Source of the DNA: Candidatus Methylomirabilota bacterium
GTDB lineage: Bacteria; Methylomirabilota; Methylomirabilia; Methylomirabilales; Methylomirabilaceae
Direction of reading: 5' to 3'
NCBI GenBank assembly: GCA_016207095.1
Contig: JACQQF010000027.1
Span: 1 to 64,000, forward strand
Length of the DNA: 64,000 bases
This document shows positions 1 to 64,000 of this stretch, one piece after another. The position numbers were made by a program, and so were the translations under genes. The stretch's first letter is position 1, and each line of letters begins with the position of its first letter. The notes under the pieces were generated by a model. The model was not told the origin of the DNA. It made no database searches and saw only the letters and a list, made by a program, of their open reading frames with translations.

Positions 1-57
1 CGGCACTAATCGCCGACAAGTATCCTGCAAAACGGTCGTTCAGACACCGCTTTTCCC

Positions 58-159
58 AGTGCCGTTCCAACTGTTTGGCCTCACAACACAATGATGTGTA
101 GGCAACTTAATCGGCCTCTGCACAGCGTCAGTATTTGTCCGAAAAAGTTGGAACGGCAC
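58..159. mobile_element. MITE-like element (inner copy) AGTGCCGTTCCAACT...AGTTGGAACGGCAC nested in another copy
   Basis: Terminal inverted repeat identical to the 37.8-kb copy; flanked by halves of an 11.3-kb-type element. Confidence 0.7.
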
Positions 160-196
160 GAGCCTCACCTTTTTGGCATAGGTAGTCGGAACGATA

Positions 197-1486
197 TCAG
201 CCGCGTTTCTCGATCGACACCACGTCTCGCAGAGCATGCCCCACGTAAACCTGCCGGGGCCTGGCGATCTTCTGCTCCGAATCCAACAGCATCTCCTCCC
301 ACTGCGCCATCCAGCCCGATGTTCTCGGGATCGCGAACAGCACCGGGAAGATATCCACCGGAAAGCCCATCGCCTGGTAGATAATCCCCGAATAGAAATC
401 GACGTTCGGGTAGAGCTTTCGCTTTACGAAGTAGTCGTCCTGCAGCGCGATCCGCTCCAGTTCAACGGCCATCTCCAGCAACGGGTTCGTCCCCGTCACC
501 TCGAATACCTGCTCCGCCAGCCGTTTGATGATCCTTGCCCTGGGGTCGTAGTTCTTATAGACGCGATGGCCGAACCCCATCAAGCGCCCCTCCCCGGCCT
601 TCGCCCTCTTGATGAACTCGGGGATGCGGTCCTTCGACCCGATCTCGTTGAGCATCCGGAGCACCGCCTCGTTGGCGCCGCCGTGCAGGGGTCCGTAGAG
701 GGCTGCGGTCGCTGCCGCCACAGCCGAGTACGGGTTGACCTGGGAGCTTCCGACGCTCCTCATGGCGTTGGCGCTGCAGTTCTGCTCGTGGTCCGCGTGA
801 AGGATGAACAGAACATCGAGGGCCTTCTCGAGGACCGGATTGGGCTTGTACTTCGACTCGGCCATCTTGAAGAGCATGCTGAGAAAGTTTCCAGTGTAAC
901 TCAGGTCGTTGTCCGGGTACACGTACGGCAGACCCAGGCTCTGTCGATAGGCGAAGGCGGCAATCGTCGGCATCTTGGCCACCAGCCGCTGGATCTGCTT
1001 CTTGCGGGACTCGGGGTCCATGACCTGCTTGGCATCAGGGTAGAACGTGGAGAGTGCTCCCACCGTCCCGACGAGAATCCCCATCGGGTGAGCATCGTAA
1101 CGAAAGCCGTCCATGAACTTCTTGATGTTCTCGTGGATCATGGTGTGGTGAGTGATGTTCCAGACCCAGTCATCGAGCTGCGCCCTGGTGGGCAGCTCTC
1201 CGTGCAGGATCAGGTAGGCGACCTCGAGGTAGCTGCACCGCTCAGCGAGCTGCTCGATCGGGTACCCTCGATAACGCAAGATCCCCTTGTCGCCGTCGAT
1301 GAACGTGATCTTGCTCTTGCACGAGGCTGTGTTCATGAACGCCGGGTCATAGCTCATCACCCCGAATTCGTCGTCCGTGACCTTGATCTGCCGAAGATCC
1401 ATGGCCCGGATGGTCCCTTGCTGAACCGGGATCTCGTAGCTCTTTCCATTCCGGTTGTCGGTAATGGTCAAGGTGTCTTTGCTCAT
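197..1486 (-). CDS. gltA: Citrate synthase
   Basis: ORF with citrate synthase motifs (GPLHGGANEAVLRML, MGFGHRVYKNYDPRA); internal start MSKDTLTITDN preceded by AAAGGAG. Confidence 0.95.
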   Translation of the reverse strand: MSKDTLTITDNRNGKSYEIPVQQGTIRAMDLRQIKVTDDEFGVMSYDPAFMNTASCKSKITFIDGDKGILRYRGYPIEQLAERCSYLEVAYLILHGELPTRAQLDDWVWNITHHTMIHENIKKFMDGFRYDAHPMGILVGTVGALSTFYPDAKQVMDPESRKKQIQRLVAKMPTIAAFAYRQSLGLPYVYPDNDLSYTGNFLSMLFKMAESKYKPNPVLEKALDVLFILHADHEQNCSANAMRSVGSSQVNPYSAVAAATAALYGPLHGGANEAVLRMLNEIGSKDRIPEFIKRAKAGEGRLMGFGHRVYKNYDPRARIIKRLAEQVFEVTGTNPLLEMAVELERIALQDDYFVKRKLYPNVDFYSGIIYQAMGFPVDIFPVLFAIPRTSGWMAQWEEMLLDSEQKIARPRQVYVGHALRDVVSIEKRG

Positions 1487-1602
1487 CGCCGTGCTCCTTT
1501 CTCTGCTCAGGCCGCTAGGGGCCTGCTGTTGAAAGACGAGGGAATGAACGGAATGATCCTCCACCTCAGAACACTCGGGGTCTCCGGCATGTCCATGGAA
1601 GG

Positions 1603-2190
1603 TTACTGCCCTGCTCCCAACGGGAGCTTCACGCTGACCGCCCCCCGAAGGTCGGCGACCTGGTATCCGGTGGCCTTATCGTCCGGATAGAGGCGCCGCA
1701 ACTCCGCTTGAACGTCCGGCGGGATATCCCGAGGGCCGCCGTGGCAGTTCAGACAGACCGGGCTTCCCATCACGATCGGCCTCATGTAGCGCAGGTACGT
1801 TCGCCCTTCATCGCTGACAACCTCGGCATGCTCGGTATCAATCCCGAGCTCCCCCCTGGCCTTCAACGCCGCGAACTCCCCGAGCACCCTCACCTCATAG
1901 TCGTCCGGCGCATCCGCGGGGCTACGGTACTTGACGCTGACCCGGCGAACACGCCATCCCTCGTGCTCGTGCTGCTTGGCCAGACCGAGGGCAATATTCG
2001 AACACTGCTGCAGCGCCCCAGCCGGCCCCCGAGCCCGCACCTCGATCTGCATCAAGTCGCGCGTTTCTTCGATGATCCTCAACGCCACTTCGCGAGCCGC
2101 CCGAAGGCCCGGCAGATCCGACGCGGCCGCCCACGAAAGAAGCGACACGCTCATGACGAGACAGCCGATTCCGATGTGCCTCCTGTTCAT
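1603..2190 (-). CDS. DUF3365/Tll0287-like heme-binding protein (single CxxCH-type motif CLNCHGG)
   Basis: Signal-peptide-like N-terminus and PVCLNCHGGPRDIP motif. Confidence 0.65.
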   Translation of the reverse strand: MNRRHIGIGCLVMSVSLLSWAAASDLPGLRAAREVALRIIEETRDLMQIEVRARGPAGALQQCSNIALGLAKQHEHEGWRVRRVSVKYRSPADAPDDYEVRVLGEFAALKARGELGIDTEHAEVVSDEGRTYLRYMRPIVMGSPVCLNCHGGPRDIPPDVQAELRRLYPDDKATGYQVADLRGAVSVKLPLGAGQ

Positions 2191-2216
2191 TTCATCACCT
2201 CTCTTGCGTCCTCAGC

Positions 2217-4940
2217 TTAGCCGTTCAGCGGCTCAAGGCGGGCCGCGCATACCTTGAACTCGGGAATCAGGGCCACCGGATCAAGCGCAGGGTTGGTCAA
2301 GCGGTTGGCGGGCGCCTCCGAGAAGTGAAAGGTCGTGAAGATCACCCCCGGTGGCGTCCCCGCTTCCACGCGGGTCTTGGCGACGATTTGACCACGTCGC
2401 GTCACCACAGCGACCTTCTGGCCCTCTCTGGCACCGAGGCGGTCAGCATCGATCGGATTCACCTCGATATACGGTTCAGGTTCTAGAAGATGCAACCCAT
2501 CCGACCGCCGAGACATCGTCCCGGTGTGGTATTGAAAGAGGGTGCGGCCGGTGGTCAGGACGAAGGGGAAGTCGCTATCGGGCACCTCATCGGGCGGAAG
2601 CCACTCGACAGGATGGAAGCGGCCCCGGCCGCGTGGGAATCGGTTGGCGTACAAGACCGGCGTCCCGGGGTGGTCGCGGTGCGGACACGGCCACTGCAGG
2701 CTCACGGACTCCAGCCGGTCATACGAGATTCCGCCGTAGATCGGGACCAGACGGGCGATCTCAGCCATGATCTCGCCCGGGTGGCCATACATCATCGGCG
2801 TCCCAAGTCGCCGGCTCAGGGCGCAGACGATCTGCCAGTCGGCCATCGCCTGCCCGGGAGGCTCGACCGCTTTCCTGATCCGCTGGACCCGGCGCTCCGT
2901 ATTGGTGAAGGTCCCGTCCTTCTCAGCGAAGCTGGCCGCCGGCAGCACCACGTGCGCCAGTCTGGCCGTCTCGGTCAAGAAGAGATCCTGGACCACCAGC
3001 AAATCGAGGCTGCGCAGGACCGCCTCGGTCTCGGTCATGTCCGGCTCCGCCAGGAGCGCATTCTCTCCCACGAGATACAGGCCACGGATCGCACCCTGCC
3101 GCTCTCGGCCGAGGATCTGGGTCAATGCGAGGCCCGGCCGCTTCGGGACCGGGCGGCCCCATACAGACTCGAACCGCTCCCGGACGTTCGGGTCGTCGAG
3201 TGACTGATACCCGGGAAGGGCGTCGGGCAGGGCGCCCATATCGCAGGCCCCCTGGACGTTATTCTGTCCACGGAGCGGGTTGATGCCTGCGCCCGGCTTT
3301 CCCAGATTCCCGGTCAGCAGGGCCAAGTTGGCGAGCGCCAGGACCGTTTGGTGCCCGCTCGTATGCTGGGTCACCCCCATAGTGTAGTAGATCGAGGCCG
3401 GGCGTCTGGTGGCGTAGAGGCGGGCCGCGCGGCGCAGCAGTTCCGGATCGATCCCGGCGATAGAGGCCGCGACCTCCGGCGGATAGCGGCGAGCCGTCTC
3501 CTGCATCGCTTCGAACCCCTCGGTCCGGTCCTGCACGAACGTCCGATCCCAAAGTCCTTCCTCGAGGATCACGTGAGCCATCCCGTTCAGGACCGCCAGG
3601 TCGGTGCCGGGTCGTATCGCCAGGTGCACCGTGGCGAGTCGGGCCAACTCGATCCGCCGGGGATCGATCACAATGAGAGGGACGCCCCTCGCGACGAGAC
3701 GCTTCATCGGCAGGGCGGCGATCGGATGCTGCTCCGTGGTATTTGATCCGACAACCAGCAACGCCTCGGCCTCCTCCAGATCCGCGAAAGAGTTCGTCCC
3801 CGCCGGGCTTCCAAAGGCGGATAACAAGGCCGTCCCGGTTGGCGCATGGCAGAGGCGGGCACAGTGGTCCACATTATTCGTGCCGAGGACCGCTCTGGCC
3901 AGCTTCTGGAGCAGATAGTTCTCTTCGTTCGTGGCCTTGGCCGAGGCGGCCACGCCGATGGCATCGGCACCGTGGCGCGCTGCAATCTCGCGGAGCCCCG
4001 CGGCAACCAGGTCGAGAGCCTCCTCCCACGTCGCCTCCCGGAACCCGCTCCCCTCCAGGATCAGCGGCATTGTCAGACGATCCGGGCTATGAATGAACTG
4101 AAATCCGAACCGCCCTTTCGCGCAGAGACTGCCCCTGTTGGCCGGCCCGTCGAAGTTCGAACCGACCGTCACCACCTGGCCATCCTTGACGTGCAGGTCC
4201 AGTTGGCAGCCACACCCACAATAGGGGCAGATCGTCGTGATCGCCTGATGCGCCCCAACCTCTTCATTCCAGGCGGGACCCTTTTCAGCAAGAGCGCCTG
4301 TCGGGCAATAGGCGACGCACTCACCACACGAGACGCAGGTCGATTCGCCCAACGGTTTGCCATCGTCGGCGATCACGACGCTCCGGTCTCCACGTTCCGC
4401 GATTCCCAGGACATGATGGCCCTGGATCTCGCCGCAGGCCCGAACGCACCGCCGACAGAGAATACATCTATTGAGATCCATTCTGATCAGAGGGTGAGAG
4501 TCGTCGATCGGAAACGGAGCCCGTTGTCTGGCGAAGCGGCTGCCGGAAAAAAGATGATGGCGTTTGGCGAGGGCATGCAGCTCGCACCGACCTCCCCTCT
4601 CTTCCGGGAGGCAATCGACCGGATGATCAGCCAGCAGCATTTCAAGCACGAACGTCCGTGCGTTGACAGCCTCTTCGGCTTCGGTCAGGACCTCCATCCC
4701 TTCCGTCACCGGCGTGGAGCAGGCGGTCCTCAGGTGGACAGCCCCATCCTGGGCCACTTGGACCAAGCACACTCGACAGCCTGGCTGCGCTGGAAGTGAT
4801 GGGACCTGACAGAGTGTCGGGATGGCGATCCGTAGCGAGCGCGCAGCATCAAGGAGAGTGGTCCCCTGCGGGACCATGGTAGGACGGCTGTCGATCGTCA
4901 GGGATATGGTCGAGGCGTCTCTCACACCATGCTCCTTCAC
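2217..4940 (-). CDS. fdhA: Formate dehydrogenase alpha subunit (molybdopterin, N-terminal 2Fe-2S and 4Fe-4S domains), Cys form
   Basis: 907 aa; 2Fe-2S ferredoxin N-terminus, CPYCGCGCQL 4Fe-4S motif, VDHCARLCHAPT active-site region with Cys in place of Sec, C-terminal molybdopterin domain. Confidence 0.9.
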   Translation of the reverse strand: MKEHGVRDASTISLTIDSRPTMVPQGTTLLDAARSLRIAIPTLCQVPSLPAQPGCRVCLVQVAQDGAVHLRTACSTPVTEGMEVLTEAEEAVNARTFVLEMLLADHPVDCLPEERGGRCELHALAKRHHLFSGSRFARQRAPFPIDDSHPLIRMDLNRCILCRRCVRACGEIQGHHVLGIAERGDRSVVIADDGKPLGESTCVSCGECVAYCPTGALAEKGPAWNEEVGAHQAITTICPYCGCGCQLDLHVKDGQVVTVGSNFDGPANRGSLCAKGRFGFQFIHSPDRLTMPLILEGSGFREATWEEALDLVAAGLREIAARHGADAIGVAASAKATNEENYLLQKLARAVLGTNNVDHCARLCHAPTGTALLSAFGSPAGTNSFADLEEAEALLVVGSNTTEQHPIAALPMKRLVARGVPLIVIDPRRIELARLATVHLAIRPGTDLAVLNGMAHVILEEGLWDRTFVQDRTEGFEAMQETARRYPPEVAASIAGIDPELLRRAARLYATRRPASIYYTMGVTQHTSGHQTVLALANLALLTGNLGKPGAGINPLRGQNNVQGACDMGALPDALPGYQSLDDPNVRERFESVWGRPVPKRPGLALTQILGRERQGAIRGLYLVGENALLAEPDMTETEAVLRSLDLLVVQDLFLTETARLAHVVLPAASFAEKDGTFTNTERRVQRIRKAVEPPGQAMADWQIVCALSRRLGTPMMYGHPGEIMAEIARLVPIYGGISYDRLESVSLQWPCPHRDHPGTPVLYANRFPRGRGRFHPVEWLPPDEVPDSDFPFVLTTGRTLFQYHTGTMSRRSDGLHLLEPEPYIEVNPIDADRLGAREGQKVAVVTRRGQIVAKTRVEAGTPPGVIFTTFHFSEAPANRLTNPALDPVALIPEFKVCAARLEPLNG

Positions 4941-5000
4941 TAGCCCCGAGAGTGGTGTACAACTTCATATTCCTAAAACGCTCCCCTGCGGTGCCAACAG

Positions 5001-5016
5001 AGCAATGACAATGCCA
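5001..5016 (-). promoter_or_regulatory. Sigma54 (-24/-12) promoter upstream of fdhA
   Basis: Minus strand TGGCATTGTCATTGCT; matches TGGCAC-N5-TTGCW with GG/GC spacing conserved. Confidence 0.8.
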
Positions 5017-5732
5017 AGCCCGCCAAAAGAGACGCTTGTGCCTGGCCCGAAGACTCCCCTTTAGATCCAATAAGATGGCTGACCCATGCTGGCGTAGATG
5101 TCAATCGGACACCGGCCGATCCGAGCACTGTGGGGCAACTCCTCCCCACTAGAAGACCATGGGGACTCTCTAACTTACTGTGATTGAAAGCCAGAACCGG
5201 TGGGTACTATCCGCCCCACAACGCGGCAGGCTGTCCCGATCTGAAAGGATAACCAGGTCTGGGAAGCTTTACAAGGAACGCATTCTGGCCGGGTCCTTCG
5301 ACCCCGCAGCCGTTCATCCCAAGCCCTGAGTTTATCGAAAGGTGTACGCCTGGGCTATTATGCGCCCTTCGACATTCTCAGGGCAAACGCTATTGCGGGG
5401 GCATCTCTTAGGGTCACGATATTATGAAGTGGACAGGCCTTGAATCTTGGGGAGGAGCGTCCTATATTAATTGTGAGGGAGCCTTAAGGGGGCTAAGGCC
5501 GACCAAGAGAGAGGCGGCAGTTGCCTGCAGAACCTAAGGGGTTGTCCTTGGAGCCTGTGCCGTGCTGAGGAGGCTTCCTCGAGAGAGCCACGAGGCGTCG
5601 GGCGAAAGCCCGGAGGTGATGTAGTTGCCGGATGCCTTGTGGCTTTTGCTTTCCGGCGGATCTGAGGTTCGGCGCAAGATCAACCACCTCGCCGCCCACC
5701 TGCTCCGGGAGCTAGGCCATGGGCTCCGCCGG

Positions 5733-6230
5733 CTAGCCCTTAATCGGGATCTTTTTCCCGGCTGGCTCCTTCACCTTGGGAAGGGTGACGGTGAGTATGC
5801 CTTCTTTCATCTCTGCCCGGACCTTCTCGGGGACCACGGTAGCCGGAAGGGCGATAGACCGATAGAGCCTTCCTTGGTGGAACTCGCAGAACTGGAGATC
5901 CCCCTCCTCCTTCCGATGCTCGTGTTTGGTGGCCACCCGCACCGTGAGCCGGTCGCGTTCGACCTGGACCTCGACATCCTTCGCCGCGATGCCCGCCATG
6001 ACAAAGCTTGCACGAAGGGTATTGTCCGTTTCTGTGAGCTCCGCGCAGGGGCGCCACAAGAGCTCCCTTTCGGCTTGGAGCCAATCAGCGAGATTGTGGC
6101 CAAGCAGCCATCCTCGATTCTCGAAGAGCTCGAAGGCCCGCTCGGAAAGCTGTCGCTCAATCTCCGTCAGCTCATCGAACAGTGAACCAACCTTCTTCAC
6201 CGGTGTGACCGGAACCGCGCGACCTGCCAT
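5733..6230 (-). CDS. Hsp20/alpha-crystallin family protein
   Basis: Alpha-crystallin-like C-terminal domain (SIALPATVVPEKVRAEMKEGILTVTLPK); start chosen at MAGRAVPVTPVKK. Confidence 0.85.
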   Translation of the reverse strand: MAGRAVPVTPVKKVGSLFDELTEIERQLSERAFELFENRGWLLGHNLADWLQAERELLWRPCAELTETDNTLRASFVMAGIAAKDVEVQVERDRLTVRVATKHEHRKEEGDLQFCEFHQGRLYRSIALPATVVPEKVRAEMKEGILTVTLPKVKEPAGKKIPIKG

Positions 6231-6295
6231 GTCTCTCCTCCTTCGCCTGCCGTTTCGTATCCAATGAAACACACCAGCCACAACCTGGCAAGCGA

Positions 6296-8713
6296 TTATA
6301 CCGAGCGTGTTTCTCCCATCTTTTGCTCGATCTCTACGACCTTCACCATCGTCTTCATGACAGCGTCCGGATTCAACGACATACTGTCGATCCCTTCTTC
6401 AACGAGGAACTGAGCGAACTCGGGGTAGTCGCTGGGGGCCTGACCACAGATCCCGATCTTCACGCCGTGCGCCCGGGCCGTCCTGATCACCGAGGACACA
6501 AGCTTCTTGACGGCCGGATTCCGCTCATCGAAGATTCGGGCGACCAGCTCCGAGTCTCTATCGACCCCCAGCGTCAACTGGGTGAGGTCGTTCGACCCGA
6601 TCGAGAAGCCGTCGAATATCCTCGCGAACTCATCGGCCAGCAACACGTTGCTGGGGATCTCGCACATCACGTAGACCTCAAGGTCGTTCTCTCCACGGTT
6701 GAGTCCGTGCTTCGCCATCTCCGCCAGGACACGTTCGCCCTCTTCGAGCGTCCGGACGAACGGGATCATCAGCTTGATGTTGGTAAGACCCATTTCCTCC
6801 CGGGCCTTCCTCATGGCACGGCATTCCAGGGCGAACCCCTCGCGATAGCGGTCGTCGTAATACCGGGAGGCCCCGCGGAAGCCGAGCATGGGGTTTTCTT
6901 CCCTCGGCTCGAACTCCGTGCCGCCGATCAGGTTGGCGTATTCGTTGCTCTTGAAGTCACTCAGACGGACGATGACGTCCCTGGGGTAGAAGGCGGCGGC
7001 GATCATCCCCACGCCCTCCGCCAGCTTGTCCACGAAGTACTGCGATTTATCGGCATAGCCGGCAGTCAGCCGGGCGATCTCGACCTTGGCGGTCTGGTCC
7101 GTCAAGCTATCGAAACGGATCAACGCCATCGGATGGATCCGGATGGCGTGGCTGATGATAAGCTCTTCCCGCGCCAGGCCGACGCCGTCGTTGGGGATGG
7201 CCGACAAGGCAAACACCCCTGCGGGATCGGCGACGTTCAGCATGATCTTGGTCCGGGGCCGGCCAAGCTGACCCAAATCGATCTCTCGAACCGAGAACTT
7301 CAGGAGACCCCGGTAGACGTACCCCGAGTCGCCTTCCGCGCTGGAGACGGTAACCGCCTCGCCGTTACTCAGGACCTCGGTCGCCCGCTCCGTTCCGACG
7401 ACTGCGGGGATCCCCAGCTCGCGGCTGACGATGGCCGCGTGGGAGGTCCGCCCGCCCCGGTTGGTGACGATGGCGGCCGTCTTCTTCATGACCGGCTCCC
7501 AGTCCGGGTCGGTCTTGTCAGTGACCAGGACTTCACCTTCCTGAAACTCGTCAAGGTGATGCACGTCCTTGATGACCCGGGCCCTCCCGTGCCCGATCAT
7601 CTCTCCCACGCTCTTGCCTTCGAGCAGTCGCTCGCCGCCCTCCTCCAGCCGATAGATCTGCAGCAGATCCCGACGCTTGACCGAGTGCACCGTCTCGGGG
7701 CGCGCCTGGAGGATGAACAGCTCGCCGGTCTTGCCATCCTTGGCCCACTCGATGTCCATCGGTGTATGCCGTCCGCTTTTCCTGCTATAGTGCTCCTCGA
7801 TGACGCACCCCCAGCGCGCCAGTTGCAGGATGTCGTCATCATCGATGGCGAAGCGCTGGCGATCGGCCGCAGGCACCGCCGCGTTCTTGGTCTGCTTGCT
7901 TCCTTCCTCGTCATACACCAGCTTCCACTCCTTGCTCCCCAACGTCCGCTGGAGGATGGGACGGAAGCCCTTGAGCAGGGTAGGCTTAAAGACATAGACC
8001 TCATCCGGCGTCACTGCGCCCTGGACCACATTCTCGCCAAGGCCGTACGCCGCATTGATCAGGATGCAGTCGCGGAACCCGCTTTCGGTGTCGATGGTGA
8101 ACAGGACGCCTGAGGATCCGAGATCAGAGCGAACCATCTTCTGCACCCCGATGGAGAGGGCGATGCTCAGGTGATCAAACCCTTTGTCCACACGGTAGGA
8201 GATCGCCCGATCGGTGAAGAGCGAGGCGAAACACTTCCGGCAGGCCTCCAACAGGCCCGGCACCCCGTGGACATTCAGGTAGGTCTCCTGCTGTCCTGCG
8301 AAGCTGGCATCGGGCAGGTCCTCGGCGGTGGCGCTGCTCCGCACCGCGACGTCGGTGTTCGGCCCATACCCCCGGCAAAGGCGCTCGTAGGCGGCCACGA
8401 TCTCCATCTGAAGCCCGGGAGGCAGGGGGGCTTCAAGGAGGATCCTCCGGATCGCCTTGCCGCGGGCGCGCAGGTTCTGGATGTCACGGGTGTCCAGTCC
8501 TTTCAATTGCTCCCCGATCCTGGCCTCGCAACCACTCTCTCTGAGGAAGCGTCGGTACGCTGCCGCAGTGATGGCAAAGCCGTAGGGGACCCGCACGCCT
8601 TGATCCTTCAGGTTTCGATACATCTCCCCGAGCGACGCGTTCTTGCCGCCCACCAGCGGGATATCCTCCAGGCCGATCTCGTCAAACCAGCGCACCAGAG
8701 CTTCCGCGCTCAC
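6296..8713 (-). CDS. ppsA: Phosphoenolpyruvate synthase
   Basis: 805 aa, TNRGGRTSHAAIVSRELGIPAVVG phosphohistidine motif and PEP-utilizing C-terminal domain (GSNDLTQLTLGVDRD). Confidence 0.95.
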   Translation of the reverse strand: MSAEALVRWFDEIGLEDIPLVGGKNASLGEMYRNLKDQGVRVPYGFAITAAAYRRFLRESGCEARIGEQLKGLDTRDIQNLRARGKAIRRILLEAPLPPGLQMEIVAAYERLCRGYGPNTDVAVRSSATAEDLPDASFAGQQETYLNVHGVPGLLEACRKCFASLFTDRAISYRVDKGFDHLSIALSIGVQKMVRSDLGSSGVLFTIDTESGFRDCILINAAYGLGENVVQGAVTPDEVYVFKPTLLKGFRPILQRTLGSKEWKLVYDEEGSKQTKNAAVPAADRQRFAIDDDDILQLARWGCVIEEHYSRKSGRHTPMDIEWAKDGKTGELFILQARPETVHSVKRRDLLQIYRLEEGGERLLEGKSVGEMIGHGRARVIKDVHHLDEFQEGEVLVTDKTDPDWEPVMKKTAAIVTNRGGRTSHAAIVSRELGIPAVVGTERATEVLSNGEAVTVSSAEGDSGYVYRGLLKFSVREIDLGQLGRPRTKIMLNVADPAGVFALSAIPNDGVGLAREELIISHAIRIHPMALIRFDSLTDQTAKVEIARLTAGYADKSQYFVDKLAEGVGMIAAAFYPRDVIVRLSDFKSNEYANLIGGTEFEPREENPMLGFRGASRYYDDRYREGFALECRAMRKAREEMGLTNIKLMIPFVRTLEEGERVLAEMAKHGLNRGENDLEVYVMCEIPSNVLLADEFARIFDGFSIGSNDLTQLTLGVDRDSELVARIFDERNPAVKKLVSSVIRTARAHGVKIGICGQAPSDYPEFAQFLVEEGIDSMSLNPDAVMKTMVKVVEIEQKMGETRSV

Positions 8714-8770
8714 ATCATCCTCCTTTAGGCCGAGAGGAATGTCTCATTCCAGATGCCGAGGTCAGCGTCA

Positions 8771-11218
8771 TCACGCTTCGGTTTCGGCAGCCTCCTTGTC
8801 GCGGTCTCGCCGCGGCGACACCTGACCGTCGCCCCCATAGGCGCGCGCCCGCTCGGCCATCTCCCGCAGTCGCCCCTGCACGAGGGCGTTCACGCTCCCC
8901 TCCGGAAAGGTCCTGTCCGGGCCGCGTTCCCCCGCCTCTCGCCCGGTCAGTAACGCGATCCCCTCGTCGATGGTGCGGACAGGGTAGACGTGAAATTGTC
9001 CTGCGGCGACCGCTTCCACGACATCCTCGCGGAGCATGAGGTTTCGGACGTTGCTCGCCGGGATCAGAACGCCTTGTTTTCCCGTCAATCCTTTCGCGCG
9101 GCAGATGTCAAAGAACCCCTCGACCTTGGCGTTGACGGCCCCAATGGCCTGGACCTCTCCTTGCTGATTCACCGATCCCGTGACCGCCAGCCCTTGGTTG
9201 ATGGGTAGTCCCGACAGGCCGGAAAGGATGGCGTACAGCTCCGCCGATGATGCGCTGTCCCCCTCCACCTCCTCATAAAGCTGCTCGAAGGCGACGCTCG
9301 CCGACAGCGCAAGGGGGACATCCTCGGCGTAGCGGCCGCCGAGGTGTCCCGAGAGGATCAGAACACCCTTGCTGTGGATCCGGCCACCCATCCGGGCCTC
9401 GCGCTCGATGTCGATGATGCCACCCCGTCCGAGGAAGGTCCGCGCGGTGATCCGCGACGGCTTCCCAAAGTGGTACTCTCCAAGGGGGATGACGGCGATC
9501 CCGTTCACTTGACCGACCGCGGCGCCGGCAGTATCGACCAACAGGGTCCCCTCGGTGATCAGCTCCTGCAGCCGTTCCTCCAGTCGGTTGGATCGCCTGA
9601 TCTTGGCCTCGATAGCCCGGCGAACATCTTGTCCCGTCACCCGGTCGCGCCCGTCTTGCCCGGCCAGGAAGCTGGCCTCTCTCGCGACATCCAGCAGATC
9701 GCTGAAGGTCGTCGCCAATCGCTCCTGATCCTCCACAAGACGAGAGCTGTGCTCCACGAGCTTCGCCACGGCCGACCGGTCGAATGGGCTGAGCCCCTCT
9801 TCCTGGCAGCGGGTCGCGAGCAGCCTGGCAAAGGCGTGGATGTTCTCGGGTGTCCGGGCGACGAACTCGCCGAACTCAACCTGGACCTTGAACAGTTCGC
9901 GAAACTCCGGATCGAGAGTGTGCAGAAGATAGTAGAGCCATGGGCTGCCGATAAGCACGACCTTCACGTGCAGAGGGATCGGCTCCGGCTCCAGGGTCAT
10001 CGTGCTGTAGAGGCGAAACTGCTCGCCGGGTTCTTCGATCTTGATCCGGCGGTCCTTGAGGGTCCGTTTCAGTTGGTCCCACGCGAAGAACTGCTTCAAC
10101 AGCTCGAGGCCCTCCAGGACCAGGAAGCCTCCATTGGCTCGATGCAAGGCGCCACCCTTGATCATCGTGAAGTTGGTGTAGAGGGCGCCCATGTGCACCT
10201 GATGCTCGATCCGGCCCATCACGTTCTGGCACGTGGGGTGGGTCTCAACCACGACCGGCGCGCCGCTGTCCCTGCCCTGTTCGATCAAGACATTCACCCG
10301 ATACCGATCGAAGGGATCTCGCCCGGGCTGCATCATGGTGATCAGCTCCGCCGGGCCCGACGCCCCGCCCTGTCCCCGACGGAAGAGATCCACGCTGGCG
10401 ATCACGTCCTCCCGCATCGCCTCGAAGTGCGCCTGCGCCTCCGGATGATCGGTATAGCGCTCTTTGACCTCTTCGATGAGATGATCGACGGCGGAGGTCG
10501 CCACCTCTCGGTCAAGGGCGTCGAGGCGATCCTTGGCCCCCCGCTCCATTTCCCGGACGCGGCGGTGCGTGGCGGCCATGTCTTTCTGGACCTCCTCACC
10601 CTTCAGGTTGACCTGCCGTTTGACATCCTCATCCAGGGCCTCGAAGGCCTCTTGCTCCAGGGGCTTCCCTCGGAGCATCGGGATCATCATGAACCCGCTG
10701 GCCGTCTTGACCAGCCCGAACCCCAGCGCCTCCGCCCGACGTTGCAACGCCTCCAGCTCGCCGCTCGTCTGTTTTTCCAGCTCCTCCAGGACCGCTCGAC
10801 GTTGCTGCTCGTAGGTTTCCGCCTCGAAGGCTCTCGGGACACCGGCCTTAAGCTCCGTCAGGAGTCGCTCGCAATCGGCCTGAAGGACGCGGGCGAGACC
10901 GGGCGGGAGGCGAAGCGCGCGGGGGCGCTGTGGATCGGCGAAGTTGTTCACGTAACACCAGTCCGGGGGAGTGGCGAGTTTGGACGCCTCGCGGGCCAGG
11001 AAGTGCTTGATCGCGGTGGTCTTCCCTGTCCCCGGAGGTCCCAGAACAAACAGGTTGAACCCGGCGCCCTGGATGCCGACGCCAAAGGTGATGGCCTCGA
11101 CGGCGCGGCCTTGGGCCACGACCTCCTCCAGGCGTTGCAGTTCCTCCGTTCCTGTAAACGGTAGGCTCTCGGGTTGGCAGACCCGGCGCAGCGCATCAGG
11201 CTTCAATGGAGTAACCAT
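8771..11218 (-). CDS. Lon-like ATP-dependent protease (LonB/COG1067 type)
   Basis: Walker A GPPGTGKTT, C-terminal Lon protease domain (EGDSASSAELYAILSGLSGLPI). Confidence 0.9.
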   Translation of the reverse strand: MVTPLKPDALRRVCQPESLPFTGTEELQRLEEVVAQGRAVEAITFGVGIQGAGFNLFVLGPPGTGKTTAIKHFLAREASKLATPPDWCYVNNFADPQRPRALRLPPGLARVLQADCERLLTELKAGVPRAFEAETYEQQRRAVLEELEKQTSGELEALQRRAEALGFGLVKTASGFMMIPMLRGKPLEQEAFEALDEDVKRQVNLKGEEVQKDMAATHRRVREMERGAKDRLDALDREVATSAVDHLIEEVKERYTDHPEAQAHFEAMREDVIASVDLFRRGQGGASGPAELITMMQPGRDPFDRYRVNVLIEQGRDSGAPVVVETHPTCQNVMGRIEHQVHMGALYTNFTMIKGGALHRANGGFLVLEGLELLKQFFAWDQLKRTLKDRRIKIEEPGEQFRLYSTMTLEPEPIPLHVKVVLIGSPWLYYLLHTLDPEFRELFKVQVEFGEFVARTPENIHAFARLLATRCQEEGLSPFDRSAVAKLVEHSSRLVEDQERLATTFSDLLDVAREASFLAGQDGRDRVTGQDVRRAIEAKIRRSNRLEERLQELITEGTLLVDTAGAAVGQVNGIAVIPLGEYHFGKPSRITARTFLGRGGIIDIEREARMGGRIHSKGVLILSGHLGGRYAEDVPLALSASVAFEQLYEEVEGDSASSAELYAILSGLSGLPINQGLAVTGSVNQQGEVQAIGAVNAKVEGFFDICRAKGLTGKQGVLIPASNVRNLMLREDVVEAVAAGQFHVYPVRTIDEGIALLTGREAGERGPDRTFPEGSVNALVQGRLREMAERARAYGGDGQVSPRRDRDKEAAETEA

Positions 11219-11296
11219 CGCCTCACCGTCGTCTTTCTGTCACGCTCACGTCTTCCGATCACGTTTTTCACGTTTCCTCGGCCTCTCTGTGGACCA

Positions 11297-11411
11297 CTAG
11301 TACCGTTCCAACCTGTTGAGGCTAATCGCATACGTATCCTGCTAGACGGTCGCTCATATATCACCGTTCCCGGCCTCACCATCTTGGCGTAAGTCGTTGG
11401 AACGCCACTAG
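11297..11411. mobile_element. MITE-like element bounded by CTAG with inverted ends TAGTACCGTTCCAAC / GTTGGAACGCCACTA
   Basis: 115 bp, no ORF, imperfect terminal inverted repeats; related copies at 1-196 and 37827-37925. Confidence 0.75.
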
Positions 11412-11971
11412 AAAAGAACCATCGCCGGCTCGATCCGAAGGTTCTTTATCATCACCACAAGATTGCGCGCCTCTCCCACCTGGTCTTTCACATAGTTGAA
11501 GAAGACAGCCTCTTTTTCGAACCCCAGCCGCTTGAACGCGCTGAGCGCACCGGTTTGATCCGACATCAACTCGGCGACGAGTTGTTCAAGGCCTGCCTTC
11601 CGGGCAATGTGGATCAGCTCCTCGATCAGAACCATCCCCAGGCCCTTTCCGCGATAGTCTTTATCGATGACAAGGCGCACCTTTCCCACATGACTGGTCC
11701 AGCCGAATGTGCGCCGATGCAAGGTGGCATCGCCCACGATGTTCCCGCCCACTTCGGCCACCAGTGGGAGAACCTTCCCATAATCGAGCTCCTGGGTCCA
11801 CGAATCGATCACATCCCGTATAGACACATCGTCACGCAGAAAGAGACGATCCTCTCTGGGCACCCTGGAGAAAAACGCATAGAGCTTATCCGCATCCTCT
11901 TTCACCATCGGGCGGATCGTGACACTCGTCCCACTCTGAAGTCGCACCTTCTTTGGATATCCGGTTAGCAT
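11408..11971 (-). CDS. GNAT family N-acetyltransferase
   Basis: GNAT motif A VRLVIDKDYRGKGLGMVLIEELI; paralogous to three others in the window. Confidence 0.85.
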   Translation of the reverse strand: MLTGYPKKVRLQSGTSVTIRPMVKEDADKLYAFFSRVPREDRLFLRDDVSIRDVIDSWTQELDYGKVLPLVAEVGGNIVGDATLHRRTFGWTSHVGKVRLVIDKDYRGKGLGMVLIEELIHIARKAGLEQLVAELMSDQTGALSAFKRLGFEKEAVFFNYVKDQVGEARNLVVMIKNLRIEPAMVLF

Positions 11972-12052
11972 GGCACCCCCTCCGCTTTCGTCACCTCATT
12001 GAATACCGGTTCCTGCGTGATCCCATCTCGGCCCCCACCGCTCGATTCAAAA

Positions 12053-12622
12053 TCAGTAGAAGCAGGTCTCGGGCTGGTTGGCCGTCGAGATGTCGGCCGT
12101 GAGCAACAACAGGTCCTGTGGCGCGTTGTTCTGATCACGGGCGAAGCCCGGGAGGTGAGCCATCCGCTCGAACCCGGCCCGCTCGAACGCCCTGACGGCC
12201 GCGATCTCGCTGGCGATCAGCTCCGCGAAGAGGCGTTCGAGCTTCGAGTCGATGGCTAGAAGCATCAGGTCCTCGATCAGCAGGCTGCCCAACCCTTTGC
12301 GCCGATACTCGGGATCGACGACGATGCGGATCTCCCCCACATGCTGAAGCCACCCGAACTTCCTCCTGTGCAGGGTGGCGTCGGCTACGATCTTCCCGCC
12401 AGCCTCAGCGAGGATAGGGATGACCCGATTGTAGTCGATCTGTCGGCACCAGTTGGCGACCACGGCGCGATGCGCCACGTCCTCCTTCAAGAGCTTGCGA
12501 TCCTCTTCGGGGATCCGGCAGAAAAATTCGTGTAGGCGAGCCTCGTCGCGGGGCTCCATCGGCCAAAGGGTCACCTTGGTCCAATCCTTGAGGCTAACCT
12601 GCTTCGGATAGATCCTGAGCAT
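12053..12622 (-). CDS. GNAT family N-acetyltransferase
   Basis: IRIVVDPEYRRKGLGSLLIEDLM motif. Confidence 0.85.
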   Translation of the reverse strand: MLRIYPKQVSLKDWTKVTLWPMEPRDEARLHEFFCRIPEEDRKLLKEDVAHRAVVANWCRQIDYNRVIPILAEAGGKIVADATLHRRKFGWLQHVGEIRIVVDPEYRRKGLGSLLIEDLMLLAIDSKLERLFAELIASEIAAVRAFERAGFERMAHLPGFARDQNNAPQDLLLLTADISTANQPETCFY

Positions 12623-12719
12623 GTCCGCCCTCCTTTCACGATGCTATAACACCAATCTCACAAAAGCCATCATCGACTCCCACCCAAGACGCGCACCAGA
12701 AGAATCCCCCACTCAACCC

Positions 12720-13198
12720 TCACCTCGCGGCCCTCCTCATCCTGGGCGGTCTGACGACGAGGACCGGGCAGTGGGCCAGCCGGACTACGCGCTCGGCCAC
12801 GCTCCCCAACATGAGATGAAACATCCCGGTCGTCCCGTGGGTCGAGATCACAATGAGATCGACGTGCATCCGAGAGGCGATCCGCACGATCTCTTGATAC
12901 GGGGAACCGGCCCCCAAGGCCGTCCGAATCTTCACCCCCGCCAGCGGCTTCGAACGGGTCTCCCGCTCCAGATCCGCCCTGGCCCGTTCCTCCTGAAGCT
13001 TCAGCGTTTGCTGCCAGTCAGGGGAAGGATGAGGGGATACGAATCTCCATTGGGGCCGCCCAGGGTCGCCTGAGGGACGACATGGAGCAGCACCAGCTCC
13101 GCTCCGGAGGCCCTGGCCACCGTCGCTGCTCGGCGGACCGCGTACCGGGAGTGTCTCGAAAAATCAGTCGGGCACAAAATCCGCTTGGCTCTGTGCAT
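12720..13198 (-). pseudogene. Universal stress protein UspA, split by a frameshift
   Basis: N-terminal half in ORF 13001..13198 (RILCPTDFSRHSRYAVRRA); C-terminal half in another frame, ORF 12720..12935 (DLIVISTHGTTGMFHLMLGSVAERVVRLAHCPVLVVR). Confidence 0.8.
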
Positions 13199-13253
13199 GG
13201 CACCTCCTTGTTCCGGCCCAGATTGCGAGCATCGCTACAGGCATCGCCCCGTG

Positions 13254-13640
13254 TCATCGCCTCCGCCGTCCGGCGCTGTCCTCTGGAAAATACTGCGCGA
13301 GGGCCAGTTCTATCAGCCTTGACGGCGTGACGCTGCGCTGGGCAGCCTGACTCCGAAGCCGCACGAGCAGGGAGCGCGGAAGGTGGATGGTCAGGGCTGC
13401 TTGTAGGTTCTGCGAGCCGAGATCCACCCGCGCCTCTTCCGCACGCACCCTTGCTTCAAGGGAGGCCAGGACAAGATCCTCCGCGTCGCGCGGCATCTCG
13501 CCCTCTGTCCTACGCACGCCAGTCGCCTCCTTCGACCCTTCGATGAACTCAGGGCTCGCGATGAACACCCGGCGCGTCGAAGGGTCTGAGCGAGTTAATC
13601 TCGCCCGTCGCGCTTGCGATGATGCGGCTTTTCGCTTCAT
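13254..13640 (-). CDS. Putative ribbon-helix-helix-like small protein with repeat-derived internal segment
   Basis: C-terminus LTIHLPRSLLVRLRSQAAQRSVTPSRLIELALAQYF looks RHH-like; N-terminal half contains a translated interspersed repeat. Confidence 0.45.
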   Translation of the reverse strand: MKRKAASSQARRARLTRSDPSTRRVFIASPEFIEGSKEATGVRRTEGEMPRDAEDLVLASLEARVRAEEARVDLGSQNLQAALTIHLPRSLLVRLRSQAAQRSVTPSRLIELALAQYFPEDSAGRRRR

Positions 13641-16405
13641 GTGGTCCCCTCCTGATAGCGAAGGTTTCTACCCATGTCATGGCGGCGACCCAACCCCTTT
13701 CTTGCTTCTTCGGCGAGCAGAAGCAGGGCCGCGAAGACAAGAAGAGGCCACCAGAACCTTCCGTCGAAGGGGGCGGTCGTGAAGATCCGGTGCCCGACCG
13801 GGTGGTAGACGATCAGCCCGAGCAAACCGAGCTCCACCGCCACGCCCCAGAGGAGAAGGCGGTTGGTGAAGAGGCTCCAGGAAAAGCTCGAGGCTCGCGG
13901 GCTGCGGCAGGCAAAGACATTCGCCACCTGGCAAAGGACGATGGCGGCGAAACAGACTGTCGTCGCCTGCCTGTAGAGCGGGCTCCCCGAGGGAAGGCGC
14001 ATCCCCCATTGCCATCCGCCATCGGCCAGGTACCAGAGCCCCGCTCCCACGGCCGCAGCCGCCTCGATAGGACCCAGGAAAAGGTACGACCGGGCCAGCA
14101 GCGGGAGGTTGAGGAGCCGCTCCTCCTTCGACCTTGGCGGGCGATCCATAGTTCGAGCATCCGGCGGCTCTGCCCCGAGCCCCAGGGCGGGAAGCATATC
14201 GGTGCCCAGGTCAACGCCGAGGATCTGGACCACCGTGAGGAGCAGAGGGATCCGAAAGACCACCGAGGCCAGGTACGGCACCAGCTCCGGGATGTTGCTG
14301 GCGAGGATGTAGGTCACGAACTTGCGGATATTTTCATAGACCGCGCGCCCCTCCTCGACCGCGTTGACGATCGTGGCGAAATTATCATCGAGCACGACGA
14401 TGTCCGCCGCCTCCTTCGCCACATCGGTGCCGGCGATCCCCATCGCGATACCGATGTCGGCTTTCTTCAAGGCCGGAGCGTCGTTCACCCCATCACCGGT
14501 GACCGCCACGACGTTTCCCATCTCCTTGAGGATGGAAACGACCCGCATCTTCTGCGTAGGGGTCATCCGGGCAAAGAGGATCTCCGGAATGTCAAGTGCA
14601 GCCTTCAGTTCCTCGTCCCGGATCGCCTCAACCCTGAATCCTTCCAGAACCGCAGCGTTCTCCCCCCGGACCATCCCGATGGCCCGGGCGATGGCCAGGG
14701 CCGTGCGGCTGTTGTCGCCGGTGATCATGATCGTCTTGATCCCGGCCTTCCTGCACCGCGCCACCGCCTCGGGAACCTCAGGCCGCGGCGGATCGATCAT
14801 GGCAACCAGACCGACAAAGGTCAGATCCCGCTCCACCTCCTCCATCGCCATCAAGGGCGTACCGTCTGGCAGCTCTCGATAGGCCAGAGCCAATACCCGA
14901 TAGGCCGCCCCGGCGAATCTATCCAGGCGGTCGAGGATCTTGGTGCGCTCCGCCTCCTCCAGAGCGGTTGCCTTTCCATCGCGATGGACGAAGCGACAGA
15001 GCGGAAGCAACACCTCTGGCGCGCCCTTCACGTAGGCGACCCCCTTTCCGGACGCCGTCAGGTGGACCGTGGTCATTCGCTTTCGGTCGGCATCGAAGGA
15101 GAGCTCCTGAATCCGGGGAGACCGATCGTCCTTGTGTGGCAGCACATTGCCCGCGAACTGCAGGAGGGCGATCTCTGTCGGGTCGCCAACGAATGTTGGA
15201 TCTGTCCCGTCTCGGTTGTCGTGGCGTCTGGCGTTGTTACACCCGCTCGCGATAGCGAAGAGTGGGGCCCACCGGGCAAGGAGGTCCGGAGGCACCGGCG
15301 CGCCATCCGTATTGCGGAGGGACCCTCCCGATACCTCAACCTCGCGTCCATCGATATACACTCGGGTTACGGCCACCTTGTTCTCTGTGAGGGTCCCGGT
15401 CTTATCCGTGCAGATCACGGTGGCACACCCCAACGTCTCCACTGAGGGAAGGTTCTTAATCAGAGCCTTCCGCTTCGCCATCCGCTGAGCGCCCACAGCC
15501 AGAGAAAGGGTCACCGTCGGGAGGAGCCCCTCCGGCACGTTGGCCACTAGGATTCCTACCGCAAAGATAAAGTTTTCCCAGAAGTTTCTCCCGATCGCCA
15601 TGCCGAGGCCGAAAAACGCGAGGCCGATTCCGATGGAGAGCGCGGCGATCAGTCGAGTGACCCTGACGATCTCACGCTGAAGGGGACTCATTTGGGTCTC
15701 GACCCCGGAGGCCAGGTGGGCGACCTTGCCGAACTCGGTATTCATCCCTGTCGCGAATATCACCGCCCTCGCCGTCCCCGAAAGGACGTTTGTGCCGGCG
15801 AACACGATGTTCGCGCTCTCCAGGAGCGCCCCATCCTTGGCGGCCTCGGTCCGGCGCGCCTTGGGGATCGACTCGCCCGTGAGCGGCGCGTTGTTGACCC
15901 GGACCTGGGCTGCGCCAATGACCCTCCCATCGGCAGGGACCCGATCGCCCTCTGCAAGGATCACGACATCTCCCGGGACTAGGTTGGACGCCGAGGCCTC
16001 CCGTATCTCCCCCGATCGGAGGACCTTCACGTGAAGAGGGAGGAGGCGCCGCAGGGCAATGATCGCCCGCTCCGCCCTGTACTCTTGGACAAAAGAAAAA
16101 AGCGCATTCACCACGATCACCCCTATGATGGCCCAGCCGAGCAGATCCATTCCCTCCCCCGGCTTCATCCAATCCGCGGCGAACGCCAAGGCCGCCGCAG
16201 CCCACAGCAGAATAGCCAGGAAATGGGTGAACTGCCTTCCCAACATAGCGAGATAGCGGATCTGTTCCGCGGCCTGAAGCTCGTTGGCGCCGAATTCACC
16301 GAGCCTCCTGGCCGCCTCGGCGTCGGTCAACCCCTGGTCCGAGGTGCCAAGCGCCTTCAGCGCCTCTTCGGGCGACAGGCGATGAATCTGCATGGTCTCC
16401 CCCAT
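13637..16405 (-). CDS. Cation-transporting P-type ATPase (P2, with Na,K-ATPase-like signatures)
   Basis: DKTGTLT phosphorylation motif, PEGLLPTVTLSLA, TGDGVNDAPALKKADIG, ASNIPELVPYL, LGTDMLPALGLG. Confidence 0.93.
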   Translation of the reverse strand: MGETMQIHRLSPEEALKALGTSDQGLTDAEAARRLGEFGANELQAAEQIRYLAMLGRQFTHFLAILLWAAAALAFAADWMKPGEGMDLLGWAIIGVIVVNALFSFVQEYRAERAIIALRRLLPLHVKVLRSGEIREASASNLVPGDVVILAEGDRVPADGRVIGAAQVRVNNAPLTGESIPKARRTEAAKDGALLESANIVFAGTNVLSGTARAVIFATGMNTEFGKVAHLASGVETQMSPLQREIVRVTRLIAALSIGIGLAFFGLGMAIGRNFWENFIFAVGILVANVPEGLLPTVTLSLAVGAQRMAKRKALIKNLPSVETLGCATVICTDKTGTLTENKVAVTRVYIDGREVEVSGGSLRNTDGAPVPPDLLARWAPLFAIASGCNNARRHDNRDGTDPTFVGDPTEIALLQFAGNVLPHKDDRSPRIQELSFDADRKRMTTVHLTASGKGVAYVKGAPEVLLPLCRFVHRDGKATALEEAERTKILDRLDRFAGAAYRVLALAYRELPDGTPLMAMEEVERDLTFVGLVAMIDPPRPEVPEAVARCRKAGIKTIMITGDNSRTALAIARAIGMVRGENAAVLEGFRVEAIRDEELKAALDIPEILFARMTPTQKMRVVSILKEMGNVVAVTGDGVNDAPALKKADIGIAMGIAGTDVAKEAADIVVLDDNFATIVNAVEEGRAVYENIRKFVTYILASNIPELVPYLASVVFRIPLLLTVVQILGVDLGTDMLPALGLGAEPPDARTMDRPPRSKEERLLNLPLLARSYLFLGPIEAAAAVGAGLWYLADGGWQWGMRLPSGSPLYRQATTVCFAAIVLCQVANVFACRSPRASSFSWSLFTNRLLLWGVAVELGLLGLIVYHPVGHRIFTTAPFDGRFWWPLLVFAALLLLAEEARKGLGRRHDMGRNLRYQEGTT

Positions 16406-16450
16406 CCCCTGCTTGGTCAGGCCGCCTCGGCACTGCCTTCAGATGCCGCT

Positions 16451-17095
16451 CTACCGGACGAATTCACTGACGACCTGGGGATAGCCACGCTCCGCCAGGG
16501 CGCTGACCACGCCGTCCGGATTGATGGTCCGAAGTCTCATAATCAGCAGGCGCCTTGCCCCCCCTCGAGCCGGCAGGGTCACCAGGCTGGCGATCTCCGC
16601 CTGCTGACCCTCGAGGGTCCGGATGACATCGGTGAGGACCCCAGGGTTTGCGGGGACCTCGATTTCAAGTCGCGACGCAGTCCTGGTCGCGCCCATCATC
16701 TCGGCCAGCACGCCAAGGACATCGGTCTCGGTGATGATCCCGACCAGCCTGCCCTCCTGGACGACCGGCAGAGCGCCGATTCGCTTCTCGAACATCAGAG
16801 CGGCCGCCTCCTCGATGGGACAGTGGGGGGAGGTTGTCACCACCTCCTTCGACATGACCTCCTTGACGGTCACCGCAGAGGTGAACCGGACGAATTCCTG
16901 CGCGGTATCGCGATCGAATGGGGATGGCGCAGCCTTCTTGAGGTCTCGGTCCGAGACGATGCCAACCACCCTGTCTCCCTCGACCACCGGGAGATGCCGA
17001 ACCTTCCAGGTCTCCATGGTCCTCAGTGCATGGTGCAGCGTATCGGACCGGCTGACACTGACCGGCGATCGTCGCATTCGATCCATCACTCGCAT
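16451..17095 (-). CDS. CBS-domain pair protein (AcuB-like, C-terminal ACT-like)
   Basis: Two CBS motifs (VRHLPVVEGDRVVGIVSDRDLKKA; IGALPVVQEGRLVGIITETDVL). Confidence 0.85.
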   Translation of the reverse strand: MRVMDRMRRSPVSVSRSDTLHHALRTMETWKVRHLPVVEGDRVVGIVSDRDLKKAAPSPFDRDTAQEFVRFTSAVTVKEVMSKEVVTTSPHCPIEEAAALMFEKRIGALPVVQEGRLVGIITETDVLGVLAEMMGATRTASRLEIEVPANPGVLTDVIRTLEGQQAEIASLVTLPARGGARRLLIMRLRTINPDGVVSALAERGYPQVVSEFVR

Positions 17096-17117
17096 CGTCG
17101 CGTCCCTCTCTTTCTCC

Positions 17118-18322
17118 TCAACAGACCGGATACCGCCCCTCAGTAAGCTCAACGCAGAAGTCCGACACGCGCGCCAGCTCCTGGCCGATCACCAGCCGGG
17201 TCTCTCGGCCGATCTTCTCGAACTCCGCCTCCGAAGCGGGAATCAGTTGCGCTGCCACCCAGGGTTGATCGATCGGTCGCCCGATCTGACCGACAAGCCA
17301 GACGTAGATCTCGCGCACCCCCGCTACTCGTTGGTAGATCTGCTCCGCCATCCGGTGCGACAGTACATTATAGATTTTGCCTATGTGGCTGACCGGGTTC
17401 TTCCCGGCGGCCGCCTCCCCGCTGACGGGCCGGTTGAGCGGGATCAACCCGTTCACCCGGTTGCCCCTCCCCACCTGCCCGGAATCGGCATCCTCCGCGG
17501 ATGTCCCAAGAAGCGAGAGATATACCCCACCAAGCCCTCGGCCCGGCCGGTCGAGACCGTTCAGGGTGAGGTGAATGTCGTCGAGGCTTGACGAAGGCGG
17601 CAGGGCCAGACGCAGCGCCTCCACGACCTCCTCCTTCTTCCGGAAATAGGCCGCCTCTGACGCGATAGCCGGGCACAGGAGCGGCATGGCGACCGTCAGG
17701 TTGAGTCCGCGATCCGCGCGCACCCCCATGACCTTCACATCCTCCCCCGTTTCGGGGAACGCCGCCTTGAAGGCAGGAGAGTTGAGATATCGCTCCACCC
17801 AAAGGACCATTTGCTCGGTCTCGCTCAGGGGGGCGTAGCCGACCGCCGCCGACGTATCATTGGCCTCATGGACCTCAGACCCCCGCTGGAAGATGGCCGT
17901 GAGCTCCTCGGATCCCTCCGAGAGGACGATCCGGTAACGAACGTGCGCTCTGCGTCCATATGGCGAAGATGCTTCCGAAGCCATTCCCTGGCCGTCTCGG
18001 CGGCGATCTCTCTGATCGGTATCCTGATCTTTCCCACGCGGAAGCTGGCCCGGTCGCCCACGATCAGCTCCATCGGCCGGAGCACCCGGCCCCCGCCGAA
18101 CCGCCTCCGCACCCGCCCGGCCACCAGGAGCCCTTTGTCGATGTTGTTATGAAGGATCCGGCCGAACCGCCGGTGATACTCGCCGTTGATTGCCTTCGAG
18201 ATCTCCTCCATGACCGCGTCGCAGATCGAGTCGGGATGCCCCAAACCCTTCCGTTCCACGATCTCCACCCGCTGCTCGCCGATGGGCGGGCGCTCCAACC
18301 GTTCCAGCACGACCTCATCCAT
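17118..18322 (-). pseudogene. Archaeal-type S-adenosylmethionine synthetase, split by a frameshift
   Basis: N-terminal part in ORF 17825..18322 (VEIVERKGLGHPDSICDAVMEEISKA); remainder in ORF 17118..17984 (ANDTSAAVGYAPLSETEQMVLWVERYLNSPAFK) in another frame. Confidence 0.8.
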
Positions 18323-18334
18323 CGAAGTCCCCCG

Positions 18335-18856
18335 TCAGCGCTCCCATTGCACCCGCAGGAACTTGTCGTTGTGCGACCATCCGTAGGTCACCCTCCCCCC
18401 GCAGGCCTTGCGAAGCTCCCGCCCTATCCGCTGCGCCAGCTTTTCATCCGTCGTGGTGATGTCGAGCTGTCCGCTCTTCTGGCTGAGGCTCATGATCCTC
18501 TGCAGGGGATTCGTCCCCCTGGCCCGCTGCTCTTCGTTCTTGATGATCCGCAGGATCTCCTCCCGATGCTCAGCCAGGAATGGTCCCTTCAGGGTCACCT
18601 GCCCGCTCGGGTAGCCGTCGCGAATCTTTTCACACGCAGGGCAGAACACCTGCCTCGCCGTCCCCGCCTGCACGTGCTTGGCATAGGCCGCCTCGTCCAG
18701 GCGCCATCGCTTGCCTGTCGAGAGGGCGTGGCATCCGGGACAAATCACCATCTTGCCCGGCGCACCTTTCGGCAGGTAGGAATCGGTTTGGGTGTCCACC
18801 TTCTTCTTGAACGATCCCGGGTTGTAGCGCTTCCGTCTTATGATGGGTGTCTTCAT
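18335..18856 (-). CDS. BCAM0308-like zinc-ribbon protein
   Basis: CPGCHALSTGKRW and CPACEKIRDGYP cysteine pairs, basic N-terminus. Confidence 0.55.
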   Translation of the reverse strand: MKTPIIRRKRYNPGSFKKKVDTQTDSYLPKGAPGKMVICPGCHALSTGKRWRLDEAAYAKHVQAGTARQVFCPACEKIRDGYPSGQVTLKGPFLAEHREEILRIIKNEEQRARGTNPLQRIMSLSQKSGQLDITTTDEKLAQRIGRELRKACGGRVTYGWSHNDKFLRVQWER

Positions 18857-18924
18857 TCTTCAACCTTCCGGAGGGAGGCTCCCTCCTCCCCCCCGGTATG
18901 TAGCGTTCCCTCAGGGACCACGCC

Positions 18925-19488
18925 TCAAAATGAGATTGGTTCCGGCTCCTCCTCGAGATCGCGGATCAGGATCACCAGGTCCTGAGGCCGGCCCGCTCGG
19001 TCCTTGACGTGACGGTACAGGACGGCCGCCCGCTCGAAGCCAAGATGACGGAAGGCAGCCAGTGCGGCCTGTTGACCGCCGGTCAGCTCCACGACCAACC
19101 GTTCCAGCTTGAGGCCCTTGCCGATCTCGAGCAGCTCCTTGACCAGCAAGCTGCCAAGCCCTTTCTGCCGATACCGCGAATCGATCACCAGCCGCACCTT
19201 TCCCAAGTGGCGGGTCCAGCCCAACCTCCGCCGATGCAGCGTCGCGTCCCCGACCACCCGCCCATCGACCAGTGCCAGGAGCGGCAAGACCCGTTCGTAG
19301 TCCAGCTCGTCCACCCAAGACTGAATGGTCGCCGGTTTCGAGACATCATCCCTCAGGAAGAGGCGGTCTTCCTTCGGGACCCTTTGGAAGAACTCGTAGA
19401 GGGCATGCTGGTCCTTTTTCACCATCAGCCTCAGCGACACCTGAGTGCCATCGCGGAGTTTCGCGCGCTTGGGGTACCGTTTGATCAT
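18925..19488 (-). CDS. GNAT family N-acetyltransferase
   Basis: VRLVIDSRYRQKGLGSLLVKELL motif; start chosen at MIKRYPKRAKLRDGT by analogy with paralogs. Confidence 0.85.
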   Translation of the reverse strand: MIKRYPKRAKLRDGTQVSLRLMVKKDQHALYEFFQRVPKEDRLFLRDDVSKPATIQSWVDELDYERVLPLLALVDGRVVGDATLHRRRLGWTRHLGKVRLVIDSRYRQKGLGSLLVKELLEIGKGLKLERLVVELTGGQQAALAAFRHLGFERAAVLYRHVKDRAGRPQDLVILIRDLEEEPEPISF

Positions 19489-19519
19489 AACGACCCTCCT
19501 CGTCAATCTTCCATCAGCA

Positions 19520-20104
19520 TTAGAAGTAGTACCAGTCAGGGAGAAGCGCGGTGGACACATCCAAGACCATCACGACCAAGTCCTGATACCTGCCGCCCTG
19601 GTCCTTCACGATCCCCGGCAGGACCGCCACCTGCTCAAAGTTAAACCGCCGAAACGCCCGGATCGCCGCCGTCTCCTCCGCGACTATTTCGGCGACCAGC
19701 TTTTCCAGCCCCGCGTCGGCCGCGATAAGGATCAACTCTTCCAGCATGTGGCTCCCGAGGCCCTTGCGCCGGTAGGCCGGATCGATGACAAGTCGCACCT
19801 CGCCCACGTGCTTCAGCCAGCCGCTGCTCCGGCGATGCAGGGTCGCGTCCCCGACAATCTTCCCGTTGACTTCGGCCAGCAGGGGAAGCACCCGCCCGTA
19901 GTTGATATCCTTGAGCCAGGAATCGATCACCTCTCGCTTCGACACGTCGTGCTTCAGGAACTTTCGATCCTCCTCCTGGATTCGCGCGAAGAATTCATGA
20001 AGCCCCTCCCGGTCGTTGTGGGTCATCGTCTTCAATACCACCTTGGTCCCGTCCTTGAGCACAGTGGTCTTTGGGTACTGATCCTCGATTCGCTTCTCGC
20101 TCAT
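19520..20104 (-). CDS. GNAT family N-acetyltransferase
   Basis: VRLVIDPAYRRKGLGSHMLEELI motif. Confidence 0.85.
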   Translation of the reverse strand: MSEKRIEDQYPKTTVLKDGTKVVLKTMTHNDREGLHEFFARIQEEDRKFLKHDVSKREVIDSWLKDINYGRVLPLLAEVNGKIVGDATLHRRSSGWLKHVGEVRLVIDPAYRRKGLGSHMLEELILIAADAGLEKLVAEIVAEETAAIRAFRRFNFEQVAVLPGIVKDQGGRYQDLVVMVLDVSTALLPDWYYF

Positions 20105-20123
20105 GTTCCCTCCTTGTTCGCAG

Positions 20124-20546
20124 CTACACGGCGGCGGAGAGGACGGGGTATCCGGCCTTCTCGATCGCCTTCACGGTCTCTTCAGGGTCATCGGTCTCAA
20201 TCCTAACGATCAGGACCTTGCGTTCCTCTCCTCTGTACGTTGCCCCGGCGGTCATAATGCTCGCAATGTCACCCGCCCGCTCCCTCACGATATCGCCTAT
20301 GGCGTACAGAGCGGCTGGGGTATCCTCCACCACAATCTCCACCCGCGAGACCGAGAGGTTCGTGGCAGGTGACGGCGAGACGCGCTTCAGATCGCGATCG
20401 GTCAGGATCCCCACCAGCCTTCCGCCCCTCACGACCGGGAGGTGCCGGATCTTGTGCTGGCGCAACAGCCGCGAGGCCTCCAGAATGCCGGTCTCCGGGC
20501 TGATCGTAATCGGATCGCGCTTCATCCGGTTCTCTACTAACATCAT
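20124..20546 (-). CDS. CBS-domain protein with C-terminal ACT-like half
   Basis: IRHLPVVRGGRLVGILTDRDLKRV; second CBS repeat not apparent. Confidence 0.75.
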   Translation of the reverse strand: MMLVENRMKRDPITISPETGILEASRLLRQHKIRHLPVVRGGRLVGILTDRDLKRVSPSPATNLSVSRVEIVVEDTPAALYAIGDIVRERAGDIASIMTAGATYRGEERKVLIVRIETDDPEETVKAIEKAGYPVLSAAV

Positions 20547-20818
20547 GCCTCTCCTTCTTCCAGATCTCGCTCGGCCGCCTGCCGCTCACAATGTCTCAGG
20601 TACAGCTCGCAACAGGCATGCTCGGCCGTCGTACATAGCTCGCGAAACTCCTCGACGGTTACGACCCTCAGTCCCCCCTTACGTGAGGCCAAGCAGTAAC
20701 CCTCGATCGTATACCGGGGAATCTGCTTGGCCCGCTGTAGATACGGGCACGACGGACTTTGCCTGTCCACCCCGCCCTCGACAGACGGCGCCTCCGGGTT
20801 CCAGAGTGTTTTCATCAC
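20543..20818 (-). CDS. Small cysteine-containing hypothetical protein
   Basis: 91 aa, overlaps neighbours by 4 nt on both sides (operon-like). Confidence 0.6.
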   Translation of the reverse strand: MMKTLWNPEAPSVEGGVDRQSPSCPYLQRAKQIPRYTIEGYCLASRKGGLRVVTVEEFRELCTTAEHACCELYLRHCERQAAERDLEEGEA

Positions 20819-21426
20819 CTTTCCTTCCCAGGCCGATAGCCTCGCCGATCCACGCCCAGAGATATTTCCACCTGCCCACTCGGAAATACTCCAAGAAACC
20901 TCACCAGCCGTTCCACGGCCTCCGCGACAGTAAGTTGCTCGGTATCAAGCACGAGCTCGGGATGGAGGGGCGGCTCGTACGTCTCATCGACGCCCGGGAC
21001 GGTCGATCCTTCCCGACCCGCCTGCCCGTAGACATCCTGTGGGGCGAAGCTCCCGCGCCGGTCCCTCGCCCGCTCCCGGCACTTGGCCAACGAGGCGCGC
21101 AGGTGGATCTCCGCGAAATGGGGGATCATGGCGCGGGCCAAGTCACGGAATCGCCGCCTGTGGCCGGTCGCATCGATGATCACCCTGACGCCCTCCTCAT
21201 AGAGCAGCAATGCCATATAGGCCAGGGCGCGGTACACCACCTCGCGTTCCTCCGAGGTATAGCGCGGCGAGGGCGTCACAACCCTCCGTATCTCGTCGAG
21301 CTCCAACACCCGCACCCTGACGCCGATCGCCATCAGGCGAGCAGCGGCCTCACGTGCCACGCTGCTCTTGCCGCTACCCGGAAGTCCTGTGAGCCAGGCG
21401 ACCCATACCATGACGACATCATTCAT
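20815..21426 (-). CDS. cysC: Adenylyl-sulfate kinase-like P-loop kinase
   Basis: WLTGLPGSGKSSVAREA Walker A and APS-kinase-like architecture. Confidence 0.75.
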   Translation of the reverse strand: MNDVVMVWVAWLTGLPGSGKSSVAREAAARLMAIGVRVRVLELDEIRRVVTPSPRYTSEEREVVYRALAYMALLLYEEGVRVIIDATGHRRRFRDLARAMIPHFAEIHLRASLAKCRERARDRRGSFAPQDVYGQAGREGSTVPGVDETYEPPLHPELVLDTEQLTVAEAVERLVRFLGVFPSGQVEISLGVDRRGYRPGKER

Positions 21427-22535
21427 GCCAGATAGCGATTGAGATCCCTGTAGTCAAACTGCTCGACTCGGAGCATCGCCTGCACGAATCGAAAGAGCTT
21501 CAGCCGCACCTCTTCCGAGAGGTTGGGATACCAAACCGGGCTGGCAATGACCAGGGCGCGGAAGACATAAAACGGGGGGATCACCTGGTTCAGCTCCTGA
21601 TCCTGGGTCCGATCAAGGTAGTCGCCGTAGAATCGATCGTACAGCTCCGTGAACGGCGCCTCCATTTTGCCGCGCCGCAGCAGCGAGAAGAAGATATAGT
21701 TGATGCTGAGGGCCGCGACATCATCGGCCGGCTCCCCCCATTCTCCCCGGCTCCTATCGAGCAACGTGAAGTCGGTCCCCTCCCGGAAGAGGATGTTCCA
21801 GGGGTGAAAGTCGCCGTGGACGATGCTGAGGCGCTTCACCTTCTCCTTCAGGTGATGCCGCCAGGCGAGACAGCCGGCCTCGACGACGTACTGTTGCTTG
21901 GCCGGGAGCAACGGGTAATCTGCCGGGTAGCCATCCAGGATCCCCATGATCCCTTCTCCGTGGCCGAGCAGATCGCGAGTCCGTCGGAAGTAGAGCTGCA
22001 CGTCGTGACCTTTCCGCGCATGGATCTTCGCCAGATAGGCCGACAGCGCGCCGGTCCGATCGAGGTCCAGAGATGTCGTCGTTCCCTTGCGGCGGATCCG
22101 TTGAAGATCCGCGCAGTACGACGCGCCCTCCACCTTTTCCATCAGGAGGAAGAACTCCTCGGCGCCCCCGGCCGATCGCAACTCACCCTCCCGCGTGATG
22201 AAGCCGACGTCGAGGCTCTTGACGTGGCGTGGCAGTCTCCCGTAAGCGTCATGCGCCCAAATCAGCGCCCCTGCCCGGTCGGCGAAGTGATCGTGGCCGA
22301 AGCCGGACCCGACCCGCATGGTGGAAAGGACGTAGGACCGCGGAACGCCGTCGAGGAGAAGGTCAATCTGGATCGGCCGCCCGTAGCCAAACGCCTTGGG
22401 GTCGCCGGTCCCTCGCGCCCCAGACTCCCTCGGATCGGCCGTCGGTCCATCGATCCCCAGCGGCCGAAGCGCCCGCACCTCAACGGAGCCGGCGAGGGCG
22501 GCCTCGAGGTACCAGGTCAGTGCATCGCGGCGCAT
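21423..22535 (-). CDS. Aminoglycoside phosphotransferase-family kinase
   Basis: IVHGDFHPWNILF motif. Confidence 0.8.
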   Translation of the reverse strand: MRRDALTWYLEAALAGSVEVRALRPLGIDGPTADPRESGARGTGDPKAFGYGRPIQIDLLLDGVPRSYVLSTMRVGSGFGHDHFADRAGALIWAHDAYGRLPRHVKSLDVGFITREGELRSAGGAEEFFLLMEKVEGASYCADLQRIRRKGTTTSLDLDRTGALSAYLAKIHARKGHDVQLYFRRTRDLLGHGEGIMGILDGYPADYPLLPAKQQYVVEAGCLAWRHHLKEKVKRLSIVHGDFHPWNILFREGTDFTLLDRSRGEWGEPADDVAALSINYIFFSLLRRGKMEAPFTELYDRFYGDYLDRTQDQELNQVIPPFYVFRALVIASPVWYPNLSEEVRLKLFRFVQAMLRVEQFDYRDLNRYLA

Positions 22536-22546
22536 CGTTGTCCCTC

Positions 22547-23005
22547 TCACCTCTTCTTCTTCGGCTTGACACCCTTGCCTTGGGGTGGCTTCACGGTCAA
22601 GACCGGGCAAGGGGCGTAGCGAACCACCCGTTCCGCAACGCTGCCAAGAAAGGCATGAGCTAAGCCGGTCCGCCCGTGGGTCCCCATCACGATCAGATCG
22701 ATCTTCTCCTTCTCCGCAAGCTTCGTAATCTCCTGGTACTCCGCGCCGACCCGCACCTCGGGGTGGAAGCTCACCTGTGTCTCGGCTGTTTTTTGCATCA
22801 GCTTTTTCAGGTTCCTCTCAGCCCGCTTGACCAGCCCATCAAGGACCCGCCCGATATCGAACTCAGGCATCTGCGGGGGAAAGTAGACCACATGCAAGAG
22901 GTAGAGCTCTGATCCAAAGTCGCGTGCGAAGGCCAGCGCATACAGGAAGGCATACTCGGAATTCTCCGAAAAGTCCGTGGGAAACAGAATCCGTTTCATC
23001 TCCAT
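22547..23005 (-). CDS. Universal stress protein UspA
   Basis: KRILFPTDFSENSEYAF ... LIVMGTHGRTGLAHAFLGSVAERVVRYAPCPVLTVK. Confidence 0.93.
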   Translation of the reverse strand: MEMKRILFPTDFSENSEYAFLYALAFARDFGSELYLLHVVYFPPQMPEFDIGRVLDGLVKRAERNLKKLMQKTAETQVSFHPEVRVGAEYQEITKLAEKEKIDLIVMGTHGRTGLAHAFLGSVAERVVRYAPCPVLTVKPPQGKGVKPKKKR

Positions 23006-23140
23006 GCTCCCCTCCCATTCTCGCCCCAGTAGATGCTACCAGTGGACCTCGACAAGCAGGCCTCTGACGCAGTGGGCGTTCACGAAATCATTCTTGCCTC
23101 TCGGAGTTCTGCACACAGTGCGTTTTCATAATCAGTGTAG

Positions 23141-23156
23141 AGCAAGATCAATACCA
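23141..23156 (-). promoter_or_regulatory. Sigma54 (-24/-12) promoter upstream of the uspA operon
   Basis: Minus strand TGGTATTGATCTTGCT. Confidence 0.75.
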
Positions 23157-23488
23157 GATCAACCTACATCGCCCAAGAATCTCACGCCAAGAACCTATTG
23201 ATTCTAAAGGACATATCCCCGTCTATTTCAGCTGGTTCAGGATGCGGCCGTTCGAACGCAAGGTAGGTGGGGCGTCGATGCCACACCTGCAATAGGAAAG
23301 AACTCTTAATTGCTTGAAATTGGGGATTTGACACCGATGGAGCAGCATGCCCCATACCGCGAAACAATGTCTCGATTTATTTCACGGGTGGGAGGGGTGA
23401 TCCTGCACGGCATTTTGAGTTTCAGGATTCGCTGTCGTGACACGAGCGTCACCTCGGGGATGATGGGGGATGGAGGCGGCCTTCTCGA

Positions 23489-24601
23489 TTACAGGGAGCG
23501 CTCCGAGCCGGCCGGAGGCTCTGGGGCGTAGGCGCAGAGCGGATCACTTCCCATGGGGTCGCCCGTCGCGGCGAAAGCGCGGGCCCGTGATCCCCCACAA
23601 ATTCCGTGGAACTCGCAGCGGCCGCACTTGCCGGTGTACCCCTCCACGGCCCTGAGACGGGTGAACAGATCGGAGTGGCGGTAGATCGCCACCGGCGTCT
23701 GTTGGCGCACGTTCCCGGCCGAGACAGGCAGGAACCCGGAGGGATAGACATCCCCGGTGTGCGAAATGAACATGATGCCGTTTCCGTCTCGGATGCCGAA
23801 GCCTCTCCCGATGGCGGTGCGCCGGATGGCGGCCTCGTCAAACCCTTCCGCCCGCATTCGAACGGACGCCACGCGGCGAAAGTGAGGGGCCTCCGTCGCC
23901 TTGATGGCGAACGGGGCAGTCTTGGAGAGGTCGTACAGCCAGTGGTGGAGCACCTCGCACTGGCTGGGCCGGATCTCCCGAAGATCTCGGCCACGCCCCG
24001 TGCCGATCAGATAGAAGAGACTCCACCGCATGATCCCCAGACCCAGGAGGAGCCCGTAGACTTCCGGCAGGCCCGCCACTGTCTCGGCGGTAACCAGGGT
24101 GTTGATCTGAAGAGGAATCCTCGCTTCCCTGATGTAACCTTCCGCCTGCATGGTGGACATGAAGCAGCCCTCCACCCCGCGGAACCGATCGTGGATCTCG
24201 GCCGTAGCACCGTCGATGCTGAGAGACATGCTCTGGACCCCGCTCGCTTTTAAGGAACGGACCGCATCCTCGGTGAGCAACCGGGTTCCGCTGGGAGCGA
24301 CCGAGACCGGGATCCCCAGGCCCACCCCATGCCCCACGAGCTCGAAGAAATCCGGTCGCTTCAGCGGGTCACCCCCTGTCATCACCAGTTGCGGGGGCGG
24401 GTTGCCGAACGCCCGGATCTCTTTGAGGAGGGCCTTCGCTTCACCTGTGCTCAGTTCCCGCGGGTCTCTTCGCTCGATCGCTTCGGCCCGGCAGTGCTTG
24501 CAGGCAAGATCGCAGGCCCGCGTGAGCTCCCAGTAGACAAGCCGGGGAGCATCGGAGAAGACGAGCCTGTCAGGTCCGACTGCATCCATGTCAGATTCCA
24601 A
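23489..24601 (-). CDS. Radical SAM/SPASM protein (TIGR04053-like)
   Basis: ACDLACKHCRAEA motif and C-terminal CGRCEFHGICGGSRARAFA. Confidence 0.85.
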   Translation of the reverse strand: MESDMDAVGPDRLVFSDAPRLVYWELTRACDLACKHCRAEAIERRDPRELSTGEAKALLKEIRAFGNPPPQLVMTGGDPLKRPDFFELVGHGVGLGIPVSVAPSGTRLLTEDAVRSLKASGVQSMSLSIDGATAEIHDRFRGVEGCFMSTMQAEGYIREARIPLQINTLVTAETVAGLPEVYGLLLGLGIMRWSLFYLIGTGRGRDLREIRPSQCEVLHHWLYDLSKTAPFAIKATEAPHFRRVASVRMRAEGFDEAAIRRTAIGRGFGIRDGNGIMFISHTGDVYPSGFLPVSAGNVRQQTPVAIYRHSDLFTRLRAVEGYTGKCGRCEFHGICGGSRARAFAATGDPMGSDPLCAYAPEPPAGSERSL

Positions 24602-24639
24602 TGTAGGTTGTATGGAGAATCAGCGAATTCGCCACTTCG

Positions 24640-25146
24640 TTAAGGCGAGCCGCTCACTCTGAATCCGCTCATGGCGTCGGAAAGCCAGCACTTGCCGACC
24701 TCCTGCGCCTCTTCTCGCCCAGCCTCGAGCGAGGCTCGCAGCACGTCTCCCTCAGTGAGAATGCCAACCAGACGTTCCCCATCCACGACCGGCAGCCCCC
24801 CGATCTTGTGGGCCAAGAGGAGCGCGGCCGCAGCCTCAATCGAGCTCTCCGGCGTCACGCTGATCACTTTTCTGGTCATCACGGCCTGAACCTGCAATGT
24901 ATCGAACAGGCAGGAGAGCTCGTCTGCCTCAAGGCTTCCGGCATGCGCGGGAAGGGCGCGACGGATGTCCCGATCGGTGATGATCCCGACCAGTTTTCCA
25001 TCGCTCACCACCGGGAGATGCCGGACTCTCTTCTTGTCGAGGATGTGCTTGGCCAGGCTCACCCCCTCTTTGGGGCTGATAGTGATGACGTCTCTGCTCA
25101 TTCTATCTTCAACCTTCACGGCTGCTCCTCCCGTCCAGTAGACCAC
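24640..25146 (-). CDS. CBS-domain pair protein
   Basis: VRHLPVVSDGKLVGIITDRDIRRA and IGGLPVVDGERLVGILTEGDVL. Confidence 0.85.
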   Translation of the reverse strand: MVYWTGGAAVKVEDRMSRDVITISPKEGVSLAKHILDKKRVRHLPVVSDGKLVGIITDRDIRRALPAHAGSLEADELSCLFDTLQVQAVMTRKVISVTPESSIEAAAALLLAHKIGGLPVVDGERLVGILTEGDVLRASLEAGREEAQEVGKCWLSDAMSGFRVSGSP

Positions 25147-25310
25147 GAGCCGGGCGCTCGCTACCTAGACAGGCCTTCGCTTCCCACGCTCAGTCGTCAT
25201 GGCGTGAGATAGACCATGCGGTTTCGGCGGTCAATCCGTTCTTCACTCACCGGGCACGGTAGCCACTTCCCCAACAGGGCAGTGGGCCTTGCGACGACAG
25301 CTCAGTGCGT

Positions 25311-26618
25311 TCAGTGGGCCGCAGGGGGTCTCACCCTCCTCCACCAGCTCAAAAGCAACGATTCCAGGCCTCTCCTTTCTCGCCATGAAAGCGCTAGACG
25401 GGATGGTGGTGCGGGGAGCCGAACGCGCCAAGTCCTGCGCCGGTCCTCGAAATGGGGGTCGTGTCCCTGTCGGGCAGAAGCGGGACGGGGATCGTTGCTG
25501 CCTTGTATGTGCCCCCTGGCGGCTAGACCAGTGATGTGGAGGAGAACCTCTTTGTTCAGATCGATCACCTTCGTCTGAGAGAGCTTTGCCCCGGAGGCAT
25601 CATACGAGACCTCGAGGACTGGGCGAAGCGGGCTGTCCTTGTTGGTGGCGACCACCTGCCCCATCTCGTCAGAGCTGAGGCGAACCCAGCTCCCCACCGG
25701 GTAGCACGAGATGGCGTTGAGAAACATCCTGAGGATCGCCCAGGAGAATCGTCCCCGCTCGGTTTCCAGAATCTCCCTCATGGCGTCGAATGGCTCGATC
25801 CCTTGCCGATGCGGACCCCCATGCGTTATCGCCTCATAGATATCGCAGATGCCGATGATCTTGGCGTACTCATGGATCTGATGGCTACGGAGCCCCTTCG
25901 GGTAGCCTGTTCGGCCTTTACGTTCGTGGTGCTGGAGGGCCACATCGGCCAACCATTCCCAGTTCTGGTCGAGCGTTCGAAGGATCTCGTAGCTGTTGAG
26001 GGGATGGGTATTAATCAGGTCACGCTCGTTCTTGGACAGCGGTCCTGGCTTGCTGAGTATGGCCTCGGGAATCCAGGTCAATCCGATGTCATGGAACATG
26101 CCGACGATCGCGAGTTCCGTGAGCTTTGTCAGAGGATAACCCAGCGCGACCCCGAACCTGAGCGCACAGATGGCGACGTTCAGGGAGTGGCGGACTAGGT
26201 CGAGCTTTTCAGGATCGCTGCCGAGAGTTTGCAGTATGAGTGTCCGGGGTCGTGAGAATGAGTTCTTAATGGCCTCTTCCGGACTCTCTTTGGCGACGAC
26301 CCTGGCCAGCCGTTCCGCCATCTCTGCCGCCGGCTCAATGGCAAAGGGTTCGCGGCGCCTCGCGGACTTGAATATGGGCCTGAGGGTCTTTTCGGCGGCG
26401 GCGTATAACTCATCGGAGCTAACATGCGCTGGCGGACCACTCATCGCACGGCGATGCCGGATCCCCTTCTCGTCGAGGGTGTGTTTTGCCACCGTCACCC
26501 CCTCTTTGGGGCTGATGGTGATAACCTCCTTGGTCATCTTCTCGCCGACTCTCATGATTCGTCCTCTTTCCGTCATAGACGTTCGATCTTCTCCACTATC
26601 CGCTACCCTCTTCAGCAC
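25311..26618 (-). CDS. HD-GYP domain protein with truncated N-terminal CBS fragment
   Basis: HSLNVAICALRFGVALGYP, GMFHDIGLTWIP, HHERKGRTGYPKGL HD-GYP motifs; N-terminus VITISPKEGVTVAKHTLDEKGIRH is CBS-like. Confidence 0.8.
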   Translation of the reverse strand: MLKRVADSGEDRTSMTERGRIMRVGEKMTKEVITISPKEGVTVAKHTLDEKGIRHRRAMSGPPAHVSSDELYAAAEKTLRPIFKSARRREPFAIEPAAEMAERLARVVAKESPEEAIKNSFSRPRTLILQTLGSDPEKLDLVRHSLNVAICALRFGVALGYPLTKLTELAIVGMFHDIGLTWIPEAILSKPGPLSKNERDLINTHPLNSYEILRTLDQNWEWLADVALQHHERKGRTGYPKGLRSHQIHEYAKIIGICDIYEAITHGGPHRQGIEPFDAMREILETERGRFSWAILRMFLNAISCYPVGSWVRLSSDEMGQVVATNKDSPLRPVLEVSYDASGAKLSQTKVIDLNKEVLLHITGLAARGHIQGSNDPRPASARQGHDPHFEDRRRTWRVRLPAPPSRLALSWRERRGLESLLLSWWRRVRPPAAH

Positions 26619-26739
26619 CTTCTCCCCGCCTTCTGATCCAGTGGGCCACCCGCAGAGCTGGCGGCGACCAAGCGATCATTCACCTACGCACGGTAACGTC
26701 TCGGCGGTAAAACACCTGCCACCGGTTCTGGCCATCGAT

Positions 26740-27024
26740 TCATTCTCGCTCTCCCGGGACGTTGGCCACTTCCCCAACAGGGCAGTGGGCCTTCCGACGA
26801 CAGCCTAGTGCGTTCATGGGGCCGCAGGGGGTCTCACCCTCCTCCAAAAACTCGACAGCAGGGATTCGAATCCGCCCCTCTCTCGCGAGCTCCGTGAGCC
26901 AGTAGATAGCGCAGCACTCGGACACATCGAAGCGAGCAGCAAGGTCAGCCGGCGTTGCCGTGTGGCGCTTCCGTAAGAATTCCAGATACTCCCCTTCGAT
27001 CTCCTCCTTCCAGCCGGGGATCAT
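26740..27024 (-). CDS. Small HTH-like protein with C-terminal Cys/His motif (CGPMNALGCRRKAHCP)
   Basis: 95-aa-class ORF with HTH-like N-terminus; C-terminal motif duplicated at 25.25-25.35 kb. Confidence 0.55.
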   Translation of the reverse strand: MIPGWKEEIEGEYLEFLRKRHTATPADLAARFDVSECCAIYWLTELAREGRIRIPAVEFLEEGETPCGPMNALGCRRKAHCPVGEVANVPGERE

Positions 27025-27272
27025 GGTTCCACCTCCTCACGGTCAGGCCATCATCAAAGCCCCCTCCCACGAACCTCTGAACCACCTCAGCCGTTTACCC
27101 TTTCACGCGGCTCGATAGAAGGCGGCAAGGTGAACTGTGCGTAAACTGATAGAGATGGCCCCTGTTCCCGGAAAGAACCTCATCTTCTCTGAAAATACCC
27201 ATCTGAGGAACCTGTTACCCATCGCCGCGTCCTGTTCAATCGCGAAATAGTCTTGGCTCGTCGGCTCACGCC

Positions 27273-28253
27273 CTACTTCGCCTTCGACAGGGGCGCAGCG
27301 TGTCCTCCGTGGGATGCTGACTTCCGCGCCTCGGTCACCACTGGGACCAGGAGGCCACCCGGGTACTGCCCGTCGTTGGTGACGTGGGGGACAACGTGAC
27401 AGTGAAAAAGCCAGAGCCCGGGGTTGGTCGCGGCAAAAACCAGATCATACCGTTCGCCGGGCCCGATGAGCAGGGCGTCCTGTTCCTGAGGCACCTTGAT
27501 GCGACGGCCGTCCCGGTGGGTGACGACGAACGAATGACCATGTAAGTGCATAGAGTGGGCCTGATACCCTACATTGATCATCCGGACACGCACCTTCTCT
27601 CCCCGCAGCAACTTGATGGGCTCTACACCAGGAAACGCCTTTCCATTCACGGTGAAGTAATTAGCCTGGTGGATCATGGCGGGGTGGGCCATCGCCTCGT
27701 GCCCGCCGTTGTCGTTGATGTACCAATCGTCGATCAGCAGCACCGTCTCCTTGTCCACTTTGGGCTCGCCCCGCTTGTCCTTGGGCTCAACAATCAAGAC
27801 CCCCACCATCCCCATATCGATATGTTGGGGGGAGTTGACGTGACAGTGGTACATGTGGGTCCCCGCCGGGTCGGCCACGAACTCATAGGTGTGCGTTTCC
27901 CCAGGCTTGACCTCAAGGTGGCTCAGGTGGCCATACGCGACGCCATCCATCTCGTTGGAGACGTTCAACCCATGGAAGTGCAGGGTGTGGTTGGAGGTGT
28001 GGTTATTGGTGAAGAGTACCCGCACCAGATCCCCCTCCGTGACCCGCAGGGTGGGGCCTGGGACTTTCCCGTTGAACGCCCACGCCTGGATCTTCGGTCC
28101 GCCGGGGTAGAATTCGTGCTCCGTCTCTGCGACGGCGATGGAGAATTCTTTCACCGGCCGCTTCGGGGCGGCCTCCGTCCTCTGAATGCCGCCCAGAATG
28201 AACAGAGCGGCGAGAACCACTGTCAACCAAACGCGACTTCTCAATACCTGCAT
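27273..28253 (-). CDS. Two-domain multicopper oxidase
   Basis: HFHGLNVSNEMDG, GTHMYHCHVNSPQHIDMGM, HSMHLHGHSF, LFHCHVVPHVTNDG copper motifs; signal peptide. Confidence 0.88.
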   Translation of the reverse strand: MQVLRSRVWLTVVLAALFILGGIQRTEAAPKRPVKEFSIAVAETEHEFYPGGPKIQAWAFNGKVPGPTLRVTEGDLVRVLFTNNHTSNHTLHFHGLNVSNEMDGVAYGHLSHLEVKPGETHTYEFVADPAGTHMYHCHVNSPQHIDMGMVGVLIVEPKDKRGEPKVDKETVLLIDDWYINDNGGHEAMAHPAMIHQANYFTVNGKAFPGVEPIKLLRGEKVRVRMINVGYQAHSMHLHGHSFVVTHRDGRRIKVPQEQDALLIGPGERYDLVFAATNPGLWLFHCHVVPHVTNDGQYPGGLLVPVVTEARKSASHGGHAAPLSKAK

Positions 28254-28322
28254 GGCAACCTCCTTGATAACGAAGGGATGCGAATCCCGATCTGACTAAT
28301 GGTCGTCCCCTCGTCAGCGAGA

Positions 28323-28338
28323 GGCAATTGAGATGCCA
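28323..28338 (-). promoter_or_regulatory. Sigma54 (-24/-12) promoter upstream of the multicopper oxidase
   Basis: Minus strand TGGCATCTCAATTGCC. Confidence 0.78.
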
Positions 28339-28590
28339 AGGGAGCTGGTTTGGAGCCGAAGGCAAGGAAAAACCGAAAGGGAGCGTGAGTTTTTAGATAG
28401 ATAGCGAGAAGGTAAGCTTATCCCGAAGGACTGTCGAAGCGATAAGAGCCCCTTCTAGCTGAGGCAGGCATTCCGCAATGACTGACAGAGAAATCCCAAG
28501 AACATAATGATAATGGCATCTTATGCTGATGGGGCAGCCGCTCCCCTAGCTTCAATAAGATTCCACAATGCGTGAGGCTGTAGAGCCAGC

Positions 28591-28947
28591 TTATCGAGCG
28601 CGCCCTATCCTCCGAGGTCGCGATCTGCTCTCGCTATCCAGGATGTCGCTGACCCAGGTGAAGGCTGCGACTGTGGTTGGCAAACCGAGAGTCGGGATCG
28701 CAAGGAGGACCGCATGTCTGATCTCTTGCGGCGACGCCCCCGCATGAAGCGCCTTGCGGACGTGCGAGTGGACGGCGCCCTCGGAACGAGCCGCGATCGA
28801 CATCCCGAGCTTGATCAGCTCGCGCGTCTTGGCATCCAAGGGACCCGACATGTGGCAGGCTTGGCCGAGACGTTCGTAGGCGGCGTAGGCCTTGGGAAAC
28901 TCCTTGGTGAATCGTTGGAAAGGTGCGGCTGTCGGCTTCGGCGGCAT
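28591..28947 (-). CDS. Carboxymuconolactone decarboxylase/AhpD-family protein
   Basis: TRELIKLGMSIAARSEGAVHSHVRKALHAGASPQEIRHAVLLAIPTLG. Confidence 0.85.
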   Translation of the reverse strand: MPPKPTAAPFQRFTKEFPKAYAAYERLGQACHMSGPLDAKTRELIKLGMSIAARSEGAVHSHVRKALHAGASPQEIRHAVLLAIPTLGLPTTVAAFTWVSDILDSESRSRPRRIGRAR

Positions 28948-29022
28948 CGGTTCCCCCTTTCAGAATTGGAGATGAGCGTTCCTGTCGAACCCGGTTCCTC
29001 ACGGTGCGTCCGGGCCCCCATT

Positions 29023-29248
29023 TCATCGAGCGAAGATGACATCGCAAGCCCGAGGACCTATTCCGGAGATCTGGTCTACGATTTTTCCGGAATCGAGATC
29101 CAACACAAAGATGGTGCTTTCTCTTGCGGTCCAGGGCGAAATCCAACCCGCACAGCCTCTTGGCGACCGGGATGCTTCCGGTGACCGTCTCGGAGGTGGG
29201 GTTAAACTCGTAGATTCTACCATCCTTCATGTCCGTGAGGTAGAGCAT
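29023..29248 (-). pseudogene. Remnant of a YVTN/beta-propeller protein, frameshifted
   Basis: MLYLTDMKDGRIYEFNPTSETVTGSIPVAKRLCGLDFAL in one frame continues as STIFVLDLDSGKIVDQISGIGPRACDVIFAR in another. Confidence 0.6.
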
Positions 29249-29381
29249 TTGTCGGTGAAGCAGGAAGGGAGGCTCTTGTGACCCTGATGCTTGTCACACT
29301 CACAGTAGCAGTAGAGAATGAGGGGGGCCTTGCACTGTCACGATCTCAATCCAGCCAATTCCTGCAGTCCGCGCCGGTTCT

Positions 29382-30560
29382 CTATCGCTCGACGACCATG
29401 GCGATCCCCTGCCCTCCGCCGATGCACAAGGTGGCCAGTCCGACGTGCTTATCCAGGCGCTTCATGCCGTAGAGGAGGGTCACGAGGAGTCGGCAGCCGC
29501 TCGCCCCGATGGGATGCCCAAGGGCCACGGCGCCGCCATTGATGTTGGTGCGCTCCGGCTTGAACTTGAGGGCCTTCGCGACGCACAGGGCCTGAACCGC
29601 GAAGGCCTCATTTGCCTCGACGAGATCGATCTCGTCAATCGACAGCCCTGTCTTCTCCAGGACCTTCTTGACGGCTGCGATGGGACCGGTCCCCATGATC
29701 TGGGGATCGACCCCGGCCGTCGCATATGCCCGGATGCTCGCCAGGGGGGCGACATCCTCGGCCTCAGCCTTCTCTCTCGCCATCAGCACAACCGCTGCCG
29801 CCCCATCGCTGATCCCAGAGGCTGTTCCCGAGGTCACCGTCCCTTCCTTCTTGAAGGCCGGGCGCAGGCCGGCCATGGCCTCCGGGGTGGGCCTGGTGCG
29901 GGGGAATTCATCCACGTCGAAAATGAATGGGCTTCCCCGCTTCTGGGGGATCTCGATGGGAACGATCTCCTCCCGAAACGCCTGCTGATCGATCGCCGCC
30001 AAAGCCCTCCGAATGCTTTCGTTGGCAAAGGCATCCTGATCCTCGCGCCCGATCCGGAAGCGCTCGGCGAGGTTCTCGGCCGTGATCCCCATGTGGACCT
30101 GGCTGAACGCATCGAGGAGGCCGTCTTTGAGCATCGAATCCACGACCGTTTCATCGCCCATTCGAAAGCCCCAACGGCCCTTCGGAATCAGGTAGGGCGC
30201 ATTCGTCATGCTCTCCGTGCCGCCGGCAACCACCACATCGCTCTCGCCAACGGAGATGGCGAGCGCCCCCAACGCGACGGCCTTGAGCCCCGAGCCGCAC
30301 AGCTTGTTGATGGTGTAGGACGGAACCTCCACCGGGATGCCCGCCCTCACCGCGCACTGGCGGGCCGGGTTTTCTCCGAGCCCCGCCTGAAGCACGTTCC
30401 CCATGATTACCTCGTCCACCGATCCCGGCGTGAGATCGGCCCGTTTCAGCGCCTCCCGGACAACGATCGCTCCCAGGTCGGTGGCCGAGAACTCCTTCAG
30501 GCTGCCGCCGAATGTGCCGATGGCCGTTCTGGCAGCCCCAACGATGACGACGTCCCTCAT
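29382..30560 (-). CDS. Acetyl-CoA C-acetyltransferase (thiolase)
   Basis: NKLCGSGLKAVALG, GGTESMTNAPYL, NINGGAVALGHPIGASG, CIGGGQGIAMVVER. Confidence 0.95.
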   Translation of the reverse strand: MRDVVIVGAARTAIGTFGGSLKEFSATDLGAIVVREALKRADLTPGSVDEVIMGNVLQAGLGENPARQCAVRAGIPVEVPSYTINKLCGSGLKAVALGALAISVGESDVVVAGGTESMTNAPYLIPKGRWGFRMGDETVVDSMLKDGLLDAFSQVHMGITAENLAERFRIGREDQDAFANESIRRALAAIDQQAFREEIVPIEIPQKRGSPFIFDVDEFPRTRPTPEAMAGLRPAFKKEGTVTSGTASGISDGAAAVVLMAREKAEAEDVAPLASIRAYATAGVDPQIMGTGPIAAVKKVLEKTGLSIDEIDLVEANEAFAVQALCVAKALKFKPERTNINGGAVALGHPIGASGCRLLVTLLYGMKRLDKHVGLATLCIGGGQGIAMVVER

Positions 30561-30594
30561 GGTCGTTCCCGTGCGCCAACAACCTGACCAGGCA

Positions 30595-31041
30595 TCACAG
30601 ATCGACGACAGTCACAGTCCGGCGAGCGTAATCCGGCGCGATCCGTTCAAGGGTGGCCGTCTCAACGATCTCGACGAAAGCCTTCAAAAGGTCCGTCTCG
30701 GTGATGATTCCGACCAGCTTTCCCTCCCTTTGCACTGGCAATCCACCGATGCGATGGGTCACCATCAGTTTCGCCGCCTCTTGAACCCGTGTGGCTGGGG
30801 TGACCATGATGAGGTTTCTCGTCATGATCTCGCCCACCTTGACCTGCCCCAGCGAGGAAGCGGGCGCAGCCGACCGGATGTCACGGTCGGTGATAATCCC
30901 CACCGGGTTGCCGTCCTCGACGACCGGCAGGTGCCGGATCCGATGGTGATCGAGGAGGGACCTAGCCTTGGCCAAGCTGGCACCTGGACCGATGGTGATA
31001 AACCGTGGACTCATCCGGTCCTTCACGAGCATCACGAGCAT
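30595..31041 (-). CDS. CBS-domain pair protein
   Basis: IRHLPVVEDGNPVGIITDRDIRSA and IGGLPVQREGKLVGIITETDLL. Confidence 0.85.
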   Translation of the reverse strand: MLVMLVKDRMSPRFITIGPGASLAKARSLLDHHRIRHLPVVEDGNPVGIITDRDIRSAAPASSLGQVKVGEIMTRNLIMVTPATRVQEAAKLMVTHRIGGLPVQREGKLVGIITETDLLKAFVEIVETATLERIAPDYARRTVTVVDL

Positions 31042-31171
31042 CTCGATCCTCCTTTGCCTCTACCCGCTGCCGGTCTTGCGCCGGTGTCCTGCTGACAGAC
31101 TTTGACCGTCCTTAGCGCGTAGATATCCTCTTTCCCTTCGCTTCCAGAGGCGAGGGACCGGGTCATTCCGA

Positions 31172-32857
31172 CTATCGCAATCCAGCCAATTCTTGCAGGC
31201 GCCGCCAGTTTTGCCGCCGATCGGCTTGGGCGGCCAGAAGCGCCTCGGAGGGGCGACCATTGTGATCGAACTGCTTGGCGAAGCGCCCCTCCGTCCTGGC
31301 GAAGGCGAGGAAGTCGATCACCTCGCCTGTCGTTGGCACCTTGTACCAGTCGTCAGTCACCGCCGGGTTGCTGACCAGGCTGAGCCGCTCTTTGGTCTTC
31401 TCCCCCCTGCGGGGATCATAGACAAAAAGCGGAAATGCTCGCGAATCGACCGCCAGCTTGGCCTGATGTGAGGACCGGTCGTCCGCCACGCCGTGCTCGG
31501 GCTGGCAGGTCGTATAGACATTCACCACGGCCGGGCCACGGTACTCATTGGCCGCTATGATGGCGCGGTAAAAATGGTTGATGTGGGCCGCCGTGGTCTG
31601 CGCGACAAAGGTATCCGGGTGCATCATTGCGATCAGCGCTAACTCTTTTCGCCGCTCCTGCTTCCCCGGCACCGACTTGCCGAAGCTGGCCATTTTCGCG
31701 TCCTGGCCGGTATAGGTGGCCGTGGAAGCCTGGCCGCCGGTATTCGAGTAAACCTGGGTATCCAGGATCAGCACCTTGATGTCCATCCCCGAGGCCAGCA
31801 TCCGCGACAGCGACTGGAAGCCGATGTCGTACATCGCGCCGTCCCCCCCGATGACCCAGAGTTTCTTCTCCTGCCATCCGCGCTGATCCCACTTGCCCCG
31901 GATGCCCATCGCCACGGCCGGCGCGTTCTCGAACAAGGAGTTGGTCCAGGGAACCAGGAACGGGTTGTACGGATAGGTCGAGCTGTAGACCGTGTTGCAC
32001 CCTGTCGCCGCCACGATCCCGATCCGCTCCGCGCCGTGAACGAATCCGGTCGCGGCCAACATCATCCGGATCGCCGTCGCCTCACCACACCCCATGCACG
32101 AGCCTGCCCCGCCGACGTACAGCAGCGCCGCCTCTTCGGCCAGCATCATGTCCGCCAGCGCTCGCTCGTTGATGTAGCCGGCAGGGGTAGGGCCGACCTG
32201 GCGAAAGAAGTTAAAGTGGCTTCGGTAGAGGGGAAGCGTCTTCTCGTCCTTCTTCACCATGGTGAGGGCATGATAGCCGAGGGCAGCGCAGACCTCGACG
32301 CACTCGGCGCACCCCTTGCACTTGGTCGGATCGATGAAGATGCCGAAAAGCGCTCCCTCCTCCCCCTTCTTCTCGTAGACGTCGCAGTATTTCCTCGTCA
32401 CCGCCCACTGAGCCCGGATCCCCTCCCGCTCCCGATCCTCGGTGATGGCGTTCAGTTCGGCCTCCAGGCGCGACCTGGGGATGGCCTTCCCCAGGATGGC
32501 GGTGTCGGGACATTCCGTCACGCAGGCCATGCAGCCGACACACCTCTCTCGGTCGAACTGGGGGATCTCGGGCGCAATGTAGCTGAAGTCTCGCAGGGCA
32601 CCGGTTCCGGGCGGGATCAAACTGCGGGCGACCCCGACATCAGCCGGTAGGCTTCGCTCTCCGGTCCCGGCCGCGTACGCCCCGATGATCCGCTCGTTGA
32701 AGTCGCCCACGTACTGCTCGATGTCCAGCTCTAGGAGCCCGGTCGGCAGCAAGGAGCTCTCGTGGAGCTCTTTCTCAAGCCCGCGATCCTTCGTCCCGGT
32801 GACCTGGGTGACGTGCTCCTCATCCAGGGGGTTGTATAGCGGCTCTTGGTCTGTCAT
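31172..32857 (-). CDS. porB: Pyruvate:ferredoxin oxidoreductase, delta+beta part (2x4Fe-4S plus TPP domain)
   Basis: CVGCMACVTECP and CKGCAECVEVC clusters; GDGAMYDIGFQSLSRMLASGMDIKVLILDTQVYSNTGGQASTAT. Confidence 0.93.
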   Translation of the reverse strand: MTDQEPLYNPLDEEHVTQVTGTKDRGLEKELHESSLLPTGLLELDIEQYVGDFNERIIGAYAAGTGERSLPADVGVARSLIPPGTGALRDFSYIAPEIPQFDRERCVGCMACVTECPDTAILGKAIPRSRLEAELNAITEDREREGIRAQWAVTRKYCDVYEKKGEEGALFGIFIDPTKCKGCAECVEVCAALGYHALTMVKKDEKTLPLYRSHFNFFRQVGPTPAGYINERALADMMLAEEAALLYVGGAGSCMGCGEATAIRMMLAATGFVHGAERIGIVAATGCNTVYSSTYPYNPFLVPWTNSLFENAPAVAMGIRGKWDQRGWQEKKLWVIGGDGAMYDIGFQSLSRMLASGMDIKVLILDTQVYSNTGGQASTATYTGQDAKMASFGKSVPGKQERRKELALIAMMHPDTFVAQTTAAHINHFYRAIIAANEYRGPAVVNVYTTCQPEHGVADDRSSHQAKLAVDSRAFPLFVYDPRRGEKTKERLSLVSNPAVTDDWYKVPTTGEVIDFLAFARTEGRFAKQFDHNGRPSEALLAAQADRRQNWRRLQELAGLR

Positions 32858-32880
32858 GGCTGAACCTTTCTTCTGTACAG

Positions 32881-33282
32881 TCACAACCTCCTGACGAGAT
32901 CGGTCACCGAGAGAATGCCGATCGGCTTCTCGTGAGTCCCGTGCCTCTCGGTCACTACCAGCCGGTGGATCTTCCTGTCGTGGAGACACGCCGCGGCGTC
33001 AGCAAGCGGCGTGGTATCCGAGACGCTGACGACCGGGGAGCTCATGAGGTGCCTAGCGGTCAGTCCACGCCAGTGCTTGAGATACGGCTCGACAAATCTG
33101 GCGTTGACGAGATCGGTGCGGGAGATCACGCCGATGGCGTCTCCTGCCTCGCCCACCACCACCAGGGCGCTGATATCGTGTGCCTTCATCGCGTCGGCCA
33201 CCGCCTGGATGGTCGCCTCAGGTCCACACGTGATCACACCCCGGTGCATCCAGTCCTTGACCAGCTCTTCCGCCATTGGCAT
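32881..33282 (-). CDS. CBS-domain pair protein
   Basis: ISALVVVGEAGDAIGVISRTDLVNA and IHRLVVTERHGTHEKPIGILSVTDLVRRL. Confidence 0.85.
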   Translation of the reverse strand: MPMAEELVKDWMHRGVITCGPEATIQAVADAMKAHDISALVVVGEAGDAIGVISRTDLVNARFVEPYLKHWRGLTARHLMSSPVVSVSDTTPLADAAACLHDRKIHRLVVTERHGTHEKPIGILSVTDLVRRL

Positions 33283-33284
33283 CC

Positions 33285-35258
33285 CTATGCTGCCAGCCCC
33301 ACCCCCGCCATCATCTCCACCGGGACTTCGAAGACCTCGGTATAGCCTCGCTTCACCGCGGCCAGGTTGTCCTGAACCACCTGCTCACCCCGCCTGCCGA
33401 AATATTTTCGCAGCGATCGCTCTACCGCGGAGAAGACCTGCTCCTCGGAGAGACGCTGCTCCCGGAGAAACGGCGTGCAGCGGAGGAAGATCCCCAACAG
33501 GACAATCCCCTGCATTCGCTGCTCAAGATCGGGAGAGCTGGAGACCTCGCGTGCGATCTTTACGGTGTCCAGGGCAAGGACCCGGATGCGCCGCTCCCGG
33601 CTGATCTTCTTCGCATAGTCAGGGATCCGAGCCCAGACCTCCTCCGGCGTCGTCTTGTCGGTCTGGATAAAGACCATGCCCCCTTCCGCCAAGCCGGCCA
33701 GCGGGTTACCAAGATTAAAGGCATTGATGTCGTTGAGCGGCACGAAATCGACCTGTGTGAGCTCGCAATGGGTACGGATTCGCTCTTTGGCTACGGTCAG
33801 GTAGTATGTGGTGGGCAGTCCCTTTTTCTCCGAGCCGTATTTTGGGTAGGCCTGGACCTTCAAGCCGAAGAGGTCGCCGACGATAGTGGCGATCACCTTG
33901 TTGGTCGTCACCGATCCGAATCCGCCGACCGAATGGCCGCGCATCGAGAAGGCGCCGGCCGGCTGGACGTCCGGATCTTCGGAGGGCAAGAGCGCCAAGC
34001 CGTGCTTGATCCCCAGGACGAAGTAGCGAGGCCCACCAGCGTCGCGCCGCATGTTGTCAAGAACCGCCACGAAGTCCCCGGGGCGGATGTCCCTGCTCCC
34101 GAGGCCGGCAGACCCCGAGTAGATGACCGGGATGCGTTCGATTGCCGGGTACCCGGGGGCGCCCGTCAGCGCATCGGCGAACGCCGCCTTGATCTCGGCG
34201 GTGAGAGGGTTCGACTGGGCGGTGGGATTGTCCATCCGCTCGAGGACCGCCATAGCCCTGAGGTGCTTCGTCGCCTCGACGATCTGCGGGCCAGGAAATG
34301 GGCGAAAGCAGGTCACGTGGAGGGCGCCAGCTCGAACTGCGCGGCGAGCCCGGAGGTAATCGACGGTGGCCATGGCGGTCTCGACCATCCCCCCCATCCC
34401 CACGATGGCATATTCCGCGTCCTCCAGTCGGTATGGCTCGACGACGCCGTAGCGGCGGCCCGTCAGCAGATAGAACCGCTCCACCGTCCGCTCGACGATC
34501 GCCGGAAGACGATCGTAGAAGAACCGCTGGGCGATCTTTCCCTTCATGTAGCTGTCCTGATTCTGGACGACGCCGCTCATGATCGGCTTGGATGGGTTCA
34601 TGAGGTTGCGCAGGCGTGTGGCGGCGTATGGGTCCCCGATGAACTCCTTCATCAGCTCGGGCTCAGGGAGCAGGACGTTCTCGAGTGTGTGGGTCGTGAG
34701 GAAGCCGTCCTGCACAGTCATGAAGGGGGTTTCGCCCTCTTCTGCGGCGCGCCTCGCAATGAGGGCCAGATCGCCGGCATCCTGGGCGTTCTTGGCAAAG
34801 AGGATGCCCCAGCCGGTGTCAGCCACGGCCATCACGTCGTCGTGACCTGCGTGGACGTTCAGGGACTGAGAGGTGAGGGCGCGGGCGCCGATGTGAAAGA
34901 CAGCCGGGAGACGCTTCCCGGCGATGGTGTAGAGGACCTCCTTCATCAGGACCAGCCCCTGACCGGAGGTAAAGTTCGAGACTCGCCCCCCGGCCAGGGC
35001 AAAACCCTCACACGAGGACGCGGAGCTATGCTCTGACTCGGGCTCGATGAAGAAGAGCGGCTCACCCCAGAGGTTGCGTTTGCCATTCGCGACCTCCGTC
35101 TGGTACCCGGTCCCCATGTTGGTGGAGGGTGTGATCGGATAGGCACAGGCCCCCTGGGTGATATGGGAATCGACCCAGACCACGGCGGCCGACCCGTCCG
35201 CCGTGGCCGGAATGCCGGGATAGGGGAATGTCGCTACGTCATGCCCGAGATCCGTCAT
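33285..35258 (-). CDS. porA: Pyruvate:ferredoxin oxidoreductase, alpha+gamma part
   Basis: AYPITPSTNMGTGYQTEVANGKRNLWG, SGQGLVLMKEVLYTIAGKRLPAVFHIGAR. Confidence 0.93.
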   Translation of the reverse strand: MTDLGHDVATFPYPGIPATADGSAAVVWVDSHITQGACAYPITPSTNMGTGYQTEVANGKRNLWGEPLFFIEPESEHSSASSCEGFALAGGRVSNFTSGQGLVLMKEVLYTIAGKRLPAVFHIGARALTSQSLNVHAGHDDVMAVADTGWGILFAKNAQDAGDLALIARRAAEEGETPFMTVQDGFLTTHTLENVLLPEPELMKEFIGDPYAATRLRNLMNPSKPIMSGVVQNQDSYMKGKIAQRFFYDRLPAIVERTVERFYLLTGRRYGVVEPYRLEDAEYAIVGMGGMVETAMATVDYLRARRAVRAGALHVTCFRPFPGPQIVEATKHLRAMAVLERMDNPTAQSNPLTAEIKAAFADALTGAPGYPAIERIPVIYSGSAGLGSRDIRPGDFVAVLDNMRRDAGGPRYFVLGIKHGLALLPSEDPDVQPAGAFSMRGHSVGGFGSVTTNKVIATIVGDLFGLKVQAYPKYGSEKKGLPTTYYLTVAKERIRTHCELTQVDFVPLNDINAFNLGNPLAGLAEGGMVFIQTDKTTPEEVWARIPDYAKKISRERRIRVLALDTVKIAREVSSSPDLEQRMQGIVLLGIFLRCTPFLREQRLSEEQVFSAVERSLRKYFGRRGEQVVQDNLAAVKRGYTEVFEVPVEMMAGVGLAA

Positions 35259-35303
35259 GTGACCCTCCCCGCGATCGGGCCTTCGAAGGATCGGCGCGGG
35301 TGA

Positions 35304-35738
35304 TCATGCCTGGTCTTCCGCCTCGGGGGCCTGCTCTCCGCGGACTAGTATCTCCAGGAGGTCTGCCTGGGTCACGATCCCGACCAGTTGATTCCCATCC
35401 ACCACGGGAAGACAGCCGATCTTCTCGCTAACCATCACCTTGGCTGCCTCACGGATCGTCGTGGTGGGGGAGGCCGTGATCAGCTTGCGCGACATGACCT
35501 CCAATACCTTCAGCTCGTCCATGAACTCCTGTCTTTCGCTGATTGTCAGCGGCGACTTGGAGGAGGGTGCTGCCTGTCGGAGGTCGCGGTCGGTGACGAT
35601 TCCCACCAGACGTTTGCCATCCACCACCAGCAGGTGCCGTATCCGATGCTGGTCCAGAATTCGGCGGGCCCTGCGAAGGGAGGCCTGCTTGTCCACCGTG
35701 ACCAGATCCCGATTCATGATCTCCGAGAGCTGTGCCAT
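35304..35738 (-). CDS. CBS-domain pair protein
   Basis: IRHLLVVDGKRLVGIVTDRDLRQA and IGCLPVVDGNQLVGIVTQADLLEIL. Confidence 0.85.
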   Translation of the reverse strand: MAQLSEIMNRDLVTVDKQASLRRARRILDQHRIRHLLVVDGKRLVGIVTDRDLRQAAPSSKSPLTISERQEFMDELKVLEVMSRKLITASPTTTIREAAKVMVSEKIGCLPVVDGNQLVGIVTQADLLEILVRGEQAPEAEDQA

Positions 35739-35755
35739 TTCTCGCCTCGCCTGCC

Positions 35756-36865
35756 TTACCGCAGTCTGATCCCGCCGGGCCGCTTGCCGACCGGAATCCG
35801 CCCCGCCGGCTCCTGCGTGAGCAGGTTGATCACTGAGATGTCATCCGATCCGGTGTTGGCCACAAACGCATACCGGCCGTCGCCAGAGATCACGATGTCG
35901 TGAGGACGGGTCCCGACGGGGATCATCTTTACCACGGCGCTGGTTCGTGTAGAGATCACCGAGAGATCGTTGGAGCCGATGTTGGTAACATAGATGTAGT
36001 GTCCCGATGGGGTGATGTCGGCATCGCTGGGCTCTTTCCCCACCGGGACTGTCGCCATCACCTGGCGGCTCGCCATCTGGATCACGCTCAGGTTATTCGA
36101 CCCTCGGTTCAGGACGTAGGCGAAGCTCCCGCCGGGGCCGAATACCAGATGGTACGGGTCGTCACCGACGGGAATCCGGCGCATCACCTTATGGGTCCCC
36201 ATCTCGATGACAGTGATATTGTTCGAACCGGCTCCTGAGACCAGCAGGTACTTCCCATCGGTGGAGATCGCGACAGCATACGGCTTGACGCCTGCCGGGA
36301 GCTCCGATGCGACGACATGTAACGACAGGTTCAGCACGGCGACCGTATTAGAGCGCTCACTGGGGACGTAGGCGTGGCCCCCATCCGGGGCGATCTCGAT
36401 CTTGGTGGGGAGCTCCCCCACCGGGATCAGCGCGACCCGTCTCCCGGTGGCGACCTCGATGACGGTGACTCGGCTCTCGAGGCTATTGGTCACGTAGGCA
36501 TAGGTCCCGCCATATCCGAATAGGGCTTGCCCCCCTGGACCCGTGGCGTCAGGCACGACAGCGACGACGGTGTGCGCCGGAAGAGCCAGGATCCAGACCT
36601 CCTTGGAGCGAGCGCAGGTCACGAGTGCGTAGCTCCTATCGGGGCTGATTGCAACGTGCTGCGGCCCGGCGCCCACCGGGATGGTGGCCGTCACCTTCAT
36701 CGATCCGACATCGATGACCGAGACCGTATCCGAGCCTTCGTTCGCAACATAGACCGTCTGGGACCCGCGGGCACCTGGCTGATACGAGAGAACGCTCGAA
36801 AGGGAGAAAAGCAACCAGGCTACCGCCGGAAGACCGATGCTGACCGCGCGTCGAATCCTGGTCAC
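35756..36865 (-). CDS. YVTN-family beta-propeller protein
   Basis: Repeated VYVANEGSDTVSVIDVGSMKVTATIPVG-type units. Confidence 0.9.
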   Translation of the reverse strand: MTRIRRAVSIGLPAVAWLLFSLSSVLSYQPGARGSQTVYVANEGSDTVSVIDVGSMKVTATIPVGAGPQHVAISPDRSYALVTCARSKEVWILALPAHTVVAVVPDATGPGGQALFGYGGTYAYVTNSLESRVTVIEVATGRRVALIPVGELPTKIEIAPDGGHAYVPSERSNTVAVLNLSLHVVASELPAGVKPYAVAISTDGKYLLVSGAGSNNITVIEMGTHKVMRRIPVGDDPYHLVFGPGGSFAYVLNRGSNNLSVIQMASRQVMATVPVGKEPSDADITPSGHYIYVTNIGSNDLSVISTRTSAVVKMIPVGTRPHDIVISGDGRYAFVANTGSDDISVINLLTQEPAGRIPVGKRPGGIRLR

Positions 36866-37305
36866 GTCACTGATCCTTTCTCCGCCCCCGATCCGGTTTT
36901 CGGAGCGCCTTCATCGATCCCCGATGCGAGTCGTTTGCCTGGCGCAAGGGCGGTCCGCACAACCTGGTCGAGTTCCTCTAAATCAAACGGCTTGAGGAGG
37001 TAATAGAACACACCGTGCTGAAGGACCTGGCGACCCGTTTCGATCGAATGATCGCCGGACAGGACAATCACGGGCAGCCGAGGCCGGATCTTTCGAAGGA
37101 TCTCAACGGTCTTTGTCCCGGACGGCTCCTGGAGTGACAGGTCCACAATAACCAATCTAATGTTGTCCTCGGCGACGGCCAGCAGAACATCGCTACCCCG
37201 CTCAACGGCGGCGGCCCGATACCCCTGAGCCGATAGCCAATCAATAATCTGCTGCTTGGTTGATGGCTCTGGTGTCGCGATCAGGATTATCCGATGATCC
37301 TTCAT
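36862..37305 (-). CDS. Single-domain response regulator receiver protein
   Basis: LVIVDLSLQEPSG phosphoacceptor region, K at LKPFDLEEL; start 37305 chosen because the sigma54-like promoter lies at 37339-37354. Confidence 0.8.
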   Translation of the reverse strand: MKDHRIILIATPEPSTKQQIIDWLSAQGYRAAAVERGSDVLLAVAEDNIRLVIVDLSLQEPSGTKTVEILRKIRPRLPVIVLSGDHSIETGRQVLQHGVFYYLLKPFDLEELDQVVRTALAPGKRLASGIDEGAPKTGSGAEKGSVT

Positions 37306-37338
37306 CCCAGTCAGTCCCAGTCTCCTCCGTGTCTTGGG

Positions 37339-37354
37339 AGCAATAGGGATGCCA
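37339..37354 (-). promoter_or_regulatory. Sigma54 (-24/-12) promoter upstream of the receiver-YVTN-CBS-por operon
   Basis: Minus strand TGGCATCCCTATTGCT. Confidence 0.8.
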
Positions 37355-37826
37355 ACACTCGAGGAAGCCACCCGACCCGGAATTCAGGCTCTAACTCTTT
37401 GAATCCATTAGCGTCTGCTGAGAACCCGATGCCTGCCAGTCGCCAGATAGCTCGGCGCCTCTCTTCGGGGTTGGGAAGAGCTGCCCCACTTTGGAGAGAG
37501 GGAATGTGATAACCGATTGAAAACTAAAGAAAGGGATTTTGGGACAGCCATGCCCCACGAAGAGACCGGATGTCCCGCAGAGGGAAGCGTACTCGGCACC
37601 CTGTAATCGTGTTTTATAGTCCTCTAGTGATCGAGCAGTTCGTACAACAACAGCCGATTCGCAGACCTGCGCGTCCCTATATCGCTGGGCCGATGATGTT
37701 GAAACGGAAGCAGTGTCCTGGGTGATACAGTAGGGTCAGAAGATCCCCTGGCGCCAGTCTATACGGGGGGGAGAAGGGTGAGGTGAGTAGGTGGAGGGTT
37801 TCAGGCGCGTGTGTGGATAATCCGGG

Positions 37827-37925
37827 CTAGTGCCGTTCCAACTATTTGGGTAACAGAACATCTCTTGGCGATTAGCCGAAACGAGTTAGAACGGCATTAG
37901 CCGAAACGAGTTGGAACGGCACTAG
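37827..37925. mobile_element. MITE-like element bounded by CTAG with inverted ends TAGTGCCGTTCCAACT / AGTTGGAACGGCACTA
   Basis: 99 bp, perfect 16-bp terminal inverted repeat, internal 25-bp tandem duplication (TTAGCCGAAACGAGTTRGAACGGCA x2). Confidence 0.8.
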
Positions 37926-39304
37926 GAAGCCCTAATGCCGTACTTCTTTAGAAGGCGATGGATCGTCTTGCGGTCCACGCCGGCAGACTTTGCAGCCTGC
38001 GAGATATTCCCGTCGTGACGCTTCAGGAGCTGAACCAGGTACTCTCGCTCAAAAGAGGCCGCCCACTCCTCTTTCGCCCGCTTCAGCGGCAGATCCCTGG
38101 GCGAGATAGGTGAGACAGTCCCCATCCTTGTGTGGATATGCTCCGGCAGGTCTTCCGGGCGCAATAACTCATGCTCGGTCAGCACAACCGCCCGCTCGAT
38201 GACATTCTGCAGCTCACGGACATTTCCGGGCCAGTGGTACTCCCCGAGCAACTGCATCGCCTCCGGAACGATCCCCTTGACCTCCTTCCCACTGCTGGCC
38301 ACGTACTTCTCGATGTAGTGGTGAGCGATCAATGGGATATCCCCCTTGCGGTCGCGCAAGGGCGGGAGCGGGATGGAGATCACATTCAGCCGATAGTAGA
38401 GGTCCTCCCGAAACTCGCCCTTTGCGACTGCTTGCGCCAGGTCGCGGTTCGTGGCGGAGATGACCCGCACGTCCACCTCGATGGTCCGGTTCGACCCGAC
38501 CCGCCGCACCTCCCGTTCCTGGAGGACGCGAAGGAGCTTGGCCTGAAGATTCATGCCGACATCGCCTACCTCGTCCAGGAAGATGGTCCCGCCGCTCGCG
38601 AATTCGAACAGGCCAGGGCGCGTAGCCTGCGCTCCTGTGAAGGCACCTTTCTCATGACCAAATAGCTCGCTCTCAAGTAGATTTTCGGGAAGAGAGGCGC
38701 AATCGACCGGGATAAAGGGCTTCGATGCCCTGCGGCTGTTGACGTGGAGGCTCCGCGCGATCAGCTCCTTTCCGGTCCCGGTCTCGCCAACGATCAGAAT
38801 GTTGGCCTCACTCTTGGCGACCTTCTTGATCGTCTCGAAGACCTGAAGCATCGGCAAACTCCTGCCGATGATCTTATCGAACCGGTAGGTTTCGGTGAGC
38901 TGCTCCAGGAGTCGTCGGTTCTCTTCCCGAAGCCGACGTTGCTCCAGCGCCCGTTCAATGCAGACCCTGAGCTGGTCGCCAGAGAATGGCTTGGGCAGGT
39001 AATCGAACGCGCCCTCCTTCACGGCCTCCACAGCGGTCTCGATGGTGGCGAACGCGGTAATCAGGATGACCGTGGCCGAGGGATCAATGGCGCGGATAGC
39101 CCGCAAGACCCCCAGCCCGTCGAGGCCCGGCATCCGTAGGTCGGTGAGCACCAAGTCGGGCCTCTCTCGCTCGAACATCGTGGGGGCCTTGGTGCTGTCA
39201 GCCTCCGTCACCACCAGGTAGCCAAGGTGTGACAGCAATCGAGCGCAGCTCTCCAACATGTCCAGTTCATCATCGATCACGAGGACCCGGGCCGACTTTG
39301 GCAT
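37922..39304 (-). CDS. Sigma54-dependent NtrC-family response regulator
   Basis: Receiver domain, [15 protein letters not shown] Walker [14 protein letters not shown] (GAFTGA sigma54 contact motif), Fis-type HTH C-terminus. Confidence 0.96.
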
Positions 39305-39323
39305 CGCGTGATCTCTCCAGTCG

Positions 39324-41105
39324 CTACCGATCGGCTACCGGCAAGCCGATCGTAAACGTGGTGCCCTTTCCCACTTCGCTCTCGACCTCCAGGGTCCCCC
39401 CATGCTCCTTGATGATCCCATAGCTGATCGATAGGCCAAGCCCGGTCCCGCCCGCCTTGGTGGTGAAAAACGGATCGAAGATCCGCTCTGCCAGCTCAGC
39501 CGGGATCCCCTTCCCGGTGTCGGCAATCACGATCTGGACGCGGGCGCCGTCCGGGCTCATCCGGCTCTCCACGCGGAGCCGATCGCCAACCGTCATCGCG
39601 TCCCTGGCATTGGTGATCAGATTCAGCAGGACTTGCTCCAGATGGTTTGGGCTCCCCATCACCTTCGGCAGATCGGAGGCGAGACACCGCTCCAGGGCAA
39701 TCTGCTCCCTTAGGAGCTGCTTCTCGATCAGCAGGAGCGTCTCCTCGACGACCTGGTTTGCGTCCACCGGCACCAGACGCCAGGTGGTCTGGCGAGAGAA
39801 GGACAGCAGCCCTTGAGCAATCCGAGCCGCCCGATGGGCATGTTTATCGATCACCTTCAGGTCATCGAGAAGCTGCTTGGGGATGTCCTTGCCTTCAGCT
39901 TCCATCAAGGCCACCTCGACTCGCGAGGTGATGATCCCGAGCGGGTTGTTGATCTCATGGGCGAGGCCGGCCGAAAGGGTTCCCAGGGCGGTCAGTTTCT
40001 CGGCCTGGCGCATCTGCCGCTCCAAGGCGACCCGGCTCGTCACATCCTCGATGACCAGCACCGCCCCCCGGAGGGTCCCGTTCGCGTCCCGCAAGGAGTA
40101 GCCGTCAATATTAACAGTGATCTTTCCCTCCTTCTGGGTGTGATGCTCCAACTCGCGCAAGTGCATCGCGTTCGATTCCCCAAGGAGCAGCCCGCGCAGG
40201 GTCTCCGTCACCCCTTCTTGCTCAAGCGCGGGCAACACCTCCGTTAGTTGGCGTCCGATAGCCTCTGCCGATCTGATACCATTCCGGCTCTCTACGACCC
40301 GATTCCACGCGCTGACACGCCCCTGGCGGTCCACGGCGATGATCCCGTTGGTGATGCTCGACATGATGTTCTCCAGGTGCTCCTGGAGATCGCGCTGCTG
40401 CGCGTACGCCTCCTCCAAACGGGCCGACTTTTCCCTCATCTCACGATTGACCGCCTCCAGCTCGCGCCGCCTCCGCCATTCTCGCTCCGACAGGACACCC
40501 AGTGAGACAACCACCAGGGCCATGAACCCGAGGCGCAAGGAAACGACGCTGGCAGACGTGGGCTGCCACGTCGGCCAAACAATGATCACGTAGAGGATGC
40601 AGAGGGACAGCAGCACTCCGATGCCGCGCCTGATGCCATAATAGAAGGCCTGTATGGCAGCGATGAGGTAGAGGGCTGGGATAAATGGACTTTCGACCCC
40701 CCCCGTGACCCGAATCAGCGCGAAGGCAAATGCGAGATCTATCGCCAGCACCAAGGGGCTAAACCGCAATACCCTGCCTTGCCACCGAGCAATCAAGCAG
40801 TACAAGAGAAGGCTGTAGGCAGAAAAAGCATGCAGCAAGAGGGCGATGATTCTTCGGTCCGCCGCAACGAGAGGGAGGAAAAAGAGCCAGCCATAACACC
40901 CGAGGATGACTGCAGCCCGAAGGGCGACGAAGTCGTAGATCGGGGAGGGCTGGTTCCCTCTCATCACAACCGCAAGAATCCCGTCGGTCATCTTCGTTAC
41001 AGCTTTTCTCAACTGGACAAGACGCTCCTGGAGATAACGTGACATCTTCACCAACCCGTTTTCACAATCGGCGCTATCAAGCATGGGCACTGTCGGTGTG
41101 ACCAA
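39324..41105 (-). CDS. PAS-domain sensor histidine kinase with N-terminal TM helices
   Basis: LAHEINNPLGIITSRVE H-box; N, G1, G2 boxes; multiple N-terminal TM segments. Confidence 0.93.
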   Translation of the reverse strand: MVTPTVPMLDSADCENGLVKMSRYLQERLVQLRKAVTKMTDGILAVVMRGNQPSPIYDFVALRAAVILGCYGWLFFLPLVAADRRIIALLLHAFSAYSLLLYCLIARWQGRVLRFSPLVLAIDLAFAFALIRVTGGVESPFIPALYLIAAIQAFYYGIRRGIGVLLSLCILYVIIVWPTWQPTSASVVSLRLGFMALVVVSLGVLSEREWRRRRELEAVNREMREKSARLEEAYAQQRDLQEHLENIMSSITNGIIAVDRQGRVSAWNRVVESRNGIRSAEAIGRQLTEVLPALEQEGVTETLRGLLLGESNAMHLRELEHHTQKEGKITVNIDGYSLRDANGTLRGAVLVIEDVTSRVALERQMRQAEKLTALGTLSAGLAHEINNPLGIITSRVEVALMEAEGKDIPKQLLDDLKVIDKHAHRAARIAQGLLSFSRQTTWRLVPVDANQVVEETLLLIEKQLLREQIALERCLASDLPKVMGSPNHLEQVLLNLITNARDAMTVGDRLRVESRMSPDGARVQIVIADTGKGIPAELAERIFDPFFTTKAGGTGLGLSISYGIIKEHGGTLEVESEVGKGTTFTIGLPVADR

Positions 41106-41238
41106 AGGTCTGGCCTAGGCTGCAAGAGCTCCAACGGTCTCAAAAGATTACCTAGGACGGTTGGACGCATAACGGCGAATGATGCCAACCCCATCGTCAA
41201 GACGTGACATGTTTCCGTGAACGGATACAGATAAAGAT

Positions 41239-41333
41239 TGGCGGAGGCGTGTGGGGGTCGAACCCACCAACCCGTTATTAGCGGGTTCGCTGGTTTTGAA
41301 GACCAGGAGGGCCACCGGGCCCATTCCGCCTCC
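41239..41333 (-). tRNA. selC: tRNA-Sec (anticodon TCA), CCA encoded
   Basis: Minus strand GGAGGCGGAATGGGCCCGGTGGCCCTCCTGGTCTTCAAAACCAGCGAACCCGCTAATAACGGGTTGGTGGGTTCGACCCCCACACGCCTCCGCCA; anticodon stem CTGGT-CTTCAAA-ACCAG, long variable arm AACCCG/CGGGTT, T arm GTGGGTTCGACCCCCAC. Confidence 0.9.
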
Positions 41334-41518
41334 GAACCCTCTCAGAATAGCGAAGAGAACAAGATGCTGTCCAGCTATTTCCGGCGGCTAGAAGCGGCGT
41401 TGTCATCTGGCTTGGTTTTTGATACGATCCGCATGTAGGGGCATTTATTCGTCGAGATCGCAAGGGCACTATGGTCAAGAGAAGCAGTACACCTTAACTC
41501 CACCTGCAGGAGGGAGCC

Positions 41519-41944
41519 ATGAAGCGAACACCGATTTTGATCAGCTTGGCCTTGGTAGCCGGCATTGTGGTGGGATGCATCGGGACCCAGATCCTGGCCG
41601 ACAAAGACGAGCTGGTAAGGGGCAAGGAGCTCCAGCGAACGGCACTCGCGGGAGCCAAAGGGAGGGAAGTGGTCTTGGTCCTGCGGGAGCTGCCGCCGGG
41701 GAAGGAGAGCGGGAAGCACACTCAGTCCGGGACCGAGGTGGCCTATATCCTCGAAGGCTCCGTGATTTTCGAGATGCAGGGGAAACCGCCGGTCACCTTG
41801 AGGCAGGGGGATTCCTTTCAGACGGGGCCGCGCCAGATTCACAATGTGAAGAACGCCAGCACGACCGCTCCGGTCAAGGTCTTGGTGTTCTACATGGTCG
41901 AGAAGGGCAAGGCACTCTCCGACTTCTCGACTCCGGCGAAGTAA
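41519..41944 (+). CDS. Cupin-domain protein with N-terminal TM/lipoprotein-like segment
   Basis: GTEVAYILEGSVIFEMQGKPPVTLRQGDSFQTGPRQIHNVKN; GGAGGGAGCC before ATG. Confidence 0.85.
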   Translation: MKRTPILISLALVAGIVVGCIGTQILADKDELVRGKELQRTALAGAKGREVVLVLRELPPGKESGKHTQSGTEVAYILEGSVIFEMQGKPPVTLRQGDSFQTGPRQIHNVKNASTTAPVKVLVFYMVEKGKALSDFSTPAK

Positions 41945-42035
41945 GAGGAAAAAAGAGGCCGGGAGAGTCCTCTGGACCGGTCCTGGGTCTTGGAACCGCT
42001 GGCGCCACCCTGTCCGCTTCCAATCCCGCAGTCGT

Positions 42036-42275
42036 CTATGCCCTGCGTCGCACCTTCTGCTGCTGGGCCCGTTGGGTAGTGGCGATCCAGCGCTCGATCG
42101 CGTCTTTCTTGAATCGCCAGACATTGCCCAACTTCCAGGCCGGAAGCGTCCCATCCCGGGCCATCCGGTAGACGGTGGATCTGTTGATCCGGAGGTAGCG
42201 CGCCACCTCCGCAAGGGTCATGACTGTCGGCCGCCGCTCCTGCATGATATCCTCCCGCGTTCGCCGCCGACGCAA
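42036..42275 (-). CDS. Excisionase-family helix-turn-helix DNA-binding protein
   Basis: VMTLAEVARYLRINRSTVYRMARDGTLPAWKLGNVWRFKKDAIERWI. Confidence 0.85.
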   Translation of the reverse strand: MRRRRTREDIMQERRPTVMTLAEVARYLRINRSTVYRMARDGTLPAWKLGNVWRFKKDAIERWIATTQRAQQQKVRRRA

Positions 42276-42569
42276 TCGTGGCCCCCTGGTTGCAGCAGCA
42301 CGTCGCCAATGTCGGCTTCACTTTTTATCTTACTAAATGTGTCCCCTGGTTGCCTAGCGTAGCAAACTCTATGTAATTGTGGTTAACATTGTCAAGTATT
42401 TTTTCACGAGGTTCAGATCCCCAGGTATGCGGGACACCCGGGATCCTACGCAGCGTGCGGCGCCGCCTGCCGCCCCTGCCCCACGCCGCACGGCTGTGGC
42501 CGAGCCATCTCCCCTGAACGCGCCCTTCTCGTACGCGCCTCCTCGGCGTCCCTCCCTGCGACGTTTCTC

Positions 42570-42597
42570 TTGACAGAGGGACAAAGACCGTTATCCT
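42570..42597 (+). promoter_or_regulatory. Sigma70-type promoter of the egt cluster
   Basis: TTGACA-N16-TATCCT about 60 bp upstream of egtB. Confidence 0.6.
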
Positions 42598-42655
42598 GAG
42601 GATACGCCAGGGGCTCGGGGCGCGCCACGGGAGCAAGAGAGGAGGAGTGTGAGAG

Positions 42656-43990
42656 GTGCCAGTCAGAGTCGTGAAGAGCGCTGTCGCAGATGTGGCGCAC
42701 ACGTTGACCGATGCCCGCGCCAGAACGCTCGCTCTCATTGCAGATCTAACCGACGAGCAACTGATCGGTCCGCGCATCCCGATAGTGAACCCTCTGCTGT
42801 GGGAGATCGGACATCTTGCCTGGTTCCAGGAGCACTGGGTTCTGCGTCGCGTTGGAGGTGGTCAGCCGCTCTTGAAGGATGCGGATAGCCTGTACGACTC
42901 CGCCCGAGTCGCACACGACGACCGCTGGACACTGCCACTGCCTTCTCGGATTGATACACTGAGATACATGGAACAGGTTTTGGAGCGCATTCTGGATCGC
43001 CTCGCTCATATCCAGTTGAATGAAGAGGAGATCTATTTTCACCACTTGGCGACGTTTCACGAGGACATGCACGGCGAGGCGTTCACGTACACACGCCAAA
43101 CCCTCGGATACCCTCCTCCCCCCTTGGGGACTCCCGACGCGGGTGAATGTTCGGTCGCTCACGAAAGCGGCGGACCTTGCCCAGGAGATGTGGAAATACC
43201 TGGAGGCATCTACATGCTGGGCGGAACTCCGGACTTGCCCTTCGTGTTCGATAACGAGAAATGGGCACATCCAGTGCATGTTCGGCCGTTCCGGATAGCC
43301 CGGGCACCGGTGACCAATGCCGACTTTGCCGGGTTCGTGGATGACGGCGGCTATCAACGGCCGGAGCTGTGGAGTGAATCGGGTTGGGCCTGGCGGGATC
43401 GGACAAACGCGAAGCATCCTGTCTACTGGCAGCGCGGTCTTGGAACAGGCTGGCTGCGCCGTAGGTATGACCATGTCGCGCCGATTGAGGCGCACCTTCC
43501 CGTGATCCACGTTAACTGGTATGAGGCCCAAGCGTACTGCCGCTGGGCTGATCGCCGGCTGCCTACCGAGGCCGAGTGGGAGATGGCCGCCTCCTCGGAA
43601 CCGACCTCCGGCAGGCAGGCGCGTCCCATGCAGAAACGCCGATTCCCTTGGGGCAACGATCTGCCTGCCCCTGGGCGGGCACATCTCGACACCCGTACGG
43701 TTGGATGCATTCCGGTAAACCTGCTGGCGGGCGGCGACAGTGCCTTTGGCTGCCGACAAATGATCGGAAATGCGTGGGAGTGGACCGCGGACGATTTCGA
43801 GCCTTTCCCCGGCTTCACAATCGACCCGTACAAGGAGTACTCCGCGCCATGGTTCGGAGGAACCCACAAGGTCCTGCGCGGCGGTGCATTTGCCACCCGC
43901 TCACGCCTGATCCGCAACTCCCATCGGAACTTTTACACGCCAGACCGCCGTGACGTGTTGGCCGGCTTCCGCACCTGCAGCCTCGAATAA
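42656..43990 (+). CDS. egtB: EgtB-family sulfoxide synthase (DinB_2 + FGE-sulfatase domains)
   Basis: WEIGHLAWFQEHW, HEDMHGEAFTYTRQTLGYP iron-ligand region, C-terminal FGE domain (RLPTEAEWEMAA, GNAWEWTADDFEPFPGF, LRGGAFATRSRLIRNSHRNFY); next to egtD. Confidence 0.88.
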   Translation: MPVRVVKSAVADVAHTLTDARARTLALIADLTDEQLIGPRIPIVNPLLWEIGHLAWFQEHWVLRRVGGGQPLLKDADSLYDSARVAHDDRWTLPLPSRIDTLRYMEQVLERILDRLAHIQLNEEEIYFHHLATFHEDMHGEAFTYTRQTLGYPPPPLGTPDAGECSVAHESGGPCPGDVEIPGGIYMLGGTPDLPFVFDNEKWAHPVHVRPFRIARAPVTNADFAGFVDDGGYQRPELWSESGWAWRDRTNAKHPVYWQRGLGTGWLRRRYDHVAPIEAHLPVIHVNWYEAQAYCRWADRRLPTEAEWEMAASSEPTSGRQARPMQKRRFPWGNDLPAPGRAHLDTRTVGCIPVNLLAGGDSAFGCRQMIGNAWEWTADDFEPFPGFTIDPYKEYSAPWFGGTHKVLRGGAFATRSRLIRNSHRNFYTPDRRDVLAGFRTCSLE

Positions 43991-44043
43991 CGGATTAGGC
44001 CGTCTTGCCGGCTATCGCAGTATCCCAAGCAATGTGAGGTGAC

Positions 44044-45027
44044 ATGTCCGGATTGAGTAACGAAGTCCGGTACGTCAGCATTACCCTGAGGAGTGCTCAA
44101 GAGAATCTGGGCTTCGATGTCCAGCAGACACTCACGGCTCCCATCAAGTCGCTTCCGTGCAAATACTTCTACGACCAGCGAGGCATGGCACTGTTCGAGC
44201 AGATCTGTAGCCTGCCCGAGTATTACCTGACACGAGTCGAGACGGCCATCCTGAAGAACCGGGCCGCCCAAATCATCGAACGCTGCCCCACGGACCTGAG
44301 CCTCGTCGAATTGGGCAGCGGCAGCTCCACAAAGATCCGATTCTTGATCGAAGCGTGCCTCGCCCGGCAGCAGGAACTCGCCTACTATGCCATTGACATC
44401 TCGCCGGGCGGCTTGGAGAACGGGCTTCGACAACTACTACAGGAATACCCGCAACTTCGGGTTGTGGGCTTGGTAGGAGAATTTGCGGATGGGCTGAGCT
44501 ACCTCTCCACGCACGCAGGTCAGCCTCGGTTGGTCGCGTTTCTGGGATCCACAGTCGGCAACTTTGCTGAGGATGAGATCGCGCGATTTTTCACCATGCT
44601 CCGCCAGGAGTTGCGACCCGAGGACCGGCTACTCTTGGGGGTTGACCTGCTCAAGGCTCCCGTCGTGCTCGAGGCGGCCTACGACGATTCCCAGGGCATC
44701 ACGGCACAGTTCAATCTGAACATTCTCGCGCGTCTCAATCGGGAATTATCCGCGGACTTCGACCTGGCGGCGTTTCGGCATCGAGCGGTGCTCAATCGCG
44801 AGCGCAGCCGTATAGAGATGCACCTGGTTAGTGTACGCGATCAACGTGTGAGGATCGGCGATCTGGGACTGAACATCGATTTTCGTCAGGGTGAGAGCAT
44901 CCACACGGAAAACTGCTACAAGTATTCCCCGGCGCGGATGGAGTCACTGCTGGCTGACCACGGATTCCACGTCCTCTGTCGCTTTACCGATCCCCACGAC
45001 CAGTTTTGCCTCTTCTTGGTCTCCTGA
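44044..45027 (+). CDS. egtD: L-histidine N(alpha)-methyltransferase
   Basis: LPCKYFYDQRGMALFEQICSLPEYYLTRVE, LVELGSGSSTKIRFLIEA. Confidence 0.93.
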   Translation: MSGLSNEVRYVSITLRSAQENLGFDVQQTLTAPIKSLPCKYFYDQRGMALFEQICSLPEYYLTRVETAILKNRAAQIIERCPTDLSLVELGSGSSTKIRFLIEACLARQQELAYYAIDISPGGLENGLRQLLQEYPQLRVVGLVGEFADGLSYLSTHAGQPRLVAFLGSTVGNFAEDEIARFFTMLRQELRPEDRLLLGVDLLKAPVVLEAAYDDSQGITAQFNLNILARLNRELSADFDLAAFRHRAVLNRERSRIEMHLVSVRDQRVRIGDLGLNIDFRQGESIHTENCYKYSPARMESLLADHGFHVLCRFTDPHDQFCLFLVS

Positions 45028-45106
45028 CCTCGCGTATCTGTTGAACCCGTGATCCGTTCCTCTCTCCTCACTGACACCAGCCCGCAAGTCGTGGTAAGGT
45101 GAGACC

Positions 45107-45868
45107 ATGGCAGCGTCGATTGAATTCGAGCACGTGCAATACAGGCTGCCCAGCGGCGTCGCGGTCCTTGACGACGTCAGCTTCACCGTGGAGCCCGGCG
45201 ACGTGCTCGTCCTGGTCGGTCGGAGCGGGGTCGGCAAGACAACCATCCTCCGGTTGATCAATCACCTCCTCCTGCCGAGCACGGGTGAGATCCGGGTCGA
45301 GGGACGCGCAACGACGGCGTGGGATCCGATCGCACTCCGCCGGCGAACCGGCTACGTGCTCCAGGAGGTGGGGCTCTTTCCGCACATGACCGTCGGCCGC
45401 AACATTGCGGTCGTCCCTCATCTGGAAGGATGGCCGGAGGCCCGCATTCGCGCACGCTGTGGCGAACTTCTGGAACTCGTCGGACTCGATCCCGTCAGTT
45501 ACAAAGGACGGTTCCCCCACGAGCTCTCAGGAGGACAGCGCCAGCGTGTCGGGGTCGCGAGGGCCCTTGCCGCCGACCCGCCGGTGCTGCTGATGGATGA
45601 GCCATTCGGCGCGCTCGACCCGCTCACTCGGTCCGAATTGCACCGCGAGTTTCGGCGCATCCAGGGACAGCTCCGCAAGACGGTCGTCATGGTGACTCAC
45701 GACATGGCTGAAGCCTTCGCGCTCGCAACCAGGCTTGGTGTGCTGGATCAAGGGCGCCTGGTGGCGCTCGACACGCCGGACGCAATCGCGCGGGCCGGCG
45801 ATCCGCGAATCCGGATGTTCCTCGAGGCGTTGCCTCCGATTCCGGTCATTGCCCGTGAACCTGATTAA
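45107..45868 (+). CDS. ABC transporter ATP-binding protein (OpuCA/EgtV-like)
   Basis: GRSGVGKTTILRLIN Walker A, LSGGQRQRVGVARALAADPPVLLMDEP. Confidence 0.92.
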   Translation: MAASIEFEHVQYRLPSGVAVLDDVSFTVEPGDVLVLVGRSGVGKTTILRLINHLLLPSTGEIRVEGRATTAWDPIALRRRTGYVLQEVGLFPHMTVGRNIAVVPHLEGWPEARIRARCGELLELVGLDPVSYKGRFPHELSGGQRQRVGVARALAADPPVLLMDEPFGALDPLTRSELHREFRRIQGQLRKTVVMVTHDMAEAFALATRLGVLDQGRLVALDTPDAIARAGDPRIRMFLEALPPIPVIAREPD

Positions 45869-47393
45869 CTTCTGGCTCTCGCATCGCCCCGAGATGCTGG
45901 TCGCGCTCGCCCAGCATGTCGTACTGGTGCTGGCAGCGACCGCCACAGCCATTGCGATCGGCCTGCCGCTCGGGATCGTTGCGGCCCGGAAGCCTCGACT
46001 GGGTGCGCCGCTGCTGGCCTTCACCAACATCGTCCAGACGGTGCCCAGCCTGGCGATGTTTGGGTTTCTGGTGGCTGTGCCGCTTATCGGGGGTGTGGGC
46101 GCACGGAGCGCGCTCATTGTGCTCATCCTCTACGGATTGTTGCCGGTCATGCGCAACACGGTTGCCGGCATCCAGGGCATCGATCGGGCCGTTCGCAACG
46201 CAGGCGTCGCCATGGGCATGACGGCGCGGCAGTTGCTGCTGCAGGTGGAGCTGCCGCTGGCGATGCCGACGATCGTTGCGGGCGTGCGCGTCGCGGCGGT
46301 GGTCGGGGTGGGGGCCGCAACGATTGCCGCCGCGATCGGCGCCGGAGGACTGGGCGACTTTATCTTCCGGGGACTCTCGATGACCGACCCGACCGTGATC
46401 CTCGCCGGCGCGGTTCCGGCTGCGGTTCTCGCGCTCGCGGTTGACGCCGGGCTTGGGTGGCTTGAGCGCGTCCTCACGCCAGGGGCCGCCAGACACCGAC
46501 GCCTGACCTTCAGGGCTGCGGCCGCTGGTATTATTGCGCTGATGGTGGTCGTTGCCGGCGGCTTCGCCCTGTCAGGACGCTGGGGGACCCGCGTCATCAT
46601 CGGGTCGAAGAATTTCACGGAGCAGGTCATTCTCGGGGAGCTCCTGGCCCAGGCGGTCGAGCGGGCGACCGATCTTCGCGTCGATCGTCGCCTCAATCTC
46701 GGGGGAACGTTCATCTCCGAGGAGGCACTGCGCGCCGGCGCCATCGACGCCTACATCGAGTATACGGGAACGGCGCTGACCGCGATCTTTCATCAGCCGA
46801 CGTCCCGAGATCGTGCTGAGGTCTATTCACGCGTCGCCGCAGCGTACGCCGAGAGCGGCCGAACGGTTTTGCCACCCCTCGGCTTCAACAATACGTTTGC
46901 CATTCTGGTGCGGACCGCCGACGCGCGCCGGCTCGGCCTCAAGACGATCAGCGACGTGGTGCCTCACGCGCCGAAGTGGAAGGCCGCATTCGGGTACGAA
47001 TTTTTGGAGCGTGAGGACGGCTACAAGGGGCTGGTGCGCACCTACGGGTTGCGATTCGCCGAGCCGCCGCGCGTGATGGACCTGACCCTGATCTACCGTG
47101 CCCTCGCAAGCGGTGCCGTCGATCTGATCGCCGGCGACGCGACCCATGGGCTCATCAAGGGACTCGATCTCTTCATGCTCGAGGATAATCGTCGATACTT
47201 TCCGCCCTACGATGCGGTACCCGTCGTCCGGACCCAGACGCTGGCGGCGCACCCGGAGCTTCGGACAGCCATCGAGCGACTCGCCGGGAAGATATCCGAG
47301 GAGACGATGCGAGAGATGAATTACGACGTCGACGTTCGCCGCCGCGATGCGTCTGCCGTCGTGCGCGAGTTCCTCGACAGGTTGGGATCGTGA
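45855..47393 (+). CDS. ABC transporter permease fused to substrate-binding domain (EgtU/OpuCBC-like)
   Basis: N-terminal permease TM region followed by OpuC-type SBP (VIIGSKNFTEQVILGELLAQAVE); GTG start overlapping the ATPase stop. Confidence 0.85.
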   Translation: MNLINFWLSHRPEMLVALAQHVVLVLAATATAIAIGLPLGIVAARKPRLGAPLLAFTNIVQTVPSLAMFGFLVAVPLIGGVGARSALIVLILYGLLPVMRNTVAGIQGIDRAVRNAGVAMGMTARQLLLQVELPLAMPTIVAGVRVAAVVGVGAATIAAAIGAGGLGDFIFRGLSMTDPTVILAGAVPAAVLALAVDAGLGWLERVLTPGAARHRRLTFRAAAAGIIALMVVVAGGFALSGRWGTRVIIGSKNFTEQVILGELLAQAVERATDLRVDRRLNLGGTFISEEALRAGAIDAYIEYTGTALTAIFHQPTSRDRAEVYSRVAAAYAESGRTVLPPLGFNNTFAILVRTADARRLGLKTISDVVPHAPKWKAAFGYEFLEREDGYKGLVRTYGLRFAEPPRVMDLTLIYRALASGAVDLIAGDATHGLIKGLDLFMLEDNRRYFPPYDAVPVVRTQTLAAHPELRTAIERLAGKISEETMREMNYDVDVRRRDASAVVREFLDRLGS

Positions 47394-47435
47394 TCGCCGA
47401 AGGCATCGTCCACACATCCTTCAGATTGTAGGTGT

Positions 47436-47480
47436 GTAGGGGCGCTGCTTGGTGCGCCCTCTCTGGGCAGGGCAAGCCCT
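47436..47480. repeat. Hairpin repeat GTAGGGGCGCTGCTTGGTGCGCCC...GGGCAGGGCAAGCCC
   Basis: Inverted relative to the copy at 48796-48848; partial copy at 55117-55141. Confidence 0.75.
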
Positions 47481-47655
47481 TCGACACACCCCAGCCGCTC
47501 GTCCTGAGTCCTTCGACAAAGCTCAGGACAGGCCTGTCGAAGCTTGTGGTGAGCCTCGTCGAACCAGAAGCGGCTGGGGCGGTCAGGATAGGCCCTGCCC
47601 TACATTCCCGCTGGTCAAGCCGAATTCCCCGATGCGGTGGGCCGGGGGTTGGCGC

Positions 47656-48759
47656 ATGATCGAAGCGCACACAGACGTTGTTGGGAGCCTCCTTCGGCCA
47701 CCCGAGCTTCTCGAGGCGCAGCGAAAGCTCTCCTGCGGCGAGCTCACGCCTCACGAATTCAAGCGGATCGAGGATCGGGCCGTCGATGACGCAATACGGC
47801 TCCAGGAGGAGGTCGGCCTCGAGGTCGTGACCGACGGGGAGATGCGGCGCCTCTCCTTCCAGAGCCAGATGACGGCGGCAGTCGAGGGGTTCGGCGAGTG
47901 GGACCTCAACGCGTTTCTCTGGGGGGAGTGGCGAAGCGAGGAGCTCGGAGCGATGGTGATCGAGCGGCCCCCGATCGCCGTCGTGGAGAAGCTTCGCCGA
48001 AAGCGCTTCCTCTCGGCCGGGGAGTTCGCCTATGCGCGTGGCAAGACGAACAGGGTGTTGAAGGTTACGCTTCCAAGCCCGAGCCTCTTCGCCAACTTTT
48101 GGGATCCCAACCGCTCCAGCGGGGCGTACACACGCCTGGAAGATTTCCTCGGGGACGTGGCCGAGATCCTCCGCGAGGAGGTCGAGGAGCTCGTGCGGCT
48201 CGGAGCGACCTACATCCAGCTCGACGCCCCCCACTACCCGCTGCTCATCGATCCCCGCTACCGTAACTTCTACGAGAGCCGAGGCTGGCCGGCGGAGCGC
48301 TGGCTCGATCTCGGCCTCGAACTCGACAACCTGGTGATCGGACACCACCCACATGTCACCTTCGGCTTCCACCTCTGTCGCGGGAATCAGGCCAGCCGCT
48401 GGCTTGTCGCGGGCGGCTACGACTGGCTGGCGGGGCGTATCTTCCCCCGCATCCACGTCCAGCGACTGCTGCTGGAGTATGACGACCCCCGGTCCGGCAC
48501 GTTCGAGCCGCTCGCGGAGGTTCCGGGAGACAAGATGGCCGTCCTCGGGCTGGTCACGACCAAGACACCCCGGCGCGAGACAATCGAGGAGCTCGCGGGC
48601 CGGATCCGCGAGGCAAGCGCTTTCATCCCGCTCGAACGGCTTGCGCTCTCGCCGCAGTGCGGTTTTGCCACTTCTATCATCGGGAACACGCTCTCGCTCG
48701 ACGACCAACGGGCAAAGCTCCGAACGATCGTCGAGACGGCAGCCATCGTCTGGCCGTGA
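47656..48759 (+). CDS. Cobalamin-independent methionine synthase-like (MetE C-terminal-like) protein
   Basis: GATYIQLDAPHYPLLID, VTFGFHLCRGN, LALSPQCGFATS. Confidence 0.8.
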   Translation: MIEAHTDVVGSLLRPPELLEAQRKLSCGELTPHEFKRIEDRAVDDAIRLQEEVGLEVVTDGEMRRLSFQSQMTAAVEGFGEWDLNAFLWGEWRSEELGAMVIERPPIAVVEKLRRKRFLSAGEFAYARGKTNRVLKVTLPSPSLFANFWDPNRSSGAYTRLEDFLGDVAEILREEVEELVRLGATYIQLDAPHYPLLIDPRYRNFYESRGWPAERWLDLGLELDNLVIGHHPHVTFGFHLCRGNQASRWLVAGGYDWLAGRIFPRIHVQRLLLEYDDPRSGTFEPLAEVPGDKMAVLGLVTTKTPRRETIEELAGRIREASAFIPLERLALSPQCGFATSIIGNTLSLDDQRAKLRTIVETAAIVWP

Positions 48760-48795
48760 CGATCGTCCTCGGAGAACGGTTACGTTGGCCGACAT

Positions 48796-48848
48796 GTAGG
48801 GGCAGGGCTTGCCCTGCCCTCGAAGGGCGCAGCAAGCAGCGCCCCTAC
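48796..48848. repeat. Hairpin repeat GTAGGGGCAGGGCTTGCCCTGCCCTCGAAGGGCGCAGCAAGCAGCGCCCCTAC
   Basis: Palindromic ends GTAGGGGC/GCCCCTAC. Confidence 0.8.
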
Positions 48849-49168
48849 GGCTGACTTCGTCAGCCTCGCAACGACACATCACCTCTATTCTGATTTTGAA
48901 CTAGGAGAAGAGATCACGACGGTGACAAAAGGCTTGATCCGCAACTGCCCCAACCCTTCAGGTGCTTTTGTTGGGCCAGGGGCTTCCTGCCAGCGTGTTG
49001 ATGACCCAGAGAGCGCGCGCGCCGCAGCGAGCGCACGGGCGATCCCCCCTAACCCTTAGCAACAAAAGCGCGGCATCCACCCGAATCAAAAGGTGTTTCC
49101 AGCCAGACGGACTGGCTCCTTCCGGCGTGCGGCTACTCCCCATTGCAGTCCATTAGGTACAGCGGGAC

Positions 49169-49414
49169 TCATTCGCCCGCGTCCTCGAGCCTGACACCTC
49201 GCCCAAAGCGCAGGCTTCGCCTTGCGGCTTCAATGCGCCGCAAAAAACGGGGATCGTGCTCCAGGCGGTAATCGAACCAATCATCTTCTGACTCGAAGCC
49301 GATCAGGACCCCGGCGGGCTTGCCATGCCGTGTGATGAGCACCTCCTCCTTCTCCGCCAGTCTTAGGAACTTCGAGAGGTCGTCCCTGACCTCGGAAAGC
49401 GCGACCTTCTTCAT
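49169..49414 (-). CDS. Phd/YefM-family antitoxin
   Basis: VALSEVRDDLSKFLRLAEKEEVLITRHGKPAGVLIGFES; overlaps toxin gene by 4 nt. Confidence 0.85.
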   Translation of the reverse strand: MKKVALSEVRDDLSKFLRLAEKEEVLITRHGKPAGVLIGFESEDDWFDYRLEHDPRFLRRIEAARRSLRFGRGVRLEDAGE

Positions 49415-49704
49415 GTGGGATCACCTCCCCTTCTCAGCCATGCATCGGCTTCCGACTTGAGGATAACGGCCAGGACTTCTACGGTGTCCTCTGAAACGTC
49501 GTAGAAGATTCGTGCGTCCCCCACCCGGAGGCGATATTGGGGACGCGACACACCTCTCAATCGTTTGATTCCACTCCGGCTTGTCCTGGTCGGCTGATGC
49601 CGCAAGTGCCTTTCGATCGCGTCGCGCACCATGGCACGAAGATGAGTCCTCAGACGCTTCAGGTCTTGCACTGCCTCCGGCGCGAGAACAATCTCGTATC
49701 GCAT
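49411..49704 (-). CDS. RelE/ParE-family toxin
   Basis: LRGVSRPQYRLRVGDARIFYDVSEDTVEVLAVI. Confidence 0.85.
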   Translation of the reverse strand: MRYEIVLAPEAVQDLKRLRTHLRAMVRDAIERHLRHQPTRTSRSGIKRLRGVSRPQYRLRVGDARIFYDVSEDTVEVLAVILKSEADAWLRRGGDPT

Positions 49705-49881
49705 TCTGGCTAGATTATAGCCAGATTCTCAATACGAGTCAAGGGAGGACTCACCGTGCATATCTTTGACGAGAGAGCTTCAGTCGCTGCGTAACACTGC
49801 CAGCGAGGCCGCAGTCGGCTGCAGGTTTTCGTTACTGTAAGCTACTCGCCCGGGAGGGGAGGGAGCAGGCGCGACCCAAGA

Positions 49882-50568
49882 TCAAGCGGTCTTGTGCGGC
49901 CAGGGACAGAGGTGAAGGACCGGACAGCGGGGGCAGTCGGGTCGCTGGGCCTTGCAGATAGCGCGACCATGGAAGATGAGCAGGTGGGTGATCAGGGTCC
50001 ACGTCTCCCTTGGGATGACCCGACAGAGCTGTTGCTCGATTTCGTCCTGTTTCTCACTCTTGACTAGGCCAAGTCGGTTGGCCACCCGCGTAACATGAGT
50101 GTCCACTGCGATCCCCTCACTAAGGCCGAAGGCATTTCCCAGCACGATGTTGGCCGTCTTGCGCCAGACACCGGGTAAGCGGATCAACTCCTCCATCGTC
50201 CTCGGCACCTGACCTCCGTACTCCTCGACCAGCATCCTGCAACAGCCGATGATGCTTTTGGCTTTGTTCCGATAGAAACCGGTAGGGCGGATCGCCTCCT
50301 CCATCTCGGTCGGATCGGCTTCGGCAAACGCTTTTGGGGTCGGATAGCGTCTGAACAGGTCCTTTGTGACCCGATTGACGCGCTCGTCGGTGCACTGGGC
50401 CGCCAGGATGGTGGCGATGAGCAATTGAAACGGGTTCTTGAAGTCGAGCGTGACACGGGCATCGGGGTAGGTGGCTTCGAGGATGGCGAGGAGTTTTTTG
50501 GCGTGTGCGGGGGTTGACGGACTGCCGGTTGAGGTGGACCGGGGAGTCTTGGCGCGGGGTCGAGTCAT
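49882..50568 (-). CDS. nth: Endonuclease III
   Basis: LPGVWRKTANIVLGNAFG HhH, VDTHVTRVANRLGL, C-terminal C-x6-C-x2-C-x5-C 4Fe-4S. Confidence 0.95.
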   Translation of the reverse strand: MTRPRAKTPRSTSTGSPSTPAHAKKLLAILEATYPDARVTLDFKNPFQLLIATILAAQCTDERVNRVTKDLFRRYPTPKAFAEADPTEMEEAIRPTGFYRNKAKSIIGCCRMLVEEYGGQVPRTMEELIRLPGVWRKTANIVLGNAFGLSEGIAVDTHVTRVANRLGLVKSEKQDEIEQQLCRVIPRETWTLITHLLIFHGRAICKAQRPDCPRCPVLHLCPWPHKTA

Positions 50569-50668
50569 AGGTACTCAGGGCAAAGCGACGATGCGTCCGG
50601 TCCCCATCTCCCCTCATCCTAGCCTTCTCCCGCAAGGGGAGAAGGGAACGTTGAGGGGCGTTCCGTGA

Positions 50669-51754
50669 CTAACTTGACCAGGCGGGGGCGTCGCGGGAGG
50701 TGCCGGTCAGGTCCACGCTCCCGACCAAGTCGGCAACGCGCGCGATCCGGTGTTCGACCAGATATGCCTCAATCCCGTCGATGACCTGCTGGGCCGCACT
50801 AGGTGTGGTGAAGTTGGCGGTCCCGACGGCCACAGCCGTAGCGCCTGCGATGAAGAACTCCAAAGCATCGTCCGCTGTCATGATGCCGCCCATCCCGATC
50901 AGCGGGAGCTTGACCACCCGCGCCACCTCCCAGACCATCCGCACGGCGATCGGCCGGATGGCAGGCCCGGAGAGACCGCCGGTCACATTGTTGATCTTCG
51001 GCCGTCGCGTTCGCACGTCGATCGCCATCCCAATTAGGGTGTTGATGAGGGAGAGCGCGTCGGCGCCGCCGTCCGCCAGCGCGCGGGCGATCTCGACCAC
51101 GTCCGTCACGTTGGGAGAAAGCTTCGGCATCAGCGGCAGCGTCGTGGCCTGCCGCACCCGCGCCATCAACCTATGGGCCAACGTCGGGTTGCACCCGAAG
51201 ATCAGTCCGTCAGCCACGTTGGGACAGGAGATGTTCAGCTCGATCCCGGCGACACCCTCCTGATCGCTCAACCGCTTCACCAGCTCGTAATAATCCTCGA
51301 TCGACTCCCCTGCGATGTTGACGAGAATTGGGGGACCCAGCTTCCTCAGGTACGGGAGCTTCTCCTCGATGAAGGCGTCGAGGCCGACGTTCTGAAGGCC
51401 GATCGCGTTCAGCATGCCGGCGGGCGTCTCGACGACCCGGGCGGGCTTCGCCCCGGCCCTCGGGAGCAGGGTGATCGTCTTGACTACGATGGCCCCCAGG
51501 CGGGACAGATCCAGATAGGGCTCGAACTCTTTGGCGTAGCCGAATGTCCCGGATGCCGTCATCACGGGATTCTGCATCCTGATCCCGGCGATTGAGATGC
51601 TGAGGTCAGGGCCCCTTCGCCTACGCTCAGGACTGGCGCTTCGCCCTTCGACAGGCTCAGGGCGAGCGGGGCGCGTCCTTCGGCTAAGCTCAGGGCGCGC
51701 TTTTGCGCGGCTAACGGCAGGCCCTTCGGCGCGGCTCAGGGCACGCTTTTTCAC
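50669..51754 (-). CDS. pyrD: Dihydroorotate dehydrogenase catalytic subunit (class 1B)
   Basis: NPVMTASGTFGYAKEFEPYLDLSRLGA, GIELNISCPNV, GMGGIMTADDALEFFIAGA; N-terminal about 50 codons lie in repeat DNA so the start is uncertain. Confidence 0.9.
   Translation of the reverse strand: MKKRALSRAEGPAVSRAKARPELSRRTRPARPEPVEGRSASPERRRRGPDLSISIAGIRMQNPVMTASGTFGYAKEFEPYLDLSRLGAIVVKTITLLPRAGAKPARVVETPAGMLNAIGLQNVGLDAFIEEKLPYLRKLGPPILVNIAGESIEDYYELVKRLSDQEGVAGIELNISCPNVADGLIFGCNPTLAHRLMARVRQATTLPLMPKLSPNVTDVVEIARALADGGADALSLINTLIGMAIDVRTRRPKINNVTGGLSGPAIRPIAVRMVWEVARVVKLPLIGMGGIMTADDALEFFIAGATAVAVGTANFTTPSAAQQVIDGIEAYLVEHRIARVADLVGSVDLTGTSRDAPAWSS
51604..51745. repeat. Cluster of interspersed palindromic units (CCCTTCGACAGGCTCAGGGCGAGCGG-like)
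   Basis: Multiple related units, e.g. CGCCCTTCGACAGGCTCAGGGCGAGCGGGGCGCGTCCTTCGGCTAAGCTCAGGGCGCGC. Confidence 0.7.
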
Positions 51755-52674
51755 TTCGCACCTCGCACATCGGACCTCGGACCTCCCCGCCTCGCACGTC
51801 GCACCCCCCGTGAGCGCTCTTCTTCGACCGCTTCCCGGTATCGCTGCTGAAGCAGCCGCGTGATCGGGCCAGGACTCCCCGAGCCAATTCGCCGCTCGTC
51901 GATGGCGATGAGTGGCATGACCTCCTTCACCGAGCCGGTCAGGAAGGCTTCGTCCGACGCCAGCAGCTCCTCCAGCGGGAGCGGGGCTTCCCGAACATCC
52001 AATCCCTCTTTTCTCGCCAGCTCGATTACCACCTCTCGGGTAATGCCGGGCAGGAGCCCCGACTCTTCGGGCGTCGTCGTCAGGGTCCCGTTCGCTGCCG
52101 AGAACACATTGCTCGTGGCCCCTTCCACGACCGAGCCATCCGACGCGACAAAGAGCGCTTCGTGCGCGCCTTGCTCTCTCGCCCGGACCATCGCCAGCAT
52201 ATGATAGAGGTAGCCCAGCGACTTGATGCCGAAGGGATTGAAGGGGTCACCCCACTGGACCGTGACCACCCCGATCCCGACCTGCTGCCGTTCCGCGATG
52301 GTTCCCTCGACAGGCCGGGCAATCAGGAAAAGGGTCGGTGAGGGCGCGGTCTCAGGAGGCAAGAGGGTGCCAAGGATATCCATCCCCCTCGTCACCGTCA
52401 AGCGAAGCGAGCTGTCGGCGTTCGTCAATTCGTTGCGCCGAATGAGCCGGCTCATCACGCGCCGCCAGTGCCCGACATCGCTATCGAACTGAAGTCCGAT
52501 CTGTGCCGCGCCCCTCCCAAGACGCCGCAGATGCCGGTCCAACCCAAAGACCCATCCCGAGTAGGCTCGGAGCGTCTCGAAGAGACCATCGCCGTAGGAG
52601 AAGCCTCGGTCGAAGGCCGAGACTTTCGCTCGCTCAGCTTGCAGATAACGCCCGTTGAGATAGACAACCGCCAT
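51751..52674 (-). CDS. pabC: Aminotransferase class IV (4-amino-4-deoxychorismate lyase / BCAT-like)
   Basis: FDRGFSYGDGLFETLRAY, EGATSNVFSA, LPGITREVVIELA. Confidence 0.8.
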   Translation of the reverse strand: MAVVYLNGRYLQAERAKVSAFDRGFSYGDGLFETLRAYSGWVFGLDRHLRRLGRGAAQIGLQFDSDVGHWRRVMSRLIRRNELTNADSSLRLTVTRGMDILGTLLPPETAPSPTLFLIARPVEGTIAERQQVGIGVVTVQWGDPFNPFGIKSLGYLYHMLAMVRAREQGAHEALFVASDGSVVEGATSNVFSAANGTLTTTPEESGLLPGITREVVIELARKEGLDVREAPLPLEELLASDEAFLTGSVKEVMPLIAIDERRIGSGSPGPITRLLQQRYREAVEEERSRGVRRARRGGPRSDVRGAK

Positions 52675-52682
52675 TTTCCGCT

Positions 52683-54170
52683 CTATCCTTTCGGACCTCG
52701 TCCGACGCCCAGGGTCCGAAAAAAGGTCTCCGCCTTCAACAGGGTCTCCTCGTACTCCCGCTTCGGCGACGAGTCTGCCACGATCCCCCCGCCGGTCTGG
52801 AAATAAATCCGTTCTCCCGTCACGATCGCGGTGCGGATGACGATATTCAGGTCCATCTTCCCGGAGAACCCGATGAATCCGATCGCCCCGGTGTACAGGC
52901 CTCGAGCCGTCGGCTCCACCTCGTCGATGATCTCCATGGCGCGAATCTTCGGGGCCCCGGTGATGGAGCCGCCCGGAAAGGTGGCCCGGAGGCAGTCGAT
53001 CGGCCCGATCCCTTCCTCGAGGGTGCCTGCGACGGTCGAGACCATGTGGTGCAGGGTGTGGTAGGTCTCGATGACCTCGAACTGCTCGACATGGACGGAG
53101 CCGACCTTGCAGATCTTCCCCAAGTCGTTACGCTCCAGGTCCACGATCATAACATGCTCGGCGCGCTCTTTTGGGTCCCGTCGGAGGTGGCCGATCATCC
53201 GCGCATCGTCTTCCACGGTCATCCCGCGAGGGCGAGTCCCCTTGATCGGGCAAGTGGAGATCTGGCCGTCCTCCACAAGCAGAAACCGTTCAGGGGAGTT
53301 CGACAGAACCTGAAAATGTCCGCAGTCCAGGTAGGCCCCGAAGGACGCGGGAAAGCGAGTCCGAAGCCGCCCATAGAGCGCCCAGGGGTCGCCCTGGAAG
53401 CGGGTCGCGAAGCGTTGCGAGATGTTGGCCTGATAGATGTCGCCGGCGGCGATATATTCCAACACCGCCTCCAGCGCCTTGAAATAGCCTTCCTTCGACA
53501 TGTTGCTCTCGAGGGGGGCGTCATTGTGTGGCGACTCGGGCGGTGTCCTCTGACCGGCGAGCCGGGCGCGCCGGATCAGGTCGAGGCCGTCCTGCAACCG
53601 CTCGCGAGCGCGCCGCCTCCGGTCGGCGCCCGGGGGAAACGGTAGGCCCGAGGAGGTGATGCACAGTCGGTTGCTTGCGGGGTCGAACCAGAAGAGGAGG
53701 TCGTAGAAATTCAACACGCAGTCCGGGAGCTGAAGGTCATCCACGGCCACTGCCGGCAGTTTTTCAAGGTGGTGACGAAGATCATACCCGAAGTAGCCAA
53801 TGGCACCGGAGCCGGGATGTCCCTCAACAGACTCGCCATCGGCATACTGCCGAAACAGGCCGTGGAGGTAGCTGAATGGATCGCCCCTGAGACCGCGTGA
53901 CTGGCCCTGGAGGGACACGGTGATCCCATGCCCTTTCGAGGAAAAGGTGAGGAACGGATCGTATCCGAAGCACGCGGAATGCCATCGATTCACGGCGTAG
54001 GGGTCGGGATCCAGGAAGCTGGCGCCTGGCCTTCGAGCGATCAGGTCAAACAGTTCTGCCAGTGCAGGCGGATTCGGGACTTCCTCGACCAGGAGATCCG
54101 AAGAGTAGTCCGAGGTGCGAGGTGCGAGGTGCGAGGTGTGGGAACCAGGAATGAGAGGTGACGAGGTCAT
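52683..54170 (-). CDS. pabB: Aminodeoxychorismate synthase component I / anthranilate synthase I family
   Basis: GDIYQANISQRF, CPIKGTRPRG, DLERNDLGKICKVGSVHVEQF, FPGGSITGAPKIRAMEIIDEVEPTARGLYTG. Confidence 0.88.
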   Translation of the reverse strand: MTSSPLIPGSHTSHLAPRTSDYSSDLLVEEVPNPPALAELFDLIARRPGASFLDPDPYAVNRWHSACFGYDPFLTFSSKGHGITVSLQGQSRGLRGDPFSYLHGLFRQYADGESVEGHPGSGAIGYFGYDLRHHLEKLPAVAVDDLQLPDCVLNFYDLLFWFDPASNRLCITSSGLPFPPGADRRRRARERLQDGLDLIRRARLAGQRTPPESPHNDAPLESNMSKEGYFKALEAVLEYIAAGDIYQANISQRFATRFQGDPWALYGRLRTRFPASFGAYLDCGHFQVLSNSPERFLLVEDGQISTCPIKGTRPRGMTVEDDARMIGHLRRDPKERAEHVMIVDLERNDLGKICKVGSVHVEQFEVIETYHTLHHMVSTVAGTLEEGIGPIDCLRATFPGGSITGAPKIRAMEIIDEVEPTARGLYTGAIGFIGFSGKMDLNIVIRTAIVTGERIYFQTGGGIVADSSPKREYEETLLKAETFFRTLGVGRGPKG

Positions 54171-54183
54171 GGGTAGTTACCTG

Positions 54184-55128
54184 CTATGCCCAGAGGATGT
54201 GGTGAGCGTCGAACACAGGCCCGTCCTTGCAGACAAGCCTGTAAGTCCGGTGTCCTTCACCACCCTTGACCGGCACGACGCAGCCCACGCAGGCGCCGAA
54301 CCCGCAGGCCATGTTCGCCTCCAGGGAGGCCTGGTACGGCAGGTCATATTTCTCAGCGATCGGCATCAGGGCCGCCAGCATTGGGTGTGGGCCGCAGGCA
54401 TAGAGGACAGTGCGAGGTGCGAGGTGCGAGGTGCGACCGGACAAGTGCGCTGTGCGAGGTGCGAGGTGCGAGGTGCGTAGGAACTCTTCCACTGCTTCAG
54501 TCACCAGACCTTTGTAACCGGAGCTACCATCTTCCGTCGCCATGTGGACCTTTGCACCGGCCCTTCTAAAATCGGCGGCGCAAAGCAGGTCAGCCTTCGA
54601 TCTTCCCCCGAGGAAAACAGTCATCTCCGTCCGACGGGACGTCCTTCGCTTGGCGAGGGATTCGGCAAGGGCGGCAATCGGGGGAACGCCGATTCCGCCC
54701 GCCACCATAATGACGCCCGTCGCCGAACGGGGGACCTCGAAGGCATTGCCGAGCGGACCGAGCGCCCGAAGAAACCGTCCCGGACGCATCGCTGCCAACA
54801 GCGCGGTGCCGCGGCCGTAAATCTTGTAGAGGATCTCCACCTCCCACCCCGCACTTCGCACCCCGCACTTCGCACTTCTAATGCTCATGGCCCGGGGCAG
54901 GAACGGATCACACCCCTCGTCCCATCCGAGCATGAGGAACTCGCCCGGGCGGAATCGCGCCAGGCGCGGGGGGACGGCCAGTCGCATCGAGAAATACGAC
55001 GGGGCGATTTCTCGATTGGCGACGACCTCAACGCGAACGTCAGATGATCTGGGCACCGGACTCGTCACCGATCTATTCGAACGATTCTTGCGCGCCCCGT
55101 ACCACGCGCCCTGACAAGGGCGCAGCAA
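54184..55128 (-). CDS. pyrK: Dihydroorotate dehydrogenase electron transfer subunit
   Basis: FAD/NAD domains (KIYGRGTALL, VAGGIGVPPI) and C-terminal CGFGACVGCVVPVKGGEGHRTYRLVCKDGPVF 2Fe-2S region. Confidence 0.9.
   Translation of the reverse strand: MLRPCQGAWYGARKNRSNRSVTSPVPRSSDVRVEVVANREIAPSYFSMRLAVPPRLARFRPGEFLMLGWDEGCDPFLPRAMSIRSAKCGVRSAGWEVEILYKIYGRGTALLAAMRPGRFLRALGPLGNAFEVPRSATGVIMVAGGIGVPPIAALAESLAKRRTSRRTEMTVFLGGRSKADLLCAADFRRAGAKVHMATEDGSSGYKGLVTEAVEEFLRTSHLAPRTAHLSGRTSHLAPRTVLYACGPHPMLAALMPIAEKYDLPYQASLEANMACGFGACVGCVVPVKGGEGHRTYRLVCKDGPVFDAHHILWA
54410..54478. repeat. Heptanucleotide tandem repeat (GTGCGAG)n inside pyrK
   Basis: gtgcgaggtgcgaggtgcgaggtgcg ... gtgcgaggtgcgaggtgcgaggtgcg read in frame as SHLAPRT. 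Confidence 0.9.
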
Positions 55129-55189
55129 GCAGCGCCCCTACCTCGCACCCCGCACTCTAATCGTCGCACCCCGCACCCCGCACTTCGCA

Positions 55190-58480
<3,291 letters not shown>

Positions 58481-59140
58481 TTAACGCACCCTAATGCCGT
58501 AGGCGAGGCCGTCGCCTAGCGGCAGGACCTGGGCCAGAAGCTGGGGGTGGTGGACGAAGTAGTCGTTGAAGCTTCGAAGCGCCTCGGTTGAGCGGCGGTA
58601 GTAGCCAGCCAGCAAACTCCCGCCGGCCACTTGCCCCTTCCAGAGGACATTGTCGCAGATGAAAACCCCACCCATCCTGGTCAGCGGCAGCGCAAGGTCA
58701 AGGTAGGCTCGATACTCCTCCTTCACCGCATCAAGGTAGACCAGGTCGAACGGCCCCTCCAGTGTCGGGATGACCGCCAGGGCCGGGCCTTTGTGGAACG
58801 CTACCCGGTCCCCCAAACCCGCCCGCTTCACGTACTCCTTCGCCCTCCCGATCATGTCGTCGCTGACGTCGATCGTGACGACCGTTCCATCAGGTGCCAT
58901 CGCGCGCGCCATAAAGATGTCGGCATACCCGATCGCGGTCCCGACCTCAAGGACCCGCTTGGCCTGGATCGCCCGCACCGTCGTCTCCAGAAACATCGCG
59001 ACCTCGGGGTCGGCGATCGGGACCCCGTTCTCCTCGGCATATCGCTCCATTTCAGCCAGGAGGCCATCCCGCTTCGGCAGGAGGCGTCCCAGGTACTCCT
59101 CTTGCTCCCGATGGATGATGAGACCAAGCTGGTCCTTCAT
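58481..59140 (-). CDS. SAM-dependent O-methyltransferase (family 3)
   Basis: VLEVGTAIGYADIFMARAM, FDLVYLDAVKEEYRAYLDLALPLTRMGGVFICDNVLW. Confidence 0.9.
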   Translation of the reverse strand: MKDQLGLIIHREQEEYLGRLLPKRDGLLAEMERYAEENGVPIADPEVAMFLETTVRAIQAKRVLEVGTAIGYADIFMARAMAPDGTVVTIDVSDDMIGRAKEYVKRAGLGDRVAFHKGPALAVIPTLEGPFDLVYLDAVKEEYRAYLDLALPLTRMGGVFICDNVLWKGQVAGGSLLAGYYRRSTEALRSFNDYFVHHPQLLAQVLPLGDGLAYGIRVR

Positions 59141-59147
59141 CCGCTTA

Positions 59148-60371
59148 TCATGTCCTCTCGACTGGTGCGCCCGTTCCCTTGCGTTCTCTTGCCATCATGT
59201 CCACGAAGCGCTGAAAGAGATAGCTGGCGTCGTGGGGGCCGGGAGAGGCCTCCGGGTGGTACTGCACCGAGAAGATCGGCAGGCGTCGATGTCGCATCCC
59301 CTCTACTGTTCGGTCGTTGAGATTGATGTGGGTCAGCTCGACCTCTTTATCCGGGATCGAGGCGATATCCACCGCGAAACCGTGGTTCTGTGTGGTGATC
59401 TCGACCTTCCCGGTCGTCAGATCCTTGACCGGTTGGTTGCCGCCGTGATGTCCAAACTTGAGCTTATAGGTCCGCCCACCGAAGGCCAGCCCCAAGATCT
59501 GATGCCCAAGGCAGATGCCGAAGATCGGTTTGGTTCCGATCAGCTTCCGGACGTTGTCGATCAAGTATGGCACGCCCTCTGGGTCACCCGGGCCGTTGCT
59601 CAGGAAGATCCCATCCGGGTCCATGCCCAGCACCCCGGCGGCAGACGTCTCCGCCGGGACCACGGTCACGTCGCACCCCGCCTCCACCAGCTTTCGCAAG
59701 ATATTCCACTTGATTCCACAGTCGTAGGCCACCACTCTAAACGGTGCGGGGTGCGGGGTGCGGGGTGCGGGAAAGAGGCTGAGTTGATCTTCTGGCCTCG
59801 CACCTCGCACTTCGGACCTCGCACCCTCCTCGTAGCCCGTTCCCAATCGCCACGACCCCTGTTGCCAGGTGTAGGGCTCGGCGCAGGCGACCTCCTTCAC
59901 CAAATCGCGGCCGATCAGGCCCGGCGAGGCCTTGGCCTTGGCAACAAGGCTGTCGGGATTGAGGTCTCTCGTTGAGAGCACCCCTTCCATCGCCCCGTGA
60001 TCCCGAAGATGTCTAGTCAGGGCCCGGGTGTCGATCCCCTGAATCCCTACAACTCCATGCTCTTGTAGATAGGCATCGAGACCTCGCGCGCTCCGCCAGT
60101 TGCTCGGACAGGGGCTGGCCTCTTTCACGATGAACCCTTCCACCGCCGGCGCCTTCGACTCAACGTCTTCCAGGTTGATCCCATAGTTCCCGATCAGGGG
60201 ATACGTCATGACCACCATCTGGCCCTTGTACGACGGGTCCGTCAGGACCTCCTGATATCCGGTCATGCTGGTGTTGAAGACCACCTCGCCGACGGTTTCC
60301 CCCTCTGCTCCGAAGGACGCGCCCTCGAAGAGGGTGCCATCGGCCAGCGCCAACAACGCTTTTTTCACCAC
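59148..60371 (-). CDS. carA: Carbamoyl-phosphate synthase small subunit
   Basis: [54 protein letters not shown] start overlapping the pyrC stop. Confidence 0.95.
59743..59826. repeat. Heptanucleotide tandem repeat block inside carA
   Basis: ggtgcggggtgcggggtgcggggtgcgg ... cctcgcacctcgcacttcggacctcgcacc. Confidence 0.9.
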
Positions 60372-61732
60372 TATGCTTCCCACACGACCTTGCCCGCAAC
60401 GATCGTCGCCACCGTGCCTCCCTTCAGCTCCCACCCATGAAACGGGGTGTTTCGGCTTTTCGACGCAAAGCCAAAGGCGTCCACCGTCCAGTCACGATCC
60501 GGATCGAAAATCGTCAGGTCGGCGTCCGCACCTTCGGCGATCCGGCCCTTTGGCAGCTTGAGGATGCGCGCGGGCTCGCTGGTCAGTTTTGCGATCGCCT
60601 GGTTCAGAGGCAGCACCCCCGATGCGACAAGCGTGCTCAGCGTCAGGGCGAGCGCCGTCTCCGAACCGATGACGCCGAAGGGGGCCACGTCGAACTCCTG
60701 TTCCTTCTCCTGAGCCGTGTGGGGGGCATGGTCTGTGGCGATCACATCAATCGTCCCGTCGCGCAGGCCGGCCAGGATGGCTTGTCGGTCCGACTCGGAT
60801 CGAAGAGGCGGATTCATTTTTGCGTTGGTATTGAACCCGCGGACCGCCTCCTCCGTCAGCGCGAAGTGGTGCGGTGTGGCCTCACAGCTTACCTGGACCC
60901 CGCGGGCTTTGGCCTCGCGGATCAGACGCACCGATTCGGCGGCGCTGACGTGGGCAATGTGCAGCCTGGCGCCGGTCAGCTCCGCCAACAGAATATCCCG
61001 CGCCACCATCGCCGCCTCCGAGGCCGAGGGGACGCCATGCAGTCCAAGCTCGGTCGAGACGATTCCCTCGTGGACCACTCCATTGCCGCTCAGATGCAGA
61101 TCCTCGCAATGGGAGATCACCGGGAGATCGAACATCCCTGCGTACTCCATCGCCCGCCGCATCAGCTCCGCGTTCATCACCGGGCGACCATCGTCTGACA
61201 CGGCAACGCAGCCGGACTCGAAGAGTTCACCGATCTCGGCCAACTCCTCTCCCCTCAGCCCCTTGGTGATGGCACCAACGGGGTAGACGTGGACGGCTCC
61301 CTCCCGCTTCGCGGTGTCCAGGATGAATTCGGTGACAGAGCGGGTATCGTTGACCGGATCGGTGTTCGGCATGCAGCAGACAGCAGTGAACCCTCCCCGC
61401 GCGGCAGCCAGCGTCCCGGTAGCGATCGTCTCCTTGTCTTCCCGACCCGGCTGGCGCAGGTGGACATGCATATCGATCAAGCCCGGACACACGACCAACC
61501 CCGCCGCGTCCATCACCCGATCCACGTTGATCGCGGATTCCGAGTTCTTCGCCGCTTTCGACCGCCTTCCTTTACTTGCGTCCGGGGGTTCGGCACCTTG
61601 CACCCCGGACCTCGCACCTCGCACGTCTTTCCCAATTCGTACGATCCTCCCGTCCTCGATGAGCAAATCGACGACCTCATCGACCCCGCTGGCGGGATCG
61701 ATGACGCGTCCTCCGGCAATCAATATCCGCAT
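60371..61732 (-). CDS. pyrC: Dihydroorotase
   Basis: [36 protein letters not shown]. Confidence 0.95.
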
Positions 61733-61751
61733 GAACGCTCCATTCCCCGCA

Positions 61752-62681
61752 TCAGCCCGCCTGCGGGGCGCCGGCCAGGAGGTACAGCAGCGCCATTCGA
61801 ACTGCGACCCCGTTCTCGACCTGATTGAGGATCAGTGAATAGGGGCCGTCGGCGACCTCCGGCGCAATCTCCACACCCCGATTGATCGGGCCGGGATGCA
61901 TGATCAGCACATCGGACTTCGCGCCCTTCAGCCGCGGGAGCGTCAGACCGAACAGACGCGAGTACTCGCGCAACGAAGGGAACAGGCCGGCCTGCTGCCG
62001 CTCGATCTGCAGCCTGAGCATCATGATAATGTCCACATCGGCGATGGCCCGTTCGAGGTCTGTGAAGACCTCCACCCCAAGTCGGTCGATGAAGCAGGGC
62101 AGCATCGTCCTCGGCCCCGCGACCCGCACCTCCATCCCCACCTTCCGCATCCCGTGGATGTTGCTCCTGGCCACCCTGCTGTGAGCGATGTCGCCCACAA
62201 TGGCCGCTTTGAGTCCTTCCAGACGCCCCTTCTTCTCCCGGATGGTAAACAGGTCGAGGAGGGCTTGGGTGGGATGCTCGTGGGCTCCATCCCCGGCGTT
62301 GATGACCGACGCGGCGAGCTGCTTGGCCAGGAATTCGGCAGCCCCGGACGCCGGATGGCGAAGGACGACGATGTCCGGGTGCATCGCTTGCAGCGTCAGG
62401 CCCGTATCCTTCAAACTCTCACCCTTTGCCACCGAACTCGACGAGGTCGAGACGTTGATCACGTCGGCACTTAGCCACTTCCCCGCGATCTCAAAGGACA
62501 TCCGGGTCCGAGTGCTGGCTTCGTAGAAGAGGTTGATCAGGGTCTTGCCACGCAGCGCCGGCACCTTCTTGATGTCGCGGCCGGCCACCTGCTTCATCGA
62601 CTCTGCCGTGTCCAGGATCAGCCGGATCTCGTCAGCCGTCAGCTCCTGCATGCGTAGAAGGTCTTTTCGCGTGAGGCCCAT
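61752..62681 (-). CDS. pyrB: Aspartate carbamoyltransferase catalytic subunit
   Basis: [37 protein letters not shown]. Confidence 0.97.
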
Positions 62682-62692
62682 CGCCCTCTCCC

Positions 62693-63290
<598 letters not shown>

Positions 63291-63324
63291 CAAAGTACAA
63301 CCGACGACAATGACCTGGAGAACT

Positions 63325-63365
63325 CCCACTCGACCCCCTTTTCGAACCTCACTGAGTTCGATTAA
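63325..63365 (-). promoter_or_regulatory. Candidate PyrR-binding anti-antiterminator element
   Basis: Minus strand ACTCAGTGAGGTTCGAAAAGGGGG resembles the PyrR-binding-loop consensus (CNGNGAGGYU). Confidence 0.55.
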
Positions 63366-63427
63366 AAGGCTACTTCATCATAACAAGAAGCACGTTATTG
63401 TCAAGAGAATTTTCCGAGCCGTTGCCG

Positions 63428-63859
63428 TTACTTTTTCTGGCTGTAATCCCATGTGACGACCTTCTTGGGGATGACCTTCATGAGGAGAGGATCGCCACCA
63501 CTGACCAGGTACTTGTAGCCCGGATGCTCGCTGGTGCCGAAGTAGCGCTGTGCCATCGCCTCGCGGAATCGCGCCAGCATCTTCTTATCCTTCACGAACT
63601 CTACCCTTCCTTGGATCATGACCCCTTTGTAGGCATCAAAACTGTCGCCGGTATCGACCACCAGCGCCATCTTGGGATTAGCCTTGAGGTTCAGGCCTTT
63701 CTTCGAATTGGGCGAGGTTTCAATGTACAGGTCGCCATCCAGCAGGATGTGCCAGACGGGCACCACGTGCGGCTGACCGAAGCGATCCACAGTGGCCAGC
63801 CGGCAGAGCTTCTGCTCTCCCAAAAACATCTTCATGGCCTGTCGGCTTAGCGTTGCCAT
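63428..63859 (-). CDS. Pyridoxamine 5'-phosphate oxidase-family protein
   Basis: LCRLATVDRFGQPHVVPVWHILLDGDLYIETSPNSKKGLNLKANPKMALVVDTG. Confidence 0.88.
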   Translation of the reverse strand: MATLSRQAMKMFLGEQKLCRLATVDRFGQPHVVPVWHILLDGDLYIETSPNSKKGLNLKANPKMALVVDTGDSFDAYKGVMIQGRVEFVKDKKMLARFREAMAQRYFGTSEHPGYKYLVSGGDPLLMKVIPKKVVTWDYSQKK

Positions 63860-63867
63860 CTCTCTCC

Positions 63868-64000
63868 CTCTAGCCCTGGGGTGTCGTGGCCCGTCGCACC
63901 TCGATCAATTCCCGGACAGCAGGAACCAGGTAGATCGTCGAAAGATCGAATCGTGCCAGGCAGTCGGCTAAGACGCGGATCCGATCGCTCGGAGGAAGCC
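63868..64000 (-). CDS. C-terminal fragment of an unidentified protein running off the window
   Basis: Open frame ...LPPSDRIRVLADCLARFDLSTIYLVPAVRELIEVRRATTPQG* entering from the right edge. Confidence 0.5.

Follow-up and report, generated by a model that had tools for sequence, protein, structure and literature searches.

The window, by which is meant the whole stretch of 64,000 nucleotides analysed here, belongs to the genome of a Candidatus Methylomirabilota bacterium (2.9 Mb, 103 contigs, 95% complete), and contig C100 (127 kb) begins with its base 1. Over bases 1-200 the order is CGGCA, CTAA, outer element (10-55), CCAG, inner element (60-158), CGAG, outer element (163-196) and TCAG. The last 4-mer overlaps an ORF which we take to be gltA (citrate synthase), as it was named from sequence in the original prediction; the stop codon placed there at 197 is verified by the ORF. 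The window contains four pairs of terminal inverted repeats (TIRs), against no comparable pair in 20 shuffles of it. Its features, including the target-site duplications (TSDs), are the following.

1-5: CGGCA, the terminal 5 bases of a third element, which inserted into the outer one; they are identical to element ends, and the remainder of the element lies beyond the contig end
6-9: CTAA, target site or TSD of the third element; the site is conserved and lies 21 bp into the outer element
10-55, minus strand: first part of the outer element, running antisense to the GIY-YIG unit described below
56-59: CCAG, left copy of the inner TSD; empty outer copies have CTAG, CCGG or CTGG here
60-158, plus strand: inner element, 99 bp, with perfect 13-bp TIRs (TGCCGTTCCAACT / AGTTGGAACGGCA); standalone relatives at L008, L013 and L016
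159-162: CGAG, right copy of the inner TSD, differing from CCAG by one base
163-196, minus strand: outer element, second part, with a decayed TIR (GTCGGAACGATA, 3 mismatches) at 185-196
197-200: TCAG, the decayed outer TSD, containing the gltA stop codon; a relative's locus L067 has CTAG at the orthologous site
197-1564, minus strand: ORF, presumably gltA (citrate synthase), its stop codon within the outer TSD
11301-11407, minus strand: 107-bp copy of the outer subfamily without an insert, with TSD CTAG at 11297-11300 and 11408-11411, containing the stop codon of a GNAT-like ORF (11408-11971)
37831-37921, plus strand: 91-bp form, with TSD CTAG at 37827-37830 and 37922-37925, containing the stop codon of an NtrC-like ORF (37922-39304); a 66-bp element (37831-37896) has its right end joined via TTAG (37897-37900) to a second right end

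The original prediction recognised one MITE inserted inside another in bases 1-196. This is borne out by the perfect TIRs of the inner element, whose ends are intact, as had been stated, and by the presence in the same genome of empty outer copies and of the 4-bp duplication. The two outer pieces, said to match the halves of the element at 11.3 kb, do align with 11301-11407 and with the empty copies. The boundaries had to be moved. The inner element, placed at 58-159, occupies 60-158 between CCAG (56-59) and CGAG (159-162). The first outer half, given as 1-57, stands for 10-55, bases 1-9 being the right end of a third element with its CTAA and bases 56-57 part of the TSD; the second, given as about 160-196, keeps its right end at 196 with the decayed TIR and loses its start, since CGAG occupies 159-162. 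Nested and empty junctions among the aligned genomic copies gave the TSD, as had been anticipated, at 4 bp. The third element had been missed, and the presumed driver of the family was out of that reading's reach. The junction GGCA|CTAATCGCC of bases 1-9 also occurs in other copies of the window's genome and at L069 in a relative, and the orthologous locus L014 of the window's genome is empty (CCAACCGC) where L069 has an element in CTAA. Bases 10-196 thus read as a decayed element of about 100 bp split by an intact 99-bp element at a 4-bp target. Taken jointly with the identity of the autonomous form discussed below, bases 1-196 are probably what is left of at least three MITEs, non-autonomous copies of a single transposon family, nested at CTAG-like 4-mers.

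The genome holds well over 100 copies of this family, characterised by the TIR TGCCGTTCCAACT and a 4-bp TSD of CTAG and variants. TIR motifs with at most one mismatch number 136+136, compared with 3+4 in the reversed control, and 53 exact TIR pairs are present. Among 154 elements, flanking 4-mers agree at 94% of positions, against 2-25% at other lengths, and the commonest pair is CTAG/CTAG (107), the TSD set from other genomes' contigs having been selected with TA on both sides and being therefore biased towards CTAG. The asymmetric pairs TTAG/TTAG, CCAG/CCAG and CTAA/CTAA were also found, which indicates a real direct duplication of the target. Across the MAG contigs scanned, element lengths peak at 100 bp, exactly in 55 of 100 and within one base in 90, even though the search pattern permitted a range of 30 bp; in the elements L031-L129 this size of 100 +/- 1 bp is kept across several phyla despite unrelated interiors. 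The interiors are unrelated across elements (median identity 0.30) and give no signal of RNA structure (mean z -0.5). What is shared is an end module of 25 bp, made of the 13-bp TIR, T-rich positions 14-17, C22 (84%) and A24 (82%). A second non-coding subfamily, longer at about 165-180 bp, occurs in the window's genome at L142, L144 and L132; it shares the TIRs and has a conserved interior of its own. Among the matches listed from MAGs, TIR pairs are found in Acidobacteria, Betaproteobacteria, Gammaproteobacteria, Gemmatimonadetes, Methylomirabilota, Nitrospirae, Omnitrophota and Armatimonadetes. A plasmid search with 30-base end modules gave no real match, and a TIR scan of viral contigs returned six stretches, only one of them with a paired end nearby.

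The nested arrangement is itself recurrent. Twelve nested matches in the window's genome, one locus being represented twice, have an insert of 99-106 bp between two 4-mers at the same outer site, in both orientations and from at least two different inner subfamilies, with a third kind there at L028 and L029. Junctions include CCAG(99)CCAG and CCAG(99)CCGG, and in the window CTCG(99)CTGG on the minus strand, at the site where empty outer copies have CTAG, CCGG or CTGG. In L003 (203 bp), subtraction of the 99-bp insert and of one 4-mer leaves 100 bp, the same as in the empty copies. Empty outer copies combined with a 4-bp duplication imply that the composite arose by insertion, and as it is found at roughly a dozen loci whose flanks differ, it later moved as a unit. 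The once-mobile character of the family, argued in the original prediction from the nesting, is upheld by the same nests, empty sites and duplication. Its refuting case, that 1-196 is simply one longer variant, is right in that the composite does recur in roughly a dozen differently flanked places and wrong as regards its origin, which was by insertion. The nest makes the inner element younger than the outer, in keeping with the relative age order claimed earlier, and does not necessarily imply two separate events at gltA.

The composite may in fact have reached gltA whole, as a longer element whose nest had been built elsewhere. Nests sharing the mutated target copy CGAG are found with differing flanks on contigs C37 and C81 and where contigs C4 and C7 end, while the window retains a TSD mutation of its own, and the two histories appear evenly balanced. 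Such an arrival concerns the history of the locus only; it is compatible with the best explanation and no true rival to nesting, insertion being marked by the empty outers and the 4-bp duplication. At the relative's gltA locus (L067, with 93.8% identity downstream), the same CTAG is occupied by a 91-bp form, which would be the expected product of a deletion between direct right ends, those of the CTAA-inserted and of the outer element. Arrays with element ends every 25 bp were observed at L146, L147, L148 and L149 (contigs C18, C43, C61 and C44); they derive from repeated insertion at the CTAA that lies 21 bp into each element, one side then being lost. Contigs break inside elements at base 1 of the window and at the ends of C4, C7, C32, C37, C50 and C81, so that composites limit the assembly.

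All three window copies adjoin stop codons of minus-strand ORFs (197, 11408 and 37922). The location at a gene 3' end, pointed out earlier for the outer copy, is true here and extends to many elements. For 16 of the 26 elements scored in the genome, the target's TAG serves as stop codon to an ORF of 120 aa or more, compared with 19 of 126 background CTAG sites (p = 3e-6); elsewhere the figures are 56 of 90 elements and 81 of 304 background sites (p = 1e-9). The simplest reading of this preference is a CTAG target together with selection against insertion inside genes. A size of about 100 bp, inverted ends and many copies at gene ends are also features of REPIN- or BIME-like repeats, which owe their spread to a RAYT (Y1/HUH) transposase. 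Such a nature is nevertheless highly improbable for these elements, which have a true 4-bp target duplication, asymmetric 4-mers included, where REPIN/RAYT systems combine a Y1 enzyme with no TSD; moreover, Y1_Tnp is missing from the window's genome, G002 and G011.

As non-coding elements with TIRs and a fixed 4-bp TSD, the copies have the features of MITEs, and resemble the bacterial MITEs of IS families (MITEAba12, RUP, Correia), which are similarly non-coding, about 100 bp long, TIR-bounded, flanked by a short TSD, present in high copy number and nested. Those, however, have a DDE insertion sequence as partner, whereas here no such sequence turned up and GIY-YIG is the gene that the coding unit carries; furthermore, the ends here are conserved across several phyla while the interiors are unrelated. 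The window's genome has no match to DDE_Tnp_1 (PF01609), DDE_5 (PF13546), rve, Y1_Tnp or DDE_Tnp_1_6 (PF13751), and none of the checked flanks of PF01609 and rve matches elsewhere has these TIRs; PF13751 has matches in G043. A partner of the IS4/IS5, IS701, IS1182 or rve (IS3/IS21/IS481) type thus has neither a matching transposase in the genome nor a TIR-flanked one among the PF01609 and rve matches checked. An IS-length copy was also sought through unpaired TIRs in the window's genome; those examined were short elements, mostly with one decayed end.

Longer units emerged from the listing of TIRs in other carrier genomes, followed by a GIY-YIG search. They are 301-319 bp long, with the same TIRs and TSD and an ORF for a GIY-YIG protein of about 93 aa as their sole gene, and were found in Acidobacteria, Gemmatimonadetes, Nitrospirae, Omnitrophota and Methylomirabilota, as follows.

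G053, Ca. Acidiferrum typicum UBA7541: 318 bp, GIY-YIG encoded on the reverse strand, stop codon in the flanking CTAG
G044, Gemmatimonadetes: 315 bp
G043, Terriglobia: 301 bp
G011, same genus as the window's genome: 317 bp
G039, same class as the window's genome: complete units of 312 bp; at least 12 TIR-bearing copies with different flanks, many at contig ends
G048, Nitrospirae: two units, 317 and 319 bp
G061, Acidobacteria gp2: 317 bp, frame broken
G046 (Nitrospira) and G047 (Omnitrophota): decayed copies

Across phyla, five units encode proteins that share 60-65% identity with that of the first. Their Pfam GIY-YIG match has an E value of 1.6e-12, and the motifs of the family (Y..YV, Y.G, Arg, Glu) are found in alignment A2, with Y5, R26 and H30 invariant and Y16, G18, R61 and E62 nearly so. 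The structure model (pLDDT 84) has a fold resembling UPF0213 1zg2, Slx1 and the I-TevI catalytic domain. In a tree of 52 single-domain GIY-YIGs, all 14 TIR-flanked proteins fall in one clade (support 99/98, recovered in all 200 bootstrap trees). TIR flanks accompany 14 of 14 members of the clade and 0 of 38 other GIY-YIGs (Fisher 5.7e-13, a value inflated by the near-identical G039 copies, with seven genomes remaining). Between lineages pN/pS is 0.31-0.47, with synonymous sites near saturation (dS 1.0 and dN 0.22 for G011 of Methylomirabilota versus G048 of Nitrospirae), and changes among the G039 copies are almost all non-synonymous. The ORF is thus under purifying selection between phyla, with copies within a genome drifting, as expected after insertion. 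Shorter derivatives are a 177-bp element (L285, G023), with the first 34 aa fused to an NKLER end, and a 235-bp unit with a partial domain (L317); they are internal deletions, intermediate between the autonomous unit and the miniature.

These observations suggest that the unit of the approximately 93-aa GIY-YIG nuclease is likely the autonomous form of the family, and the window's elements its MITEs. A same-ended autonomous partner is accordingly present in other genomes, including one of the same genus (G011, L267), and none in the window's genome. There, a search of the 95% complete assembly gave no TIR-type nuclease copy; the only small GIY-YIG (L227, C3:33180-33386) belongs to another clade and lies between tRNA-like sequences, without flanking TIRs. 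Among 41 relatives the TIR-type nuclease occurs in 2 of 10 MITE carriers and 0 of 31 genomes without MITEs (p = 0.055), which is only suggestive of an association, and of 33 further carrier genomes, many of them incomplete MAGs, about two thirds are without a full nuclease copy. Loss after amplification, or MAG gaps, would explain such absences. In comparisons of MITE interiors with the nuclease gene, coding remnants scored 10 bits against 6 in shuffles, which is not convincing.

The same absences agree with the GIY-YIG gene being a passenger or selfish booster, the MITEs, GIY-YIG units and other cargo being moved in trans by a conventional transposase, given that most examined MITE-bearing genomes are without a TIR-type GIY-YIG. 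Some DDE families typically make 4-bp YTAR-like duplications. Moreover, a segment of 2343 bp in G053 (L213:22-2364, contig C80), bounded at each end by an exact TIR, an end module and CTAG, holds instead the gene of a 639-aa beta-helix-like protein; it was for this reason rejected as an autonomous element and is possibly a cargo-bearing member of the family. This explanation is nonetheless unlikely: PF01609, PF13546, rve, Y1 and PF13751 are without match in the window's genome, and the one GIY-YIG subfamily is the sole protein-coding unit found repeatedly, in several phyla. The subfamily is also monophyletic and under selection, takes up the whole of its unit and is present in multiple copies in G039.

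The unit consists of two end modules of about 25 bp (TIR TGCCGTTCCAACT and a sub-terminal GCC-A motif) and one gene. If the nuclease is the mover, it would bind the end modules and make cuts staggered by 4 nt, both at the flanking CTAG and at a target resembling CTAG, and joining of the element would leave the 4-mer on both sides. GIY-YIG enzymes are hydrolytic nucleases, and to our knowledge none has strand-transfer activity, so that joining may need a host ligase. As CTAG is palindromic, the 4-nt overhangs of staggered cuts could be rejoined by that ligase, giving the duplication without a strand-transfer step; alternatively, a single-strand route may operate. The nuclease could work in trans on DNA of about 65-300 bp or more between two end modules. 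Each element would bring new CTAG-like sites, in which later copies nest, and direct end repeats would then delete pieces. The TIRs, the TSD, the nesting, the spread of composites, the TIR-bounded units of several phyla with their copy number, clade and selection, and the two internal deletions are read from the sequences themselves; the role of GIY-YIG as transposase, the cut geometry, the strand joining and a now-absent driver of the window's elements are what we infer.

All transposases known to us rely on DDE, HUH, tyrosine, serine or Cas1 chemistry, and we know of no autonomous transposon smaller than 301-319 bp. The units, present in at least five bacterial phyla, likely represent a new class of DNA transposon whose sole transposition protein would be a GIY-YIG nuclease of about 93 aa, mobilising MITEs of about 100 bp, and possibly cargo, by cutting CTAG. 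If true, a single-domain GIY-YIG transposon adds a class, the minimum autonomous size falls to about 300 bp, and large orphan MITE families of uncultivated soil and groundwater bacteria are accounted for. The type looks previously undescribed: the open-access papers searched have GIY-YIG in homing enzymes, restriction enzymes, Penelope retroelements and Tsy, and describe neither a TIR transposon with GIY-YIG alone nor the end sequence.

GIY-YIG homing endonucleases of the I-TevI type share with these units a catalytic domain which promotes the spread of its own DNA. Homing, however, requires homologous flanks, as in insertion into an intron-less or intein-less allele, and involves no TIR or TSD; here the elements have TIRs and a 4-bp TSD, and their flanks are unrelated, with only CTAG in common. 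Furthermore, the 93-aa nuclease, unlike homing endonucleases, is without NUMOD or another DNA-binding domain. The Tsy transposon also encodes a GIY-YIG nuclease, but moves by tyrosine recombinases, its GIY-YIG being a dispensable accessory (PMC10293859). Penelope-like retroelements are mobile elements with a GIY-YIG endonuclease (PMC13269885); they are eukaryotic and reverse-transcriptase based, with no comparable TIR unit. A phylogenomic survey of GIY-YIG left open whether molecular parasites exist beyond homing and restriction enzymes (PMC1564403), a question which the present units, if the proposal is true, would answer. The best sequence and fold matches to the TIR-type nuclease are single-domain GIY-YIGs of the UPF0213 type (1zg2, 1ywl), and the non-TIR single-domain GIY-YIGs examined here lie outside the TIR clade. 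One of these, at L225/L308 (G043, contig C196), scores 85 bits against the TIR-type profile and has no TIRs; it is possibly a close non-mobile relative.
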